A DNA stretch of 64,000 nucleotides, taken from NCBI GenBank assembly GCA_020853235.1, contig JADYZG010000026.1, positions 1 to 64,000 of the forward strand, given 5' to 3'. The stretch's first letter is position 1; the number at the start of each line of letters is the position of its first letter. Under the pieces are notes generated by a model. That model was not told the origin of the DNA. It made no database searches and was given only the letters and a program-made list of their open reading frames with translations. Shown here in pieces: positions 1-64,000 of the stretch. The stretch is from a bacterium (lineage in GTDB: Bacteria > Patescibacteriota > Dojkabacteria > GCA-002793355). Both the position numbers and the translations under genes were made by a program.

Positions 1-61
1 AAAAATAGGGGTCTGTTTTACTTGCACAATAAGTACCTAATCTACTATAATACGAAGTAAT

Positions 62-133
62 CCAGAGGTAGCTCAATGGTAGAGCAGGAGACTGTAAATC
101 TCTTGGTTAGGGGTTCAAGTCCCTTCCTCTGGA
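62..133 (+). tRNA. tRNA-Tyr (anticodon GTA), class I with short variable loop
   Basis: Acceptor CCAGAGG/CCTCTGG (7 bp), U8A9, D-arm GCTC..GAGC, anticodon stem GGAGA/TCTCT with loop CTGTAAA, 5-nt variable loop TGGTT, T-loop TTCAAGT, discriminator A; no encoded CCA; followed by a T run. Confidence 0.93.
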
Positions 134-253
134 TTTTTTCAGTTTTTTCTCGCTCACTTGGTTGAAATGTTTTCCAACCATTTCATTTACGATCCAAAAA
201 TTAAAAATTTCCAGCAAAATAGTTATTTATACGCAGATAGTGCACTAAATTTT

Positions 254-607
254 TTACCCAGCTCTACTGCCATTCGGAACTGGCTTTTCTGGACATGCTA
301 ATACAGGGACAATACCGTCTGCAAATCCGATATCAAAAATCATGCCTTCGGATATCTCACCTGCCATTTGCTTTGGTTCTAGGTTTACAACAAACAACGC
401 TTGCTTCCCTTCTATCTCTTTAGGGTTTTCACGTTCTTTTTTGAGTCCGACGAGAATTTGCCTTTGAAACTCTCCAAAATCGACGTGGAGTTTTACCAAT
501 TTGTCTGAACCTACTATATCTGTAACGGTTATAATCGTTCCTACTCGAATATCAACTTTTTCTAGGTAATTAAACGCAATAATAGGTTTGATCTCCGTCA
601 TAAGCAA
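254..607 (-). CDS. tRNA-binding (OB-fold, MetRS C-terminal/CsaA/Trbp111-like) domain protein
   Basis: ORF 117 aa; 'VDIRVGTIITVTDIVGSDKLVKLHVDFGE...ILVGLKK...GKQALFVVNLEPKQMAGEISEGMI' is typical of the tRNA_bind family. Confidence 0.85.
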   Translation of the reverse strand: MLMTEIKPIIAFNYLEKVDIRVGTIITVTDIVGSDKLVKLHVDFGEFQRQILVGLKKERENPKEIEGKQALFVVNLEPKQMAGEISEGMIFDIGFADGIVPVLACPEKPVPNGSRAG

Positions 608-1870
608 TTATACTGCCCCACGTAACTCTCTCTCAATTTCCATGAGCCTATTATATTTGCTGACTCGTTCCCCTCGTGTTGGTCCAACTTTGACGTAAGC
701 ACTTCCTACTGCGACCGCGAGATCGGCAATGAAGTCGTCGTTTGTCTCTCCTCCACCACGATGTGAGGTAATCGTCATAATGTTGTGTTCGTTGGCGATT
801 TTACAACAGGCAATTGTTTCTGATAGTGTTCCGATTTGGTTTGGCTTGATGATGATTCCAGAGATAGCGTCAAGTTCAATCGCTTTGCGAAGTCGGTTGA
901 TGTTGGTTACGGTGAGGTCGTCGCCTATATGTTTTATTCCCTTAGCCTTCAAAATTTGATTTAACGTAACCCAGTTATCCCAATCATCTTCTGAAAGTAG
1001 GTCTTCAAGAGAAACGAAGCTGTATTTATCAAGCCATTCTTCGTAGTAATGAATCAATTCTTCGCCCGTAAATTGTCGGTTTTCTAATTTCAGTTCGTAA
1101 TTGCCGTTAAAAAACTCACTTGCAGCAGCGTCAATTGAGATGCCAAGTTCTTTTCCAGGGGTGTACCCAGCTCGTTTAATTGCTTCTGTCACGAATTCTA
1201 GCGGATCTGTATTGTTTGGTATTCCGTTTGGTGCAAAGGCACCTTCATTTCCCCCGTTAGTAGAGAGTTTGTGTTCTTTCAGTATCTTTTTTAACTGATG
1301 ATAGGTTTCGAGTGCTTTTCTGACATTTTCGGTTACACTCCCCTGCTCTTTTGCACTCACACAAAACTCCTGAAAATCTGTTGTTTCATCTGCATGTTTT
1401 CCCCCTTCGATGATAACAACCATTGGTTGAGGTAATTTCGTTAAGTCGGTTGTGAGATTGTATGTTTGAATCAAGTATTTATAGAGTGGCAGTTGTTTTG
1501 AATTTGCGACAGCACGAGCTACTGCCAATGAAACTGCAAGAATTGCATTACCTCCCAAACGAGCTTTGTTGGGAGTGCCGTCAAGTTGAATCATTGCAGT
1601 GTCGATATCGATCTGGTTTTCCGCAGGAATATCTGCAATTTTTGGATAAATTTCTGTAAGAATGTTTGCTACAGCTTTTAAGTTTCCTTGTCCGTTCCAG
1701 CGTGTAGTGTCTCCATCAACTAGCACGGTAGCTTCGTGACTTCCTGCAGAAGCTCCATACGGAACGGAGGCAATTCCAACTGCTCCCGTATCAAGAGTAA
1801 CTTTTACCTCGACAGTTGGGTAACCTCCAGATGCAAGAATTTCGTAGGCGACAATTTTTATAATTTTCAT
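608..1870 (-). CDS. eno: Enolase
   Basis: 420 aa; motifs GNEGAFAPN, SIDAAASEFF, FVSLEDLLSEDDWDNW, GDDLTVTN, IKPNQIGTLSETI, SHRGGGETNDDFIADLAVA. Confidence 0.95.
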   Translation of the reverse strand: MKIIKIVAYEILASGGYPTVEVKVTLDTGAVGIASVPYGASAGSHEATVLVDGDTTRWNGQGNLKAVANILTEIYPKIADIPAENQIDIDTAMIQLDGTPNKARLGGNAILAVSLAVARAVANSKQLPLYKYLIQTYNLTTDLTKLPQPMVVIIEGGKHADETTDFQEFCVSAKEQGSVTENVRKALETYHQLKKILKEHKLSTNGGNEGAFAPNGIPNNTDPLEFVTEAIKRAGYTPGKELGISIDAAASEFFNGNYELKLENRQFTGEELIHYYEEWLDKYSFVSLEDLLSEDDWDNWVTLNQILKAKGIKHIGDDLTVTNINRLRKAIELDAISGIIIKPNQIGTLSETIACCKIANEHNIMTITSHRGGGETNDDFIADLAVAVGSAYVKVGPTRGERVSKYNRLMEIERELRGAV

Positions 1871-1962
1871 AGACGGGCAGTCAATTTTAGATAGTAAAGT
1901 ATAGTGAGTACAGGGGAAAGAGTAAAGGGGTTGTCAAAGTAAAATATCAGAAGGTGTTAACC

Positions 1963-3768
1963 TTACTCATACCCTTTCGCTTGAGCCGTAAACATTTTGT
2001 AGTACAGTCCTTTTCTTATCATAAGTTCTTGATGATTTCCTTGTTCGACAATTATACCTTTGTCAAGAACAAATACTTTATCGACATTTCTAATAGTAGC
2101 AAATCTGTGTGAAATTATTATTGTTGTAGCTTGCTTTGTTGCAGCATTAATCTCAGTAAATACCTTTTCTTCAGCAAGGGCATCAAGGGCAGAAGTAGGT
2201 TCATCTAAAATAATAAACGTAGGATCCGCAAAGATTCCTCGTGCAATACCAATACTCTGCCATTGCCCTCCAGACAGCTCAACGCCGTCCTTAAAGTCAG
2301 TACTCAATGAAGTTTCGTATTTATGAGTGAGTTTATTGATCATTTTATCCGCTCCAACATGTTTTGCGGCTCGTTGTACTAAAGAAGTATTTTCGATATC
2401 TTCTATATTGCTCAGTCCTATGTTTTCTCGAACAGTAAACCAGTATTGTGCAAATCTTTGAAGTAGAACACCCCATAATTTATAATATGAGGTAAGGTCG
2501 ATATCTCGAATGTTGACATCATTAATCAAAATTTCACCAGAAGTAACGTCATAAAACCGAGCAAGAAGTTTGACTAACGTGCTTTTCCCTGCGCCGTTCT
2601 CCCCTACAATCGCAATCTTTTCTGTTGGAGAAATTGTAAAGGATACGTTTTTCAAAATGAATTTTTTGCTATTTGGATACTTAAACGAGACATTCCTGAA
2701 TTCAATTTTAGGTGCCATTTGTAAAACTGATTTTGGTGATAGAGGTTTTTTAATTTTTTCTTGTAAGGAGAAGAAAATTCTGGTGTCTTGCAAAAAAGGT
2801 GATTGCTCGATAAACATAGATAAGTATCTTTGCAGGGATGTAAAGCTACTACTAACAGTAGCAAGGCTCACTAGGTAAAACGTATAGTTTCCAATTGTGA
2901 GGTTACCCTGTAACACTTGAGTAAGTAACCAATAATGTATCCCTGTAAAAAGTATTACAGAAATAAGTGCGGTAAGGACATAGTGGAAACTCTGTTTTGT
3001 TAACGGTGCAATGACTCTATTGTTAAAGTTCGCAAAGGCTTTACGAAATCTTACAATAAGATAATTAGCGAACCCATATATTTTTGCTTCTTGAAGTACC
3101 TGTAAATTGCTTAATCCGTAAAGTGCGTGACTGGCATGCTTTCTGTCTTCTCCATTTGAGCTCCAAATATTCCAAATTCTTTCTCCCGACTGCTTGTCGA
3201 CGAGATAGTTCAAGTAGATTGGTATAAGAAGTAAGATGATAATAATTGGTTCTAGCGTTAGTAATATACTTACGAGCATCACCGATGTAATAGTAGATGC
3301 AAAGAAATTTGAAATTGCCACGAAGGCATTCGGCCCGCGCCATCCGAGTGTACTTGAAGTTCGTTCTATCATCGACTGAAATTCAGGATCTTCATGATAT
3401 TGAATATCGAGCTGAGCAATTTTTTCTAGCTTTTTTATTTGTATCTTTTCATCGAATAGATAATTTTTTCGTAATTCAAAATATCTACTCGCAATCGTGA
3501 ATACTTTGATGAGCAGTTCCGTACAAATATAAGCGATGAATAATCTGAAAAGTGCCAGTGGCATCTGAGAGATATGTTGCTCAACTGCGTGGATAAGCTC
3601 TTGTACAATTTGAGCGGAAAAATAATTAAGTACAATCGAAGATAGTCCGATAATCGGGAGAAGTAATACCCAGATAACTCCATGCCAGCTTGTGACGCTT
3701 AGCGTGGTTTTGGCCAACCATAAGGCGTTCCTGAAATGTTCTTTCCAGGTAATCCTTTGTGCTTTCAT
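1963..3768 (-). CDS. ABC transporter, fused permease/ATP-binding exporter
   Basis: ORF track starts at 3894, but MKAQRITW (3768) is the likely start: TATACT -10 lies 6 nt upstream. Walker A GENGAGKST, signature LSGGQWQSIGIARGI, Walker B FIILDEPTSALD. Confidence 0.9.
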   Translation of the reverse strand: MKAQRITWKEHFRNALWLAKTTLSVTSWHGVIWVLLLPIIGLSSIVLNYFSAQIVQELIHAVEQHISQMPLALFRLFIAYICTELLIKVFTIASRYFELRKNYLFDEKIQIKKLEKIAQLDIQYHEDPEFQSMIERTSSTLGWRGPNAFVAISNFFASTITSVMLVSILLTLEPIIIILLLIPIYLNYLVDKQSGERIWNIWSSNGEDRKHASHALYGLSNLQVLQEAKIYGFANYLIVRFRKAFANFNNRVIAPLTKQSFHYVLTALISVILFTGIHYWLLTQVLQGNLTIGNYTFYLVSLATVSSSFTSLQRYLSMFIEQSPFLQDTRIFFSLQEKIKKPLSPKSVLQMAPKIEFRNVSFKYPNSKKFILKNVSFTISPTEKIAIVGENGAGKSTLVKLLARFYDVTSGEILINDVNIRDIDLTSYYKLWGVLLQRFAQYWFTVRENIGLSNIEDIENTSLVQRAAKHVGADKMINKLTHKYETSLSTDFKDGVELSGGQWQSIGIARGIFADPTFIILDEPTSALDALAEEKVFTEINAATKQATTIIISHRFATIRNVDKVFVLDKGIIVEQGNHQELMIRKGLYYKMFTAQAKGYE

Positions 3769-3787
3769 AGCGTCAGTATACTCTATT

Positions 3788-5704
3788 TTACACGTCCAAC
3801 ATTGCGTACTTTGCGTACTGCTGAATGAACTTTTTACGTGGCGCAACCTCTGATCCCATGAGCATATCAAACAATTGATCTGCTGCAGCTGCATCGTGTA
3901 CCGAGACTTTTTTGAGGACTCGTTTGTTTACGTCCATTGTCGTTTCTTGTAATTGTTCTGGGTTCATTTCACCAAGACCTTTAAATCGCTGAACACTTTT
4001 AATTTTGTGACCAGCTGCAACCTGTTTGGCAAGGAACTTGTCTTTTTCTGGTTCACTAACGAACCAATATTTGTCTTTTCCAACTTCAACTTTAAATAAT
4101 GGTGGTTGCGCAATAAATACTCTACCATCATCGATAAGTCGGCGCATAAAACGATAAAAGAAGGTCAAAATCAAGGTGACAATGTGCGAACCGTCAACAT
4201 CAGCATCAGTCATAAGAATTACTTTTCCATAACGAAGTCTTGTCATATCCATTTGATCAGCGATTCCGCAGCCAAGTGCAGTAACAAGGTCTTTTAATCG
4301 TTCATTCGCAAGAACACGATCAACGCGGTGTTTTTCTGCATTAATTGGCTTACCTGTCAAAGAAAGGATTGCTTGGAATTCACGGTCACGTGCTTGTTTT
4401 GCAGACCCACCCGCGCTTTCACCTTCTACAACAAACAACTCGGATTTATCTTTATCTTTGGTTGAACAGTCAGCAAGTTTTCCAGGTAACGCACTAAAAG
4501 TTAACGCTCCTTTTCGAAGAATTGCGTTTCGTGCTGCCTTTGCTGCATTTCTAGCCTTTAATGAAAGAATTGCTCGAGAAATAACTTGTTTTGCATCTTG
4601 GGGATTTTCGGTAAAGAATTCAGCTAGCGCATCGGAAACAACGCTCTGCACAGCACTCTTTACTTCTGGATTATTGAGTTTAATCTTTGTCTGACCTTCG
4701 TATTGTGGGTGCCCAAGTTTGACGGAAATGATTGCGGTTAATCCCTCTCGAACATCTTCGCCTTCGAGTTTTGTTTTTTCATCAAGTAGTTTGTTTGCGA
4801 GACCATATTTATTGATTGCAGAAGTAAGCGCGGCTTTAAAACCTGCTAGGTGGGTTCCTCCTTCTGGGTTTTCAATGTTATTTGCAAATGTTCGAATTTT
4901 ATCACTCATAGAATCTGTGTAGACAAACCCAACCTCAACCAGAATATTATCTTTCTCTTTGTTCACGTAGAACGGAGTCTTCATGATTGCTGTTCCGGTT
5001 TGTTGGTTATGAACGAACGAGAGGATACCTTTCTCAAAATAATACCGTTTGACGATTGGTTTCGTACTTGACTCGTTGATAAAGGTAAACGTAATTCCTG
5101 AAGTCAAAAATCCTTGATAGTGAATTCGTGTTTCAATCGCTTTTGGGCTGTATTGTAGGTCTCCAAAAATTTCAGGGTCTGGAGTGAAAAACTGTCTTGT
5201 TCCCTGTCTGTCTTTGTATTCTGGTGATGATTTAGAGGTTAGTTCCGTTTGTGGAATACCCTGCTTAAATTCTTGCTGATACATTTTTCCATCTCTAAAA
5301 ACGGCAGTAACCATTTTGATTGAAAGTGCATTAGTACAAGACATTCCAACACCGTGTAACCCACCGGAGATTTTATACGCGCCTTTATCAAATTTTCCAC
5401 CTGCGTGAAGAACAGTCATGACTGTCTCGAGTGCACTCTTTCCAGTTTCGGGGTGAATATCAGTTGGAATGCCACGTCCATTATCCTGTACGGTAATTGA
5501 ATTGTCTTTGTGAAGGATGACCGTAATGTGCGTTGCAAAACCCGCAAGCGCTTCGTCGACTGCGTTATCAAGAACCTCGTAGAATATCTGATTCATACCA
5601 TTAATATCGGTAGATCCGATATACATGGCTGGTCGTTGTCTTACTGCCTCTAGCCCCTTAAGAACGGTAATATTGGATGCTGTATAGGTTGGTGTTTTTG
5701 TCAT
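3788..5704 (-). CDS. gyrB: DNA gyrase/topoisomerase IV subunit B
   Basis: 638 aa; YEVLDNAVDEALAG, DNGRGIPTDIHPETGKSALETVMTVLHAGGKF, GLHGVGMSC, VEGESAGGSAKQARDR, LMTDADVDGSHI. Confidence 0.95.
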   Translation of the reverse strand: MTKTPTYTASNITVLKGLEAVRQRPAMYIGSTDINGMNQIFYEVLDNAVDEALAGFATHITVILHKDNSITVQDNGRGIPTDIHPETGKSALETVMTVLHAGGKFDKGAYKISGGLHGVGMSCTNALSIKMVTAVFRDGKMYQQEFKQGIPQTELTSKSSPEYKDRQGTRQFFTPDPEIFGDLQYSPKAIETRIHYQGFLTSGITFTFINESSTKPIVKRYYFEKGILSFVHNQQTGTAIMKTPFYVNKEKDNILVEVGFVYTDSMSDKIRTFANNIENPEGGTHLAGFKAALTSAINKYGLANKLLDEKTKLEGEDVREGLTAIISVKLGHPQYEGQTKIKLNNPEVKSAVQSVVSDALAEFFTENPQDAKQVISRAILSLKARNAAKAARNAILRKGALTFSALPGKLADCSTKDKDKSELFVVEGESAGGSAKQARDREFQAILSLTGKPINAEKHRVDRVLANERLKDLVTALGCGIADQMDMTRLRYGKVILMTDADVDGSHIVTLILTFFYRFMRRLIDDGRVFIAQPPLFKVEVGKDKYWFVSEPEKDKFLAKQVAAGHKIKSVQRFKGLGEMNPEQLQETTMDVNKRVLKKVSVHDAAAADQLFDMLMGSEVAPRKKFIQQYAKYAMLDV

Positions 5705-5794
5705 ATAGAGGATTATAGCATTATACTTTCAGTTTTTGAGTTTGTTGGGTAGCTATTGTTGTATGTATTTGACAAAATGTTATAAAATGCGGTG

Positions 5795-7192
5795 ATGAAC
5801 AAGAAAACAAAGATCGTTTGCACCATTGGCCCTGCTTCATGGGACCCCGAAATCATGCGAAAAATGATTGAAAATGGTATGAATTGTGCTAGAGTTAATG
5901 GCGCATTCGCTGACCCTGCAGAAATGGACAAGGTTAAAAATTTGGTGAGGGCAATTTCTGAAGAGGTTTCTTTGATGCTCGATGTTAAAGGCCCAGAGGT
6001 CCGAATGAATAAATTTCCAGAACCTATTAAAATTGCACCGGGCATGCCAATACTTATTGGCAGCTCACCCTCAAGCCCAATTTATCCTGCAAATTACCCA
6101 ATGTTGTATCAGTTCGTTAAGCCTGGTCAGATCATTCTTGTTGGCGACGGAGATGTAGAACTTGTCGTGAAAGATGTCGTCAATATGACGATGCATTGTG
6201 AGGTTGTATTTGGTGAAATTCTTAAACCAGGAAAGGCACTTAACTTGCCAGGGTGTATTTACACCACAGATGTTCTTACAGAAAAAGATAAAGAGAATTT
6301 GCGACATGCAATTGTTACTGGATGGGATTTTGTCTCACCTTCTTTTATTCAAGATAAAGAATCTGCACTTCAAGTTCGCGAATTTGTTAAAGGCTCCGAT
6401 ATGAAAATTATTGCGAAGATAGAAAATCAAGTAGGTATCGACAATATCGACCAAATCCTTGAAGTAGTCGACGGGATTATGGTTGCACGTGGTGGCTTGG
6501 GTGTTGAACTTGGTCTTTCTAAGGTCCCGATGATACAAAAATTATTAATAGAGAAAGCTAATAATGCGGGAAAACCCGTGATTACTGCGACTCAAATGCT
6601 CGAGTCGATGACGACAAATCCAAGTCCTACACGAGCAGAGGCAAACGATGTAGCAACTGCTATACTTTCTGGAACTGATGCAGTCATGTTGTCTGGAGAA
6701 AGTTCTGCTGGAAAATATCCTGCAGAGGCAGTTGCATTTATGACGCAGACTGCAATTGAAGTCGAATCTTCAATTCAGCCAAAGATAATGATGTCGCGTG
6801 CATTGGATGCGTCGATTTCAGCTGATGCAATTACAAAAGCAGCGGCCTCATTATGTATTGAAATGATAAAAGATATCGATAAGGTTATTGTTGTCTCTAA
6901 AAGTGGACGGACTGCTCGACTCTTGACTCGCCATAATGTTGCGCAGCCGGTTTATGCATTTGTTAGTACCGATTTATTCGCACGAACATTAATGTTAAGC
7001 AAAGGCATAGTGAAAGTATTCATACAAGAACCTACGGAAGATACTCGTGACCATGCGATTCAAGGTATTATAGATCGAGCTAAAACTGAAGGAATTGTTA
7101 GTGTTAATGACAGAATACTTCTGATTTGTAAGACTCCAATTGATGGGGAACACTATTTCCCTAACATTTTTGAAGTGCTCGAAATTAAGTAA
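5795..7192 (+). CDS. pyk: Pyruvate kinase
   Basis: KTKIVCTIGPAS, MLDVKGPEVR, IIAKIENQVGIDNIDQI, VARGGLGVELG, TATQMLESMTTNPSPTRAEANDVATAILSGTDAVMLSGESSAGKYP. Confidence 0.95.
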   Translation: MNKKTKIVCTIGPASWDPEIMRKMIENGMNCARVNGAFADPAEMDKVKNLVRAISEEVSLMLDVKGPEVRMNKFPEPIKIAPGMPILIGSSPSSPIYPANYPMLYQFVKPGQIILVGDGDVELVVKDVVNMTMHCEVVFGEILKPGKALNLPGCIYTTDVLTEKDKENLRHAIVTGWDFVSPSFIQDKESALQVREFVKGSDMKIIAKIENQVGIDNIDQILEVVDGIMVARGGLGVELGLSKVPMIQKLLIEKANNAGKPVITATQMLESMTTNPSPTRAEANDVATAILSGTDAVMLSGESSAGKYPAEAVAFMTQTAIEVESSIQPKIMMSRALDASISADAITKAAASLCIEMIKDIDKVIVVSKSGRTARLLTRHNVAQPVYAFVSTDLFARTLMLSKGIVKVFIQEPTEDTRDHAIQGIIDRAKTEGIVSVNDRILLICKTPIDGEHYFPNIFEVLEIK

Positions 7193-7221
7193 AAAAATCC
7201 GAGAAAGTGTTAAAATACCCT

Positions 7222-7980
7222 ATGAACGAAGGGTTACTCTATATTATTGCGACGCCAATCGGAAATTTAGGTGATATTTCCCAACGAGCTTTGGATATTA
7301 TTCAAAATTGTGATTATATTGTTTCGGAAAATCCTGCAACAACTGGGAAACTCCTCGTAAAATACGGAATAAAAAAAACTATTCGTTGGTATCGAGAAAG
7401 TAACCATAAAAGCATGAGTAAGTTTATTATCGATGATATTAAAATTCATCATCAAACGATTGGAGTCGTTTCAGAAGCAGGTACTCCACTTGTTTCTGAT
7501 CCAGGTGCAAAATTACTTATTGATGCATATGCAGAGAATGTGAAAATAATTCCAATACCTGGTGCATCAGCTGTTACTACTGCAATAAGTGCATTTCCAG
7601 TCGCGAGTGCGAAATTCCTCTTTTGGGGTTTTGCTCCGCGTAAAGAAGGCGAATTTCGCAGAATGATTACCGACAACCTTTCATTTATCATTAAAGAAAA
7701 AGTGGCAATTGTTTATTTTGAATCTCCGTTTCGTCTGAAGAAAACTCTTGGGTATTTGCAGAAGATTGCTGAAGAATTGTCAGTTAACCAAAATCTCGAT
7801 TTGAAAGTTGGACTCGGAAAAGAAATGACAAAGATTTTTGAATCATACGTTTTCGACAGTCCGCAGGGCATTCTGCAAAGAGAATCAAAAGATTTTAAAC
7901 TTGATAAAGGAGAGGCAACACTTGTCATTATTATAAAAAAACGGCAGAATGACACTAATGAGCGAATGGAAAGTTATTAA
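7222..7980 (+). CDS. rsmI: 16S rRNA (cytidine-2'-O)-methyltransferase
   Basis: LYIIATPIGNLGDISQRAL, VVSEAGTPLVSDPGAKL, PIPGASAVTTAISA, FWGFAPRK; ATG at 7222 preferred (TAAAAT 5 nt upstream). Confidence 0.92.
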   Translation: MNEGLLYIIATPIGNLGDISQRALDIIQNCDYIVSENPATTGKLLVKYGIKKTIRWYRESNHKSMSKFIIDDIKIHHQTIGVVSEAGTPLVSDPGAKLLIDAYAENVKIIPIPGASAVTTAISAFPVASAKFLFWGFAPRKEGEFRRMITDNLSFIIKEKVAIVYFESPFRLKKTLGYLQKIAEELSVNQNLDLKVGLGKEMTKIFESYVFDSPQGILQRESKDFKLDKGEATLVIIIKKRQNDTNERMESY

Positions 7981-8722
7981 GCTCGGAGGTTCGCTACTGT
8001 CCCCATACGAAACCGCATCACGTTCGTTGCGGATAGGTCAGTTACCCTTCGACATGGATTATACGCGGGAACTACTTAACGAAGTAAAGATTTCTGCGCA
8101 GAAAATAGTTTTTGTTATTGGTGGTGGATTTCTTAATCGTTGGTACTTGCAACAAATGCGTGATAACAGGCTAGAGAAGCCAGAAACGGTCACAGATTTT
8201 CATATACTTGGGATGGCAGCATCTGACATAAACGCAACTATTTTCCGTATTTTAGCAGGAGAAACCTTAAGTTACGACAACGTATATCCAAGTGTCGTTA
8301 AATATGACGATTATACTCGACTACAAAGTATATCGACAGAATTTGATAAATATCAAATTGTTGTTGCCGCGGGGTGGAAACCTGGACATAGCCATGATGT
8401 TGATGCATTGATGTTTTCTACATTATTCGGAAATAAAAAAGTTTACAGTTTTAAAAATATTGACGGAATCTACTCAGCAGATCCACGAATGGAACCAACG
8501 GCAAAAAAGAAAAAAACACTTACTTGGGAAAGTTATCAAGCAATTATTAAGTCTCATATTCATAAACCTGGAGCAAATTTTCCTATTGATCCAATTGCAG
8601 CGAGTCTAGCAGAAACTACCAAGACGAGTTTTGTCGTGATTGATGGCCGTGATATCCGTGCTGTTCGAGAAGTCTTTACGGAAGGGAGAACTACGAGGGG
8701 CTCTACGATTCTTTCAGGGTAA
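7958..8722 (+). CDS. pyrH: UMP kinase-like amino-acid-kinase-family protein (archaeal-type)
   Basis: VIKLGGSLLSP, VIGGGFLNRWY, GWKPGHSHDVDAL, FKNIDGIYSADPRMEPTAKK, FPIDPIAASLAE resemble archaeal UMP kinases; overlaps the 3' end of rsmI. Confidence 0.8.
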   Translation: MSEWKVIKLGGSLLSPYETASRSLRIGQLPFDMDYTRELLNEVKISAQKIVFVIGGGFLNRWYLQQMRDNRLEKPETVTDFHILGMAASDINATIFRILAGETLSYDNVYPSVVKYDDYTRLQSISTEFDKYQIVVAAGWKPGHSHDVDALMFSTLFGNKKVYSFKNIDGIYSADPRMEPTAKKKKTLTWESYQAIIKSHIHKPGANFPIDPIAASLAETTKTSFVVIDGRDIRAVREVFTEGRTTRGSTILSG

Positions 8723-9530
8723 TTGTGTTATTGACCAAATGTTTCAGTAATACGGCGACGGTTACTGGCCCAACACCGCCTGGAACGGGAGTGAATCCTC
8801 CAAGATGGTTACTTCCAAGTGCTACCAAAAAATCTCCAACAATTTTTCCTTCACTATTCACGCTGGTCCCGACATCGATTAGAATCGCACCTTTCTTTAG
8901 ATCTTTTTCTGAGAATACCTGTGGTTTGCCAACGCAGCTGATAACAATACTTGCATGAGCAATCAGACTTTTGTTGTTTTTTGTGAATTCATTAATACCG
9001 TTCACATTTGTATATCCGAGACTCCTCAATGCGGTAATTATAGATCCACCAGCATACGGGGCGTTTCCGATTACTAAAACATTTTCACTTTTGCTGTCTT
9101 GGGTATGTTCTGTAAGTATTTCGCAAACAGCATCTGCGACTGCAGTGTGAAATGGTGAGTTAGTAAGTAATAATCCATCCACATCGAGTTCTCGAGGGAT
9201 ATTGGTAAGTATTTGCTCTAAGGGGACTTCAGAAACCACTGGTAGTTGAATCATAATTCCGTGAACAGAGTGTTTGTACTGCTCTATTGTTTGAACAACT
9301 TGTTGTTCGAGGTCAGTATTTTCAGAAAGGATTTCGTGAATAACCGTTACACCGATTTCTTCTGCGCGCTTCTTTTTCATACCGACATATTGTGTTGAAG
9401 CTGGGTTATTTCCTGCCTGAATAATTAAAAGTTGTGGATGGAGTTTTTTAGTTGTGATTGTTTCGGCAAGTCGTGTGAGAATTTTTTGTGCTAACGCTTT
9501 ACCATCAAAAATTTTGGTTTGCAGAGACAT
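8703..9530 (-). CDS. folD: Bifunctional methylenetetrahydrofolate dehydrogenase/cyclohydrolase
   Basis: AGNNPASTQYVGMKKKRAEEIG, GIMIQLPV, DVDGL, GGFTPVPGGVGPVTVAVLLKH; start MSLQTK at 9530 supported by TATACT 5 nt upstream. Confidence 0.93.
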   Translation of the reverse strand: MSLQTKIFDGKALAQKILTRLAETITTKKLHPQLLIIQAGNNPASTQYVGMKKKRAEEIGVTVIHEILSENTDLEQQVVQTIEQYKHSVHGIMIQLPVVSEVPLEQILTNIPRELDVDGLLLTNSPFHTAVADAVCEILTEHTQDSKSENVLVIGNAPYAGGSIITALRSLGYTNVNGINEFTKNNKSLIAHASIVISCVGKPQVFSEKDLKKGAILIDVGTSVNSEGKIVGDFLVALGSNHLGGFTPVPGGVGPVTVAVLLKHLVNNTITLKES

Positions 9531-9541
9531 GCGTAAGTATA

Positions 9542-10891
9542 CTACTTGATATCCAACCAGTCTCTTGTCATTCTCGGAATATTTTTTTCTGCGAATTTTG
9601 GATCTTTGTTCTCGCAAAGCTCTTGCACTGCATATTCGAGAAAAACTGTATTTTGACTTCCTTCGAAGAGTACAACGCTATTTTTCTCGACAACTTCATG
9701 GATATGGAAACTTAATTGACGTCCATTTTGAAACCAATATAAGTTTTCATTGACAGTAAACCCCGCTTCGACTGCTGCAGGAATTCCATATTCCCTCAGT
9801 TTCTCATTTGTCAGGATCAAGATATCAGCAACTTTTGCTGCTTCCTTAACAATAGTTCTGTAAATTTCGGGTGTTCTAGAACCTAGTTCACGAAAATCTC
9901 CAAGAACAATAATCTTCTTGCGTCTCCCCTTTTTCGCGACTTCTTTAACGAGTGGAAACAGTTCCTTTGCTGCGTAAGGATTAGCATTATACGAAGAGTC
10001 AATAATAGTAATGCCATCGGCACCTGGGAGTAACGATGATCGTCCGGGATTAATGTGAAAATTATTAACAATTTTCGATAACGAAGGTCTAAGGTCTTTC
10101 TTTAAGTTCATCGTAACGAGACTGGCAAAAAGTACATTTTGTTTAGAACTGTATGTCATTACAACACCTGGAATGGTTGTTGATAAAGCACCTTTTGTGG
10201 TGGCTAACGTAAAACTGATCCCTTCCGCAGTATTTTCCCAATTCGTCAAAACCTCCGAATCACTATCATTAAGAACGGTCATATTTTCATATTGTTCAGG
10301 CTTTAAGAACTTGGTAACGTCCTTTGTTAGGTATGCGAGCTTTTTATTCTTTACTGCTTGGAGAAGCTTAAATTTTTCTTGTGCAATTGCCATGTGGATT
10401 GCTTCAATTTTTTTTGACTCAGGAACACTTTCATTAATAACTTTTTCAAAATTCTCGCCGTGAACAGTACTCACAGAAAGCAAGATTGCAATATGTGGCT
10501 TAACGATACTTAAGAGATATTCCATGTTGTTTGGCTTATCTGGTCCGTCGATACCGTATTCAATAACGAATATGTCGTATTTGCGGTGATTAAATAAGAC
10601 GTGAAGCAGTCCATCTAAAAGTACAAATCCATACTCCCATATTTTGTAATGTCGTACTGGAATATTAAGAATTTCGTAAGGAATACCTGTTTCTGAGTTC
10701 CCCTTTTTTGTAAATTTCAGCCTTTTCTTGTAATGAGGTTTCAAAAACGCAACTACCATATCTTTGCAAGAAGTCTTACCAGAAGAACCCGTAATGCCGA
10801 TTATCGTTGCTTTTTTATGTTTAAGCATTTCTACTTTTGCAAGTAGTTTGAGCAGGGCAAGAAACGAATCTTTAAGAATATTTTTGACCAT
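9542..10891 (-). CDS. murF: Mur ligase family protein, MurF-like (UDP-MurNAc-tripeptide--D-Ala-D-Ala ligase)
   Basis: IIGITGSSGKTSCKDM, ITIIDSSYNANPYA, KIIVLGDFRELGS. Confidence 0.82.
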   Translation of the reverse strand: MVKNILKDSFLALLKLLAKVEMLKHKKATIIGITGSSGKTSCKDMVVAFLKPHYKKRLKFTKKGNSETGIPYEILNIPVRHYKIWEYGFVLLDGLLHVLFNHRKYDIFVIEYGIDGPDKPNNMEYLLSIVKPHIAILLSVSTVHGENFEKVINESVPESKKIEAIHMAIAQEKFKLLQAVKNKKLAYLTKDVTKFLKPEQYENMTVLNDSDSEVLTNWENTAEGISFTLATTKGALSTTIPGVVMTYSSKQNVLFASLVTMNLKKDLRPSLSKIVNNFHINPGRSSLLPGADGITIIDSSYNANPYAAKELFPLVKEVAKKGRRKKIIVLGDFRELGSRTPEIYRTIVKEAAKVADILILTNEKLREYGIPAAVEAGFTVNENLYWFQNGRQLSFHIHEVVEKNSVVLFEGSQNTVFLEYAVQELCENKDPKFAEKNIPRMTRDWLDIK

Positions 10892-10981
10892 ATCGTAACG
10901 TATTATACCATCTTTGGGTTATTCGTCGTTAGTTCTCCCAGTTGTGTTACTATCTACAAATAACATTTTCACAAAATATTG

Positions 10982-13144
10982 ATGAAAACAGATGGTCTTT
11001 GGATAGCAGCGTTTTTTTTAGGATTTCTCTTTTCTTTTGGAGTACTTAACACGACTCCAGGACTCGGACTCTTTCTTGGTGTCAACGCGCTAGTTATAGC
11101 ATTATGGTATTTCGGGCAAAGAAATAAAGAATCTCGGGAGATTACAGAGACAAAAGAGAGCAAAATACTTCTGACAACATTGACGGTAGTTTATGTACTC
11201 CTGACGTTCCCTTATTTGTATCGTTTGGATTACTCAATTATTGGCACATTAGTCGCGGTTCATGCAATATTTCTTGCTGTTGGTGCTCTTTATTTTGCTC
11301 TGCCTGGTATGCTCCATATTGTTGATATCCTTTCGCTAATTATTTCTCCAATTGCATTCGCAGTAATGTGGCTTGTCGAAACGGTTAAGTCTGTGTTTGA
11401 ACTGTTTAAAGAGAATGCGAATGTGGTGAAACTCCTCTTGAAGGTTATTTTGTACTCGGCTGCATCGTTATTAGTGTTTATCTTGTTTGCAAATCTTCTT
11501 TCTGCTGCGGATTCTGCATTCAAACTCAAGATTGACCATATTCTAGAATCACTTGATCTTATTGTTATTACGCAAAGGACTGTTATTGCTGTCGTGATGT
11601 CATTTGTATCGGCCGGATTATTGAGTATTGTTGGAACTGGAAAAATTCTTCCACTCTTTGGCGTCTCAGGCTCTCGTGCTAAAGAATTGTGGGACAAAGC
11701 ATTCTCCGTAGTTCTTTCTAAACGAAGCGATGCAATTCTCCCAATAATCATCACTACTCCACTTTTTTTTCTGTTTGCCTTATACGTCTGGTTACAATTC
11801 CCATACTTTACGGGGAGTAATCTAGAGAGTATTTTAGAGCGATTCACCTACTCTGATTACGCTAGACGTGGTTTTGCAGAGCTCCTAGTTGTAGGAGTTC
11901 TCACTTACCCGATTCTTGCATGGTCAATGACTCAATCAAGGAGTACGTGGAAGCTTCCAAAGATTCTTACTTTCGCCATTAATACAGGTGTCGTTTCATT
12001 GCTGACACTTATGTTGTACTCCCTCAGTATTCGTATGAATTTGTATATGCAATCATATGGGGCTTCTGTATTACGATACTATGTCATCCTTGGCGCAGTA
12101 TTTGTGGGTATTGGCCTTCTTGCATATGAGGCTCTTGCTATTGTGAAAACATTCAAAACTGAGTTTGCATTGTTTCGGGGACGCCTTATGAGTGATTATA
12201 TTATTGTTGCGCTTTTTACAGGTCTTGGTTTGCTCGGGGCGGTTTCTCTTTATCCATGGAATAATCTTGTTGTCAATCGTTTGTCTCAAAAATATTTTAC
12301 TAGTGGTACTATTGATATTAGCCAAATGCAACGGCTACCACTTGAGTCAGAATCGCTTGTGTATAATATCGGGAAAACTCTCGAAGCTGATGGGCAAAAA
12401 GAATCAGGACTACTTCTTCAAGCTCACGCATTACAAGAAGTTTCTTCGTATAAGTCAGAGAGAGAAGACACAATATTTAGCAGAATCTTCGGATTTAATT
12501 TTGCCGGAGCCTCTCTTCTTACTGAGTTACCAACAGGACAGTTAGCAGATATAAATAAAAGATTTATAACGACGATGACTGAAAAGGTCACTGCAATCGA
12601 TGCAACCTTTACTCAAGCGCTAGAGACAAATAATTTTGCTTTAGCACGTTCTCTTTATGATCCAAAAATGAGACCAAACGATATTACTGGCTTTGCTTCT
12701 GGGGTTAGTGTCGTGAAAAAAATTACTCCATCAACAGGTAAGGATTTAGGATACTATGAACCATTCTTAGCCGGATCAAATACAGCATATATTAACTCTT
12801 CATTTGAAATTATTCGCGAAGGTAAAAAAGTAGAGGAAACATCTTTAAGCACAACGATTGGATTTAGAGATGGGAAAATAGTTGTTCTCGATAATACTTT
12901 GATTCTTGCATTTCTCCCTGATGCAGTTTCAGAAAAAAATGACCTCTACCAAGTTTCTAACTACGGATATCGTACCTTCTGTAAAATTCCGACCCTAGAG
13001 GTGATTTACTCCGCTTCAATGGGTTGTACGTACGGCGACGGAGAATATCGGGAATTTGAATCAAAACCGATGCCTGTGACGGAAATTGGTTACTTGCCAA
13101 TGAGTAGCTTTCTGAAATCAGATTTTGTGGCGGAAGCCCAATAA
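10982..13144 (+). CDS. Polytopic membrane protein, DUF4173/DUF4153-like
   Basis: About 720 aa with many hydrophobic helices; 'FANLLSAADSAFKLKIDHIL' resembles the DUF4173 signature. Confidence 0.65.
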   Translation: MKTDGLWIAAFFLGFLFSFGVLNTTPGLGLFLGVNALVIALWYFGQRNKESREITETKESKILLTTLTVVYVLLTFPYLYRLDYSIIGTLVAVHAIFLAVGALYFALPGMLHIVDILSLIISPIAFAVMWLVETVKSVFELFKENANVVKLLLKVILYSAASLLVFILFANLLSAADSAFKLKIDHILESLDLIVITQRTVIAVVMSFVSAGLLSIVGTGKILPLFGVSGSRAKELWDKAFSVVLSKRSDAILPIIITTPLFFLFALYVWLQFPYFTGSNLESILERFTYSDYARRGFAELLVVGVLTYPILAWSMTQSRSTWKLPKILTFAINTGVVSLLTLMLYSLSIRMNLYMQSYGASVLRYYVILGAVFVGIGLLAYEALAIVKTFKTEFALFRGRLMSDYIIVALFTGLGLLGAVSLYPWNNLVVNRLSQKYFTSGTIDISQMQRLPLESESLVYNIGKTLEADGQKESGLLLQAHALQEVSSYKSEREDTIFSRIFGFNFAGASLLTELPTGQLADINKRFITTMTEKVTAIDATFTQALETNNFALARSLYDPKMRPNDITGFASGVSVVKKITPSTGKDLGYYEPFLAGSNTAYINSSFEIIREGKKVEETSLSTTIGFRDGKIVVLDNTLILAFLPDAVSEKNDLYQVSNYGYRTFCKIPTLEVIYSASMGCTYGDGEYREFESKPMPVTEIGYLPMSSFLKSDFVAEAQ

Positions 13145-13792
13145 TAAGTACGAAAGTACCTGTTTAGGGGAGATGTTGTTTCGTAAGTATTCACTACACT
13201 TTTGCAAAAGCATAAGATGTTTTTTATTCCCTTTTGTCTTGGACAATTTTGTATATAGTTCACTTAAGAATGATTCAGCTGTTGCACGAGTCCACTCTTT
13301 CTTTTGCACTGCAGAAAAACCAGAAAGGAGGTCTTCTTTAGAATCGATAAAGTATTGAACTAGTGTCAAGAGTGATTTTTGTTCTTGTGGCTGTATCGCA
13401 GCGCTTATATATTTTACTGTTGCTCGTGATCGAATAGTTGGAAGCAAAGAGTTTTCGTCAACTACTCCCAGAATGTACGAAACAGTTGGTGGATGGTCTT
13501 CAAATTCTTTGAGGAGTGCGTTCTGTGCCTCGACAGTTGTTTTTTCAAATCCAAGAATAATTCCAAGATGTATTTTTGCTTTGAAAGGCTTTTTGTGAAG
13601 GGTTTTAGTAAAAGCACGAATATCCGCAATTCCAATACTTTCTTGTTTGGTAAGGCCGTTTAAGAAATGCACGTCTGGATGTATTATTTCCTCTAGTTTT
13701 TTTTCATTTATATCCTTAATCTTTTCGCTTATAAATCTATGAATCTCTTCACGAATTTCATTTTCACTGTTGCTGATAATCAAAAACGTCAT
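13118..13792 (-). CDS. DNA polymerase III delta' subunit-like protein
   Basis: TTVEAQNALLKEFEDHPPTVSYILGVVDENSLLPTIRSRATV; start MTFLIIS at 13792 supported by TAGAAT 5 nt upstream. Confidence 0.8.
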   Translation of the reverse strand: MTFLIISNSENEIREEIHRFISEKIKDINEKKLEEIIHPDVHFLNGLTKQESIGIADIRAFTKTLHKKPFKAKIHLGIILGFEKTTVEAQNALLKEFEDHPPTVSYILGVVDENSLLPTIRSRATVKYISAAIQPQEQKSLLTLVQYFIDSKEDLLSGFSAVQKKEWTRATAESFLSELYTKLSKTKGNKKHLMLLQKCSEYLRNNISPKQVLSYLLLGFRHKI

Positions 13793-13819
13793 ACACCATT
13801 CTACCAAATTTTTTTCTGA

Positions 13820-16183
13820 TTATTCTGCTTTTGCTGCTTCTTTTCCTTCTGGCCAGGTTGCGTACATAATTGTTTCGCTCTCTGTTGGTGCTTTTGGATA
13901 CGATTCCCAAAGATATTCTGTAATGAATGGAATGTATGGGTGGAGCATCTTTAGGTAAGCGCCAAGCACGTACCAAAGTGTCCATTGCCCAGCTTTGCGG
14001 GATATAATCTCTTTCTCTGATGTGTTAATTGGGTTACCTTCTTTGTCTTTTGTATACAATCTCCCTTTAACTTGTTCTATGTAAAGATCGCAGAATGTGT
14101 GCCAAAATGATTGAATTAGGTCGACTGCAACCAATCCGAATCTAAAATTCTTGATTTTCTTTTCAACTTGGAATGCAAGGTTTTCTACTTCTGCAAGTAC
14201 TTTCTTATCGTCTTCAGTAAACGCGAGTTCTTCTCTATTCATTTCCCAAGGTTTTTCTAAACCGCTTGTTGCGAAGAACACATAACGAGAAGCGTTCCAA
14301 ACTTTGTTCAAAAAGTTTCGATTTCCTGCGAGTTTGTCTCGGTCGATTCGGTAGCTTGCTCCCGCTTTATTTCCGACGATGTACAACATTCTAATTGCAT
14401 CTGCACCGAATTCGCCAACAAGATCGTCGAGTGTGATAACGTTTCCTTTAGACTTACTCATTTTCTGACCGTCACTCGCTTTTACTGTTCCGTGAAGATA
14501 GACATCTTTGAATGGAATTTTTCCTGTTCGGAAAATGCCAAGCATAATCATTCTAGAAACCCAGAATTCAAGAATATCGTACCCAGTTTCCATGGTGTTT
14601 GTTGGATACATAGTATCGAGCAATCCCTCTTTTTCGAGAGTCACGTATGGCCATTGTCCTGAGCTAAACCAAGTGTCGAATACATTTTCGTCTTGCAGCC
14701 AACCATCGCCTGGTGAGATTAAACTTACTTGTGCGAGTCCTTTAGTTACTGCGTCGCTGAAATCTCCGATTTCAATACCGCCAATTTTTTCAATGACTTT
14801 TCCATCTGCATTATATGAAGTTTCTAGATCCCCTTTGTACCAACCTGGGAATCGATATCCCCACCATAGTGCGCGAGAAATGGGCCAGTCACGAAGGTTT
14901 TTCATCCAGTGATAATATTTCTTAGTCATATATTTTGGGTGAATAGTAATTTCTCCAGTTTTTACTGCATCAACGGCTTTTGCCTTCAAGTCGTCAACTT
15001 TAATAAACCACTGGCTCGACATCAATGGTTGAATAATTGTTTTGCATCGCTCACAGACTGGAATTCGTTGCGAGATTGTTTCTTCTTTCTCAAATAAGCC
15101 AAGTTCTTTAAATGCCTCGATAACTGCGGTTTTTGCTTCTTCAGTGGTCATTCCTGCATACTTCCCAACAGGTCCACAAAGTTTGCCGTCTGGGTCAACG
15201 ACATTAATCCAGTCGACTTGGTTGTTTGGGTTTTGCTCATTCCAGCGAAGCATAATTTCATAGTCTTCTGGCGCATGTGCTGGCGTTAACTTCAGTCCAC
15301 CAGTTCCAACGGTCATATCTACTTGACCGTCAGTTATGATTGGGATTTCTCGATTTACAAGAGGTAAGACAACAATCTTTCCGTGTAAGCTTTTATATCG
15401 TTCGTCTTTTGGGTCAACAACAACTGCGGTGTCGCCAAGCATAGTTTCAGGTCGTGTTGTTGCAACAGTAATATATTCGATGTCCCCAATTTTCTCTTTG
15501 AGCGGATATTTCAAATAGTACATTGATGCTTCGCGTTCCTTCTTTTCGGTATCAATATCTGCGAGCGCTGTTTTACATGAAGGACACCAGTTCACGATTC
15601 GAACACCTTTGTAAACTTTATCGTCTTCATAGAGTTTTTTGAACGTTGTGAGTACATTGTCAACAATTGCTGGGTCTAAGGTGAATACATTGCGATCAAA
15701 ATCTGCTGAAAGTCCAATACGCTTCTCATCTTCCAATGCTGCAGCCATCATGTCCGTAAAGTAGTCGTATGTTTCTTTGTAAAACTGCTCGCGAGTCATA
15801 TTTGCTTTTGATTTCCCTTGCTGACGGAAGAATTCACGGAGAACAACAATCTCACCTTGGATACCTGCGTGATCTTTTCCAGGGAAAAGTAATACTCGTT
15901 TACCTTTCATTCTCCAAAATCGCCCCATAAGATCTTGATATGCGTACCCAGAAATATTTCCTAAGTGTGGTCGTCCATATGCGTTTGGAGGCGGATCGAT
16001 AATAACGTACTTTTGGTCTGGATTTTTTGCGAGGTAGTCTTTAAGTTCTGCGACAGATTCTGTGACTTTTGTAACACTATTATATTCAGGTTTGAAAAAG
16101 GAGTTAGCACCCCAAAAATCGAGAACCGACTGCTCGGTCTGCTGAGGGTTGTATGGTCCTTTAAAGAGTTCGAATTTTGCCAT
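13820..16183 (-). CDS. valS: Valyl-tRNA synthetase
   Basis: PPPNAYGRPHLGNISGYAYQDLMGRFWRMKGKRVL, GKDHAGIQGE, TTRPETMLGDTAVVV, DGQKMSKSKGNVI. Confidence 0.94.
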   Translation of the reverse strand: MAKFELFKGPYNPQQTEQSVLDFWGANSFFKPEYNSVTKVTESVAELKDYLAKNPDQKYVIIDPPPNAYGRPHLGNISGYAYQDLMGRFWRMKGKRVLLFPGKDHAGIQGEIVVLREFFRQQGKSKANMTREQFYKETYDYFTDMMAAALEDEKRIGLSADFDRNVFTLDPAIVDNVLTTFKKLYEDDKVYKGVRIVNWCPSCKTALADIDTEKKEREASMYYLKYPLKEKIGDIEYITVATTRPETMLGDTAVVVDPKDERYKSLHGKIVVLPLVNREIPIITDGQVDMTVGTGGLKLTPAHAPEDYEIMLRWNEQNPNNQVDWINVVDPDGKLCGPVGKYAGMTTEEAKTAVIEAFKELGLFEKEETISQRIPVCERCKTIIQPLMSSQWFIKVDDLKAKAVDAVKTGEITIHPKYMTKKYYHWMKNLRDWPISRALWWGYRFPGWYKGDLETSYNADGKVIEKIGGIEIGDFSDAVTKGLAQVSLISPGDGWLQDENVFDTWFSSGQWPYVTLEKEGLLDTMYPTNTMETGYDILEFWVSRMIMLGIFRTGKIPFKDVYLHGTVKASDGQKMSKSKGNVITLDDLVGEFGADAIRMLYIVGNKAGASYRIDRDKLAGNRNFLNKVWNASRYVFFATSGLEKPWEMNREELAFTEDDKKVLAEVENLAFQVEKKIKNFRFGLVAVDLIQSFWHTFCDLYIEQVKGRLYTKDKEGNPINTSEKEIISRKAGQWTLWYVLGAYLKMLHPYIPFITEYLWESYPKAPTESETIMYATWPEGKEAAKAE

Positions 16184-16284
16184 GGGGAATTATAGCCTAC
16201 TTTGAAGGATTAGAGAACTAAAGAATTAATTATTGGGATAATTTATTGATTCTTTAATTCAACGAAATCTGTTATACTGTTGCC

Positions 16285-18144
16285 ATGCCACTGCCCTACA
16301 CTGGTGTTGATATGCGTTTGTTAGCTGCTCTTGTTGAAAGAGGCTTGATAAAACCGGAAATCTCTGACCAGATAAAACTCGAATGTGCTCAACAAAATAA
16401 GTCTGAGTTGCAGATTATACTTGAGAAAAAACTTGTAACAGAACTTGATTTATACAAAACTAAAGCAGCAGTTTACAATGTTCAGTTTATTGAAGATCTC
16501 TCTGTTATTCAAACGCCTGCAGAACTTCTGGCTGGTATCAATATCGATGCATTAAAAGAACAACAATCTTTCCCCTTCGAAATGGACGAGACTCGCGTAA
16601 AAATTGTTATGGCTGATCCTTTTAACATTAATGCAATTCAATTTTGGAAAATTAAATATCTGCCAAGACAGATAGAGGTGTATACCTCTACTCCATCGGC
16701 AGTTTTTGAATATATCAACACTCGGTTTGGGAGTATGATTGGTGGAGATGTCCAAGCAGCCGTTTCCAAATATCAACAAGAGTCTGGCACAAAAGAAACT
16801 GTTATTTCGACTGATGATGTCGATGATGTGTCGCAGAATCTTCAAGGGGCACCTGTCGCAAAGATTGTCAATTCAATTTTGGTATATGCAGCTCAGTCAG
16901 GTGCATCTGATATTCACATAGAACCGCAAGAAAGAAGCGTCCGTATTCGCTACCGTATTGATGGTGTATTGACAGAAAAACTCACGTTGCCTCGAGAGTT
17001 ACTTTCACCTGTCATTGCTCGTATAAAAATAATGTCTAACATGAAGATTGACGAAACTCGTTTGCCACAAGATGATCGTCTCTTTATTACAGTTGGAGAA
17101 AGAAAATTTGACTTGCGCGTGTCTACGTTACCATCTGTCCAGGGTGAAAAGGTAGTTATGCGTTTACTTGAACGAACAACAGGTATTCCTCCATTGGAAG
17201 AATCTGGACTCCGAGGTTCGGGATATAAGCGGTATATTGAAAGTGTTAGTTTGACGAATGGTATCGTTTTGGTTACTGGTCCAACGGGTAGCGGTAAAAC
17301 AAGAACACTTGCGAGTACGGTAGCAAGATTAAACGATCCAAAAGTCAATATTATTTCAATCGAAGACCCTGTTGAGATTAGGATTAGTGGCGTGACTCAA
17401 GTACAAGTGAATCATGATATCGGATTGGACTTTGCTACTGTTCTTCGTTCTGTTTTGCGACAAGATCCGAATATAGTTTACCTTGGAGAGATTAGAGATG
17501 AAGAAACCGCCCGTCTGGCAATTCGTGCAGCACTAACTGGACATTTGGTGCTTTCGACTTTACACACAAACGGGGCAGTTTCCTCGTTGATTCGTCTAAT
17601 CGATATGGGGATTGAGCCTTTCCTCGTTGCATCGACTGTTAAGTGCGTCGTTGGACAGCGACTTGTTAGAACAATTTGTCCACATTGTCGAGAAGCAATA
17701 TTAGCCACTCCCGAAATGATTGCAGAAATAACACATATTCTTGGAGGAATTCAAAATTTTGATGTTTTTAGGTATGTCGAGGCACTTTCAAAACGTACGG
17801 CACCTGCCGAGGACTCTCCTGAATATAAATTTTCTCCACCAGTAAAACCTCCTGAGATGGGGCCAGAAGGAAGGAAAACAATTTACTTATATAAAGGTGC
17901 AGGATGCACTAAATGTGGGAACACTGGTTACAAAGGGAGAATGGCAATTTTTGAAGTTGCCACAGTAACGGATAAAATGGCATCTGGTATCGCAAGGAAT
18001 GCAGAGGTCGATACACTAGAAAAAATGGCAGAGGAAGAAGGAATGATAACCATGGTTCAAGATGGGTTCTTAAAAGCAATCGAAGGAATTACAACAATTG
18101 AAGAAGTCGCTCGTGTCGCAAAGAGTGATAGTGAACTAATGTAA
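16285..18144 (+). CDS. pilB: Type IV pilus assembly ATPase (GspE/PilB family)
   Basis: SGASDIHIEPQERSVRIRYRIDGVL, GPTGSGKTRTL, GEIRDEETARLAIRAALTGHLVLSTLHTN, CPHCR / CTKCGNTGYKGR. Confidence 0.92.
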   Translation: MPLPYTGVDMRLLAALVERGLIKPEISDQIKLECAQQNKSELQIILEKKLVTELDLYKTKAAVYNVQFIEDLSVIQTPAELLAGINIDALKEQQSFPFEMDETRVKIVMADPFNINAIQFWKIKYLPRQIEVYTSTPSAVFEYINTRFGSMIGGDVQAAVSKYQQESGTKETVISTDDVDDVSQNLQGAPVAKIVNSILVYAAQSGASDIHIEPQERSVRIRYRIDGVLTEKLTLPRELLSPVIARIKIMSNMKIDETRLPQDDRLFITVGERKFDLRVSTLPSVQGEKVVMRLLERTTGIPPLEESGLRGSGYKRYIESVSLTNGIVLVTGPTGSGKTRTLASTVARLNDPKVNIISIEDPVEIRISGVTQVQVNHDIGLDFATVLRSVLRQDPNIVYLGEIRDEETARLAIRAALTGHLVLSTLHTNGAVSSLIRLIDMGIEPFLVASTVKCVVGQRLVRTICPHCREAILATPEMIAEITHILGGIQNFDVFRYVEALSKRTAPAEDSPEYKFSPPVKPPEMGPEGRKTIYLYKGAGCTKCGNTGYKGRMAIFEVATVTDKMASGIARNAEVDTLEKMAEEEGMITMVQDGFLKAIEGITTIEEVARVAKSDSELM

Positions 18145-18156
18145 CAACAGTAAAAT

Positions 18157-19653
18157 ATGGACCTAAATACAGGAACTCCAATAAACAATCCAAGTGATCA
18201 ACTACCTCCTCTCCCGGAGCAAAGTCCTGATCTGCCAGTATTTGCTAATCAAACACTTCCTACTCAGGTTCCACCAACAGTAACAAACGTTCCTCAACTT
18301 GCAAATGCCCCGATTGTTCCTCAAGTTTCTTCTGTGCCAACTCAATCGTCATCACCTGTTCAGACAGTAGAAGACACTGTTTTTGTGAATACGCTTTCGG
18401 AGCTAAAGAAACTTGCCGATAATCCCATTGAAGTACCAAATCAAATGACCAGTAGTCAAATACCGTCGACTCCATTATCAAGAGAATCTACAGTAACTCC
18501 AGTTGTTGAGCCGCCAAAATCAGAACCCCCAGTGGTTACTCCATCGGGAACAACGGATTATCAACCGGTTGGCAACATTCCGATGGAAGGTTCATATACG
18601 ATTAAGGCACTGCTCGATCTTGTTGTTCAGAAGGATGCATCTGATTTGCATGTTTCAGTTGGTTATCCACCAATGATTCGTATTGATGGAGATTTGGTTA
18701 CGGTCGGGAAAACAATACTTGATCCAAAATCGATTAAGGAATTAATCTATACTGTTTTGCCTGATGCTAAAAAAGAACAACTTGAAGTTAATCGTGAAGT
18801 CGACCTTGCCCACCAACATGAAACGCATGGCCGTTTTCGTATCAATGCTTTTTGGCAAAGAGGCTACCTTGCTGCTGCATTTCGCTTGATTCCCACACGA
18901 ATTCGAACCATTGACGAGCTCAAACTTCCAAGTCTTTTTCATAAGTTCTCAGATATGGAGCAGGGATTAGTATTGGTTACTGGCCCAACCGGGCACGGCA
19001 AATCAACTACCTTGGCTTCCGTCATTCAGGAGATCAATATGAAGTATCCAAAACACATTCTAACTATCGAGGATCCAATTGAATATGTTTTCCCACAGCA
19101 AAGAGCATTAGTTTCACAGCGAGAACTTGGAGACGATACGCACTCATGGAAAGGTGCACTCCGTTCTGCACTCCGTGAAGACCCTGATGTAGTGCTTGTT
19201 GGAGAAATGCGAGACCTCGAAACGATTTCAGCTGCGATTACTGTTGCTGAGACAGGTCACCTAGTATTTGCAACACTCCATACTAATAATGCTGCACAAA
19301 CTATTCAGCGTATTGTTAATATGTACCCAGATGTGCAGCAAGAAGAAATTCGTTCGGAACTGGCGGACGTCCTTGAAGCAGTTGTCGCACAACGCTTAAT
19401 TCCGATTAAAGGTGGTGGCCGACGTGCTGCTCTTGAAGTTATGCTGATGACACCAGCAATTCGGAACTTGATTCGAGAAAATAAAATCTATCAAATTGAT
19501 AATATTATTAGGACTAGTATGGATATCGGTATGATTACCTTAGAACGATCGCTTCTTAGCTTGTATCGAGAAGGACTTATAATTAGGGAAGACGCATTGC
19601 GATATGCGTTAGATACATCAGAGATGAATAGATTACTTGAAGAAATTGTCTAA
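18157..19653 (+). CDS. pilT: Twitching-motility-type ATPase (PilT family) with long Pro/Ser/Thr-rich N-terminal extension
   Basis: DASDLHVSVGYPPMIRIDGDL, GPTGHGKSTTLASVI, VGEMRDLETISAAITVAETGHLVFATLHTNNAAQTI. Confidence 0.92.
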   Translation: MDLNTGTPINNPSDQLPPLPEQSPDLPVFANQTLPTQVPPTVTNVPQLANAPIVPQVSSVPTQSSSPVQTVEDTVFVNTLSELKKLADNPIEVPNQMTSSQIPSTPLSRESTVTPVVEPPKSEPPVVTPSGTTDYQPVGNIPMEGSYTIKALLDLVVQKDASDLHVSVGYPPMIRIDGDLVTVGKTILDPKSIKELIYTVLPDAKKEQLEVNREVDLAHQHETHGRFRINAFWQRGYLAAAFRLIPTRIRTIDELKLPSLFHKFSDMEQGLVLVTGPTGHGKSTTLASVIQEINMKYPKHILTIEDPIEYVFPQQRALVSQRELGDDTHSWKGALRSALREDPDVVLVGEMRDLETISAAITVAETGHLVFATLHTNNAAQTIQRIVNMYPDVQQEEIRSELADVLEAVVAQRLIPIKGGGRRAALEVMLMTPAIRNLIRENKIYQIDNIIRTSMDIGMITLERSLLSLYREGLIIREDALRYALDTSEMNRLLEEIV

Positions 19654-20876
19654 TGGAAGAAAAGAAATTATTTTCATATATTGCGGTTAATAAAGAAGGT
19701 GTTCGACTTAAAGGTACTAGCAGTGCGGTTACAAAAGAAGAAGTTGTTGCACAACTTTTCCAAAAATGGCTGACCCCAGTTTCTCTCGACGAGGTATCAA
19801 AGATTTTTTCATTAGAAAAACTTAAAGAAATAAATGTCGGTGGTGTTCCGCTTAAAGACAAGATGATTTTCTTGAAGCAGTTTTCAATCATGTTAAATGC
19901 TGGTCTTTCAATTACTCGTGCATTAGAAGTTTTGGCTGCACAGGCAACTAATCCGCGGTTTAAAGTGGTACTACAAGAAGTATTGAAATCGGTTTCTGGT
20001 GGTGTCCAATTGTCTGATACATTGGCGAAGTATCCTGATGTCTTCGACAATATTGCAGTCAATCTTATTAAGGCGGGTGAACAAAGTGGTAACCTCTCAT
20101 TAATTTTGAAAAAACTTTCAAAAGAGTATGAACAAAAGAACGCACTTAAGAGTAAGGTAACTGCGGCAATGGCGTATCCTGCAGTCTTGACTGTTGTCAT
20201 GATTGGCGTTGTGATTTTCTTAGTGGCAATTGTGGTACCTCAGCTTCAGGATGCATTTAAATCTTTTGGGGCTGAACTCCCCTTAATTACTAAAATCGTG
20301 ATTGCAATTAGTGAGGTGATTAATCGCTTTTGGTATCTGATACTTTTGGTACTTGTCGCTGGCACGGTTGCATTTCGGTATTTTCTTTCGACTCCTGAAG
20401 GGCTTAGGGTTTGGGATAAATTTATTATTTCAATCCCAATTTTTGGGCCAATTTTTATAAAAATCCAGGTGGCAACGTTTAGTCGTGTGCTTTACCTCTT
20501 GGTCAGTAGTGGCGTTCCGATTCTGCAGACACTCGAATTGACTGAATCGACACTCAGTAATATTTGGTTTAAGGAAGAGGTCGCTGCAATGCGTGACCAA
20601 GTTAAGAGAGGAGTTTCAATCGCTGTGCCGTTGTTACAAAGTAACTATTTCCCTTCGCTTGTGGGATATATGGTTAATGTTGGACAAGAAACTGGTCAAC
20701 TTGATGTTGTTTTACGTAAAGTGGCAAAGTATTACGATCTTGAAATTAAGACTGCAACGTCAACGCTTTCGTCGTTGCTAGAACCTATCTTGTTGGTGGT
20801 CATGGGGGGAGTAGTTGCAGTTATTGTTGCTGCTATTTATTACCCAATGTTCCAATTAACGCAGTCAATTAAGTAG
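19653..20876 (+). CDS. pilC: Type IV pilus inner-membrane platform protein (PilC/GspF family)
   Basis: FLKQFSIMLNAGLSITRALEVLA, NLIKAGEQSGNL, LVSSGVPILQTLELTE, VGQETGQL, LEPILLVVMGGVV. Confidence 0.93.
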   Translation: MEEKKLFSYIAVNKEGVRLKGTSSAVTKEEVVAQLFQKWLTPVSLDEVSKIFSLEKLKEINVGGVPLKDKMIFLKQFSIMLNAGLSITRALEVLAAQATNPRFKVVLQEVLKSVSGGVQLSDTLAKYPDVFDNIAVNLIKAGEQSGNLSLILKKLSKEYEQKNALKSKVTAAMAYPAVLTVVMIGVVIFLVAIVVPQLQDAFKSFGAELPLITKIVIAISEVINRFWYLILLVLVAGTVAFRYFLSTPEGLRVWDKFIISIPIFGPIFIKIQVATFSRVLYLLVSSGVPILQTLELTESTLSNIWFKEEVAAMRDQVKRGVSIAVPLLQSNYFPSLVGYMVNVGQETGQLDVVLRKVAKYYDLEIKTATSTLSSLLEPILLVVMGGVVAVIVAAIYYPMFQLTQSIK

Positions 20877-20962
20877 CGAGTAGTTGAGTAGCCTATTAGC
20901 AGAGCAGTGAAGATGTCTGTTTATTACTACCCATTAAACTACTAACTACTTATCTAAGTTAA

Positions 20963-20991
20963 TTGACACGTTCTCCGAAATGATTTATTCT
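20963..20991 (+). promoter_or_regulatory. Sigma-70-type promoter for the pilin gene
   Basis: TTGACA (20963-20968), 17-bp spacer, TATTCT (20986-20991), 30 nt before the pilin ATG. Confidence 0.65.
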
Positions 20992-21021
20992 GTAATTATC
21001 TAAAATTGCTCTGATATATAC

Positions 21022-21612
21022 ATGAAATCAAAGGCATTTACTCTTGTGGAACTTCTCGTCGTTATGGCGATTATTAGCTTCCTTTCCGTTGGTGCGTTCG
21101 CCGGTTTAAGTTTCGGGCTTCGGCAATCTCGAGATGTGCAAAAAAAGAAATTAGTTGATCTTGCCCATACAGCAATGCAAGCATATTATGCAGATAATGC
21201 TAAGTATCCAAAGTGTGAAAACAACAGCAATGGAACACTCCTCTCACTTCCAGGTGTAACCTCACAGTGGTATTATTGTCCTGGAGCATTTCCACGAACT
21301 GGAACAGGTAACTCAACTGTTGGTGGTTACCTCATCAACCAGGGTGGAACAACAGGTGTTAAGGACTATTTAGAAGGTGAGTGGCCAACAGGTAACTCGA
21401 ACGCAGATCCTGCAGAAGGTGATAAATACCTACGTTACTATTACAGCCCAGGGACGTCTGCCGGTTCAGCCCTGAAATTCGCAGTGTGCATTAGCCTTGA
21501 GAATAAAACTTCTTCGCAGAACTTGAAGAACATCGATACCGGCGTGCAAGATTGTTACTGTGCTGGTACAGAATATGCAGAAGTTCGTTGTAAGGGTATT
21601 TCTCAGAGATAA
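21022..21612 (+). CDS. Type IV pilin / pseudopilin (GspG-like)
   Basis: Prepilin N-terminus MKSKAFTLVELLVVMAIISFLSVGAFAG; Cys-containing C-terminal domain. Confidence 0.88.
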   Translation: MKSKAFTLVELLVVMAIISFLSVGAFAGLSFGLRQSRDVQKKKLVDLAHTAMQAYYADNAKYPKCENNSNGTLLSLPGVTSQWYYCPGAFPRTGTGNSTVGGYLINQGGTTGVKDYLEGEWPTGNSNADPAEGDKYLRYYYSPGTSAGSALKFAVCISLENKTSSQNLKNIDTGVQDCYCAGTEYAEVRCKGISQR

Positions 21613-21627
21613 GCTATACTCATCAAG

Positions 21628-22365
21628 ATGCTAGTACTCTGGTTTCTTTCGGGTGTTATTCTGTCAGAGTATATACAGCTGATTTCAGATCGTGGTTCTT
21701 TTTTAAATTCGCTCTGGGGGAGATCTAAATGTGATGAATGCCAGAAGGAAATCCCCTGGGTTTCCCTAATCCCATTTATCGGTAGATTTTTGAACGGAGG
21801 GCGTTGTGTTTACTGCAATAAAAAGATTAGTCTGAAGTACTTTTGGTTTGAACTCCTCTTTAGCCTTGGTTGGGCAGGAATTCTTTATGGTTTTTGGTAC
21901 CTTGGCGTCACTTCTTTCTGGATTTTGGCGCCTACTCTACTCCTCTACTGTGCCACGATACTGTTGATGTATGAAGATTACAAAAACTATTCAGTTCCTG
22001 TTACCTGGCTCATCTCATGGTTATGTTTTTATGCTTTGTCGTGGTGGTCTATTGGTGGTAGAAAAATGTATCTATCTGACACACTGCTTATGCTAGGCGT
22101 CTTGGCGCTTTCTTTGTTAATTGTTTATTTTAAGAGGCCCAAAAAAAACAGGTCAATATCCTCTTTGTTTGGAACTGCCGATATACTGGTACTTGTACAA
22201 TTTGCCTTACTCCTAGGATTTCAGAAAACGACGTGGGTACTAGTTTTTTCCATGATTGGTGCATTCTTTTTTTTATTGTGGCAGAAACGTTTAGAAGTCG
22301 GTCAACGGTTACCTCTTTTGACAGTCATGCTTCTCTGGGGGGTTATTGCATTGTGGTTTCTTTAA
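21628..22365 (+). CDS. pilD: Prepilin peptidase (A24 family)
   Basis: N-terminal CDEC...CVYC zinc site, ISLKYFWFELLFS, 'YEDYKNYSVPV' acidic motif, polytopic. Confidence 0.85.
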   Translation: MLVLWFLSGVILSEYIQLISDRGSFLNSLWGRSKCDECQKEIPWVSLIPFIGRFLNGGRCVYCNKKISLKYFWFELLFSLGWAGILYGFWYLGVTSFWILAPTLLLYCATILLMYEDYKNYSVPVTWLISWLCFYALSWWSIGGRKMYLSDTLLMLGVLALSLLIVYFKRPKKNRSISSLFGTADILVLVQFALLLGFQKTTWVLVFSMIGAFFFLLWQKRLEVGQRLPLLTVMLLWGVIALWFL

Positions 22366-22904
22366 CGAATCGAGACATTGATAAATCGTGAAACATCTTT
22401 AACTGCGGCAATCTCTCCTAACTTTGCGGTTGACTCCATAGTGTATTTGAGGTTTACATTTGCTACCTGTGCTTCATCGAATTCAGGGGTTTCACACTCA
22501 ATAGTGACGTCAGTGACTTTGACATCCTTATAGGTCAGTACTTTTTCACAAGTTAGAGAATCAGAGTTGGCAATGCAGAAGGTATAATCTTTATTGTCGT
22601 TTCGTTGTGCAAAAAACACCCATTTATCGCTTGAACCCTTTGATTGCCAAGATACCTTTGGTATACCATTTTGTGTAGTACAACTCAAAGAGCGGGGATC
22701 TGCGTTCTTCACCCGAAGCTTAAAGTACTCCCCAACAAATTCACTTTCGTTTCTTACCGCAGTTCGTGCGTCAATTAAGTATGAGCCTAACAATAGGGAA
22801 TTAAAGGCTTGAATAACCATAAGGAAAATGATTGCAATTAAAGTCATTGAAACCATTGTTTCAAGTAAGGTGAACGCTTCAAATTTTTTACTATTGTGGT
22901 CCAC
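22362..22904 (-). CDS. Prepilin-type N-terminal cleavage/methylation protein (minor pilin)
   Basis: FEAFTLLETMVSMTLIAIIFLM. Confidence 0.8.
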   Translation of the reverse strand: MDHNSKKFEAFTLLETMVSMTLIAIIFLMVIQAFNSLLLGSYLIDARTAVRNESEFVGEYFKLRVKNADPRSLSCTTQNGIPKVSWQSKGSSDKWVFFAQRNDNKDYTFCIANSDSLTCEKVLTYKDVKVTDVTIECETPEFDEAQVANVNLKYTMESTAKLGEIAAVKDVSRFINVSIR

Positions 22905-23505
22905 TTGTACGATAAATAGTTAAACTTAACTTGAATGGTGGATATTCATTACCTAAACACTTTCCTTCGATACAGGCAACAATTATTTCTAAGCTGACGT
23001 CGTTGGGAGTGTCTCGATTTTCGTTGAATTCTTTTTGATTATTATCATGTCTAACTATGACTCTTCCGAAGATTTTTTTATTCGTTACAGACTCTGTTTC
23101 GTTTGACGCAGTCTCTAAACATCTTGGACCAATGAGCACCTTGTCTTCTTCGTCAAAGTGGCAATCTGCATAGGTTAATTTGGTTATTGATGGTGGGTTT
23201 GTATCGTACTTGATGAGTCCTTGAACACTTTGTGTAATAGTGGCATTAGAAATAGTTGCTGGTAAAACAGCAGTATCGCCAAATGTTTCATTCCAATTTC
23301 TATCTTTTGCATTGTAAATCACTTGAGTCGCTTCTGTTGCGTAGTTCCTCATTTTATCTTGTAATTCAAGACGTTTAGTGCGTTTTAGTGCATCGAAGGT
23401 CATGGTCGTTAGTGAAGAAAATACAAAGGATACGACAGTCAAAGCGACAAGAACTTCAATCAAAGTCATGGCCACAATTTTGTCGTATTTAGAGATTGAC
23501 CGCAT
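22891..23505 (-). CDS. Prepilin-type protein (minor pilin)
   Basis: KIVAMTLIEVLVALTVVSFVFSS. Confidence 0.8.
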   Translation of the reverse strand: MRSISKYDKIVAMTLIEVLVALTVVSFVFSSLTTMTFDALKRTKRLELQDKMRNYATEATQVIYNAKDRNWNETFGDTAVLPATISNATITQSVQGLIKYDTNPPSITKLTYADCHFDEEDKVLIGPRCLETASNETESVTNKKIFGRVIVRHDNNQKEFNENRDTPNDVSLEIIVACIEGKCLGNEYPPFKLSLTIYRTSGPQ

Positions 23506-24193
23506 TTATTTCTCCATTGCTTTTCAAGTTAAGTCGGTAACGATAGTAATCTGCGCTTTCTGTATACTTAATTTTTAGAGTGACATCTAAATCTCCTGTG
23601 ATTGCAGTTTCGCTTGTTCCTGTATCACAGTAAACATGCATTTCTCCGTTTATTGACTCGTAAATTATTGTAATGGCACTTGCACAGTTCGTCGCTACAG
23701 TAGTTGTGTTAGACTTTACCGTTGCTTCAATCTGCATACTTGTGGGTAAAAATTGAGAAACAGTTCCTTCAATACGGCGAAGTTTCATTTCAAGGTTATC
23801 TTGAACACAGGCTTGCGTGCCAGTTTCTTTCATTCTCCATTCTACTTCTAGACAAGGGTTAATTTTCGGGTACGAAATATAAAAGAATTGATTCCCTGCA
23901 ACTTCACGAAGCGCTTTAAATTGTGTCATTCTCCATTGCGAGCCAAGTTTATCAAAACGGATTCCAATGCCATGTACCCATTCTTTGTCGCTGGAGTTTC
24001 GAGTGATTAACATTGATTTACGTCTAACAATTCTTGTGCTTTGCACGTAAGACTTAATTTGTTGTTGTGCAATAAACGTATCTCTAGCTCTTTGAGACAT
24101 TCCAGAAGATAATAAAAGAATTACACCGAAAATAACTAAAACAACGAGTAATTCAACGAGGGTATATCCTGCGAGTCTGTTGGGGCGGCTCAT
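23489..24193 (-). CDS. Prepilin-type protein (minor pilin)
   Basis: RLAGYTLVELLVVLVIFGVILLLSSGM. Confidence 0.82.
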   Translation of the reverse strand: MSRPNRLAGYTLVELLVVLVIFGVILLLSSGMSQRARDTFIAQQQIKSYVQSTRIVRRKSMLITRNSSDKEWVHGIGIRFDKLGSQWRMTQFKALREVAGNQFFYISYPKINPCLEVEWRMKETGTQACVQDNLEMKLRRIEGTVSQFLPTSMQIEATVKSNTTTVATNCASAITIIYESINGEMHVYCDTGTSETAITGDLDVTLKIKYTESADYYRYRLNLKSNGEINAVNL

Positions 24194-24212
24194 AGCAACA
24201 TCGTATCATTCT

Positions 24213-26057
24213 TTACCAAGATCCGCCACCACCGCCGCCGCTTCCGCCGCCGCTAAACCCACCGCCACCACCGAACGAGGAACCACTTGATTGAGGTGGT
24301 GTTGAAAGTGTTGCCATATTTGCAGAAAGTTGAGAGGACATAGCTGCGTAAGTTCTTGGAAGTGCGTGATACATTGGCACATCACTAATCATCCATGAAG
24401 GTTGATACTCTAGTTGTTTAAGAATTGGACCAAACTCTTTCGTCCATTGTTTATCGAGTTTCAGGATGATTGCATAAGGAAGTATTTGCTCGAAGTGCGC
24501 AACCATTTTTTTTGGATTATTAAAGAATTCTAACCTTTTTACTTCAGCTGATTTGATGTACTTTTTTAAACCAAGGAGGTCTCTCATAAAAACATCGCCT
24601 TCTTTCGTTCTCTTGAGCATACCTATGGCAAATAGAGTAAAAATAACACCAGTAAGAATAAATCCGATAGGTAACATAGCCCAACCTGTGTTAACAATCC
24701 ATTCTCCTGCGATAATAAATGGTGCTACTCCTGCAACGAAGGAGAAAATGCTAAACAGTGTAAATTTCTTCTGTATGGCTTCTGATTGATCTGTAATATA
24801 AGGTGTTGCTTCGAATTCTTGCGATGCAAGTTTATTGGCTTCTGCAATGGCAGTATGGATATTTTTAAGATCTTTCAACTGAGTAACTGCTTGGAAATTA
24901 TCAGTCAAAGTCATTACCAATTTCTGAACGGAAGCTGGCTGTGTTTCAAGATACTTTGGTAACGAAGCTAGTTGTTTGTCATCAAGGAGTAACTTAATCT
25001 CTTTGTTTTCGTATGAGATGGTTAGGTAACCTTTTTCGGCAATACGAATAAGCTCTGCCAGTGTTGCAAGCTGTAACGGTTTCATTGAGAGTAGGGAGTG
25101 CATGATTGAGAGATTTTCTTTTTCCATTTGTTCTGTAGGAATGAATATTGGTGGGATCGCTCGTATTGCGATATCTTTTCCGTATTTTTTCCACATAGAA
25201 AATCCATAGATAAATGCAATAATTGGAATAAGGATCGGCGAAAAAGGTAAGAGTTTTTCTACGAGCAACTCTAACTGACTTGGAGGTGTAAAGGTATTAT
25301 CAGGATACTGCAAAGCAACTGTTAATCCTTGCGCTAGTTCGTCTGCTTGATATGTTGTTTTGAATTCAAATTTGTCGTCAGTTTTTTGTATTGAGCAAGT
25401 AGAAGTTGTAGATCCTGAAGCTCCCGTAAAACATTTTTGTTCAGTACTACCCCACTCTGGCGTTATTGTTGCAGAAGCCTTGAGGATTGGAATTTCCCAT
25501 TGGTCTCCTGTTATATTGAGGTACAGTTCGTTGTAACCATCTTGAAAACGAATTGCACGCTTCATTGTATATGAGATGGTGTATTCGTAAGCCCCAGAAA
25601 TATATTCATCAGGGTCACCTATCTTGAGGAGGGTGTATTTTCCACTTGATTTACTTGACGTGTACTCTCGTTTTGTCCCTCCGAATACTGTAGTTGTGGC
25701 ATTTGGTGGTAATGCCTTATAAGTAACTGACTTAACATCGATTGGTTGTTTGAGACGCTTTCCGTCAACGATAACTTCGTTTGGAATCCATCTGAAAATA
25801 CCGTGCTTCTCGTTTGGAAAAAAGACAATGATTTTCTCAGTTATCGTTGCTTTTCCATTTTTTTCAAGCGAAACATCAGAATGGTAGCTTGTGATAATTC
25901 CATCTGGATAAGCGAGTGCAGTTCCGTACTGAGCGACCTCGGCTCTAATTGACTCCTGGTTATCTTTTGCCTGCACTGGTGAGGTAAAACCCGTAAGAAT
26001 ACTAAACAGAAAAGCTGCAAAAATAAAGATCCTTTGCTTCAATCTGTTTTCCTTCAT
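24213..26057 (-). CDS. DUF2207-type predicted membrane protein with Gly-rich C-terminus
   Basis: N-terminal signal; 'SYHSDVSLEKNGKATITEKIIVFFPNEKHGIFRWIP' typical of DUF2207; ends GGGGGFSGGGSGGGGGGSW; next to lemA. Confidence 0.82.
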   Translation of the reverse strand: MKENRLKQRIFIFAAFLFSILTGFTSPVQAKDNQESIRAEVAQYGTALAYPDGIITSYHSDVSLEKNGKATITEKIIVFFPNEKHGIFRWIPNEVIVDGKRLKQPIDVKSVTYKALPPNATTTVFGGTKREYTSSKSSGKYTLLKIGDPDEYISGAYEYTISYTMKRAIRFQDGYNELYLNITGDQWEIPILKASATITPEWGSTEQKCFTGASGSTTSTCSIQKTDDKFEFKTTYQADELAQGLTVALQYPDNTFTPPSQLELLVEKLLPFSPILIPIIAFIYGFSMWKKYGKDIAIRAIPPIFIPTEQMEKENLSIMHSLLSMKPLQLATLAELIRIAEKGYLTISYENKEIKLLLDDKQLASLPKYLETQPASVQKLVMTLTDNFQAVTQLKDLKNIHTAIAEANKLASQEFEATPYITDQSEAIQKKFTLFSIFSFVAGVAPFIIAGEWIVNTGWAMLPIGFILTGVIFTLFAIGMLKRTKEGDVFMRDLLGLKKYIKSAEVKRLEFFNNPKKMVAHFEQILPYAIILKLDKQWTKEFGPILKQLEYQPSWMISDVPMYHALPRTYAAMSSQLSANMATLSTPPQSSGSSFGGGGGFSGGGSGGGGGGSW

Positions 26058-26065
26058 GACGAAAG

Positions 26066-26626
26066 TTAGAATTCAACTGTAACGTTTTCTTTTTCTTCTT
26101 CAGCTGCTGCAAAGAATTCTGCTGGCGTGAATTTCAACATCCCTACAAAGAGAACGGCTGGGAATACCTGTAGTTTGGTATTGTATTCGCTGACTGTTGC
26201 ATTGTAGTAACGTCGCGATTTCTGGATTTCTGTTTCGAGTTCAGCAAGTTGACCTTGTAACTGCAAGAACGATGCGTCTGCTTTAAGGCTTGGATAATTT
26301 TCTGCGACTGCGAATAATGATTTCAAGGTTGAGGTCATTTCGTTGTTAATTGCCGAAAGTTCTGCAACATTTCCTGAGGCACCTTGCATTTTTGCTCGGA
26401 GTTCGGTTACTTTGGTGAGTACTCCGTCTTCATGCTTTGCGTATCCTTTAACGGTATTAACCAAGTTTGGAATAAGGTCAAAACGCTTTTTCAACAAAGT
26501 TTCGATATCAGCAGAAGCTTCCTTAACGAGCATTCTCTGTTGTACTAATGTGTTGTAAAGATTAATCGCATATACAACGAGCGCGAGTGTAATTACTATT
26601 ACCCCTAAGATAATTGGAAGTGTCAT
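26066..26626 (-). CDS. lemA: LemA family protein
   Basis: NTLVQQRMLVKEASADIETLLKKRFDLIPNLVNTVKGYAKHE ... RRYYNATVSEYNTKLQVFPAVLF. Confidence 0.93.
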   Translation of the reverse strand: MTLPIILGVIVITLALVVYAINLYNTLVQQRMLVKEASADIETLLKKRFDLIPNLVNTVKGYAKHEDGVLTKVTELRAKMQGASGNVAELSAINNEMTSTLKSLFAVAENYPSLKADASFLQLQGQLAELETEIQKSRRYYNATVSEYNTKLQVFPAVLFVGMLKFTPAEFFAAAEEEKENVTVEF

Positions 26627-26676
26627 GTCAAAATATATAACTTATCGATCAATTATCAATGGTAAACCTTAGGATG

Positions 26677-29331
26677 TCAAACTGTTGGAAGAAGTGTGTC
26701 GAAATCAACCTCTTTTGGATTTTTCCCGGTCGCTTTTTGGGTTTGCAAAATAAATTGTGCCAATGACGTTTCAAGTGTATTTTGAAGTGTCCTTCTAAGC
26801 GGTCTTGCACCCATACCAGGTACATAGCCTTGAGAAACCAGGTAAGCAATAGTTTTATCCGTATACGTCGAATGAATTCCTTGGTCGGCAAGTTTTTGAA
26901 TAAGATCGTTAACCATCAGTACTGCAATTTGTTGCAAATGTTCTAGTGACAACGCCCCGAAAACAACTACTTTATCAAAACGATTAATAAGTTCAATTTT
27001 AAGAACAGAAGGAAGTAAATCTAGTACTTGTGCTTTGGAATTTTCAAACTGAGCAGGGTCGGCTTTGAGTAAAAGGTCACTGCCGATGTTACTTGTCGCA
27101 ATAATGATGGCATTGTTGAAATATAGGGTTTCGTCTTGTGGTGTAACGACAATACCTTCATCAAACAATCGCATAAAGATGTCGTGAATCGAGGTTGTTG
27201 TCTTTTCAAACTCGTCAAGAAGCAGGAGGGTATAAGGTCGCAATGAAACTTTTCTTAGCATTGTTATTATTGTTGGGATATCAGAATCAAGTTTGTATTG
27301 TGATAAATCGATTCTGATTAGCGAAAATTCGCTACCAAAATATTCTGTTGCTGTTATTTTAGCAAGTTCTGTCTTACCTACCCCCGACGGGCCAAGGAAA
27401 AGAAAAACTCCGAAAGGTTTTGTTGTATTGCGAACGCTTGTCTTTGCGCGTTGGAGTGCGTCTACAATAGTAAGAACTGCGTCGTGTTGGTTGACGTATT
27501 TTTGATGAATTCGTTTCTCGAGTGTTAGTAAACGTTCAGCTTCTTCTGGCGAAGTGTGAGCTACGGGAATATCGGAAAGTTTTGCGACTACTTGTGCTAC
27601 AAGTTCTCGTGTTAGTTGCCGTGGTTTTGTATTTGTTGCTTCCACTGCTGCCTGCTCTAACAATTCAACCGCTTTCTTAGGAAAACGTTTGTTCGGTTGA
27701 TAGGTCGCTGTTAAGGTAATAATGTCGCGAAGTGCGGGTAAGCTGATGGAAATACGGTGCAGTTTTTCGAGTTGATCAATTTTTGTTGTGAGAATGGTGA
27801 AGGTATCTTCTTGAGAAAGCTCATCGACACGAATTTCTTTAAAGTTATCGATTACCGTTGGATACTTGTCTCTGAGGGTCGTGTATTGCGCGAATGTCAT
27901 TGTTCCGATAATAGGAACAGGACTTTGTAGGAGTAATGGCATTAGGTAGGACATTGCAGTACCTTCTCCTGCGCCTGTAGAGAGAAGTACTTCTAAATCA
28001 TCAAAGTATAGAATAGTACCAACCTGTTTCCGAAGTTCTTCAGATAGCTTGTTGATAAGTTCAGGCAATCCGCCATAACTTGACGATGCGAGTGACAGGA
28101 ACTTATTAAGGTTGATTTCGTTGATTGTTAAGCTACGAAGGGTCGGTGGAATATCGCCTTCGAGAATTCTTTGTGCGAGTCCGTAGATAATACTACTTTT
28201 TCCAACACCAGGGTCGCCAACCAGAACGGCATTCGCACTAAATTCTTTTTGTAGAACTCCAATTAAATTATTGACTTCTTTTGTGTGCCCAACGCCATAG
28301 ATACCGCCTTTAGAGTTGACTACTTCAAGAATATTAGTTGATATTTTATCAAGATAAAATGTAAATCCCTTTACCCATCCATCAGCAATTCCCCCTTTTG
28401 CGTAATACGGTTGTGAGGTATCAAGTAAATTTGTTCGTGCCTGATATTGCTCGGTAATGATGTACCATTCGATGGTTTTTACGAATGTGAGAAAGTCGAC
28501 TTTGTATTCTTGTAAAACATCTTTAAGGATAGGAAAAATAGTAAATAGCGCAAGAAGCAGATGCTCGGGATATACCCTGCGACTTTTGGTTAATATTGCT
28601 TGCTCGGTTGCATACAATATAAAAGATTGTAATGCGGTATATTCGTATAGTGGTGCAGTTTCTTGTGTTAATGATGCCGAGGTTAGCAGTTTCTGTATTT
28701 CTGGAATTTCGAGTCTTGCCAATACTCGTTGAATATGTTCATGACTAAGAATAGTTTTAAGCAGTGAGCTAGTATCAATATAAGTATTACTTTTGTTGGT
28801 CTGTAACGATTTCACCAAGAGATCAAACGTCACTGGGTGAAAATAATCGAGCGGTTGTTGTACCAAATATTGTTGGAATTGTATTCCTTGTGTTTCTAGT
28901 GAGTGCTTAAGGAAGTCGTCTAAATCAGGATAAATTGCTAGCTGTTTTTGTGAATCGTAATTAGTTGCTAGGTCATGCCATAAAACAAGAAGTGCTAATG
29001 CAGCAAAGAAAATAACTTCCTTCAGGATAATAATCGCAATGTCTGGGACCTCGAATGATAAAAGCCCTAAAGTATGAGTAAGATAAAATCCCGCAAATGG
29101 TAGCGCAAGAAATAATAGGATCATTGCTGCAGTTCGTTTAATCCTTTTGAAGGCGGTGACACTTTTGTAATTTTTTAGCTGTTCAGTGAGTTCATGTAAT
29201 GGCAAGAAGAAAAGGTCGAATTGTGTAATCAAAAATGGCTCATACTGTTGGTCAACAATTATTGCATGGTTATCGTACAACTGAGATTTATCTTGGATCT
29301 TATCGTGATATGCAGTTATGACGTTGCTCAT
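26677..29331 (-). CDS. Clp-type double AAA+ ATPase (ClpC/ClpB-like) with two N-terminal transmembrane helices
   Basis: NBD1 VGDPGVGKSSIIYGLAQRI with variant Walker B LYFDDLEVLL; NBD2 FLGPSGVGKTELAK, LLLLDEFEKT, NAIIIATSNIGSD, GARPLRRTLQNTLE; hydrophobic segments near residues 68-118. Confidence 0.85.
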   Translation of the reverse strand: MSNVITAYHDKIQDKSQLYDNHAIIVDQQYEPFLITQFDLFFLPLHELTEQLKNYKSVTAFKRIKRTAAMILLFLALPFAGFYLTHTLGLLSFEVPDIAIIILKEVIFFAALALLVLWHDLATNYDSQKQLAIYPDLDDFLKHSLETQGIQFQQYLVQQPLDYFHPVTFDLLVKSLQTNKSNTYIDTSSLLKTILSHEHIQRVLARLEIPEIQKLLTSASLTQETAPLYEYTALQSFILYATEQAILTKSRRVYPEHLLLALFTIFPILKDVLQEYKVDFLTFVKTIEWYIITEQYQARTNLLDTSQPYYAKGGIADGWVKGFTFYLDKISTNILEVVNSKGGIYGVGHTKEVNNLIGVLQKEFSANAVLVGDPGVGKSSIIYGLAQRILEGDIPPTLRSLTINEINLNKFLSLASSSYGGLPELINKLSEELRKQVGTILYFDDLEVLLSTGAGEGTAMSYLMPLLLQSPVPIIGTMTFAQYTTLRDKYPTVIDNFKEIRVDELSQEDTFTILTTKIDQLEKLHRISISLPALRDIITLTATYQPNKRFPKKAVELLEQAAVEATNTKPRQLTRELVAQVVAKLSDIPVAHTSPEEAERLLTLEKRIHQKYVNQHDAVLTIVDALQRAKTSVRNTTKPFGVFLFLGPSGVGKTELAKITATEYFGSEFSLIRIDLSQYKLDSDIPTIITMLRKVSLRPYTLLLLDEFEKTTTSIHDIFMRLFDEGIVVTPQDETLYFNNAIIIATSNIGSDLLLKADPAQFENSKAQVLDLLPSVLKIELINRFDKVVVFGALSLEHLQQIAVLMVNDLIQKLADQGIHSTYTDKTIAYLVSQGYVPGMGARPLRRTLQNTLETSLAQFILQTQKATGKNPKEVDFDTLLPTV

Positions 29332-29708
29332 GGTCTAAGAAATGGGTTTATAAGAATAAGTCCGATAATCAGTGGTAAAATCGCTAATTGAATGATTAGA
29401 AGGAGAAGAAACAAGGCGATTGTTAGTAAAAATAGTGAACCGGCTATCGGAAGATAAAAAGTTTTAATGACGATACCAATCAACCATCCTGCAACATTAT
29501 AATCGTTTTTCCATGGCCTGAAAAAACCGCTCAAAATTACTCCAAATGAAGTCGTATCGTTAATTACAAGTAATACTCGTTTGAGTAAAGCAAATAGAGA
29601 AAGAGGAATATCACCATACCACCATGCAAAAAAAGATCGAATAAATTCAAAGAAATTTCCTATAAGGCTTATGGTACTAGGTTGATGAATTTTTAGTTCT
29701 TGGATCAT
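29328..29708 (-). CDS. Small polytopic membrane protein, coupled to the Clp-like gene
   Basis: About 126 aa, hydrophobic; 4-bp overlap with the downstream AAA+ gene. Confidence 0.55.
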   Translation of the reverse strand: MIQELKIHQPSTISLIGNFFEFIRSFFAWWYGDIPLSLFALLKRVLLVINDTTSFGVILSGFFRPWKNDYNVAGWLIGIVIKTFYLPIAGSLFLLTIALFLLLLIIQLAILPLIIGLILINPFLRP

Positions 29709-30306
29709 GGGCAGATTCCTCTTGTACAATATACTCTGTTTGGGCCAAAAATGCTACTCTATTTAGCCCATAATCTCGTTGTTCAACCAAGGTTAGTCCA
29801 GTTGGCAACGGAAGACTCATTTTCTTTGGATATTTCACAATGATAACTGATTGTGGTCGCAAAAGACTCTTTGCTCGGTCAACAACTTCCAACATGAAAT
29901 CAGAATATTCGTCGGCACGCATTGCGCGAAGTTTTGTGAATGGAGGGTCTAAAAAGATAATGTCAAAGGTTCGGTTTTTCTTTGCCGATTTTACAAGAAA
30001 GTCGATTGAATCTGACTGGTAAACGACACCTTTCTCTCGTAACCCTAAATTCGTTAAGTTCGTTTTAATAATCTCAACGGGTTTTGATGCAATATCAACG
30101 AAGACCACCTTTCTCGCCCCCCTAGACAATGCCTCGATACCGAATGCTCCTGTTCCAGCAAACAAATCAAGGATTGCAGCGTCTGTTATGAAATCTGCAA
30201 GAAAATCAAAAAGACTTAATCGTAAAAACCTTTGTGTCGGGCGAACATCACCTATGGGAACAAATAGTTTAGCACGTTTGTATTTTCCGGCAGCTATGTA
30301 AGCCAT
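29677..30306 (-). CDS. rsmD: 16S rRNA (guanine966-N2)-methyltransferase, RsmD family
   Basis: VRPTQRFLRLSLFDFL, LDLFAGTGAFGIEALSRGARKVVFVD, FDIIFLDPPF. Confidence 0.9.
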   Translation of the reverse strand: MAYIAAGKYKRAKLFVPIGDVRPTQRFLRLSLFDFLADFITDAAILDLFAGTGAFGIEALSRGARKVVFVDIASKPVEIIKTNLTNLGLREKGVVYQSDSIDFLVKSAKKNRTFDIIFLDPPFTKLRAMRADEYSDFMLEVVDRAKSLLRPQSVIIVKYPKKMSLPLPTGLTLVEQRDYGLNRVAFLAQTEYIVQEESAHDPRTKNSST

Positions 30307-31067
30307 ACAAGAATAAGTGTTCCAAGAATTATTCGATAGATACCTGAAATCTTCATGACAAGTAGTGTGTGTTTTGACATAAATAATTTCATGAACATAA
30401 CGCCAAGTAGCAACGACATAAGCATTCCTCCAATAATTGCGCCTGTCGGTAGCGCAGTAAGAATTTCGTTATGATTAAGAAGTTTCAATGTACCGAGCGA
30501 CGCTGCAGCTGCAGTTAGAGGGAATCCAATAATAAAGGAGAAGGCTGCACTTTGCTGTGGTATGACTCCTTGCCATATACCACTTAACGTTGTAACACCG
30601 CTTCGTGAAGTTCCCGGAATAAGGGCTAAAATTTGAAATAAACCGATTTTTAAAGACTGTTGCCAGTTTAGAGATTTCCAAGAGTCCTTCGTTCCTCCAA
30701 CGTGCTTATGGTAATTTATCGCGGTATGCCACATAACCCCACCCCAGAGTATCGAATTTATTCCAACAACAATAGGAGAATAAAAAATTGCATCAATGTA
30801 GTCGCCTAATAAGAATCCAACAATCCCTGCCGGAAGTATTGCAGCAAGTATCAATTTCCAAGTCTTCCTGTCTTTTATTATCGAAACAAAGGTAGAAAAA
30901 AATACGATCAATATAGCCACTGTTGTTGGGAGATGAAGGAACGCTTCGATTCCATGTTCCGAAATACCATATAACCACTCTACAATAATCAAATGGCCGC
31001 TACTTGATATTGGTAAAAACTCGGCAACAGCTTGAATAAAGTTTAGTAAAAAAAATGCAAATGTCAT
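30294..31067 (-). CDS. uppP: Undecaprenyl-diphosphatase
   Basis: FIQAVAEFLPISSSGHLIIVEWLYG, IPGTSRSGVTTLSGI; start MTFAFFLLNFIQ (31067) preferred. Confidence 0.92.
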   Translation of the reverse strand: MTFAFFLLNFIQAVAEFLPISSSGHLIIVEWLYGISEHGIEAFLHLPTTVAILIVFFSTFVSIIKDRKTWKLILAAILPAGIVGFLLGDYIDAIFYSPIVVGINSILWGGVMWHTAINYHKHVGGTKDSWKSLNWQQSLKIGLFQILALIPGTSRSGVTTLSGIWQGVIPQQSAAFSFIIGFPLTAAAASLGTLKLLNHNEILTALPTGAIIGGMLMSLLLGVMFMKLFMSKHTLLVMKISGIYRIILGTLILVWLT

Positions 31068-31104
31068 GGCTAATGGTAACACACCGTATGGTACAATTGA
31101 AATA

Positions 31105-32337
31105 ATGGATAATTCATCAATTATCTTTACAGCAGCAGGCTCTGGTGGGCACATTTTTGCTGCCATTGCAACGCTCAAAGCTTTCCGTACTCAGTACCCT
31201 ACTCTTGCGAAAGACGTTGTTTTCGTTGGAAGTACATTAACGATGGAGGGTGAAAAACGTCAGTTATCTATGGAAGAACGTATTTGTAACCGCCTGGGAA
31301 TTCCTTTTCGTAAGATTCGTATGGGGAAGATCCAACGACAACTAAGTCTTAGAACTATACAACTTGCGTCAAAAATTATTCTTGGGTTTATTGATGCTTG
31401 GAGATTACTTAAAGAACTTCGTCCTAAGGTTATCATTGCGTTTGGTGGATATGTTTCTTTTCCAATGGTTATTGTCGGAAAACTTTTTGGTGCAAAAATT
31501 ATTCTTCACGAGCAAACGAGTAGTATTGGATTAACAAATAAAATGCTTCAGCGTTTTGCAAATGTTATTGGAGTGACGTTTGAGACTTCAGCAAAATACT
31601 TTTCAAAACCTGTTTTAGTTGTTGGTAGCCCGACAATGGAACACATTTATACGATTGAAAAGTATGACCACTTACTGGCGTACCTCAATAAAGAGAAAAG
31701 TCGATTACTCGAAGAACCAGAATATCTAGAAAAACTTAAGTGGCTCTCTAACCATAAGTCTAAGACACCGATTATTCTTATGAGTGGTGGAAGCCAAGGT
31801 TCACATTTCTTGAATGATCGCATGAAAGTGATTCTTCCAGAGTTGTTAAAAGAGGCAGTAGTCATTCTCCAAGTCGGAGAAAATGAATATTATGATGACT
31901 ACAAAGTCCTTCGTGAATTTATAAATGGGCTGCCTTCAGACTTAGCGCAAAATTGTATTCTTCGGAAATTTGTCTATGAGGAATACGGCTTTTTAATGAA
32001 AACAGCGGATATTTTTATCGGGCGAAGTGGCGCAAACACAGTATATCAAGCCGGTATTAATTCACTCCACTCTATTTTTGTCCCGATCCCTTGGGTTACA
32101 AAAAACGAACAATTTACCAATGCTATGGTCTTGAAAGAGAAAGGTTTCGCAGAAATTATCGAACAGGATTCATGTACCCCAGAAAAACTTCTAGAAGAAA
32201 TTCAACGGCAGTTAAAGCATATTCTGTCAGAACAACATGGCGAAATTGCACATGAAGATGGACATCATGATCCAATTTTTCCATTGGATGCAGATAAGAG
32301 GCTCGCTTTAGAGATTAGTAAACTCGCAGCGGTTTAG
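31105..32337 (+). CDS. murG: UDP-GlcNAc--undecaprenyl-P-P-MurNAc transferase (MurG-like)
   Basis: FTAAGSGGHIFAAIA, AFGGYVSFPMVIVGKLFGAKIILHEQTSSIGLTNK, LMSGGSQGSHFLND, IGRSGANTVYQAG; TACAAT 7 nt upstream of ATG 31105. Confidence 0.88.
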   Translation: MDNSSIIFTAAGSGGHIFAAIATLKAFRTQYPTLAKDVVFVGSTLTMEGEKRQLSMEERICNRLGIPFRKIRMGKIQRQLSLRTIQLASKIILGFIDAWRLLKELRPKVIIAFGGYVSFPMVIVGKLFGAKIILHEQTSSIGLTNKMLQRFANVIGVTFETSAKYFSKPVLVVGSPTMEHIYTIEKYDHLLAYLNKEKSRLLEEPEYLEKLKWLSNHKSKTPIILMSGGSQGSHFLNDRMKVILPELLKEAVVILQVGENEYYDDYKVLREFINGLPSDLAQNCILRKFVYEEYGFLMKTADIFIGRSGANTVYQAGINSLHSIFVPIPWVTKNEQFTNAMVLKEKGFAEIIEQDSCTPEKLLEEIQRQLKHILSEQHGEIAHEDGHHDPIFPLDADKRLALEISKLAAV

Positions 32338-32759
32338 CGGACAAATTTCACTTGATCGAGAGTTTCTTCGTTGAAAGGTTCTTTGAACCATGCGTGAAGA
32401 ATTTCTTGCGCGAGAGTATCGCTGGTATATCGTAAACTGAAGCAGAGAATGTTTGCATCATCCCATTTTCTTCCAAGTTTTGCTGTTTCGGCATCCCAGC
32501 TGAGAACTGCGCGAGCACCATCTTCTTTGTTTGCTGCGAGTGCAATACCTGTACCGCTCCAACAGCAGGCAATGCCCATTTCGAACTCTTTATTGCCTAC
32601 TCTCTTGCCAATGTCACGGCCAATTTCTGCCCAGTGCCACTTCATATTTTCATCTATAAGGTGTCCGGCTAATGTTACGGTGTGTCCGTTTTTGACCAAC
32701 CAGTTGTAAACAGAATCTGTTAAGGGAGTTTTTTCGTCACTGCCAAAAATGATGATCAT
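32334..32759 (-). CDS. rpiB: Ribose-5-phosphate isomerase B / LacAB-family sugar-phosphate isomerase
   Basis: DIGKRVGNKEFEMGIACCWSGTGIALAANKEDGARAVLSWD. Confidence 0.87.
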   Translation of the reverse strand: MIIIFGSDEKTPLTDSVYNWLVKNGHTVTLAGHLIDENMKWHWAEIGRDIGKRVGNKEFEMGIACCWSGTGIALAANKEDGARAVLSWDAETAKLGRKWDDANILCFSLRYTSDTLAQEILHAWFKEPFNEETLDQVKFVR

Positions 32760-32791
32760 AGGAAATTATAACACTGATATAATTTCCTATG
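32757..32791. promoter_or_regulatory. Divergent promoter region: perfect 14-bp inverted repeat containing both -10 boxes and both start codons
   Basis: CATAGGAAATTATA-ACACTGA-TATAATTTCCTATG; rpiB ATG at 32757-32759 (minus), ROK ATG at 32789-32791 (plus), TATAAT 5 nt from each start. Confidence 0.85.
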
Positions 32792-33556
32792 TATATCACA
32801 ATCGATGTCGGTGGTACAAATATTCGTATCGCTGTTGTTGTTTCACTTGATGGTGTCGACTTTATTAGCAAACCAAGACTTCTTAAGGTTAAGCACGATT
32901 TTATGGAGGACATGAGGTCATTAGTTTTCAATATAAACAGTATGTCGGTGAATCAAACAATTCGTGGTGTAGGTATTAGTTGTGCAGGTACTATTGATAC
33001 AAAGAAAGGAGTGATAGTTTCAGCAAGAAATCTTGAAGCATGGGCAGGGGAACCATTTGTTAACACTTTGTCAAAAACATTGCAATGTAATGTTTATTTG
33101 GAAAATGACCTTGTTGCCAATTGTCTAGGTGAATGCTATTTCGGTTCGACCAGAGGGAAGCCATTTGATTATTTGATATGGGGGACTGGAATTAATGCAG
33201 GTCAATTACGGTATCGAAATGGTAATCCGAAAGTAAATACGTTCGAATGGTATGAGAATTTTGAGTCATGGGAAGATGATTGTGGAGGTAGAAGACTTAC
33301 TGAAACTTATAAAAAAACACCCGAGCTGTTGAGTAATACCGAGTGGACAGAGGTCTTGGAAAAATTTAACAAGCATTTTGGTGAATATATTACTAAGAAT
33401 GATCCTCCAAGAGTTATTTTAGGCGGAAGCTTGGCATTGAAGCATAAAAAAGCGATTCAAGGACAATTCCCGAATCTCTTAATAAGTAAAAGTAGTTTCG
33501 GAAATGCAGCTGGATTAATAAGTGGTGTAGCATTACTCAAGCGTAATCTTGAGTAG
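32789..33556 (+). CDS. ROK family sugar kinase/regulator-like protein
   Basis: YITIDVGGTNIRIAVV, GVGISCAGTIDTKKGVIVSARNLEAW, YLENDLVANCLGE, IWGTGINAGQLR. Confidence 0.85.
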   Translation: MYITIDVGGTNIRIAVVVSLDGVDFISKPRLLKVKHDFMEDMRSLVFNINSMSVNQTIRGVGISCAGTIDTKKGVIVSARNLEAWAGEPFVNTLSKTLQCNVYLENDLVANCLGECYFGSTRGKPFDYLIWGTGINAGQLRYRNGNPKVNTFEWYENFESWEDDCGGRRLTETYKKTPELLSNTEWTEVLEKFNKHFGEYITKNDPPRVILGGSLALKHKKAIQGQFPNLLISKSSFGNAAGLISGVALLKRNLE

Positions 33557-33782
33557 AGAGGTAATATATCTACGCTGATTTTTTGTGGATTGAAAGTGTA
33601 ACAGAGAGTAAGCAGAAATAAATCTCGCCGTGGGATTCGACTCCATGCATAACAAAAAAGGTGTGAAAATGCTCGCCTAAGACGACCATATTCAGAAATT
33701 GTCAAGGGAGGAGTCGGTCACCTTGTAATTCTTGAATTTCGCTACGCGTACTTTTGGATTACTTCCTCGCCACACCCACTAC

Positions 33783-33808
33783 GTCGAATGTAGGTGGCTA
33801 CATTCGAC
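33783..33808. repeat. Perfect 11-bp inverted repeat with 4-nt loop
   Basis: GTCGAATGTAG-GTGG-CTACATTCGAC. Confidence 0.85.
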
Positions 33809-33878
33809 TTGGGCTTCGACACTTTACACAAGGAAAAAGGTCTGAACATGCTCACATAAAGTGACCATATCCAGGCTT

Positions 33879-33960
33879 TGCCGAGGGCGGGAGTCGAACC
33901 CGCACTCCTTTTGGGAAGAGGATTTTAAGTCCTCCGTGTCTGCCATTCCACCACCCCGGC
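33879..33960 (-). tRNA. tRNA-Leu (anticodon TAA)
   Basis: GCCGGGGTGGTGGAATGGCAGACACGGAGGACTTAAAATCCTC...GTGCGGGTTCGACTCCCGCCCTCGGCA; class II; no CCA encoded. Confidence 0.95.
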
Positions 33961-34027
33961 TTTGATTTAATGAATTAATTCTTAATGAGTTATTACTCAG
34001 TAACGAATTAATAATTAGCAATTATCT

Positions 34028-35266
34028 TTACTTGACGACGCTATTTTTCAATTTGCTAATCAGTATTATATACGAATCTGCTGGTTCTGCGAAGTCCTTG
34101 TTCAGTTCTTTCGCTTTTTCGAAGTTTGCTTGTGCCTCAGAATATTTTGCTTTGTTGTATTGAATCACGCCGATATTATAGTTAAGTTCTCCTGCGAGTG
34201 ATTGATTGGAGCTTTCTACAAGTGTAAGAGCTTTTTGGTATTGTTCTAAGGCAAGGTCGGTATTACCGATTCTTTCGTATAGATTTCCAAGGTCACGGAC
34301 TGCTAGTTCATCGTTTTGATCGATTTGTTTAGCAAGTTCTTTGAGAATCTCTGTTGCCTCCTGATTTTTTCCTAGTTCGGAGAGAACAACAACATAATTT
34401 TTCATATCGAGGGATCTGTCTGAATATTCAGTCCAAAGCTTTGCATATAAAGCTTCTGCATCTTTGTATTGATCATTCGCTGCGTAAACCTTCGCTTGTT
34501 CAGAAAGAATTTTTTTCACACGATCTTTATTCCCTGCGTTCTTTTCAAGCGCTGTATTGCAGAGTTCTTGAACTGTAGGTTCTGTCGAAAGGTTCGAATC
34601 AATAACACATTTGTAAAAAGAATAATTTTCATTATCACCATGATACTGTTTGTATTTCTCTAATACTCCAGCTGCATCTTGGTAGGCAAGTTTTTCGATT
34701 AATTCGTTAACAAGTTTCTCGTAGTTCGTATAACGTTCCATTATTGGCGTTACCCCAGTCCTGTATACATACGTGCTGACGGCAAGAGTTCCGACAAGAA
34801 AAAGAGAAAACAAGGTTGTAAGAGTATACAGGCTTTTTGTTGGTTTCTTCTCTATTTTCGAAACAACAACTCCAGAAAGTGAGGTGCTGATAATCGCTCT
34901 TTTAGTAACAGCAGCAAAAATTGTGTAAGGAAAAAGTAATAGGTCCCAGAATCGGCCAACAATGGTTTTTAAGAATACTCGCCACAGCCCTATTTTGTGC
35001 TCAGATTGAAAAGATGTTCCTGCAAGACGTTGTCCAACAGTTTGCTTCAGAAAACTTGGAATAATCCAGAAATAAACTAGGTAGTTCAGCATAAATGCCC
35101 CGTAGCCAATTAGCATTGTCGGGATGAGTGCAGTTTGTAGGTACATATTGATAATCGAAATATCTTGTTCTTTCGCATAGATAATAACTAGTGCAGTTAC
35201 TGCGGCAACTGCATTGAAGGAAATAAAAAACAAGGTATCCAGCAGAATCCCTAAGAGTCTTTTCAT
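34028..35266 (-). CDS. RDD-like membrane domain fused to TPR repeats
   Basis: N-terminal RDD-like hydrophobic helices (KQTVGQRLAGTSF), C-terminal TPR-like repeats (LAVRDLGNLYERIGNTDLALEQYQKAL; AGELNYNIGVIQYNKAKYSEAQANFEKAKEL). Confidence 0.75.
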   Translation of the reverse strand: MKRLLGILLDTLFFISFNAVAAVTALVIIYAKEQDISIINMYLQTALIPTMLIGYGAFMLNYLVYFWIIPSFLKQTVGQRLAGTSFQSEHKIGLWRVFLKTIVGRFWDLLLFPYTIFAAVTKRAIISTSLSGVVVSKIEKKPTKSLYTLTTLFSLFLVGTLAVSTYVYRTGVTPIMERYTNYEKLVNELIEKLAYQDAAGVLEKYKQYHGDNENYSFYKCVIDSNLSTEPTVQELCNTALEKNAGNKDRVKKILSEQAKVYAANDQYKDAEALYAKLWTEYSDRSLDMKNYVVVLSELGKNQEATEILKELAKQIDQNDELAVRDLGNLYERIGNTDLALEQYQKALTLVESSNQSLAGELNYNIGVIQYNKAKYSEAQANFEKAKELNKDFAEPADSYIILISKLKNSVVK

Positions 35267-35587
35267 GAAAGGAGTTTAGCACAGGTTGGGAGGAATGAGT
35301 ATAGTTTGTCCTCGCTTTATTAGATGTTCTTTCTGATTTGCTCAAGGTTGAAATTTCTGATGATTCCTAGACTCTCTGCGTTCGAATTGCGTTACTTTAT
35401 AAACTTTTTATGGGAAACTTAATTACTTATCCCCACCACCTACTATTTTTACCCAAGTATCTACTGCCGGATTCGGTCCCCTCGAGGTATTTTTGTTCAC
35501 TTCGCTCCAAAAACACTCTCTTCTCGACCCCCGCTGTAGAAAACGTGATGACTGATCACCTTTTCTTTGCGCTTCGAATCCCTCATA

Positions 35588-35633
35588 ATAAAAATGGATA
35601 GCTATCTACCCTTCGGGCAAGTACCTATCCATT
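35588..35633 (-). terminator. Putative intrinsic terminator of tRNA-Cys
   Basis: On the minus strand, ATGGATAG...CTATCCAT stem followed by TTTTTATT immediately downstream of tRNA-Cys. Confidence 0.6.
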
Positions 35634-35705
35634 AGGTGATGGCGGGATTCGAACCCGCGCATAGCGGTTTTGCAGACCGCTGCCTTACCACTTGGCTACA
35701 TCACC
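35634..35705 (-). tRNA. tRNA-Cys (anticodon GCA)
   Basis: GGTGATGTAGCCAAGTGGTAAGGCAGCGGTCTGCAAAACCGCTATGCGCGGGTTCGAATCCCGCCATCACCT; U73 discriminator. Confidence 0.95.
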
Positions 35706-35760
35706 ACACCAGAATTATACATCAGAGAAGGAACGGAATCACGTGGTAAAATGAATGAGA

Positions 35761-36276
35761 ATGAAATTACTCCAGGTATTTTTAGCCTTTGCAAGTATCT
35801 ATCTCTTTTGTTCAGCAGTAGCGTTAATTTTCCTTTTTTGTAGTTGGCTGCAGGCATTTTACCCAGATTCATCTGGGAAGCCGTTTGCAAAAATCTCCGA
35901 GTCGTTTACATATGAAGAATATAAAAATTCTACTGCATTCGCTGCAATGATGCGTATCCAACCAAGTGCAGAAGAGGCTGCGACTACAAAAATATTTTCG
36001 GCATCCCCACTTATTCTTGAGTATGAACAGGGTGTTTTATCTGAACAATTAGTACCGCTTGGATTTTCTACTTTGTATCAACTTGAGAAAGTACAAAATG
36101 AAGAAGGAAAAATTTTATACGAAAGACCAACTTCATTGGTAAATCAGTTATTTAGGTGGGTTTTTAGAAACAAAATCACGTGGTCAACAAAGAACGTTGT
36201 CTTGGTTGCAACAACTCCAGCAAAAACGTACACTGTTACTGCCTTACCTGATACAGTACAAGTAGATGAAAATTAA
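35761..36276 (+). CDS. Hypothetical secreted/membrane-anchored protein
   Basis: N-terminal hydrophobic segment MKLLQVFLAFASIYLFCSAVALIFLFCSWL; ATG 35761 preferred over 35755 because TAAAAT lies 8 nt upstream. Confidence 0.55.
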   Translation: MKLLQVFLAFASIYLFCSAVALIFLFCSWLQAFYPDSSGKPFAKISESFTYEEYKNSTAFAAMMRIQPSAEEAATTKIFSASPLILEYEQGVLSEQLVPLGFSTLYQLEKVQNEEGKILYERPTSLVNQLFRWVFRNKITWSTKNVVLVATTPAKTYTVTALPDTVQVDEN

Positions 36277-36679
36277 ACAAATATTTTTTAAACTTTGTTT
36301 GGGGATAGTTATCCTTTTTGCTGCGCAAAACTTACTTGGAGGTTTTGAGTTCTCGAAATCAGGAACATATACAACACTTTTTTTACTACTTTTCGTAGCA
36401 TCGGAATGGTTAACAACAAGAATCAGGATTTTCTTTTTACTTCCTAATCTACTTCCTTTTTCTATACTACTTCATTCTGCGCTGATTTTCGTACTTTTTT
36501 ATGTTGCGAATCATTTTATTGCAGGAATTACAGTTACTCATTTACGTGTCGAAATTCTTGCTCGTTTCACCAAAGAGCATTTCCTGCAAAATTTGGGAGA
36601 GTTTGGTACAATTAGTGTGGTATCGATTTGCATGGGAGTCGCTTACCAGATGATAAATTGGTTCAATAACGAAAAATGA
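36266..36679 (+). CDS. Hypothetical membrane protein (phage-holin-IV-like topology)
   Basis: 137 aa, several hydrophobic helices; overlaps neighbours, operon-like. Confidence 0.5.
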   Translation: MKIKQIFFKLCLGIVILFAAQNLLGGFEFSKSGTYTTLFLLLFVASEWLTTRIRIFFLLPNLLPFSILLHSALIFVLFYVANHFIAGITVTHLRVEILARFTKEHFLQNLGEFGTISVVSICMGVAYQMINWFNNEK

Positions 36680-36900
36680 CACAGCAAATGGTAAGTATCT
36701 TAGAAATTATTTTTGGAATCATTGGAATTATTGTTGTACTTGCACAGAACCGAAGTGAGCAGGGATCAAGCTTTTTTGGTGGTGGAGGTGATGTTTTTAA
36801 GTTGCGAAAAGGTGTTGATCGAATCCTCTTCTATGCAACTTTCATTATTATTGCTCTGTTAATGGTTCTTATTTATCTAGACATTAAAGTAATTTCGTAA
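36676..36900 (+). CDS. secG: Preprotein translocase subunit SecG-like
   Basis: 74 aa; two TM segments flanking 'VLAQNRSEQGSSFFGGGGDVFKLRKGVDRILFYATFII', the SecG pattern. Confidence 0.75.
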   Translation: MTQQMVSILEIIFGIIGIIVVLAQNRSEQGSSFFGGGGDVFKLRKGVDRILFYATFIIIALLMVLIYLDIKVIS

Positions 36901-36902
36901 TT

Positions 36903-38603
36903 ATGAAATTGCGAGAAGCAATCTGGAATTACCCTCTTGCAGTAATTACATTTATTACAAAATTTTCTGCCCTTTTCGTGGCGCTATTCGGAGTATTGAT
37001 GGGAGTTGCTGTTTTGATGAGTATTACTTTTATTAGTAATACAAAATATACTAATCGATTGTTTAGCGGCGCTCTAAACTATGGAGTTGTCGGCACTCTC
37101 GAGACAATTAATCCACTTGAAGTAGGTGAAACGGATGGTGAACAAATGGCAAGTAAGCTTATTTATAATAGTTTAGTTTCAATTGACGAGGCGGGAGTGG
37201 TATTTCCAGAGTTAGCTGATACCTGGGCTATTTCGCCTGATGGGAAAGAATCGATTTTTTATCTTAAAAAGGGTGTTAGGTGGCATGATGGTTATGAACT
37301 AACCGCCCGTGATGTGGCTACTACTTTTGAGTTACTAAAATCAGGCGATCGTGAAACAGTACTCGGTGCTATTGCCAAAGATATAGAAGTAGAAGTTCGT
37401 GGAACATATGAAGTTGCCTTTAGATTAAAGCAAGTTAATGCAGCCTTCTTTGAATTAATGGCAACTCCGATATTGCCGGAGCATTTGTATTCAGATATGT
37501 CATATTCTCGCCTCGTTGAACTCGGAGATGCAATTATGCCAGTTGGTACAGGGCCATATCAGTACATTCGTCGTGAAGGGAATGTTTTGTACTTCCAAGC
37601 AAATGCAAACTATTTTAGGGGAAAACCTGCAATTCGTTACATTACTATTAAAGTATTTAGTGAATATAAGCTTGCAGAAGCAGCTTTTTTTAGAGGAGAT
37701 ATTCAAGCGTTTGCTCCTGTTGATCCCTCGAAGATCGATCAACTTACAACAGTTGCAAGTACATCAGAGAGGATTACCATGAACAAGATGATACGGTCTA
37801 ATAGCACAAGATTGCTCCTCTTTAATCGTTCGAAGGAGAACATAGGCAAAGAATTACAATTTAGACAAGCGGTAGCAAAATCTATTTCTAAGGTTGATGT
37901 TGCAAAACTCGTTATTGGTGCAGATCCTGCATATGGTCCATATGATAGTTCTTCATATGTTTATGACGCACGTGTTGAGGGGATCAACGCATATTCTCGA
38001 AGTGAGGCAAACGGTATGTTGGACAAAATGGGGTGGCATTACCCCTACTCAGGCGCACTGTATCGCACAAAAGGTGATAATGAATTGACGTTAGCACTAA
38101 CATTTCTTGACACAGAAACCAATAGGAATGTTGCTCTGGTAATTAGAGAACAACTTGCAAAGGTCGGAATCAACCTCTCTTTAAATGGTGTTTCGAGCGA
38201 AGTAATGCTGCAATCCGTTTTACCTGAAAAAGAATTTGAGCTTCTCCTCTTTGAGATTAATACAGGTATCGATCCAGATCAATATGGTTTGTGGCATTCA
38301 TCGCAAACAACATTTCCTGGCTTGAATTTGGGTAGCTACAACTCTCCATTGATTGACGAGTTGCTCGAAAAGGGGCGACTACAAAGTAACAGAGACCTTC
38401 GTCTCGAGGTGTATCAACAGTTTCAGCAAGAGTTGGTTCGTGATGCTGTTGCTATATTTCTTTATCATCCCTCATATTTTGAGGTTTCGTTTGATATAAT
38501 TGATCGTAAGTTGCCAAACTCGGCAGCCGAACCAAGTGATCGTTTTTCGAATATTTACACTTGGAAAATGTTGCCGGAGTGGCGAAATTGGCAGACGCGC
38601 TAG
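36903..38603 (+). CDS. Extracellular solute-binding protein family 5 (peptide/OppA-like), N-terminal membrane anchor
   Basis: NPLEVGETDGEQMASKLIYNSLV, LADTWAISPDGKESIFYLKKGVRWHDGYELTARDVATTFE, GTGPYQY; stop codon 38601-38603 lies inside a tRNA-Leu gene. Confidence 0.85.
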   Translation: MKLREAIWNYPLAVITFITKFSALFVALFGVLMGVAVLMSITFISNTKYTNRLFSGALNYGVVGTLETINPLEVGETDGEQMASKLIYNSLVSIDEAGVVFPELADTWAISPDGKESIFYLKKGVRWHDGYELTARDVATTFELLKSGDRETVLGAIAKDIEVEVRGTYEVAFRLKQVNAAFFELMATPILPEHLYSDMSYSRLVELGDAIMPVGTGPYQYIRREGNVLYFQANANYFRGKPAIRYITIKVFSEYKLAEAAFFRGDIQAFAPVDPSKIDQLTTVASTSERITMNKMIRSNSTRLLLFNRSKENIGKELQFRQAVAKSISKVDVAKLVIGADPAYGPYDSSSYVYDARVEGINAYSRSEANGMLDKMGWHYPYSGALYRTKGDNELTLALTFLDTETNRNVALVIREQLAKVGINLSLNGVSSEVMLQSVLPEKEFELLLFEINTGIDPDQYGLWHSSQTTFPGLNLGSYNSPLIDELLEKGRLQSNRDLRLEVYQQFQQELVRDAVAIFLYHPSYFEVSFDIIDRKLPNSAAEPSDRFSNIYTWKMLPEWRNWQTR

Positions 38604-38656
38604 CTTCAGGAGCTAGTGTTAGCAATAACATGCGGGTTCGAGTCCCGCCTTCGGCA
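38573..38656 (+). tRNA. tRNA-Leu (anticodon CAG)
   Basis: GCCGGAGTGGCGAAATTGGCAGACGCGCTAGCTTCAGGAGCTAGTGTTAGCAATAACATGCGGGTTCGAGTCCCGCCTTCGGCA; class II. Confidence 0.95.
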
Positions 38657-38793
38657 GATTCATATAAGCTTCTTTCACTGCATCAAGAGACAGTTTTTAG
38701 GGTAATGTAGATAAGGGTAAAGATTCCAGGAAAAACGTGCGTTGCGACAATTGGAACCTGATACAATACATAACGTAAATTTATGATTATATT

Positions 38794-39417
38794 GTGAAAG
38801 ATAGGCTACTATTCTTCGATACCGAGACGACAACTGGGTGGTATGACGTGGTTTCGATAACCGAAGTCGTTGAAATTGGGTGGGTTTTAACGGAAGGTGA
38901 AAAAGTTTTAGAGGAAGGTCAGTCACTTATCTCGTCTATCATCCCAATAAATAGCTATACGGAGAAGTTAATTGAAATCTCAAATGATATGTTGATTAGC
39001 GCACCACAATTACACGATTACTTTCCTGAAATGGTACGAAAATCTGAGGGGGCGATACTGATTGGACATAACACACAGTACGACCTCAGAGTCATTGAAG
39101 AGACCTTGGCACGTCGTGGGCATACGCTTACCCCTTGGTACGAAGAATTCGCTTCGAGGTCATACCTCGATACCATGCATCTGTTTGGAAAGGTTATGCC
39201 AAATGCCCCTGATCGAAAATTGAAGACGGCAATGTCTTATGTGGGCCTTGACCCAGAGTTGAAAAAGCATAGAGCACTCCCCGATTCGCAGTTCACGAAA
39301 GACGTATTCTTTTGGTTGTGGCCGAAATTATCACAAATGTATCAAGTAGATTCTGTAGAGGATTTTGTAGAAGTTTGGAAAGGTGGGAAACCAAGAAATC
39401 AACTAACACTTCTGTAG
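38794..39417 (+). CDS. DEDD-type 3'-5' exonuclease (DnaQ-like)
   Basis: LLFFDTETTTGW (DxE), LIGHNTQYDLRVIEE, HRALPDSQFTKDVFF; GTG start. Confidence 0.75.
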   Translation: MKDRLLFFDTETTTGWYDVVSITEVVEIGWVLTEGEKVLEEGQSLISSIIPINSYTEKLIEISNDMLISAPQLHDYFPEMVRKSEGAILIGHNTQYDLRVIEETLARRGHTLTPWYEEFASRSYLDTMHLFGKVMPNAPDRKLKTAMSYVGLDPELKKHRALPDSQFTKDVFFWLWPKLSQMYQVDSVEDFVEVWKGGKPRNQLTLL

Positions 39418-39473
39418 ACAAGTTGTTGAATAGTACCCTGTCTATCTATTGAGTTACATAATAATAAAGCCGC

Positions 39474-40250
39474 CTAATCAAGGTCTTTAAATTTATCAGG
39501 ATCTGAATTATTGCATCGTGGACACGTGACAACTATCTTGTTTGACTCGAGTACCAGCTGGCAGACTAAACATTGCCATCGTCGCCATTCTTCATGGTAA
39601 TCTGGCATGAGTGAGGCAAGTGAATTATAGGTTTCGATAAATGATTCGATGGTTGCGAGTTTTTGGAATGCTTGCTCGGTCGTCATATTTGCAGTATCAA
39701 TAACTGTTTCTTGTTGTTTCTCTGGTTCACGCATGTTGATACCTAGGTGTGATTTCAAACTTTCTTCCCATAAGTTATCAAGCTCGTTGAGCCGTTCTTT
39801 TACTTGTTGTTTTTGATCTTTTGATGCCATAATCTTGTATCTATGGAGCAACCTCTCTGTTCTATCGTCCAACGTTGCATGCAGCCAATAAATATGTTTA
39901 ACAGGTAGTTGTATTGAGAATGCGTACGAGGCGTACCCGGTGCAGTGAACAATTGTCGGTTTTTTCACGATACTTATTTTACTTGTTAAGAACGAATATA
40001 TCTGTTTTTGTACTGCTGCATTCTCCTTTGCAATCAACTCGTAAAAATCGAGTAGCTGTATTTCGTGTTTAAGTGTTCCAACAGGAGCAGTCACATGTCC
40101 AGTGGAAGCTCCTAGATCTCTCAAATACTGATTCCCATTTACGACAGTAAAAGAATACGATTGTCCCACATAGTTAGAAATAATAGAACTACCAGAGGCC
40201 AGAAGACCATCTAAAAGGATTACTGGGGCGATTGAGACTGTGTCGGACAT
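39474..40250 (-). CDS. Cytidylate-kinase-like protein with degenerate P-loop and C-terminal zinc ribbon
   Basis: LLDGLLASGSSIISNYVG replaces GxxGSGKST; VIDTANMTTEQAFQKL is cmk-like; C-terminal CLVC...CPRC. Confidence 0.6.
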   Translation of the reverse strand: MSDTVSIAPVILLDGLLASGSSIISNYVGQSYSFTVVNGNQYLRDLGASTGHVTAPVGTLKHEIQLLDFYELIAKENAAVQKQIYSFLTSKISIVKKPTIVHCTGYASYAFSIQLPVKHIYWLHATLDDRTERLLHRYKIMASKDQKQQVKERLNELDNLWEESLKSHLGINMREPEKQQETVIDTANMTTEQAFQKLATIESFIETYNSLASLMPDYHEEWRRWQCLVCQLVLESNKIVVTCPRCNNSDPDKFKDLD

Positions 40251-40276
40251 TAGAAACATGATACACTAAAAAAATT

Positions 40277-41470
40277 ATGACGACAACGAGTATCGACTTT
40301 AAAAACTCCAAAAATTTGGGAGGAAAGAATACTTCAGGGAGTAATCAATTAGCAAAGCAACTATTTGCGGTTATTGCAGGTTTATTGTTATTTGGTTTAA
40401 TCGAAGTCTTTTCTGCAAGTCGCTATCAAGGCGAGCAGCTAAAGGGTAATATTTATTACTTCGGACTTATTCATGCGTTGTTTGTGGGCATGTCGTTTTT
40501 GACGCTTATTGTTTTGCCAGCTTTTCCAAGTATGATATGGAAAAAATTAACCTGGGTTGTATTTTTGGGATTATTAGTCTCGCTTGTCTCGGTATTTTTC
40601 TTTTCTGCAGAAAATGGTGCTCATCGATGGATTCCAATTGGATCGACAGGCTTCAATGTGCAACCTTCAGAATTTGCGAAAATCGGAGCAATTCTTTTGG
40701 GGGCATTACTTTTTGCAAATGCAAAATGGGATCAGGACAAAACCCAGGGGGATCACTTGATTCGACTTGGAATAATGTCAATTCCGATTGGCATTATGCT
40801 GACATTAATCCTTGTCCAGCCAGATTTAGGAAATATAATTGTTATTGGTGGTGCCTATGCGGTTATGTATTTTCTCACTCAGAATAAATGGAAAGCTCGT
40901 GATGGAATTTATGTTGTAATTTTGGCTGCAGTTATTGGAGTAGCTGCTGTTGCGATGGAGCCGTATCGTTTTGAGCGCATTACAACTCATCTCGAGTTTA
41001 TTCGTACTGGCAAGGTTCAGGATGAGTTTGGTAAGGGCTTACAGCTTAGAAACATTCTGATTGGAGTAGGTTCTGGTGGTTTGTGGGGCAAAGGAATTGG
41101 TGGCTCACAACTGAAATATGGTTATTTTGTTGAAGTAACCGCATTTACAGATTCGATCTCAGCAGTGATTCTCGAAGAGCTCGGTTTCCTTCTGGGATCT
41201 GTATTTATTGGTGTTTACCTGTATCTCTTTTACCTGTTTGTAAAGGTAGCGGAACTACAACAAACACAATACCAAAAGTTGGTAATGTGGGGAATCGCTA
41301 TGTGGTTTATTATTCAGACATTTATGCACTTAGGGGCAAATGTAGCGTTAATTCCGGTTAAAGGCACGACATTGCCGTTTGTGAGTTATGGCGGATCATC
41401 TTTGCTCGCCGTTGCAGTCGCTGGAGGAATGGCTATTCGTCTTGCTCGCCATCCTTCCGAAACTGCTTAA
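40277..41470 (+). CDS. ftsW: FtsW/RodA/SpoVE family protein
   Basis: GAHRWIPIGSTGFNVQPSEFAKIGAIL, LVQPDLGNIIVI, GTTLPFVSYGGSSLLAVAVAGGMAI. Confidence 0.92.
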   Translation: MTTTSIDFKNSKNLGGKNTSGSNQLAKQLFAVIAGLLLFGLIEVFSASRYQGEQLKGNIYYFGLIHALFVGMSFLTLIVLPAFPSMIWKKLTWVVFLGLLVSLVSVFFFSAENGAHRWIPIGSTGFNVQPSEFAKIGAILLGALLFANAKWDQDKTQGDHLIRLGIMSIPIGIMLTLILVQPDLGNIIVIGGAYAVMYFLTQNKWKARDGIYVVILAAVIGVAAVAMEPYRFERITTHLEFIRTGKVQDEFGKGLQLRNILIGVGSGGLWGKGIGGSQLKYGYFVEVTAFTDSISAVILEELGFLLGSVFIGVYLYLFYLFVKVAELQQTQYQKLVMWGIAMWFIIQTFMHLGANVALIPVKGTTLPFVSYGGSSLLAVAVAGGMAIRLARHPSETA

Positions 41471-42581
41471 GGAACTCTTCTTTTGAAAGGACTTTTTTTT
41501 CTGGTTCTTCAGTTTCTCCGCTGGTATCTTCTATAACTTCGAGTGGTTCAGATTTTTTTGTTACCTTTTTTGCTTTCTGCAGAGGATCTGTCGACTTTTT
41601 GTTTGGCTTCTCCTCGACTTTCTTATCTCGGATAACAGTCTTTGATTTTTTGTTCTGTAGTTTAGTCTGAGTAATAACTTCTACGATAGTGCTATTGCCT
41701 TCTTGTAAGTCTCCAAATAATGTTGCTATAGTTTTTTCATCACGGCGTTTCGCCGCCCGTTTGCGAAGTCGTAAATCAATCATAACGAGAATCGCTAGCG
41801 TTGCTACTCCGATTGCTCCGTAAAAAACGGTGGGCCTTTCTTTTCTGTTTGTATCTATATTTTTGAGAATTGTCTTTGAAAATTCTAAAACTTTGTTTGC
41901 GTTTTCGTCCCCGCTTGGTGAAATAACGGCCCCGATCGCATTCTGGTGGTATGTAACCGCAAATGTTTTTGATGCGTTGCTGACAATCCCATTTTTGATC
42001 GTGAAAGCGATAATGTTGTTGTTACCCTCTTGAGGTTCAGGGATGATAAATTCCCACTTTCCGTCAGTCGTTGAGGTAATTTTATGAGTTTTATCACTAT
42101 TAATAATTAACATAATTGTCGACTGCGGGAGTGCCAAACCTTTGACAACGACTGTCGCGGGTTTCACAACTTCGGTTTTGAGTGTAGGGTCAAATTGCGG
42201 AGGTTTTGGAGTAACAAGAATTTTCTTTGTCAGTACTCGGACAACACCATCTTTTGTTCTGAACTTGAAGATAATTTTGTGTTCGCCAATTGTTAGGTTT
42301 GGGAGCAGAAATGGATTTGGTGCTTTGGTGATTGTTTTGTCATCGACCGTAACATCAACACCTTGTTTTCCTGGATCTATAAAAGTTACCGGATAATTGG
42401 GATCCTCGGTTTGATCAGGCATGTTCAGAGAGAGTTCTTTGGTAATTTGCTTTTCTCTTTCTATTTCTGCATCTACAACTGCTGCTGCAGGAGTTGTAGA
42501 TGCGGATACTTTATTTGGTTGTAATAACAAAAGTGTGAGGATGGCTGTACAAAGAAGTAGCAGAATAGTTCGTTTATCCAT
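41433..42581 (-). CDS. Secreted Ig-like/surface protein with C-terminal TM and charged Lys-rich tail
   Basis: Signal MDKRTILLLLCTAILTLLLLQP; VKGLALPQSTIMLIINSDKTHKITSTTDGKWEFIIPEPQEGNN; TM GAIGVATLAILVMI. Confidence 0.65.
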   Translation of the reverse strand: MDKRTILLLLCTAILTLLLLQPNKVSASTTPAAAVVDAEIEREKQITKELSLNMPDQTEDPNYPVTFIDPGKQGVDVTVDDKTITKAPNPFLLPNLTIGEHKIIFKFRTKDGVVRVLTKKILVTPKPPQFDPTLKTEVVKPATVVVKGLALPQSTIMLIINSDKTHKITSTTDGKWEFIIPEPQEGNNNIIAFTIKNGIVSNASKTFAVTYHQNAIGAVISPSGDENANKVLEFSKTILKNIDTNRKERPTVFYGAIGVATLAILVMIDLRLRKRAAKRRDEKTIATLFGDLQEGNSTIVEVITQTKLQNKKSKTVIRDKKVEEKPNKKSTDPLQKAKKVTKKSEPLEVIEDTSGETEEPEKKVLSKEEFLKQFRKDGEQDE

Positions 42582-42668
42582 TGTGTAGGTTATCAAGGGC
42601 AGACAGATGTGTCAAACCACAAAACAAGATGATATGAAGAAAAATCACGATTTTTGCAGGGTTCTATT

Positions 42669-43217
42669 CTACTCGTCTAAATTACTCTCTCCGTCGAAGA
42701 CGATATCTTCTGGTTTCTTTGCTCTTTGGAAAATGAGGATACCGTTGAGATGGTCAACTTCGTGTTGGATATATCGGGCATACATACCTTTTGCGATAAT
42801 TTCGAATTTCTCTCCGTCACTTGTGTAGGCAGATACTTTAATTTTCAGGTATCGTTCAACGAAAACGTGATAAAACGGAATACTCAAACAGCCTTCTCCC
42901 ATTTCCTCAGTTGCACCATCAATGACTTGAAGGACAGGGTTTATAAAGAAAAATGGTTTACTTGCAGGAATCTCAAAATTTTTTGGAAAAATAACGTCGT
43001 AATTCAAAGACTTTTTATCTAACTTAAGACAGAAAACTCTGAAATCTCTTCCAACTTGGGGGGCTGCAAGACCTGCTGCTCGAGTGTAGTGCGTCACAGT
43101 TTCTCCAAGGTTGTTGAGAAAGGTCTGAATTTTTGCGCTCTTAATATCTTTAACTGGAATTTCTTTAGTTTTTTTGTAAAGAATTGGGTTTCCAGCAAAC
43201 GTAATTGGTAAAACCAT
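42669..43217 (-). CDS. def: Peptide deformylase
   Basis: GLAAPQVG, EGCLSIP, QHEVDHLNGILI; TATAAT 5 nt upstream of ATG. Confidence 0.93.
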   Translation of the reverse strand: MVLPITFAGNPILYKKTKEIPVKDIKSAKIQTFLNNLGETVTHYTRAAGLAAPQVGRDFRVFCLKLDKKSLNYDVIFPKNFEIPASKPFFFINPVLQVIDGATEEMGEGCLSIPFYHVFVERYLKIKVSAYTSDGEKFEIIAKGMYARYIQHEVDHLNGILIFQRAKKPEDIVFDGESNLDE

Positions 43218-43235
43218 GCGTAATTATACTCTTTT

Positions 43236-44939
43236 TTACATTTTTTCAACAACCTCAATTCCAATCAAGTTGAGTCCTGATTTTAGAATTTCTGCTGTTT
43301 TCTCTGCAAGAGTCCTTCTTGCACGTTGTAATTCTTTATTTTGCTCGGCATTAATTGGACACTGAGAATAGAATGTGTTGAAAAGTTGCGCGGTTTGATG
43401 CGTATATTCAGCGACAATATGCGGTGCAAGTTGTTCTGCAGCCTGCAAGACAATAGTTGGGAATCTCGACAACCATCGCATGAGGTTCATCTCTGCTTCC
43501 AAAACCAACTGAGAACCATCTTTGTTTGTTGCTTCTGGAATCTCAACTTGTTTAAGAATACTTTTTATCCTAGCATAGGTGTACTGAATGTACGGCCCTG
43601 ATTTTCCTTCGAAACTCACGGATTCTTCAAGATCGAATTTCATATCTTGGAAAATGTTTTGTTTTAGGAACGCAAATTTAATTGCTCCCATAGTAACGAT
43701 TTCAGCAGTTTTACTTTTTTCTACTTCGCTCATGTTTTCTCGGTCTTTCATAACCTCTCTAACCCGTTCTTTGACAGTACTGACAAGGTCGATTGCACTT
43801 AATATTTTTCCAGTTCTTGAGCTCATTTTCCCGGTTGAAAGAGAGACAAGCCCAAATCCTAGATGCTGGACTTTCCCGACTAGCTCTGGAAAACATAGTT
43901 CTAGAGCCTTGATGACAACGCTGAAATAACCATTCTGTTCGTTGGCTGTCGTGATTAGATTCAAGTCATATTTCCAATCTTCGTATTTTTGTATATTTAA
44001 ACCAATATCTTTTGCCTCGTAGGTGGGCGTGTCGTTTTTAGTAAGAAATACTCTGGTATGAAGTCCGTATTTCTCTCCAGGAAAAATAACAGCCCCCTCG
44101 TTCTCCTCAAAGACTTTCCCTATATTATTTTTTACAATTGACCTCCCTCTTTCCCAAGTTTCACTCTCAAAATAATGATAGGTTTGTTGGACACCAAGGC
44201 TCTGTTCAAAGGTTTGATAATAATCGATTGACCATTGTCGCGTTTCTTTCCAGATTGTCGTGATTTCTGGGTCATGTGTGTAGATTTTTTTGTTGATATC
44301 ATCGATAGTTTTTTTTGCGATTGGGTCTTCGTCGTATGCACTACTACCTTCTTGATAACATTTTTGTAAGAGCATTACTCTTTCCAGTGGATCAGTTGGC
44401 TTTGGTTGCCCTAGCTGAATATAACCATATAGTGCTTTTGCAACATGTGGTCCGACATCGCCTTGATAGTTTGCTTTTGCGACAGTGTGCCCAACAGCAC
44501 TAAGAAGACGTGCGAAACTTTCACCTGCGATATAGGAGAATATATGGCCGATATGGGGAAGTTTATGTGTATTTGGTTGCCCATATTCAACAAAAATTTT
44601 TTTATTATTTTTTACTGGCTCTAAAGAAATACCTTTGTGTTGCACAAAGTTCCACAGATTATCTTGTGAGATTGTAAAGTTTATGAATGCTCCAACGACG
44701 GATATTTTTGCAATCTTGGTTTTAATTTCGGTTGTCGCTTCTGAATCTAAGTATTTCGCGATTTCTTGTGCAACTTCTACAGGGTTCTTTTTAAGCACCT
44801 TTGCCATAACCATGGCAACGTTCGAGGCGTAATCACCGAATTTGCTATTTGAGGGGAAGTCTACGGTAAAATTTGTATCTTCAAGCGAATATAACGATTT
44901 GATTGCTTCTTTTATTACTTGGGTAATAATTTGCTTCAT
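43236..44939 (-). CDS. argS: Arginyl-tRNA synthetase
   Basis: EYGQPNTHKLPHIGHIFS, GLVSLSTGKMSSRTGKILSAIDL, GPYIQYTYARIKSIL. Confidence 0.93.
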   Translation of the reverse strand: MKQIITQVIKEAIKSLYSLEDTNFTVDFPSNSKFGDYASNVAMVMAKVLKKNPVEVAQEIAKYLDSEATTEIKTKIAKISVVGAFINFTISQDNLWNFVQHKGISLEPVKNNKKIFVEYGQPNTHKLPHIGHIFSYIAGESFARLLSAVGHTVAKANYQGDVGPHVAKALYGYIQLGQPKPTDPLERVMLLQKCYQEGSSAYDEDPIAKKTIDDINKKIYTHDPEITTIWKETRQWSIDYYQTFEQSLGVQQTYHYFESETWERGRSIVKNNIGKVFEENEGAVIFPGEKYGLHTRVFLTKNDTPTYEAKDIGLNIQKYEDWKYDLNLITTANEQNGYFSVVIKALELCFPELVGKVQHLGFGLVSLSTGKMSSRTGKILSAIDLVSTVKERVREVMKDRENMSEVEKSKTAEIVTMGAIKFAFLKQNIFQDMKFDLEESVSFEGKSGPYIQYTYARIKSILKQVEIPEATNKDGSQLVLEAEMNLMRWLSRFPTIVLQAAEQLAPHIVAEYTHQTAQLFNTFYSQCPINAEQNKELQRARRTLAEKTAEILKSGLNLIGIEVVEKM

Positions 44940-45120
44940 AGGTGAGTATACAATTATTTATACTAATTACCTATGGACGGGAATCCCGTGGTACCACCAT
45001 AGTTCCTTCGAAACGAAGGCCCTCTTGGATGTCTGTCTTGCAGTATCCCTCTGCGGAAGCTTTAAGCAAATGCTGTTTACCTCCTAGTCTCACGAGTGCG
45101 ATCTCGATCGGTGACAAGTA
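44937..45120 (-). promoter_or_regulatory. T-box-like tRNA-sensing leader of argS (apparently translational)
   Basis: Minus strand contains CTATGG-TGGTACC-ACGGGATTCCCGT-CCATAG: canonical T-box antiterminator with 7-nt UGGNACC bulge. Upstream stem III-like hairpin CCTTCG-TTT-CGAAGG; TATAAT at 45125-45130. Confidence 0.85.
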
Positions 45121-45241
45121 GGTAATTATATCACGAGATTTGGATCTATTGCATGTGCCCACTATTTTGCTAGTAGTATGTCACTGCGGATTATTGAGTT
45201 GGAAACAGAAAAAGTATTCCCAAAGATGGTAAAATACAGCA

Positions 45242-45790
45242 ATGAGTCAACTTTCTGTAAGAGAAGCAATACCAGAAGATGCCGCTCGTTTCTTAGAAAT
45301 CAATGGCGCAGCTTGGCTAGCAACTTATCCTGTTGAAAGAAATGATTTGGTTATTACACGAGAAGATATTTTGTCGAGATTAAACGAAAATCCGCGTGAA
45401 ATTCGTCTTGAAAATTGGAGAAAACGTCTAGAATCAATGGATGACACCTCAACTATTGCATTTGCGTGCGAATTAGACGGTTTAGTCGTCGGATACTGTG
45501 TTCTTACGAAAAGCGACGCCGAAAGAAGTATTAAGCAGATGTACGTCCTACCCGAGTATCACAACAAGGGAATCGGCTCAGCATTAATGATGAAAGCCCT
45601 AGAATGGTTAGAAGTGGCCACTCACGATGCAGCCGTCAATGTAGCATCGTATAATGAAAACGCAATTAAATTTTATGAAAAGGCTGGATTCGTAAAAGGC
45701 AGAGAGATTATTGATCCTATTGGAGAGCTTCCGAGCGGTGCAATAATCCCTGAAATTGAAATGATAAGAAAAGCAGGAGGAATAGTATGA
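45242..45790 (+). CDS. GNAT-family N-acetyltransferase
   Basis: VVGYCVLTKSDAERSIKQMYVLPEYHNKGIGSALMMKALEWL, NENAIKFYEKAGFVK. Confidence 0.88.
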   Translation: MSQLSVREAIPEDAARFLEINGAAWLATYPVERNDLVITREDILSRLNENPREIRLENWRKRLESMDDTSTIAFACELDGLVVGYCVLTKSDAERSIKQMYVLPEYHNKGIGSALMMKALEWLEVATHDAAVNVASYNENAIKFYEKAGFVKGREIIDPIGELPSGAIIPEIEMIRKAGGIV

Positions 45791-46764
45791 ATATTGTAGG
45801 AATTGAAACAACATGTGACGAGACATCATTTGCTTTAGTTGCAGACGGAACGACAATAATCTCCGAAATGACCATGTCTCAGGTCGCAAAACATGCGATG
45901 AGGAGCGGTGTCGTTCCTGAATTAGGAGCACGAGAACATATCCAAAATATCGCGCAATTGGGTGAAAAATTCTTTCAATCAATAGAAAAGCATAAAATCG
46001 ATGCAATTGCTGTCGCTTCAAAAGTTGGTTTGCCACCAGCAGTTCAAGTTGGTGAATCGTATGCTGCAGCTCTTGCCAAGGCAAAAAATGTTCCGCTAAT
46101 CCCAATTAATCACGTGGTCGCACATGTATGGGGCGTTTGGGTTGACGTTGCTTTCATAGAAAAACCTGCATTTCCATTTCTTGGGTTGATTGTTTCGGGT
46201 GGACATACGCAACTCGTTTCGTTTGGTTCTCCAACAGAGTTCGATATCATTGGAGAAACTTTAGATGACGCTGTCGGTGAAGCATTTGATAAAGTCGCTC
46301 ATATTCTTGGTCTTCCCTACCCTGGTGGTCCAGAGATCGAACGAGTTTCGGAAAAAGGGGATAGCCATGCGGTCCCCTTGTCAATTCCACTAGAAAATGA
46401 TGACTCATTAAATTTTAGTTTTTCTGGTTTGAAGACAGCGGTACGAACATATGTCGAGAAGGAGTTGCCAAAACAGCACGAAACGTATAAAGAATATTTT
46501 GTTGCTGACGTTGCTGCATCATTTCAGAGAGTCGCCTTTATGCACATCGCTCAGAAGGTCGAAAAAGCGTTGAAAGAAACAGGTTACAAACGATTAGTAC
46601 TTGGCGGTGGCGTTGCTTCGAGTCAAAGGTTAACGGATATGCTTTTTTCGTATTTTGAAGAGAAAAAAATTAAGTGCGAGCTGTTTGTTCCTAATCGAAA
46701 ATATTGCACCGATAATGCGAGTGTTATTGCGGGGTATGCATACAATTTGCTTGAGGATTGTTAG
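45787..46764 (+). CDS. tsaD: tRNA N6-adenosine threonylcarbamoyltransferase
   Basis: GIETTCDETSFALV, NHVVAHVWG, LIVSGGHTQL, LDDAVGEAFDKVAHILGLPYPGGPEIE, LNFSFSGLKTAV. Confidence 0.95.
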   Translation: MNIVGIETTCDETSFALVADGTTIISEMTMSQVAKHAMRSGVVPELGAREHIQNIAQLGEKFFQSIEKHKIDAIAVASKVGLPPAVQVGESYAAALAKAKNVPLIPINHVVAHVWGVWVDVAFIEKPAFPFLGLIVSGGHTQLVSFGSPTEFDIIGETLDDAVGEAFDKVAHILGLPYPGGPEIERVSEKGDSHAVPLSIPLENDDSLNFSFSGLKTAVRTYVEKELPKQHETYKEYFVADVAASFQRVAFMHIAQKVEKALKETGYKRLVLGGGVASSQRLTDMLFSYFEEKKIKCELFVPNRKYCTDNASVIAGYAYNLLEDC

Positions 46765-46769
46765 TAGTT

Positions 46770-47936
46770 ATGAAAAATATCAAGCTACTCTACTGGCTAA
46801 ATGCTAGTTACTACACATGGTTTTGGTTGGGGGTTTGGGTTCTTTACTATTCAAGGTTTGGAGGGTTTGCCGCAGTAGGGATTTTAGAAACTGTGATGAT
46901 TATATCCACAATTTTGTTTGAGATTCCAACCGGTGCAATTGGCGATTTGCTGGGTAAACGTAAAACCTTGTTGCTTGGTTATATCTTGTCGAGTTTTTCG
47001 CAGTTTTGGATGGGATTAGCACCAAATCTTTTTCATATGGTGTTCGCACTAATTGTCATGAATCTAGGTGGCGCATTACGATCAGGTACCTTTGAGGCCA
47101 TGGTGTATGACACACTGAAAGACGAAGGTAAAGAATCGGGGTACAGTAGGATAATTGCTAATTTAACTTCAGGAAAGTTAGTAGTTCTTGCTATTTCTGG
47201 TGTAGTTGGTGGATTTCTATATAAGATTTCACCTGAACTTCCCTTTTATTTTACAGGAGCAGTTGGATTGTTAGGAGCTTTTGGTACTTTATTCCTTGTT
47301 GAGCCAAAAACAGATTCTGAAAAATTTACAGTAAACGGTTATATTAAACAAAATATTTTTGGATTTAAACAATTATTCGTAACACCAGAAACTGTAAAGA
47401 AAACACTAGCACTCTTATCAATTCTATTTGTCTCTTCAATAATGTACGAAGGGTTGAATGATATCATGTCAGTGAAGTACGGATTTACTGAGGTACAATT
47501 GGGGATTTTTGCGGCGATCTTAAGTCTCGCAGGAGCTGGCGCATCTATCCTCTCCGTTCGCCTTGAAAAGAAGATTTCGAGCAGCAAACTTTTTCTGTTA
47601 GGAATCTTTGGATTTGCAGTTAGTTTGCTGTTATCACCGTTTGTTGGGCTTATCGGTGGTGGTGTCACTATTTTGATTCGGAATATTATATCTCCAATAC
47701 TCGAAAACGAATCATCAGCGGTTATTAACCGATATGTCGACTCAAAATATCGTGCAACAGCACTATCTGCGTTTTCAATGTTACGATTCTTGCCCTATGC
47801 GTTAACTATTTACGTTGTTAGTGCAGCTGCAGACGTCTATCCAGTTACCTATGTTGTTTTTATTTTGGGAATATTTACGATTGTTGCCTTTGGAATCAAT
47901 CTTCTTGTGTTTGGTCGAGAGAAAGTGTCGCAATGA
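46770..47936 (+). CDS. MFS transporter
   Basis: 12-TM-like; FEIPTGAIGDLLGKRKTLLLGYI. Confidence 0.85.
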   Translation: MKNIKLLYWLNASYYTWFWLGVWVLYYSRFGGFAAVGILETVMIISTILFEIPTGAIGDLLGKRKTLLLGYILSSFSQFWMGLAPNLFHMVFALIVMNLGGALRSGTFEAMVYDTLKDEGKESGYSRIIANLTSGKLVVLAISGVVGGFLYKISPELPFYFTGAVGLLGAFGTLFLVEPKTDSEKFTVNGYIKQNIFGFKQLFVTPETVKKTLALLSILFVSSIMYEGLNDIMSVKYGFTEVQLGIFAAILSLAGAGASILSVRLEKKISSSKLFLLGIFGFAVSLLLSPFVGLIGGGVTILIRNIISPILENESSAVINRYVDSKYRATALSAFSMLRFLPYALTIYVVSAAADVYPVTYVVFILGIFTIVAFGINLLVFGREKVSQ

Positions 47937-48570
47937 CAGGGTTAAACGTAACCGTAACATTTAGTAAATCTTTCAAAACTGTCTTGAGAAAATCAATTCT
48001 TGTTGTATTGGTGAAAAGAGAAAACTCACTCCCGTTGTTTGCTTTATGCTTTTCGCAATAAAAGCCTAGGAAGTCAAAATTTCCTTGATATATTGTGTTG
48101 CCACAGATTTGGCAGGTAATAGGGAACTCGAGAATATCATAGAAGTTAAGCACTTTCATGATTAATAGGAAGATTCCGAGTTGTGCCCGCTCAACATCCT
48201 TAGAAATATTTATGTCTAAGAGTGAATTGTAGAGTGAAAAGAAAAATTGCCGTTCGGCTAAAAAATAGGTTTGTTTCAATACAGCAAGGAGAATTTGAAA
48301 TAAAACAATGGTCGTCAAATCACTTTTTAGAAATGAAAATGATTCGACAATTTCCGACTCGGTTAAATAATAGTGGTGTCTCTTGTAAAGTTTTGCCTTA
48401 ATTGCGTTTCCGATATCGAGCGCTTTGCCACGAGTACTCGTCTCTCTGTTTCCTCCTTTGACGACGATTGTTTGTTGACCTTCAAATGGCGAAATACCAA
48501 TGAATGCGAGGTCGTCCGTATATTTACGTGAGTCAAGAATAAGGAATAGTCCGCTAACATACTCACGCAT
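47896..48570 (-). CDS. recO: DNA repair protein RecO-like
   Basis: TIVVKGGNRETSTRGKALDIGNAIKAKLYKR; zinc finger CQICGN...FYCEKH. Confidence 0.75.
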   Translation of the reverse strand: MREYVSGLFLILDSRKYTDDLAFIGISPFEGQQTIVVKGGNRETSTRGKALDIGNAIKAKLYKRHHYYLTESEIVESFSFLKSDLTTIVLFQILLAVLKQTYFLAERQFFFSLYNSLLDINISKDVERAQLGIFLLIMKVLNFYDILEFPITCQICGNTIYQGNFDFLGFYCEKHKANNGSEFSLFTNTTRIDFLKTVLKDLLNVTVTFNPVIATLSLDQTQED

Positions 48571-49753
48571 TGAGAATTGTATCTAGGTTAGTATGGAAAG
48601 CTGATACAGTGAACTTCTTTGCAGACTGTTTGAGCGTGTCTTTTTTGTAATTCATTTTTCGATGTTTTTTAATTGCTTCGAGCAAACTTTCGACGGTATT
48701 TTCTTCAAAGAGAATACCATTAACGTGATCAGTAATAATTTCCGGAGTTGCTCCAGCATTAAGTCCGATAACTGGAGTACCTAAGGCAAGTGGTTCAACC
48801 TTTGTAATACCGAAATCTTCATCGTTAAGGGAAAAAGATGCGGACGCGGTGGCAAGCACCTGCATTTTTTTCCCTTCCTCAATAAATCCAGTAAAAATAA
48901 TATTGCCGTACTGCTCTACTTCACGATCTAAGGATTTCAAGTAGATTTTGCTTTTCTTAAGTTTTCTAACCTTAGCTTTAAGTGCAGGAAGATGTGGTCC
49001 ATAACCCATAATTATCAACCTTTCTGGTAGGTTATGTTTAAGAAAGAGGTCGATTGCAAGGTCAATGTTTTTGTAACTTTCAATACGGGAAACGCTGGCA
49101 AAGTATGTTCCTAATTCGTTCTGAAGTTCTTGGTTGAAGTAGTCTACTTTTAAGAGTTCATCGGGAACAGCAGCAGGATAAAGAATATCAGATGTTTTAT
49201 TGTAGAACGAGGAGACACGATCTTGTACAGCCTTTGATATCGTGAGTATTTTTTGAATTCTTCCTATGCCATCGAGATCATACATTTGCGAGCGAAATCT
49301 CATAATGTCAGTTATAAGCAGTGGCGCACTGATTTGTTTGAGTATGCTGTACGCATGGTCAAGATTCCAGAGAAAACGTGCAGGAGTGTTTGAGTAAAGG
49401 ATATGCCGTCCTTTTACAGGTGGGATCACAGCATGTGACAAAAAAGCAGTATAACTTATTACGAGGTCAAAATCCTTAAGGTTCATTTCGTGAAGAAATG
49501 CAGGAAGTAGGAAGTTCATAATGCGAAACATTATAGGTTTCAAGAACCTTACTTTTGGGCCGAGGTGGACGTTTTCTTCACCGATCCTTTTTTGAATTTC
49601 TTTGATGAAGCTTTGACTAAACGGTGAGTCTACAACGAATCCAAAGAAGATTTCAATCGTATCAGAGGGAAAATGAGAAACTAATTCTAATAAAACACGT
49701 TCCGCACCGCCACCTAGTCCAGGTACGTAATCATAAACAATAGCAGTACGCAT
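48563..49753 (-). CDS. Glycosyltransferase family 4 (group 1)
   Basis: VYDYVPGLGGGAERVLLEL, FASVSRIESYKNIDLAIDLF, FGITKVEPLALGTPVIGLNAGATPEII. Confidence 0.9.
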   Translation of the reverse strand: MRTAIVYDYVPGLGGGAERVLLELVSHFPSDTIEIFFGFVVDSPFSQSFIKEIQKRIGEENVHLGPKVRFLKPIMFRIMNFLLPAFLHEMNLKDFDLVISYTAFLSHAVIPPVKGRHILYSNTPARFLWNLDHAYSILKQISAPLLITDIMRFRSQMYDLDGIGRIQKILTISKAVQDRVSSFYNKTSDILYPAAVPDELLKVDYFNQELQNELGTYFASVSRIESYKNIDLAIDLFLKHNLPERLIIMGYGPHLPALKAKVRKLKKSKIYLKSLDREVEQYGNIIFTGFIEEGKKMQVLATASASFSLNDEDFGITKVEPLALGTPVIGLNAGATPEIITDHVNGILFEENTVESLLEAIKKHRKMNYKKDTLKQSAKKFTVSAFHTNLDTILNA

Positions 49754-49754
49754 A

Positions 49755-50345
49755 TCAGGTGATATGAACAGGATTTATGTACAGAGGTTCAAGTGATTTC
49801 GAAAGTGTCAGGTGATCGTTAGCTAACTCTCTGAATCCAATTGCATCGTGGAGTAAATCTTCGTAAGTTCTACACTCATGCTGAGTTGTGAGGTTTTCTT
49901 CGCTTACGACAAGAAGATTCTTTTCTACGTGCACGTCTTCCCAAGTTTTATATGAAATTTCGCCCTCTTTCTCAAAATAACCTCGACTCTCATCGACTTT
50001 CCCTGTCTTTATTCTTGGCCATGATTTCAGGTAAATTGGACCCTTGTGCGTTGTCGCAGCTCGAACATAATCAAAAGAGGTATATGAGAAAACATGATTT
50101 GCTGTTAAGAGCCCACCGTGAAGTAGCCCGTATGCGTACGCAATGCTCGTACGAATCCCGGTGTAAGATCCTGGTCCTCTGTTGATAAGAAGGATGGTTT
50201 CGGAAGTAAACGGAATTTTTTCAATTGCAGCAAAGAGTTCTGAATAATCTGTCACATCAGTTTGTGTATATTCAGTGCTTTCAACCGAAACAAGGTTTAA
50301 CGGTCTCAATGCTGTTTGCAGAATAACAAATTTATGAGAGCTCAT
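49755..50345 (-). CDS. tsaB: t6A biosynthesis protein TsaB-like
   Basis: ILLINRGPGSYTGIRTSIAYAYGLLHG. Confidence 0.83.
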   Translation of the reverse strand: MSSHKFVILQTALRPLNLVSVESTEYTQTDVTDYSELFAAIEKIPFTSETILLINRGPGSYTGIRTSIAYAYGLLHGGLLTANHVFSYTSFDYVRAATTHKGPIYLKSWPRIKTGKVDESRGYFEKEGEISYKTWEDVHVEKNLLVVSEENLTTQHECRTYEDLLHDAIGFRELANDHLTLSKSLEPLYINPVHIT

Positions 50346-50745
50346 ATTCACGATCTCCATCTGATTTTATACTGATAGTAACAGTTTTATGGGGTAGTTC
50401 GGTTAACATCTTTTCTGCTCGCTCTGGCCATTCGATAAACAAAATATTTTTTTCATCGAGATAATCCCAGAATCCAATTTGTTCGAGAACTTTTTCTGCT
50501 TGATCTGGTTCAATGCGATATAAGTCAGTGTGGATAATTTTGGTTTTGCCTTCCCAATCGCAGGTGTAATCTTGGAGGAACGTGAATGTCGGGCTTGGGA
50601 GTGATCGACCAATCCCAATATGCTTTGCAAATTGGTTGGTGAAATGAGTTTTTCCTGCTCCAAGATCACCAACAAGGAAGATGACTGCCGGCGAGTTTTC
50701 TTTCGCGTAACTAGATACTTGCTCGAGAACTTCTGAAAGTGTCAT
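50332..50745 (-). CDS. tsaE: t6A biosynthesis ATPase TsaE
   Basis: IFLVGDLGAGKTHFTNQFAKHIG, SPTFTFLQDY, HTDLYRI, FIEWPERAE. Confidence 0.92.
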   Translation of the reverse strand: MTLSEVLEQVSSYAKENSPAVIFLVGDLGAGKTHFTNQFAKHIGIGRSLPSPTFTFLQDYTCDWEGKTKIIHTDLYRIEPDQAEKVLEQIGFWDYLDEKNILFIEWPERAEKMLTELPHKTVTISIKSDGDREYELS

Positions 50746-50751
50746 GTGAGA

Positions 50752-52272
50752 TTATAGCGTAACTCGTTGTGTCCAGGTAATCTTGTTGATAAAGCCGATA
50801 TCGTGAGTAACAACAATAAACCCGCCTTCATATTCGTTAAGTGCCTGAACGAGTTCATCGACGCTTTCCGTATCGAGGTGATTAGTTGGTTCATCAAGAA
50901 GCAAGAGTGTTCTTGGCGATACTGATGCCATTGCTAGAGCTAATTTTGCCTTTTCTCCACCGCTTAACGTGCCAGCCACCCTGTTGACCTGATCGTCTTT
51001 CATAAAGAGGAAATTGCCTAAAATTTTTCGAATTTCCTCGTATTCAAGTGTCGGTGCCAGCTCTGCAATATGTGTTACCAATGTCTTAGTATTATCAATC
51101 AGTGAGTAATGTTGGTCGATATATAAAGAAAGTTGTGGAAACTTAGGCTTTGATTCAGACTCGAGTTTGTAACCCTCTTGTTTATGAATGGCTTTTAAGA
51201 GTGATGATTTACCCGTTCCGTTTCGTCCATTCAAAAGTACTTTGTCTTGGTTTGTTACTCGAAGTGTACAGTCTTTAGACAAGAATTTATCTCCAGCGGT
51301 CAGGGTAGCCTTGTTGATATCAATGAGTGAAAATAGAGAGCTATCACTTTCACCAAGTTCAATATTAAGTGTTTGGGTTTTCTTTAACTTGTCCTTAATT
51401 TCTTTTATATCTTCTCGACTTTCTCGTTCTGCTTTGCGGGCAATTGCCATATCATGGCTGGTTGACTTTCCAGCACGATCGATAAAATAACCACGAAGTA
51501 TTGAAGGAACACCTTTTGCTTTATACTTTTCTTCGGCTGCGTCACTACGCATGGTTCTTTCAGAAACTTGCTGCTTCCGTGCGAGAGCTGCATTCATTTC
51601 CTTTGTGTGTACTCTGAGTTTTCGTTCCAAAACAAATGTTTCGTGTGCTTTTTGCTGGACAAAATTTGAGTAATTACCGGTATATTTGTTGAGTTTCTGA
51701 TCTCTGATTTCAAAAATTTTCCTCGTAACTTGATCAAGTAGATAAGAATCGTGAGAAACAATAACAAGTGCTTTTCTGTATGCTTTTAGCTCTTTCATGA
51801 GGCGTTCAACTCCAATGCTGTCAAGGTGGTTGGTAGGTTCGTCGAGTAAGAGCATGTCCGGTTGTACCAGTAATGCGAGTGCTAGATGAAGCATGGTTAA
51901 TTCTCCACCACTTAATTGACCCATGAGCTTGTCTGCGGTGATTTCTTTATAGTCAAACAATTTTTCTATTCTGTGAAAAACATCCCAACCTTCTTCATGT
52001 TTTGTTAATGCATAGCTAACGACAGGCAGAGCTTTTTCCTCTTCAGTTATGCGGATTTCTTGCGGAACATAAAAGGTCGTTGTTTGTACATCAATTTCCC
52101 CTTTTCGTGGTTGTGTTTTATTGGTTAACGTTCGAAGAAGTGTTGATTTTCCTGTACCATTCTTACCGACAATACCAATTTTATCACCAGGCTGAATACT
52201 GAATGAAACGTGGCTGAGAAGGATTTTATTTCCGACTGCGAGTTGGATGTCGTCTGCGTGTGCAAGGTACAT
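50752..52272 (-). CDS. ABC-F family ATPase
   Basis: Two Walker A sites (GKNGTGKST, GRNGTGKSS), two LSGGE signatures, LLLDEPTNHLD twice. Confidence 0.9.
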   Translation of the reverse strand: MYLAHADDIQLAVGNKILLSHVSFSIQPGDKIGIVGKNGTGKSTLLRTLTNKTQPRKGEIDVQTTTFYVPQEIRITEEEKALPVVSYALTKHEEGWDVFHRIEKLFDYKEITADKLMGQLSGGELTMLHLALALLVQPDMLLLDEPTNHLDSIGVERLMKELKAYRKALVIVSHDSYLLDQVTRKIFEIRDQKLNKYTGNYSNFVQQKAHETFVLERKLRVHTKEMNAALARKQQVSERTMRSDAAEEKYKAKGVPSILRGYFIDRAGKSTSHDMAIARKAERESREDIKEIKDKLKKTQTLNIELGESDSSLFSLIDINKATLTAGDKFLSKDCTLRVTNQDKVLLNGRNGTGKSSLLKAIHKQEGYKLESESKPKFPQLSLYIDQHYSLIDNTKTLVTHIAELAPTLEYEEIRKILGNFLFMKDDQVNRVAGTLSGGEKAKLALAMASVSPRTLLLLDEPTNHLDTESVDELVQALNEYEGGFIVVTHDIGFINKITWTQRVTL

Positions 52273-52372
52273 TGTTTCTGAGTTAACGAATTATCGGAGT
52301 AATGAATTAATTACAATCATACATTATACCCTAAGTAATGGATAAATAGCGAACTATTTGTTAAAATAAATC

Positions 52373-52876
52373 ATGGAATTAGCAAACTTTACAAAGATAA
52401 TTGTGTTACCGACAAACCTCGAAGCTCCTAAAGAATTGAAATTTGAGGATATTATTGCAAGACCATTATTACGTACAGATCTAACTGATGACTTAGCCGG
52501 CGTCAACTCTAGTGTCAATATAATTAGAGAAACTCGAGGTGGCTCTTGGCCATCTGGAGAACTTACTGCAGAGGAAGATTTCCTCGATCTCGCTTGGCAT
52601 GAACGCGAATTTGGCAGTAACTCTTCTTTTGCCTACGTTGTCTATTCTGCGAACGGTGAATATATCGGCTGCTTTTATCTTTATGGTATGGGAGTACGTA
52701 CTGAACTAACCGAAACTCTTGCTGAATATGATGTTGATGCGAGTTGGTGGGTGACGACAAAAGCATTTGAGCAAGGGTATTATGAGAAACTATATTATGC
52801 CTTGCAAACTTGGCTAATAAAGGATTTTCCTTTCACAAAGATTTATTACTCGAACAAACAGATTCCTTCTGTTTAA
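52373..52876 (+). CDS. Hypothetical GNAT-like protein
   Basis: FAYVVYSANGEYIGCFYLYGMG pattern; TAAAAT 5 nt upstream of ATG. Confidence 0.5.
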   Translation: MELANFTKIIVLPTNLEAPKELKFEDIIARPLLRTDLTDDLAGVNSSVNIIRETRGGSWPSGELTAEEDFLDLAWHEREFGSNSSFAYVVYSANGEYIGCFYLYGMGVRTELTETLAEYDVDASWWVTTKAFEQGYYEKLYYALQTWLIKDFPFTKIYYSNKQIPSV

Positions 52877-53853
52877 GAGCTTTTAAGTTTTTCCCAGAGA
52901 GGTCGTAGTTCTTCGATATATTTGAAGACATGAGGTAAAACTTTTTCTGCTTCAGGGTACTCTTTCATAAGTAACTTTTCGCAGTCAAAAACTTTTATCT
53001 GCTCTACTTCGTTTTTATCAAAAGCATATGGTCCATCAGAAATACCGGAATAAAGGTAGTAATACTTTGACTGATTGTTATTTTGATGTAGCCATTTGCG
53101 TACAAAAGTAAGTGGGATGTGAATACCCATTTCTTCGGCTAGTTCTGATTGAGCGCATTGTTCGATAGTTTGTCCAAATACCTGATGACCACCAGGCATG
53201 TCCCATGCTCCAGGTCCAGTCATTTTGTTGAAACTTCTCTGTTGTAAAATAATTTCACCTTTCGAAGTAAATATCATCAAATGGGCAGCTCTATGGAATC
53301 GAGTATTGTCTTTGTGTGCCAGCTTCCTTGTTAATTTTCCTATTTCTTGGTCATTTTGATCTACTTCAACAAGGACTTCATCTTCAGATATGTTGATTGA
53401 TCGTATTGCGACATCAAGTTCTTTTGCTAGCTGTTGATCGATTGCATAGGTATCGTTAGTAACGATAAATCGATCTCTTTCAATCCAGCGATACTGTCCA
53501 AAATTCTCATTTTCTGTTGGTTCTCCCGAAATATACTCCATAAGATAGTAAATGGTTACACCATATGCGCGATTATCCCACCCAATATCAGATTGAACTG
53601 TTACAAGTTTTTTCAACGAAGCAGTAACTCCTGGAAGTTCAGTTTCCAAAATTCTTAATGCAGCGTTCTCTGGGGTCTCATCCCATTTAATCCTTCCGCC
53701 TGGGAACTGCCAAAACTGAGCAGTTTCTTTCTTACCTTGAAGCAGTAACCCCTCTTTTCTGACAATGATATCGACATTAAGAATAGGTGTTACACGAGAT
53801 GTAAGTTCAGCTAAGTGTTGCTTTTTTGTTACTTGGTAGTTTGGGTTGCTCAT
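52873..53853 (-). CDS. Tandem Nudix protein: GDP-mannose-hydrolase-like domain plus IPP-isomerase-like Nudix domain
   Basis: FPGGRIKWDETPENAALRILETEL (Gmm-like box) and MPGGHQVFGQTIEQCAQSELAEEMGI (second Nudix box). Confidence 0.78.
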   Translation of the reverse strand: MSNPNYQVTKKQHLAELTSRVTPILNVDIIVRKEGLLLQGKKETAQFWQFPGGRIKWDETPENAALRILETELPGVTASLKKLVTVQSDIGWDNRAYGVTIYYLMEYISGEPTENENFGQYRWIERDRFIVTNDTYAIDQQLAKELDVAIRSINISEDEVLVEVDQNDQEIGKLTRKLAHKDNTRFHRAAHLMIFTSKGEIILQQRSFNKMTGPGAWDMPGGHQVFGQTIEQCAQSELAEEMGIHIPLTFVRKWLHQNNNQSKYYYLYSGISDGPYAFDKNEVEQIKVFDCEKLLMKEYPEAEKVLPHVFKYIEELRPLWEKLKSS

Positions 53854-53878
53854 AATTACACTAAAACCTATAGGAATT

Positions 53879-54808
53879 TTAAGCAATTTGATTTATGGGG
53901 GTCCCTCTCAAATATGCTTTAATATTCTCCGTAATAATTCTCCCCATGTTCTCATCTGATTCTCTGGTATTATAACCAATATGTGGAGTTAAGACAGTAT
54001 TTTTGATTACTACCCAATCTGAGGTCGCAGTATCGATTCCTGCTCCAGAAATGGCACTACTATTTAATGCATTTTTCAGTGCTTCTTGATCGACCATTTC
54101 TAGTCCAGCAATAGTGATAAATATGGCACTTGTTTTCATGCTATCTATAAGTTTCTTGGTGAAAATTTCTTTTGTTTCTTTATTAAGAGCGAGGCAGAAG
54201 ATGATAACATCTGATTGTTGTGCAAGTTCTTGTAATGAAACTTGTGTAACATTTGGTAGATCCTTATTGGATTTGTTATAGGCAATAACAGACATACCGA
54301 TACCTTTACCGATTTCTGCGACTCTACGCCCAATATGACCTAAGCCAACAACGCCAAGTGTTTTTCCTGTTAAGTCAAAGCCTGAGTATCGAATTTGTTC
54401 TGGAGTTCCAGGGTCAACGGCGATTAATCCTTTTCTGAATTCACTATCGCCAAGTATAATTTTACGGTTCACGGCAAACATTAAACCTATCGCAAGTTCA
54501 GCTACTGAGTTGGTAGAAAAATGGGGGACATTTGAAGCTATAATTCCGGCTTGCATTGTTGCTGTAACATCAACTTTATCAAACCCAGTAGAGTTTATTG
54601 AAAAAAATTTCAGGTTAGGTGTTTTTGCCAAAAGATCACTAGTAATGGGTGTGAGAAAACAATCAATAACAGCGATTTCAGCATCTTTTACTCTATCCGC
54701 ATAATTCACGGTATTGGTATCGTTGTAAACTACAACTTCACCATAGTGACGTAAATCAAGTACTTGATCTTTGGTTATACCTGATGGATTTGTAATAATA
54801 ATTTTCAT
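53879..54808 (-). CDS. D-isomer-specific 2-hydroxyacid dehydrogenase, NAD-binding
   Basis: GKTLGVVGLGHIGRRVAEIGKGIGMSVIAYNK, LTPHIGYNTRESDENM. Confidence 0.88.
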   Translation of the reverse strand: MKIIITNPSGITKDQVLDLRHYGEVVVYNDTNTVNYADRVKDAEIAVIDCFLTPITSDLLAKTPNLKFFSINSTGFDKVDVTATMQAGIIASNVPHFSTNSVAELAIGLMFAVNRKIILGDSEFRKGLIAVDPGTPEQIRYSGFDLTGKTLGVVGLGHIGRRVAEIGKGIGMSVIAYNKSNKDLPNVTQVSLQELAQQSDVIIFCLALNKETKEIFTKKLIDSMKTSAIFITIAGLEMVDQEALKNALNSSAISGAGIDTATSDWVVIKNTVLTPHIGYNTRESDENMGRIITENIKAYLRGTPINQIA

Positions 54809-54839
54809 ACAAATATTCTATCATGGGGTCCTACTTTGG

Positions 54840-54913
54840 TGGGCAGCACAAGATTCGAACTTGTGACCTTCCCGATGTGAACGGGATGCTCTAACCAGCT
54901 GAGCTAGCTGCCC
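54840..54913 (-). tRNA. tRNA-Val (anticodon CAC)
   Basis: GGGCAGCTAGCTCAGCTGGTTAGAGCATCCCGTTCACATCGGGAAGGTCACAAGTTCGAATCTTGTGCTGCCCA. Confidence 0.95.
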
Positions 54914-54983
54914 AAAATTTAAGAACTTTTTCGGTGCTGAAAATGTCTTTTCAGCCTAGTCCTCAAAAACTCTTAAATTTTGG
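54912..54983. repeat. Long two-tier inverted repeat immediately 5' of tRNA-Val
   Basis: Outer CCAAAATTTAAGA/TCTTAAATTTTGG (13 bp), inner GCTGAAAA-TGTC-TTTTCAGC (8 bp). Confidence 0.85.
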
Positions 54984-55076
54984 AACACTAGGACACTTCT
55001 AACTAGGATTATACTGTATTTTCTTGATGTAATACAAAATATTAACATCAACGAGTAATTGTTAATTTGTAATTTA

Positions 55077-55340
55077 CTACAGTGGATTAAATGGTCCGGA
55101 GTAGAGATCGTCTACTTCCTCAACTTCGAGGGATCCTACATCACTATCGACATCATCAAATTCGTCACCTGTTGCCATAATTGGCTTAATATCACCTTTT
55201 ACTTCTTTCCCATCCTCTTCCATGAGTTTCTTGATATCTTCGCGAGTCATTTGGGTAGCTTCTGCAAAAGTAAGATATTCACCACAGTGGTTGCATGCAA
55301 ATACATAGTACACATCTTCACCACAATTGGTACAAGTCAT
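55077..55340 (-). CDS. Small zinc-ribbon protein with acidic tail
   Basis: MTCTNCGEDVYYVFACNHCGEYLTF (CxxC...CxxC), Asp/Glu-rich C-terminus; start at 55340 follows the stop of the upstream gene. Confidence 0.6.
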   Translation of the reverse strand: MTCTNCGEDVYYVFACNHCGEYLTFAEATQMTREDIKKLMEEDGKEVKGDIKPIMATGDEFDDVDSDVGSLEVEEVDDLYSGPFNPL

Positions 55341-55342
55341 TT

Positions 55343-56302
55343 TTATGACATTGTACTCTTTTTGTCCACCAATTTTTGCCGGTGTTTTTGTCGTTTTTTC
55401 CATATAATTACTAAAGAACTTACTACGATTACTGTCAGTATAGCAACGATAAGTGGCAATGGCAATATCCAAAAAGAGGCCTCTCGTGTGCCGACGACAC
55501 GAGTACCTTCGACGTCATACCCAATTTTTGCTGTCGCGGTGAATTTTCCGAAACGAAAATACTCAAAGTTAATAAACACTCCGTTGTTTTTCATAGAGAG
55601 AAGTGGTTCCGTAGCTTTCCATTCATTTTGAAATGATCGAGTATTATTAGGTAAGATTACTAGGTCGCTTTCATTGATGGTAAATTCCTTGAGTGGTGTG
55701 GTGATATCACCAGTATGGACAAAAATATCACCACCAGCAAGGTAATCGACATTGCCAGTATTTTTAACTGTCGTAGTGAATACAATTGGTTTTGATGGCC
55801 AGTACCAATAAATCGATTTATCAGTTCTGAATGAAATGATCTCGCTATTTATTCGTTCTGTTCCAGCAATGCGACCGATTATAGGAAAGCCAATATTCGC
55901 GGTAATTTTCGCTCCAGCACCTGTTAGTTCTTCTAATTTTTCTTGAGGAACAATGACAATGACAGCGTATTTGCCTCCGATTTGGGGATCTTTTGGTACG
56001 TTAATATTATAATGAATATCTATGCTTTCCCCGGTTTTCAACTGGAATTCTTTCTCTTGTACTTCAACCCAACTGCTCATATCGTAGTTTCTCAACTTCT
56101 CAGGAGTAACTTGGTAGATGGTAGGTATCCCATGCTCTTGATAGATGAACGCTACAAGTGTTGTGAACCTTTTCACCTCTGTCGTTTCAGAGGTAAACGC
56201 ATTTGAATAGTGGAATGTTCCAGTGGTAACCGTTCCTGCGGTCAAAATGTGCCGAGCAAATGTTGTATTAAGAATATGACCGTAATCCCTAATTTCTGCC
56301 AT
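55343..56302 (-). CDS. DUF916-like surface-associated protein with C-terminal TM (copy B)
   Basis: EFQLKTGESIDIHYNINVPKDPQIGGKYAVIVIV; C-terminal LPLIVAILTVIVVSSLVIIWKKRQKHRQK; paralogous to 57353..58273. Confidence 0.68.
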   Translation of the reverse strand: MAEIRDYGHILNTTFARHILTAGTVTTGTFHYSNAFTSETTEVKRFTTLVAFIYQEHGIPTIYQVTPEKLRNYDMSSWVEVQEKEFQLKTGESIDIHYNINVPKDPQIGGKYAVIVIVPQEKLEELTGAGAKITANIGFPIIGRIAGTERINSEIISFRTDKSIYWYWPSKPIVFTTTVKNTGNVDYLAGGDIFVHTGDITTPLKEFTINESDLVILPNNTRSFQNEWKATEPLLSMKNNGVFINFEYFRFGKFTATAKIGYDVEGTRVVGTREASFWILPLPLIVAILTVIVVSSLVIIWKKRQKHRQKLVDKKSTMS

Positions 56303-56304
56303 GC

Positions 56305-57348
56305 TTAGAAGTTTGCGGTAACTGTATAAGTAACTATTTGCTGATAGTTTCCTGTATGAGTTCCGGTATCGATAGTCGCACGATGTGTGACTAGTGCTGA
56401 GTGAGATGTAGTTGTCGGATCGTTAGGTGTTGTTGCTATATACAGAGTTTTTGTACCATCAACTCCAGTAATTGGGATTGGCGTATCATCATTGCTGTAA
56501 TTAAACCCTGAATCTGTTCCTTCAGTAACAGGGGTACCAACACTGGTTGAATTACCTGTGAGTTCAATACCGTAGGCCTCGGTTCCTGCGATAATAGAAC
56601 CGCTTCCTTCGGTCACCCGATCGATATCATCAGAATCGACAACATCTCCGGATCCAGATTTGCGTAGATCTCCATCACTAAGGATGTTGACAATGTATCC
56701 ACTACTTGAGTTAGTTCCAATTTTTAGTCGATACTCGCATTCACTGACCGATGCTGGTGTTAAGACACCTAAATTGCATGTATTTGTACTACTACTGTCG
56801 GCAGCGTTTCTAATAACAAATGACAGTATAGGTTGTACTTGCGCTGTAACAGTAACGTCATTTGCGTCTCCTACATAGATTAATGTTCCACCGAAGTCGT
56901 TATTAGCGTCAATAGCTTTGTCGTCCATAAATGTGATTGAATAATTTCCTGTAGGAGCTGTGAATTCAATACAAAAAGTAACACCAGTACTTGTGGCATC
57001 TGTTGTAGCTGCTGAAAATAAGTAGGTATATGTTTGGGAAAGAATGAGTGCAGATCCATCGTTGGTGCCATCTCCGTCTGCGTCTTCTGTTGAAGTTGAG
57101 CAATCTGAAACGGTAACACCAGTCGCAGCGGTAATGGTAACAGAATCACCGATGCCAAACTCTGTTGAAGGAATGTATTGGTACGTTATTTCTGTTGGAG
57201 TACTTGATGCTAGTGAAGCTGGAGTTATGGTAACTGACTTTCCCGCCGCATAAACGTAGTTGTGCAGCAAAAAGAGTGCTAATAAAAAGACAGAAAAAAA
57301 TAAGAACACTGTACGTAATACGACGGTATTCTTTACGGCAGTCCTCAT
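56305..57348 (-). CDS. Secreted surface protein (copy B), signal peptide, Asp-rich loop
   Basis: MRTAVKNTVVLRTVFLFFSVFLLALFLLHNYVYAAG; paralogous to 58284..59300; ends TGNYQQIVTYTVTANF. Confidence 0.7.
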   Translation of the reverse strand: MRTAVKNTVVLRTVFLFFSVFLLALFLLHNYVYAAGKSVTITPASLASSTPTEITYQYIPSTEFGIGDSVTITAATGVTVSDCSTSTEDADGDGTNDGSALILSQTYTYLFSAATTDATSTGVTFCIEFTAPTGNYSITFMDDKAIDANNDFGGTLIYVGDANDVTVTAQVQPILSFVIRNAADSSSTNTCNLGVLTPASVSECEYRLKIGTNSSSGYIVNILSDGDLRKSGSGDVVDSDDIDRVTEGSGSIIAGTEAYGIELTGNSTSVGTPVTEGTDSGFNYSNDDTPIPITGVDGTKTLYIATTPNDPTTTSHSALVTHRATIDTGTHTGNYQQIVTYTVTANF

Positions 57349-57352
57349 GGTA

Positions 57353-58273
57353 TTATTTTTTTCTTTTCTTCTTAGATACGTATCTGAAGATACCACCAAT
57401 GAGGAATATGCCAAAAATTGTTAAAAGTAGTGGAATTGGAATAATCCAGAATGAAACTAATCTATCTTCAACGATTCTCTTATTGTTCACATCGTATCCA
57501 ACTTTAGCAGTTGCGTAGTATTTACCAATTCTAAAATAATCTAGGTTTATGGTTAAACCACTTCGATCTGTTTTGAATAGTCCAGTTTGTGGCTTCCAGG
57601 AAACAGGATATTCACGAGTGTTTTCGGGAAGAATAACAAGCTGCTCTGGGTTGAAGTTTGTATTCCAAAATGCATTGGTAATTTTTCCTGAGTGAACAAA
57701 AATATCTCCACTCGGTAGAAAATCTACATTGCCATTATTCTTAAAAGATAGATCGAAAATTACTTCTTCTTTCGGCCAAAGAAGAAAAACAGGTTTATTG
57801 ATTTCAAATGCAACAATTTCCGTATTTCTTATTTCTGAACCTGCGACCTTCCCTATTATTTGATACGCTATTTTGTCGTCTAATGCTGCACCTGACGAAC
57901 TGAGTTGTCCATTCGAAGTTTTCTTTTCGATAACGATTGCTGCATACTTTCCACCAGGAGTTGGCTCATTCGGAACAGTAATTGTATAAGGAATTTCAAC
58001 AGAACCATTTTGCTTAATAGTTACTTCTGTAATACCGAGGGTAATCCAAGGCGTGAGATCGTAATTTTGACGACCAGCAGGTACTTTATCGTAGATATAT
58101 TTATTTCCATTTTCTTGAAAAACAAATTTTGTAGATAGTACAAATGCTTGATCTTCAGGTTCGTCACTAACGAAAGAGTTTGTCAGTGTAAAAGTCCCTT
58201 TAATGACTTTATTCGGTTCAAACGTATACCTACTTAAAGATGGACTAATAATATACCCGTAATCTCTTGCCAT
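57353..58273 (-). CDS. DUF916-like surface-associated protein with C-terminal TM (copy A)
   Basis: EVTIKQNGSVEIPYTITVPNEPTPGGKYAAIVIE; C-terminal IPIPLLLTIFGIFLIGGIFRYVSKKKRKK. Confidence 0.68.
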   Translation of the reverse strand: MARDYGYIISPSLSRYTFEPNKVIKGTFTLTNSFVSDEPEDQAFVLSTKFVFQENGNKYIYDKVPAGRQNYDLTPWITLGITEVTIKQNGSVEIPYTITVPNEPTPGGKYAAIVIEKKTSNGQLSSSGAALDDKIAYQIIGKVAGSEIRNTEIVAFEINKPVFLLWPKEEVIFDLSFKNNGNVDFLPSGDIFVHSGKITNAFWNTNFNPEQLVILPENTREYPVSWKPQTGLFKTDRSGLTINLDYFRIGKYYATAKVGYDVNNKRIVEDRLVSFWIIPIPLLLTIFGIFLIGGIFRYVSKKKRKK

Positions 58274-58283
58274 AAGTTTTTAA

Positions 58284-59300
58284 TTAGAATGATGCTGAGA
58301 CAGTGTAAGTTACCAACTGGGTGTAGTTACCAGTTGTTGTATCACCATCCATTGCTGCACGGTGAGTGACGAGGGCAGTATTTGTCGTATCCGTTCCACC
58401 AGGATTGTTTGTACCGTTGGTCGTGAGTATATTTGTTGCGGAGCTAATTGGTAATGGTGTGTCATCATCTGAAAAATCGCCAGCTTCTGTAACTGTGCCA
58501 CCAGTAATAGAACCGCCAGTTAATGCAATACCATATCCTTCTATCCCTGAGGTAACCGTTGAGTCTTCTGCAACCAAGTCAATATCGAGATTGTCTGCGA
58601 CATTTCCAGAACCACTCTTTCTTAGGTCACCGTCTGAATTCACTTGAACTACGAAACCCGAGCCTGCATTTGTTGTTACTTTTAATCTATAAGAGCAGGT
58701 ATTTACTGCTATAAGTGAGAGCACTCCTAATGCGCAGGTGTTTGTATTGCCGTTGTCAGCACTGTTTCTTATGATGAAGGAAAGTGCGGGGTTAACACTT
58801 GCAGTTACCGTAACAACATTTGCGCTCCCAACATAGATGAGTGCTGAACCATAATCATTGTTTGATGGTACAGTTTTAGAGTCAGTAAAAGAGAGTCCAT
58901 AATTACCCGTTGTAGCGGAATAATTGACACAGAAATCGACACCTGTTGAGTTTGCAGTTGTGGTAGACGCCGAAAAGGTGTAGGTATAAGTTTGTAAGCT
59001 GACTGAGGCTGAGCCATCTGGGGTTGAATCTCCATCAGCATCGGTCGTTGAGGATGAACAATTTGCAACAGTTACACCTGCTGGCGCAACAATCGAGACT
59101 GTATTCCCTGATGCATAGTTAACACTTGAAGTATAAGAAAAAGTGACATCAGTTGGTGTTGAAGCCGTGAGTGCTGAAGGAGTTAGGGAAACCGCAACGC
59201 CAGCAGCGTTAACCTTTCCAATTGTCCCTACAAGCACTACGAGAGCTATCAAGTAAAAACTGAGTACAGTTGTGATAATTTGCCCCTTAGTTTTTATCAT
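58284..59300 (-). CDS. Secreted surface protein (copy A), signal peptide, Asp-rich loop
   Basis: Signal MIKTKGQIITTVLSFYLIALVVLVGTIGKVNAAG; TDADGDSTPDGSA; ends TGNYTQLVTYTVSASF. Confidence 0.7.
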   Translation of the reverse strand: MIKTKGQIITTVLSFYLIALVVLVGTIGKVNAAGVAVSLTPSALTASTPTDVTFSYTSSVNYASGNTVSIVAPAGVTVANCSSSTTDADGDSTPDGSASVSLQTYTYTFSASTTTANSTGVDFCVNYSATTGNYGLSFTDSKTVPSNNDYGSALIYVGSANVVTVTASVNPALSFIIRNSADNGNTNTCALGVLSLIAVNTCSYRLKVTTNAGSGFVVQVNSDGDLRKSGSGNVADNLDIDLVAEDSTVTSGIEGYGIALTGGSITGGTVTEAGDFSDDDTPLPISSATNILTTNGTNNPGGTDTTNTALVTHRAAMDGDTTTGNYTQLVTYTVSASF

Positions 59301-59327
59301 CTTTTGGCAGTAAAAAGTTACTGTGAA

Positions 59328-59356
59328 TTTGTAACATAACCGTTATACGGTGTCAA
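59328..59356 (-). promoter_or_regulatory. Sigma-70-type promoter of the surface-protein operon
   Basis: Minus strand TTGACA (59356-59351), 17-bp spacer, TACAAA (59333-59328); the -35 overlaps the secA stop codon. Confidence 0.6.
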
Positions 59357-62316
59357 ACAGTTTTCATATCCAATAACATGTGGCATTTTTTATACTTTTT
59401 ACCACTTCCACAAGGGCACGGGTCATTGCGACCTGCACGTAAGCCAGATTTTGCAGATTCCAAGTCGTTTTGCTTCGTAATTCGGTTGTTTAACACGTCG
59501 GTGACTGCCTTGTGAACTGCCGCTCTGCCCTGTCTAGGAATTGGCACTCGTGAAGTCGACATTTCTGGAGGAATCTCATTTTGCGTGTCATTCATCCTCA
59601 ATCTATACATTTTGCGCGCAATCATATCTCCGAGCGAGGCAAAGAATTCTTCGAATAATATTGCTCCTTCCCTTTTATATTCGACGAGGGGGTCTCGTTG
59701 TGCGTAACCACGAAGTCCAATTCCCTCTCGCAAGTCTGCCATTGCATCGATATGATCCATCCAAAGGTAGTCAAGGGAAGACATGATTAGAAATCTTTCG
59801 TATTCTTTGTCGGGTAGATTTGTTGAGAGCGATTTGAGTTCTAGATAAGTGCATTCAATTAGTAAATTTACTAATGAATCGGTGTGTAGAATTGCGCTTT
59901 TCTTTTTCACGGTGATGAGAGTATCTTTAAAAAGTGCATAGTTTTCGAATCCAAGTGATCTTGCTGCTTCTTCTTGTAAGGTATCAGAAATACATGTATC
60001 GAGATAATCGAAAAGTAGTGTAGCTTGTTTTGGTGGGATTGAGACAGCAATCTTGTTTAGTTCACCTAGGGTTGACTCTATCTGAGTAACAATTTGTTTG
60101 AGAATCCAAATTCGAAGAGAATAATCCATAAAGGTATTTTGGGTGAAACTTCTTATTTCTGAATCGTTTGGTTTTTTAAGAGTAAATTTTCTTAGTGATT
60201 CAATGAATTTGAGAATTTGTGGTTCTTTTAGTTTCATACGATCTAACTTTGGAAACTGTTCGTTGTGAAGTTGAATAAGTATGAGTTTTCGAAGTTTATA
60301 AACAATTTCTCTTTGCTGGTTAAGAACATCATCGTAGTCGACCAATCTTCTTCGGGTATCGAAGTTTAGTGATTCAACTTTTTGTTGCGCTTTTTCGAGA
60401 ACGTTACTGAGCATTCTAGATTCTAACGGTGTATCTTCAGGTAGTGCGTTTGAAAGGATAGCCTTCATCATATCTCCTCCGAAGACACGCATTAAGTGAT
60501 CTTCGAGTGAAAGATAGAATTTCGATGATCCAGGATCGCCTAAACGACCAGATCTTCCTCGAAGTTGATTGTCAATTCTTCTTGCATCGTGTCGTTCTGT
60601 ACCGATAATATGCAATCCGCCCAATTCTTTAACGAAATCAGATAGTTTAATGTCTGTCCCTCTACCTGCCATGTTTGTTGCAATGGTGATTGTGTTTTTA
60701 GCACCGGCATTCGCGATAACTTTTGCTTCCTTTTCATGAAGCTTTGCGTTAAGAACTTGGTGAGGAATACCTTCGTTTTTGAGCAAATTTGAAAGGTACT
60801 CAGATTTTTCAATTGAAGTCGTTCCCGCAAGTACTGGGCGTCCAAGTTCGTAAAGTTTGCGAATTTCCTCGACAACTGCTGCGAACTTCCCTTTTTCTGA
60901 TTTGTAGATAACATCTGCCATGTCATCGCGAATAACTTTTTTATATGTTGGAACGCGTATAACGTCAAGTTTGTAGATTTTCTGAAATTCTTCTGCCTCT
61001 GTCATCGCGGTACCAGTCATACCCGACAGATAGGAATACGTACGAAAGTAATTCTGATAAGAGATTGTTGCAAGTGTTTTACTCTCTTGTTTAATTGGAA
61101 CACGTTCTTTTGCTTCGAGTGCTTGGTGTAAGCCTTCACTAAATCTTCGACCAGGTTGAACACGCCCCGTGAATTGGTCAACAATTAATACTTCATCATT
61201 GTGAACAATATACTCTTTGTCGATTCTATAAAGTGCCCTTGCTTTTAATGCATTATCCATGTGACGTATAAAAAGGCTATCGCTCCAAACATCTTCTTTC
61301 CCAAACATCTCTTCAACTTTCTTTATGCCCATATCCGAAAGGACGACTGAGTGGCGTTTTTCGTCGATAACGTAATCTTCTTCTGGAATTAACTCACCTG
61401 CAATCGTCGCAAATCGAGTATAAATTTCACTTGGTTGTGAGTCTGGTTCAGAAATGATTAATGGTGTCCGCGCTTCGTCGATAAGAATTGAATCACATTC
61501 ATCGACGACTGCAAAAACAAAATGCCGCTGAACTCGATCTTCTAGTGTTTTTGCACTGTTGTCTCTCAAATAATCAAATCCAAATTCACTTGCTTGCCCA
61601 TAGATAATATCAGAGAGATATGCTTCCTTCTTCGTTATTTTTTTAAGGTTGGTCCCGTTCATCGTAGACATGTTTGCCATGTCCTTTTTCTCCAAAGTTG
61701 CTTTCGAATCAGGGCCATAGAAGTTGATGACTTCCTCATCTGAAATAATCTCGTAGCTTCCTTCTCCAGTGATAACAGTTGTTTTTGCGCCGAGTGCCAT
61801 AAGTACTTGGCCACCCCATTCTGCGTCACGCTTGGCAAGGTAATCGTTAACTGTTGCAACATGGACTCCGTAACCAAGTAGTGAGTATAGGTATGTTGGA
61901 AGAATTGAAGAGTTTGTTTTTCCTTCTCCTGTGAACACTTCAGTAATCTTTCCTTGGGCTAGGAGTATGCCTGTAATTAATTGAACATCGAAGTGTCTGT
62001 GCTTTGCTACTCGTTTTGCGGCTTCGCGGACTCGTGCGTATACTTCTGGAAGTAATTCTAGTAGTGCCTTCCTTTCTAGTTCTAGTTTTTTCTTGTCGAG
62101 GGTTGGATATTCAACATTATAATAAATCTCGGCAGAACGTCTGCTTTCAATATTGATAGCTAATTTTTTACGAAAATAGTTGGTTGAGTTTTGTAATTCT
62201 TTGTTAGAAAGCTTCTCGACTTCGGCTTCAAATACATTAATTTTTTCAACAATTTTGCGTGCTTTAGTAACTTCTCTATCGTTTGGGGAGAAAAATTTGG
62301 TTAAGAAACTGCTCAT
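59353..62316 (-). CDS. secA: Protein translocase subunit SecA
   Basis: GEGKTNSSILPTYLYSL, VDECDSILIDEARTPLIIS, GMTGTAMTEAEEF, TNMAGRGTDIKL, C-terminal NDPCPCGSGKKYKKCH. Confidence 0.95.
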   Translation of the reverse strand: MSSFLTKFFSPNDREVTKARKIVEKINVFEAEVEKLSNKELQNSTNYFRKKLAINIESRRSAEIYYNVEYPTLDKKKLELERKALLELLPEVYARVREAAKRVAKHRHFDVQLITGILLAQGKITEVFTGEGKTNSSILPTYLYSLLGYGVHVATVNDYLAKRDAEWGGQVLMALGAKTTVITGEGSYEIISDEEVINFYGPDSKATLEKKDMANMSTMNGTNLKKITKKEAYLSDIIYGQASEFGFDYLRDNSAKTLEDRVQRHFVFAVVDECDSILIDEARTPLIISEPDSQPSEIYTRFATIAGELIPEEDYVIDEKRHSVVLSDMGIKKVEEMFGKEDVWSDSLFIRHMDNALKARALYRIDKEYIVHNDEVLIVDQFTGRVQPGRRFSEGLHQALEAKERVPIKQESKTLATISYQNYFRTYSYLSGMTGTAMTEAEEFQKIYKLDVIRVPTYKKVIRDDMADVIYKSEKGKFAAVVEEIRKLYELGRPVLAGTTSIEKSEYLSNLLKNEGIPHQVLNAKLHEKEAKVIANAGAKNTITIATNMAGRGTDIKLSDFVKELGGLHIIGTERHDARRIDNQLRGRSGRLGDPGSSKFYLSLEDHLMRVFGGDMMKAILSNALPEDTPLESRMLSNVLEKAQQKVESLNFDTRRRLVDYDDVLNQQREIVYKLRKLILIQLHNEQFPKLDRMKLKEPQILKFIESLRKFTLKKPNDSEIRSFTQNTFMDYSLRIWILKQIVTQIESTLGELNKIAVSIPPKQATLLFDYLDTCISDTLQEEAARSLGFENYALFKDTLITVKKKSAILHTDSLVNLLIECTYLELKSLSTNLPDKEYERFLIMSSLDYLWMDHIDAMADLREGIGLRGYAQRDPLVEYKREGAILFEEFFASLGDMIARKMYRLRMNDTQNEIPPEMSTSRVPIPRQGRAAVHKAVTDVLNNRITKQNDLESAKSGLRAGRNDPCPCGSGKKYKKCHMLLDMKTV

Positions 62317-63146
62317 AATTCTAGTTTACAACTACGCAAAGTTATCTGTGATGACTCACTGAAGTCAAAGCAATTATACACTCTTTTCTTAATTCTTGTA
62401 CTATATCTGCCAAGTAATCCCGAAGATTCCGGGATTTCCTCTTGACTCGGTGAAAAAAGAGCAGGAAAATCTTCATTCTTTGGTGATTTACTTACAATTG
62501 TCGCATCCTTTTTCCAATCATATACACGCATTTTTTCTTGTAAGAATGGGTATAATTCGCGCAAAAGTATGGTTTCTTGTATCTGATCATAGTTAATAAT
62601 TCTAAGCATCTCTATCGTTGAAAACTTTTTAATATCCACTTCATCATCTAAAAGTGTTACTTTGTAATGCACACTTTTGCTATCATTCGAAGAATTTGCA
62701 GGCACTTCATGACTAGTAAAAACGATTGTTTGCCCAAGTAGATTCTTTGTAAAGAAAAAGAATAAGGGGAGGTCAGTTTTTACAGGTAATGTGGTTACTG
62801 GCAGAACCTGTTTTGTATTTAAAATCTTTTCAATTCTCAGGTAGTTGTCACTTTGTGAAATGAGTAGATTCATCGTCGACACAAAGTATTTCGTATTTTT
62901 TTCTACATCACGTATTTTTTCACTTTTTCCATACAATCGCATATATACTCTGGTTTCTGAAAGACATATGGTTTCGCCAGTATCGAGAATAAGTATCGGA
63001 TTGTCGTTCATTTCGCATACCGGAAATAACGAGAAGTTCTTTATAGGAAGGTCCTGTTGAGGTGACGTTAAAAATGAGAACAGTGAATAAATTATTAAAT
63101 AGATACAACATGTCGCGAATGAAATGATAAGTATTTTCTTATTCAT
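62313..63146 (-). CDS. Hypothetical protein with N-terminal TM anchor
   Basis: MNKKILIISFATCCIYLIIYSLFSFL; ATGA overlap with secA. Confidence 0.55.
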   Translation of the reverse strand: MNKKILIISFATCCIYLIIYSLFSFLTSPQQDLPIKNFSLFPVCEMNDNPILILDTGETICLSETRVYMRLYGKSEKIRDVEKNTKYFVSTMNLLISQSDNYLRIEKILNTKQVLPVTTLPVKTDLPLFFFFTKNLLGQTIVFTSHEVPANSSNDSKSVHYKVTLLDDEVDIKKFSTIEMLRIINYDQIQETILLRELYPFLQEKMRVYDWKKDATIVSKSPKNEDFPALFSPSQEEIPESSGLLGRYSTRIKKRVYNCFDFSESSQITLRSCKLEL

Positions 63147-63159
63147 ATTCGTACGTAGT

Positions 63160-63966
63160 TCAGAATTTAGGATGAGGGTTATTACCGGACAACCTTCCAG
63201 GGAATCTATCTATCTTTGCGGTTGTGATAGTATTCCAATCTATTGTGAAATAAGGAACAGGATTTACGTGGGAAGTTCCAGCCATAGATGTCCGTACTTC
63301 GAAATGAAGATGTGCTGCGAGTGGCTCACAATTATACATACCACTATTCCCGCTTGTGGCAATTTTGCTTCCTTTCTTTACGTAACTACCTGTAGTGTAT
63401 GCTGCAGATTTGATATGGAAATAGTACGAGTACAGTCCGTTGGGGTGCTTAATTCCGAGGTAATTCCCCCCTGCATTACATTGAGATTTTTTGTGGTAAG
63501 CAGATACAACTACCTTGCCTTCCGCAGGTGCAACTATGTTCTCGTGAGTGACTGCGAAGTCTATGCCACTATGCGGTTTTTCGTAAACAGTATTCCCATA
63601 CCATTGGTTTACTTGTTTTGGTGCTGAAAATATCCACGAGAAATATGCTTTTGGATTACTATTTGAATAATCTGGAACAATCGTTTGTCGCATTTTATCC
63701 CCAGTGAATTGGTGAGAGAACATCTCGTCTCCTACTTTTACAGCAAATTCAAAGTTAAATTTATAATGTATATCAAACCATTCTTTTTTTTGATGAGTAT
63801 TGACGATGGTCTTTGAGTCTTGATTTTGAAGTGCATCGGAACTTGTTATATATGGAGTAACTAAAACATCAGTTGTTATCTCTTGCGATTTTTCATTGAC
63901 GCAGCTGAACCAAGTTTTTGGATTCCAGAAGGTTTTATGCTTGCAACCAAACACAGTTGTCGTCAT
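63160..63966 (-). CDS. M23 (LytM-type) metallopeptidase domain protein; N-terminus may extend past the window edge
   Basis: HSGIDFAVTHENIVAPAEGKVVVSAY, NGLYSYYFHI, GSKIATSGNSG, AAHLHFEVR; the reading frame stays open to position 64000. Confidence 0.82.
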   Translation of the reverse strand: MTTTVFGCKHKTFWNPKTWFSCVNEKSQEITTDVLVTPYITSSDALQNQDSKTIVNTHQKKEWFDIHYKFNFEFAVKVGDEMFSHQFTGDKMRQTIVPDYSNSNPKAYFSWIFSAPKQVNQWYGNTVYEKPHSGIDFAVTHENIVAPAEGKVVVSAYHKKSQCNAGGNYLGIKHPNGLYSYYFHIKSAAYTTGSYVKKGSKIATSGNSGMYNCEPLAAHLHFEVRTSMAGTSHVNPVPYFTIDWNTITTAKIDRFPGRLSGNNPHPKF

Positions 63967-64000
63967 AATGGCGGACTGAATACCTCTGACCTCAAGCGCA

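Follow-up and report, generated by a model that had tools for sequence, protein, structure and literature searches.

An archaeal/eukaryotic-type tyrosine tRNA and its probable synthetase partner in a Dojkabacteria genome

Introduction

Which enzyme charges a tyrosine tRNA of archaeal/eukaryotic identity type in a bacterium, and is it the only tyrosine tRNA that the cell uses? Tyrosine identity is a textbook domain-specific recognition rule, and it is because of this domain specificity that genetic-code expansion in E. coli relies so heavily on archaeal Tyr pairs. The gene considered here sits at the end of a 68.7-kb contig, the first 64 kb of which form the window that we analyzed, in a MAG of the CPR bacterial group Dojkabacteria (G000; 840 kb, 33 contigs, 95.4% complete, 6.17% estimated contamination). 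An initial annotation of the window had guessed, correctly, that the locus exemplifies something already described in CPR bacteria: Mukai, Reynolds, Crnkovic and Soll described C1-G72 tRNA-Tyr together with archaea/eukarya-type TyrRS in CPR bacteria in 2017 (Life 7:8; PMC5370408), naming Parcubacteria, Microgenomates, Dojkabacteria (WS6) and Katanobacteria and reporting both V-arm-bearing and V-arm-lacking tRNA-Tyr. The host genome is a further case, with the same C1:G72 tRNA and archaeal-type TyrRS as those CPR pairs; the available part of that article does not mention the host genus separately. A full-text search of the open literature found no later paper on archaeal Tyr identity in Dojkabacteria.

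What does the present analysis add? In the class, we find three lineages of archaeal-type TyrRS, a short tRNA-Tyr that is kept across two of them in one family, a beta domain of ~75 residues beside the KMSKS motif, a family that combines C1:G72 with a bacterial TyrRS, and one genome with both systems. The available part of the 2017 article contains no class-wide pairing table, no statement that the short arm is limited to two families, no KMSKS-side insertion, no exception of this kind and no two-system Dojkabacteria genome (PMC5370408).

The tRNA-Tyr gene

The window carries an intact tRNA-Tyr(GTA) gene of the archaeal/eukaryotic identity type (Table 1). The anticodon GTA is given by the sequence and by ARAGORN, which calls tRNA-Tyr(gta) at 61-134, and the Rfam tRNA model matches 62-133 with 72.8 bits (E 5e-14). 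Read element by element, the gene consists of CCAGAGG, TA, a D arm with a 4-bp stem (GCTC-AATGGTA-GAGC), A, an anticodon arm with a 5-bp stem (GGAGA-CTGTAAA-TCTCT), the variable loop TGGTT, a T arm with a 5-bp stem (AGGGG-TTCAAGT-CCCTT), CCTCTGG and the discriminator base A73; a CCA end is not encoded. Pairing by hand gives the acceptor stem CCAGAGG/CCTCTGG with C1:G72, and the variable loop, at 5 nt, is short and of class I type. The anticodon, loop length, C1:G72 and A73 claimed in the initial annotation are thereby borne out by the sequence, ARAGORN and Rfam, and neither of the class II features, G1:C72 and a long variable arm, is present.

Comparison within family f1, to which the window genus belongs, indicates that this structure is under selection, since all 126 of 126 cloverleaf pair cells are standard (6 distinct tRNA-Tyr from 8 genomes) and 8 of the 21 stem pairs have changed on both sides (shuffled mean 4.9, with 2 of 500 shuffles reaching 8). 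The covariation score of the same set was matched by none of 500 shuffles. The folding energy of the window sequence is lower than that of dinucleotide shuffles (z = -3.0), and the minimum-energy fold of this single sequence is not the full cloverleaf. Expression would start from a promoter that joins a TATAAT box to a plausible hexamer further upstream (Table 1), and TATAAT is kept just upstream of the gene in both of the congeners described below. The T-rich stretch that follows A73 is a possible transcription end; a terminator scan found no hairpin-type terminator after the gene.

Is there a second tyrosine tRNA? When all 43 tRNAs of the 95%-complete assembly were typed, tRNA-Tyr occurred once; of the nine long-arm (class II) tRNAs, five belong to Leu and four to Ser, and none is a tRNA-Tyr. 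The inventory also turned up a second tRNA-Trp(CCA), with A73 (C33:1648-1721; L030:1501-1574, minus strand), besides the ordinary tRNA-Trp with G73 (C16:6234-6304) and a single TrpRS of bacterial type. Six f1 relatives have one tRNA-Trp gene each called at matching-pattern sites, and the A73 copy may be a contaminant or a supernumerary tRNA.

Table 1. Positions of the features discussed (window coordinates unless a locus, L, is named)
Feature	Position	Strand	Basis or remark
Probable sigma-70-type promoter, TGCACA-17-TATAAT, 10/12 matches	23..51	+	Motif match
tRNA-Tyr(GTA), C1:G72, A73, 5-nt variable loop	62..133	+	ARAGORN, Rfam, family alignment
T-rich stretch directly after A73	134..146	+	Also in G013 and G014
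Free-standing tRNA_bind (PF01588) protein, MetG-C-terminal/CsaA kind	254..607	-	Profile match
Enolase	608..1870	-	~0.1 kb from tRNA-Tyr in closed congener G014
DNA gyrase B	3788..5704	-	Same neighbourhood in G014, 87% identity
TyrRS residues 222-314, beta insertion region directly before KMSKS	L036:3142-3420	-	AlphaFold model

The partner synthetase

The archaeal-type TyrRS that the initial annotation had predicted elsewhere in the genome was found on another contig, C31 (22 kb), as a protein of 451 residues (L036:2728-4083, minus strand), and this only TyrRS of the genome is of the archaeal/eukaryotic type. Its score with the archaeal-type model NF006330 is 318.8 bits, above the cut-off of 220, whereas with the bacterial model TIGR00234 it reaches 69.5 bits and stays below the cut-off of 113.8; a domain profile search found no S4 domain in it. 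A PF00579 search of the whole assembly returned one TrpRS of bacterial type (TIGR00233, 304.9 bits), this one TyrRS and one weak match to MetRS, and no bacterial-type TyrRS. The class II tRNA-Tyr and bacterial TyrRS that would have spoken for an ordinary Tyr system were thus sought in this genome, and neither turned up.

The nearest sequences of solved structure are eukaryotic cytosolic and archaeal TyrRS, and a Foldseek search with the AlphaFold model (mean pLDDT 93.4, pTM 0.89) likewise returned eukaryotic and archaeal TyrRS, including the archaeal TyrRS-tRNA complex 1j1u. The conserved motifs are in place, both KMSKS and the segment corresponding to the HIGH-like motif. The closest relatives of the enzyme come from Dojkabacteria (WS6) and BroJett Patescibacteria genomes.

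How does this pair compare with the systems that are best known? The tRNA-Tyr of M. jannaschii has C1:G72, A73 and a short variable loop, as does the window tRNA-Tyr, and both enzymes share a fold without an S4 domain. However, structure-aligned identity to 1j1u is 26%, the C31 enzyme being nearer to DPANN and eukaryotic TyrRS, and it has an extra beta domain as well as Gln at the position that we take to align with Arg174 of the M. jannaschii enzyme. With the bacterial pair, the host pair shares the amino acid, the anticodon and A73, whereas the G1:C72, the long variable arm and the S4 domain of the bacterial pair are all three absent.

We consider it very probable that this bacterium has switched its Tyr identity from bacterial to archaeal/eukaryotic, that the window gene is its one functional tRNA-Tyr gene and that the C31 TyrRS charges the product. 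What we observe directly is the features of the tRNA, the type of the enzyme, an assembly with no further Tyr system, the same pair in congeners and the joint occurrence of the two types across the class; from these sequence comparisons we infer expression and the charging itself. The C31 enzyme, lacking the C-terminal S4 domain, would recognize its tRNA by C1:G72, A73 and the anticodon GUA. The S4 domain of bacterial TyrRS holds the long variable arm, which would then be dispensable here and is absent in f1. The description of the two partners as a naturally orthogonal pair in the initial annotation is apt relative to ordinary bacteria but does not apply inside the cell, where this is the only Tyr system found. 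TyrRS/tRNA-Tyr pairs from bacteria are candidate orthogonal pairs.

Co-variation of tRNA and enzyme across the class

We surveyed 89 genomes of the class, gathering tRNA-Tyr genes by pattern and with ARAGORN (~15 genomes unscored) and calling a TyrRS archaeal-type when its score exceeded the NF006330 cut-off, as was the case in 26 of the 89. C1:G72 tRNA-Tyr is present in all 26 of these and in 3 of the 48 scored genomes with a bacterial-type enzyme, the other 45 having only G1:C72 tRNA-Tyr (Fisher p = 5.5e-17, genomes being counted without phylogenetic correction). The survey shows that tRNA-Tyr and TyrRS types change together across the class, with two informative exceptions, family f9 and genome G046. 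Most C1:G72 tRNA-Tyr of the class keep the long variable arm; only f1 (8 of 8 genomes, including the window's) and f11 (2 of 2) have the short loop.

Contamination and missing genes as alternatives

Could the tRNA, the TyrRS or both have entered the bin from another organism, such as a member of the DPANN? The genome is a MAG of 33 contigs with some estimated contamination, in which the tRNA is close to the end of one contig and the TyrRS is encoded on another, of 22 kb. However, the genes of the window contig are bacterial: those near the tRNA encode enolase, gyrase B, pyruvate kinase, FolD and a Mur ligase, and those further along a bacterial ValRS, SecA and a MurG-like protein. Two other Dojkabacteria of the same genus, moreover, have the same tRNA and TyrRS, each on one long contig. 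In G013, which matches BroJett019, a tRNA-Tyr identical to the window's lies ~3 kb from enolase and on the same 1.05-Mb contig as a related TyrRS. In G014, which matches the complete genome cMAG.26, a close tRNA-Tyr and an archaeal-type TyrRS are accompanied by the enolase neighbourhood, with GyrB and pyruvate kinase at 80-87% identity, and the position of enolase next to tRNA-Tyr in this closed genome anchors the tRNA to a bacterial chromosome. Both partners occur together in a single CPR bacterial genome, in the host as in these congeners. Our pattern search missed intron-bearing DPANN tRNA-Tyr genes; the one recovered through tRNA loci (AR15) is interrupted by an intron and no more than 53% identical to the window tRNA. 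Since the congeners have the same pair, the closed one with synteny as well, contamination explains the data poorly, and we regard it as exceedingly improbable.

Alternatively, the gene might be silent or accessory, with the real bacterial Tyr system missed in the unassembled 5%; the host assembly is indeed not closed. Yet no class II tRNA-Tyr or bacterial TyrRS was found in it, all eight f1 genomes, some of them single-contig, have an archaeal-type TyrRS above cut-off together with the short C1:G72 tRNA-Tyr, and the conserved TATAAT and the compensatory stem changes point to use. This explanation, too, is very improbable.

One neighbour of the gene, the tRNA_bind protein of Table 1, was considered as a functional associate, a link that is unsupported: the protein looks like a MetG C-terminal domain, and no tRNA_bind ORF was found around tRNA-Tyr in the stretch of G014 examined. 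A 115-residue tRNA_bind ORF of that closed genome is located elsewhere, away from tRNA-Tyr.

Lineages of archaeal-type TyrRS

In a tree of 99 archaeal-type TyrRS (unrooted, with SH-aLRT support only, from a sample picked by similarity to the C31 query), the host enzyme, which the initial annotation had proposed placing phylogenetically, falls in a clade made up entirely of Dojkabacteria (12 rows, support 98), inside an otherwise mostly DPANN set. Dojkabacteria use three groups of the enzyme in this tree: one unites the window genus (g1) with other Dojkabacteria and also holds DPANN, a second comprises genera g2-g5 of family f1, and a third, long-branched, comprises three f6 genomes. The TyrRS may have been acquired horizontally from a DPANN-like source, although the unrooted tree does not fix the direction of transfer. 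Because the short C1:G72 tRNA occurs throughout f1 while the TyrRS of the family belong to two lineages, the simplest reading of this one tree, taken without a species tree, is that the enzyme was exchanged within f1 while the tRNA type stayed.

An insertion before KMSKS

The TyrRS of the window genus carries an insertion of ~75 residues (~residues 230-304; ~75-85 residues) after GLQKP and before KMSKS, two motifs that in relatives are joined by a linker of ~20 residues and variable length. AlphaFold predicts eight beta strands for it with high confidence; comparison with Pfam and PDB sequence profiles gave nothing above chance, and Foldseek gave no match at E <= 0.001. The insertion is absent from several close Dojkabacteria relatives, and insertions of different sequence occupy the same site in some other Dojkabacteria and DPANN enzymes. 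An intein was considered and dropped, given the ~75-85 residues, the variable-length linker at this site in relatives and the lack of a profile match.

Additionally, the DQRK motif reads DQQK in the window genus (third residue 6 Q versus 97 R). We take this third residue to align with Arg174 of M. jannaschii TyrRS, which contacts the first base pair; with Gln in place of Arg, the first-base-pair contacts of the genus may differ from those of the studied archaeal enzyme. One can go further and propose that the genus enzyme reads the first base pair in an undescribed way, through DQQK and with the beta domain aiding acceptor-end recognition or KMSKS-loop dynamics, the short C1:G72 tRNA being a fixed platform for swapped archaeal-type TyrRS lineages (g1 versus g2-g5); we offer this as speculation and think it unlikely to hold.

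Origin of the short tRNA

Where did the short tRNA come from? Irrespective of its function, the short C1:G72 tRNA might be a class I tRNA, for example tRNA-Lys, remodelled within bacteria rather than a product of archaeal transfer or arm loss. With the acceptor stem left out, the body of the host tRNA-Tyr shows 84% identity with the host's own tRNA-Lys(UUU); the corresponding figures are 59% for one DPANN tRNA-Tyr and no more than 69% for arm-trimmed class II tRNA-Tyr of the class. However, likeness to this same tRNA-Lys drops to 0.68-0.75 in other f1 members, the comparison has one archaeal reference and 57 nt carry little signal, and G015-G018 share their acceptor stem, CCGGCGG, with the tRNA-Tyr of M. 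jannaschii. Remodelling is accordingly an origin that we entertain tentatively, as possible but somewhat doubtful. In f11, the body of the short tRNA-Tyr is closest to class II tRNA-Tyr (75%), which fits loss of the variable arm.

Exceptions and mixed genomes

The rule of Tyr identity is flipped in some families of this one bacterial class and not in others, so that the order of the steps of an identity switch becomes testable; the candidate intermediates are a flipped pair with a long arm, C1:G72 with a bacterial enzyme, and both systems in one genome. The second of these is found in family f9 (G031-G033), whose long-arm C1:G72 tRNA-Tyr (L275-L278) occur with TyrRS of bacterial type (TIGR00234 339.5 for G032 and 321 for G033, with G031 aligning with both) that have the bacterial C-terminal domain (L353, L300, L301). 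C1:G72 by itself is therefore no proof of an archaeal TyrRS, and the expectation that the identity features predict the enzyme, which held in the host genome, does not extend to this base pair alone. TyrRS that are indifferent to pair 1:72 are known from human mitochondria and the Plasmodium apicoplast (PMC9976931, PMC6310243).

Both systems are present in G046, a Dojkabacteria genome (89% complete, 1% contamination): an archaeal-type TyrRS that begins with an editing-like domain, tRNA_edit (L282:8062-9791), has a C1:G72 tRNA-Tyr just upstream, and a B3/4-fused bacterial TyrRS (L302:902-2881) is accompanied by a G1:C72 tRNA-Tyr. In the Pacebacteria genome G102, a short C1:G72 tRNA lies near an archaeal-type TyrRS, and a long-arm G1:C72 tRNA is present as well. 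The fusion of an N-terminal B3/4 domain to a bacterial TyrRS, as in G046, recurs in G032 (L300:901-3363), where the enzyme carries a tRNA_edit domain besides B3/4. Finally, G020 and G049 each have two archaeal-type TyrRS genes above cut-off, and G020 also has two C1:G72 tRNA-Tyr.

Follow-up and report, generated by a model that had tools for sequence, protein, structure and literature searches.

A T-box leader upstream of argS in a Patescibacteria genome, with a predicted sequestrator over the start codon

The argS gene and its leader

The window, the whole stretch of 64,000 nucleotides analysed here, encodes on its minus strand a 567-amino-acid arginyl-tRNA synthetase, ArgRS (argS, 43236–44939; NCBIfam TIGR00456 with 380.7 bits, cut-off 261.65, E = 1e-113). 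The gene lies directly behind a predicted T-box, which supports the original prediction that argS is the controlled gene. Downstream of argS on the same strand, a peptide deformylase-like gene (42669–43217) has a TATAAT of its own immediately 5′ of its start codon and may therefore be transcribed apart from the T-box.

The 180 bases upstream of argS on the minus strand carry all the elements named in the original prediction (a TATAAT, stem I, a pseudoknot, stem III, A1, a bulge and A2), each in the place assigned to it. Starting from the 5′ end, an extended −10 promoter, TGATATAAT (45125–45130, by direct reading), is present without a good −35, and a consensus scan returned no promoter on the minus strand. 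Stem I (45087–45115) is the ultrashort helix built on GTC..GAC that had been proposed, and its sequence reads as a K-turn hairpin, with GUC-ACC-GA-U-CGAG on the 5′ side, CUCG-U-GA-GAC on the 3′ side and a 6-nt apical loop, AUCGCA. Stem II (45055–45084) pairs GGAGG with CUUCC around an internal loop and an AGC-AUUU-GCU hairpin, and no S-turn consensus is evident in its sequence or fold; the stem II loop is AAGAAA / (A)GUAGAA in the ileS, tyrS and aspS T-boxes of the same genome, and three of its other T-boxes do show the S-turn sequence.

A scan of the leader places a stem IIA/B H-type pseudoknot at 45027–45054, in which GGAU in the loop of GCAG-AGGGAUA-CUGC (45040–45054) pairs with AUCC (45027–45030). 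The same scan finds comparable pseudoknots in the genome's own ileS, proS and aspS T-boxes and a weaker one in tyrS. Stem III follows as CCUUCG-UUU-CGAAGG (45005–45019), flanked by GAGGG (RRRNG, 45020–45024) and AA (45003–45004), so that the region 45003–45024 fits the RRRNG-Stem III-AA motif as given in PMC7778990. The antisequestrator (44971–45002), located by the alignments to Rfam and to a model of relatives' T-boxes, consists of helix A1, CUAUGG/CCAUAG (44997–45002 / 44971–44976), the bulge UGGUACC (44990–44996) and helix A2, ACGGG-AUU-CCCGU (44977–44989). Overlapping it, the free minimum free energy (MFE) structure contains a predicted sequestrator (44937–44975) with outer strands CAUAGGU and ACCUAUG, inner strands AGUAUA and UAUACU, loop aauaauug, and aauu and c between the two helices. 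Its 3′ strand includes the argS start codon, AUG (44937–44939). This output region was absent from the original description.

T-box identity and the tRNAs addressed

The Rfam T-box model RF00230, the check originally suggested, matches the leader at 44970–45120 on the minus strand and aligns over its full length (1–219 of 219) with 42.4 bits, at E = 3e-8 for the 371 bases searched with a lowered threshold and E = 1.6e-8 genome-wide. This score is under the family's curated cut-off of 93 bits, at which Rfam lists five tRNAs in the window and no T-box; the cut-off alone says little, since no more than 2 of the 14 control genomes reach it in the same search. A second model, of the discriminator region, was built from 49 T-boxes of relatives and included no sequence of the genome itself. 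With this model, the argS leader ranks first in the 64 kb window (E = 5.6e-5), and the next match has E = 2.8. Among the 49 relatives, A1 and A2 are paired in 91% of cells compared with 73% in shuffles, all 10 pairs show two-sided changes, and covariation scores 0.573 where shuffles average 0.238; when the partners are slid against each other, pairing falls to 56% at most.

The leader combines features of RF00230 (a 7-nt UGGN bulge between A1 and A2, a specifier, a discriminator base and the stem III flanks) with those of class II T-boxes (no terminator, a start region within a predicted OFF hairpin and a short K-turn stem I with an apical specifier). Helix A2 opens with an A-U pair. The Rfam consensus has G.U there, and structural work links that wobble to the rejection of charged tRNA (PMC7583486). 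At this pair (alignment columns 83 and 103), 42 of 49 Patescibacteria T-boxes have A-U or G-C, and 6 have G.U.

The genome has five T-boxes, located before argS (CGC), ileS (AUC), proS (CCU), tyrS (UAC) and a non-discriminating aspS (AAC). Four of the five, and many ileS T-boxes of relatives, have a stem I with a K-turn and an apical loop, in a common form: a C-stem, a 3-nt bulge, GA opposite GA or AA, an upper stem and a loop of 6–7 nt ending in A. The loops are CUAUCA in ileS, AAUUACA in tyrS, AUAACA in aspS and AUCGCA in argS, and the three bases ahead of the final A read AUC, UAC, AAC and CGC, respectively. The automatic reading of stem I fails where stem I is longer, and the proS specifier CCU was read by eye; CCC occupies the same place in two relatives (G001 and G002). 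In ileS, tyrS and argS of this genome the specifier encodes the amino acid handled by the synthetase that follows, and AUC recurs before many relatives' ileS genes.

By comparison with the ileS, tyrS and aspS loops, the argS specifier is CGC (Arg) at 45098–45100, followed by A45097. CGC can pair with the tRNA-Arg(GCG) anticodon, placing A45097 opposite U33, and the tRNA-Arg(GCG) of the genome has discriminator A73, which fits the UGGU bulge. Of the two specifiers originally put forward, CGC-A and CGU-G, the first therefore stands, with its fit to tRNA-Arg(GCG), and the second does not. In this genome UGGU goes with A73 of tRNA-Arg, tRNA-Tyr and tRNA-Pro, and UGGC with G73 of tRNA-Asn. Because both tRNA contacts match, including the U-to-C change, there is strong evidence that these elements are working T-boxes. 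tRNA-Ile(GAU) was not found in the genome assembly, which is incomplete.

The aspS gene scores as an aspartate--tRNA(Asn) ligase, and its T-box (L005, 1498–1687, minus strand) carries specifier AAC and bulge UGGC. An enzyme charging both tRNA-Asp and tRNA-Asn appears, from these motifs, to be tuned to tRNA-Asn; the bulge alone cannot separate the two, because tRNA-Asp also has G73. The element is conserved in G002 (L194), with the same AAC, UGGC and sequestrator.

Judged by its sequence, then, the argS leader is a genuine T-box RNA, and the original prediction is borne out by the full-length Rfam match, the model built from other genomes and the specifier match.

Predicted switching at the start codon

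The A1/A2 fold and the sequestrator are mutually exclusive, because both use the CCAUAG strand. The sequestrator hairpin forms in the free MFE fold of the leader, and when each fold is enforced, the occluded form reaches −28.5 kcal/mol and the antisequestrator form −23.9 kcal/mol. Since the occluded fold is lower, the default would be OFF, with bound tRNA needed to tip the fold. The sequestrator itself has −11.2 kcal/mol where shuffles average −4.9 (p = 0.011), which is modest evidence for argS alone. In all five of the genome's T-boxes, pairing is possible between the A1 3′ strand and the ribosome-binding or start region (shuffle p between 0.000 and 0.011 for each), as it is in ileS of G001, tyrS of G002 and valS of G040, the last with the AUG inside the stem.

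A further observation bears on what such a hairpin would hide. A Shine-Dalgarno (SD)-like site precedes only 1 of 52 long open reading frames (ORFs) in the window, where ORF starts, for this count and for the −10 counts below, are the first start codon in frame, uncurated. With almost no SD sites, occlusion of the AUG is a sensible target here. The 16S rRNA of the assembly consists of partial pieces at a contig end, without the 3′ tail.

We consider it likely, from the predicted folds, that the argS T-box is of the translational kind and occludes the AUG itself. In the mechanism we infer, the K-turn hairpin of stem I would display CGC in its loop for pairing with the anticodon of tRNA-Arg(GCG). 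When this tRNA is uncharged, its 3′ ACCA would pair with the UGGU bulge and hold the A1/A2 antisequestrator, freeing the argS start codon. With charged tRNA, or none, the A1 3′ strand would instead pair with the start-codon region, and synthesis of ArgRS would be turned off. What the data show directly are the sequence elements, the model matches, the group-level A1/A2 covariation and the fit of specifier and discriminator to the genome's own tRNAs; the two mutually exclusive folds are predictions, and tRNA binding, charge sensing and the effect on translation are inferred.

The main rival is that the T-box, though recognisable by sequence, is decayed or weak, with most argS expression coming from TATACT, 5 nt ahead of the AUG, as a leaderless promoter. 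The −10 hexamers of the window suggest that leaderless starts are common in the genome: strong ones cluster 2–12 nt before starts, at 17 sites for the 52 ORFs, or 1.55 per position compared with 0.24 farther upstream. Their distribution peaks at 5 nt, the very spacing of the argS TATACT. The divergence of the argS stem II would also fit decay, as would the absence of a T-box from the nearest argS genes read (G002 and G003). The parts that contact tRNA, however, are all intact, from the K-turn and a specifier fitting the genome's own tRNA to the bulge, A1, A2 and stem III; the TATACT has neither a −35 nor a TGn, the minus-strand scan found no promoter, and the hexamer also forms part of the sequestrator hairpin, as its inner stem. 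On balance we regard leaderless expression as improbable.

Somewhat less probable still is a transcriptional T-box, in which the competing hairpin terminates transcription rather than hiding the start codon. Most T-boxes of same-class relatives, including the argS T-box of G008, do carry a U-run terminator at the corresponding place, but a scan of 44700–45400 detected no terminator-like site, and the argS hairpin is followed by AAGCAAAUU, with no U-run. Termination there would fall within the gene, because the 3′ strand of the hairpin is in the start codon. Those T-boxes of the genus that were read likewise lack a terminator U-run after the competing hairpin, proS at L060, with a UUUUU stretch, being a possible exception. 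With no U-run and no scan match, the terminator reading was rejected for argS. That the leader is a chance set of hairpins resembling a T-box can be dismissed, its score not being above the curated cut-off but its genome-wide E value, the agreement of a second independent model, the specifier for the correct amino acid and the position directly 5′ of an aminoacyl-tRNA synthetase gene all speaking against chance.

T-boxes across Patescibacteria and comparison with known systems

The original prediction held that a T-box in a genome resembling the candidate phyla radiation (CPR) would be unusual. The CPR context of this ultra-small bacterium holds; distant named ArgRS relatives, 'Patescibacteria group bacterium' at 39% and Ca. 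Collierbacteria at 32%, place it as Patescibacteria. The element is not isolated: besides the five T-boxes of this genome, at least one RF00230 match with E of 0.001 or better is found in 63 of 97 relatives. Across the phylum, 54 of 240 genomes have a match at E of 1e-8 or better, 8 of them above the curated cut-off. The genes behind about 90 of these elements are mostly aminoacyl-tRNA synthetases. There are others: HAD-family phosphoserine phosphatase-like genes, identified by eye, lie behind T-boxes at L129 and L149, the former with UCC (Ser) in its stem I loop, and small proteins with no assigned role lie behind T-boxes with UGG (Trp) in the stem I loop at L132 and L135.

Within the genus, ileS and proS T-boxes recur in G001, and tyrS, proS and aspS T-boxes in G002, a single-contig genome; this recurrence speaks against contamination as their source. 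No T-box precedes argS in G002, of the same genus, or in G003, of the same family; no argS match was obtained in G001, and G008 has an argS T-box of transcriptional type. The argS copy described here is probably a recent gain, or has been lost elsewhere. In G008, argS (L079) makes up the C-terminal portion of a 928-codon open frame, the N-terminal part of which resembles, by eye, a B3/4-type domain protein.

Taken together, the data favour, with some reservation, a lineage-wide T-box network over aminoacyl-tRNA synthetases in Patescibacteria. In this genus it would act as an SD-independent translational switch that hides the start region, and the AUG itself in argS and in one relative's valS, in genomes whose starts are otherwise SD-less or leaderless.

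The T-box class is known mainly from Gram-positive bacteria, and its translational form has been described mainly from Actinobacteria. A literature search, incomplete in coverage, found no paper on T-boxes in Patescibacteria, CPR or Parcubacteria; database entries may well exist without one, since some Patescibacteria matches pass the Rfam cut-off. For its translational class, the T-box database looked in Actinobacteria and also at class I hits that were truncated (PMC7778990). The present elements bring the candidate phyla radiation into the range of T-boxes, the translational form included. Little is understood of gene regulation in Patescibacteria, whose genomes are small; a sensor of tRNA charge placed over several synthetases would give them a direct route of response to amino acid supply, and each specifier allows a direct test of the tRNA that its gene senses. 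Occlusion of the start codon in an SD-poor genome, if true, would be a separate, testable riboswitch route to translation control.

The closest likeness is to the short stem I translational T-boxes of ileS in the Actinobacteria Nocardia farcinica and Mycobacterium tuberculosis, described in PMC7583486. Shared with these are an apical specifier on a short K-turn stem I, stem II with the IIA/B pseudoknot, stem III, an antisequestrator, the absence of an elbow-binding module and, as predicted here, a sequestered start region as the output. The argS leader differs in its phylum, in its Arg/CGC specificity before argS, in a predicted sequestrator that reaches over the start codon itself and involves no SD, and in having no clear stem II S-turn. 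With the transcriptional T-boxes of RF00230, such as those of Bacillus tyrS and glyQS, it has in common the order of parts, the UGGN bulge, A1/A2, stem III and the control of an aminoacyl-tRNA synthetase; unlike them, it has no long stem I with an elbow-binding module and no terminator, and it scores under the family cut-off. Finally, the transcriptional T-boxes of Patescibacteria of the same class (before ileS, valS, lysS, proS, aspS, trpS and others) share the discriminator with A1/A2 covariation, and their ileS copies share the K-turn stem I with its apical loop. In the other families of the class most of these T-boxes have a U-run terminator, whereas those in the genus of the window mostly have sequestrators.
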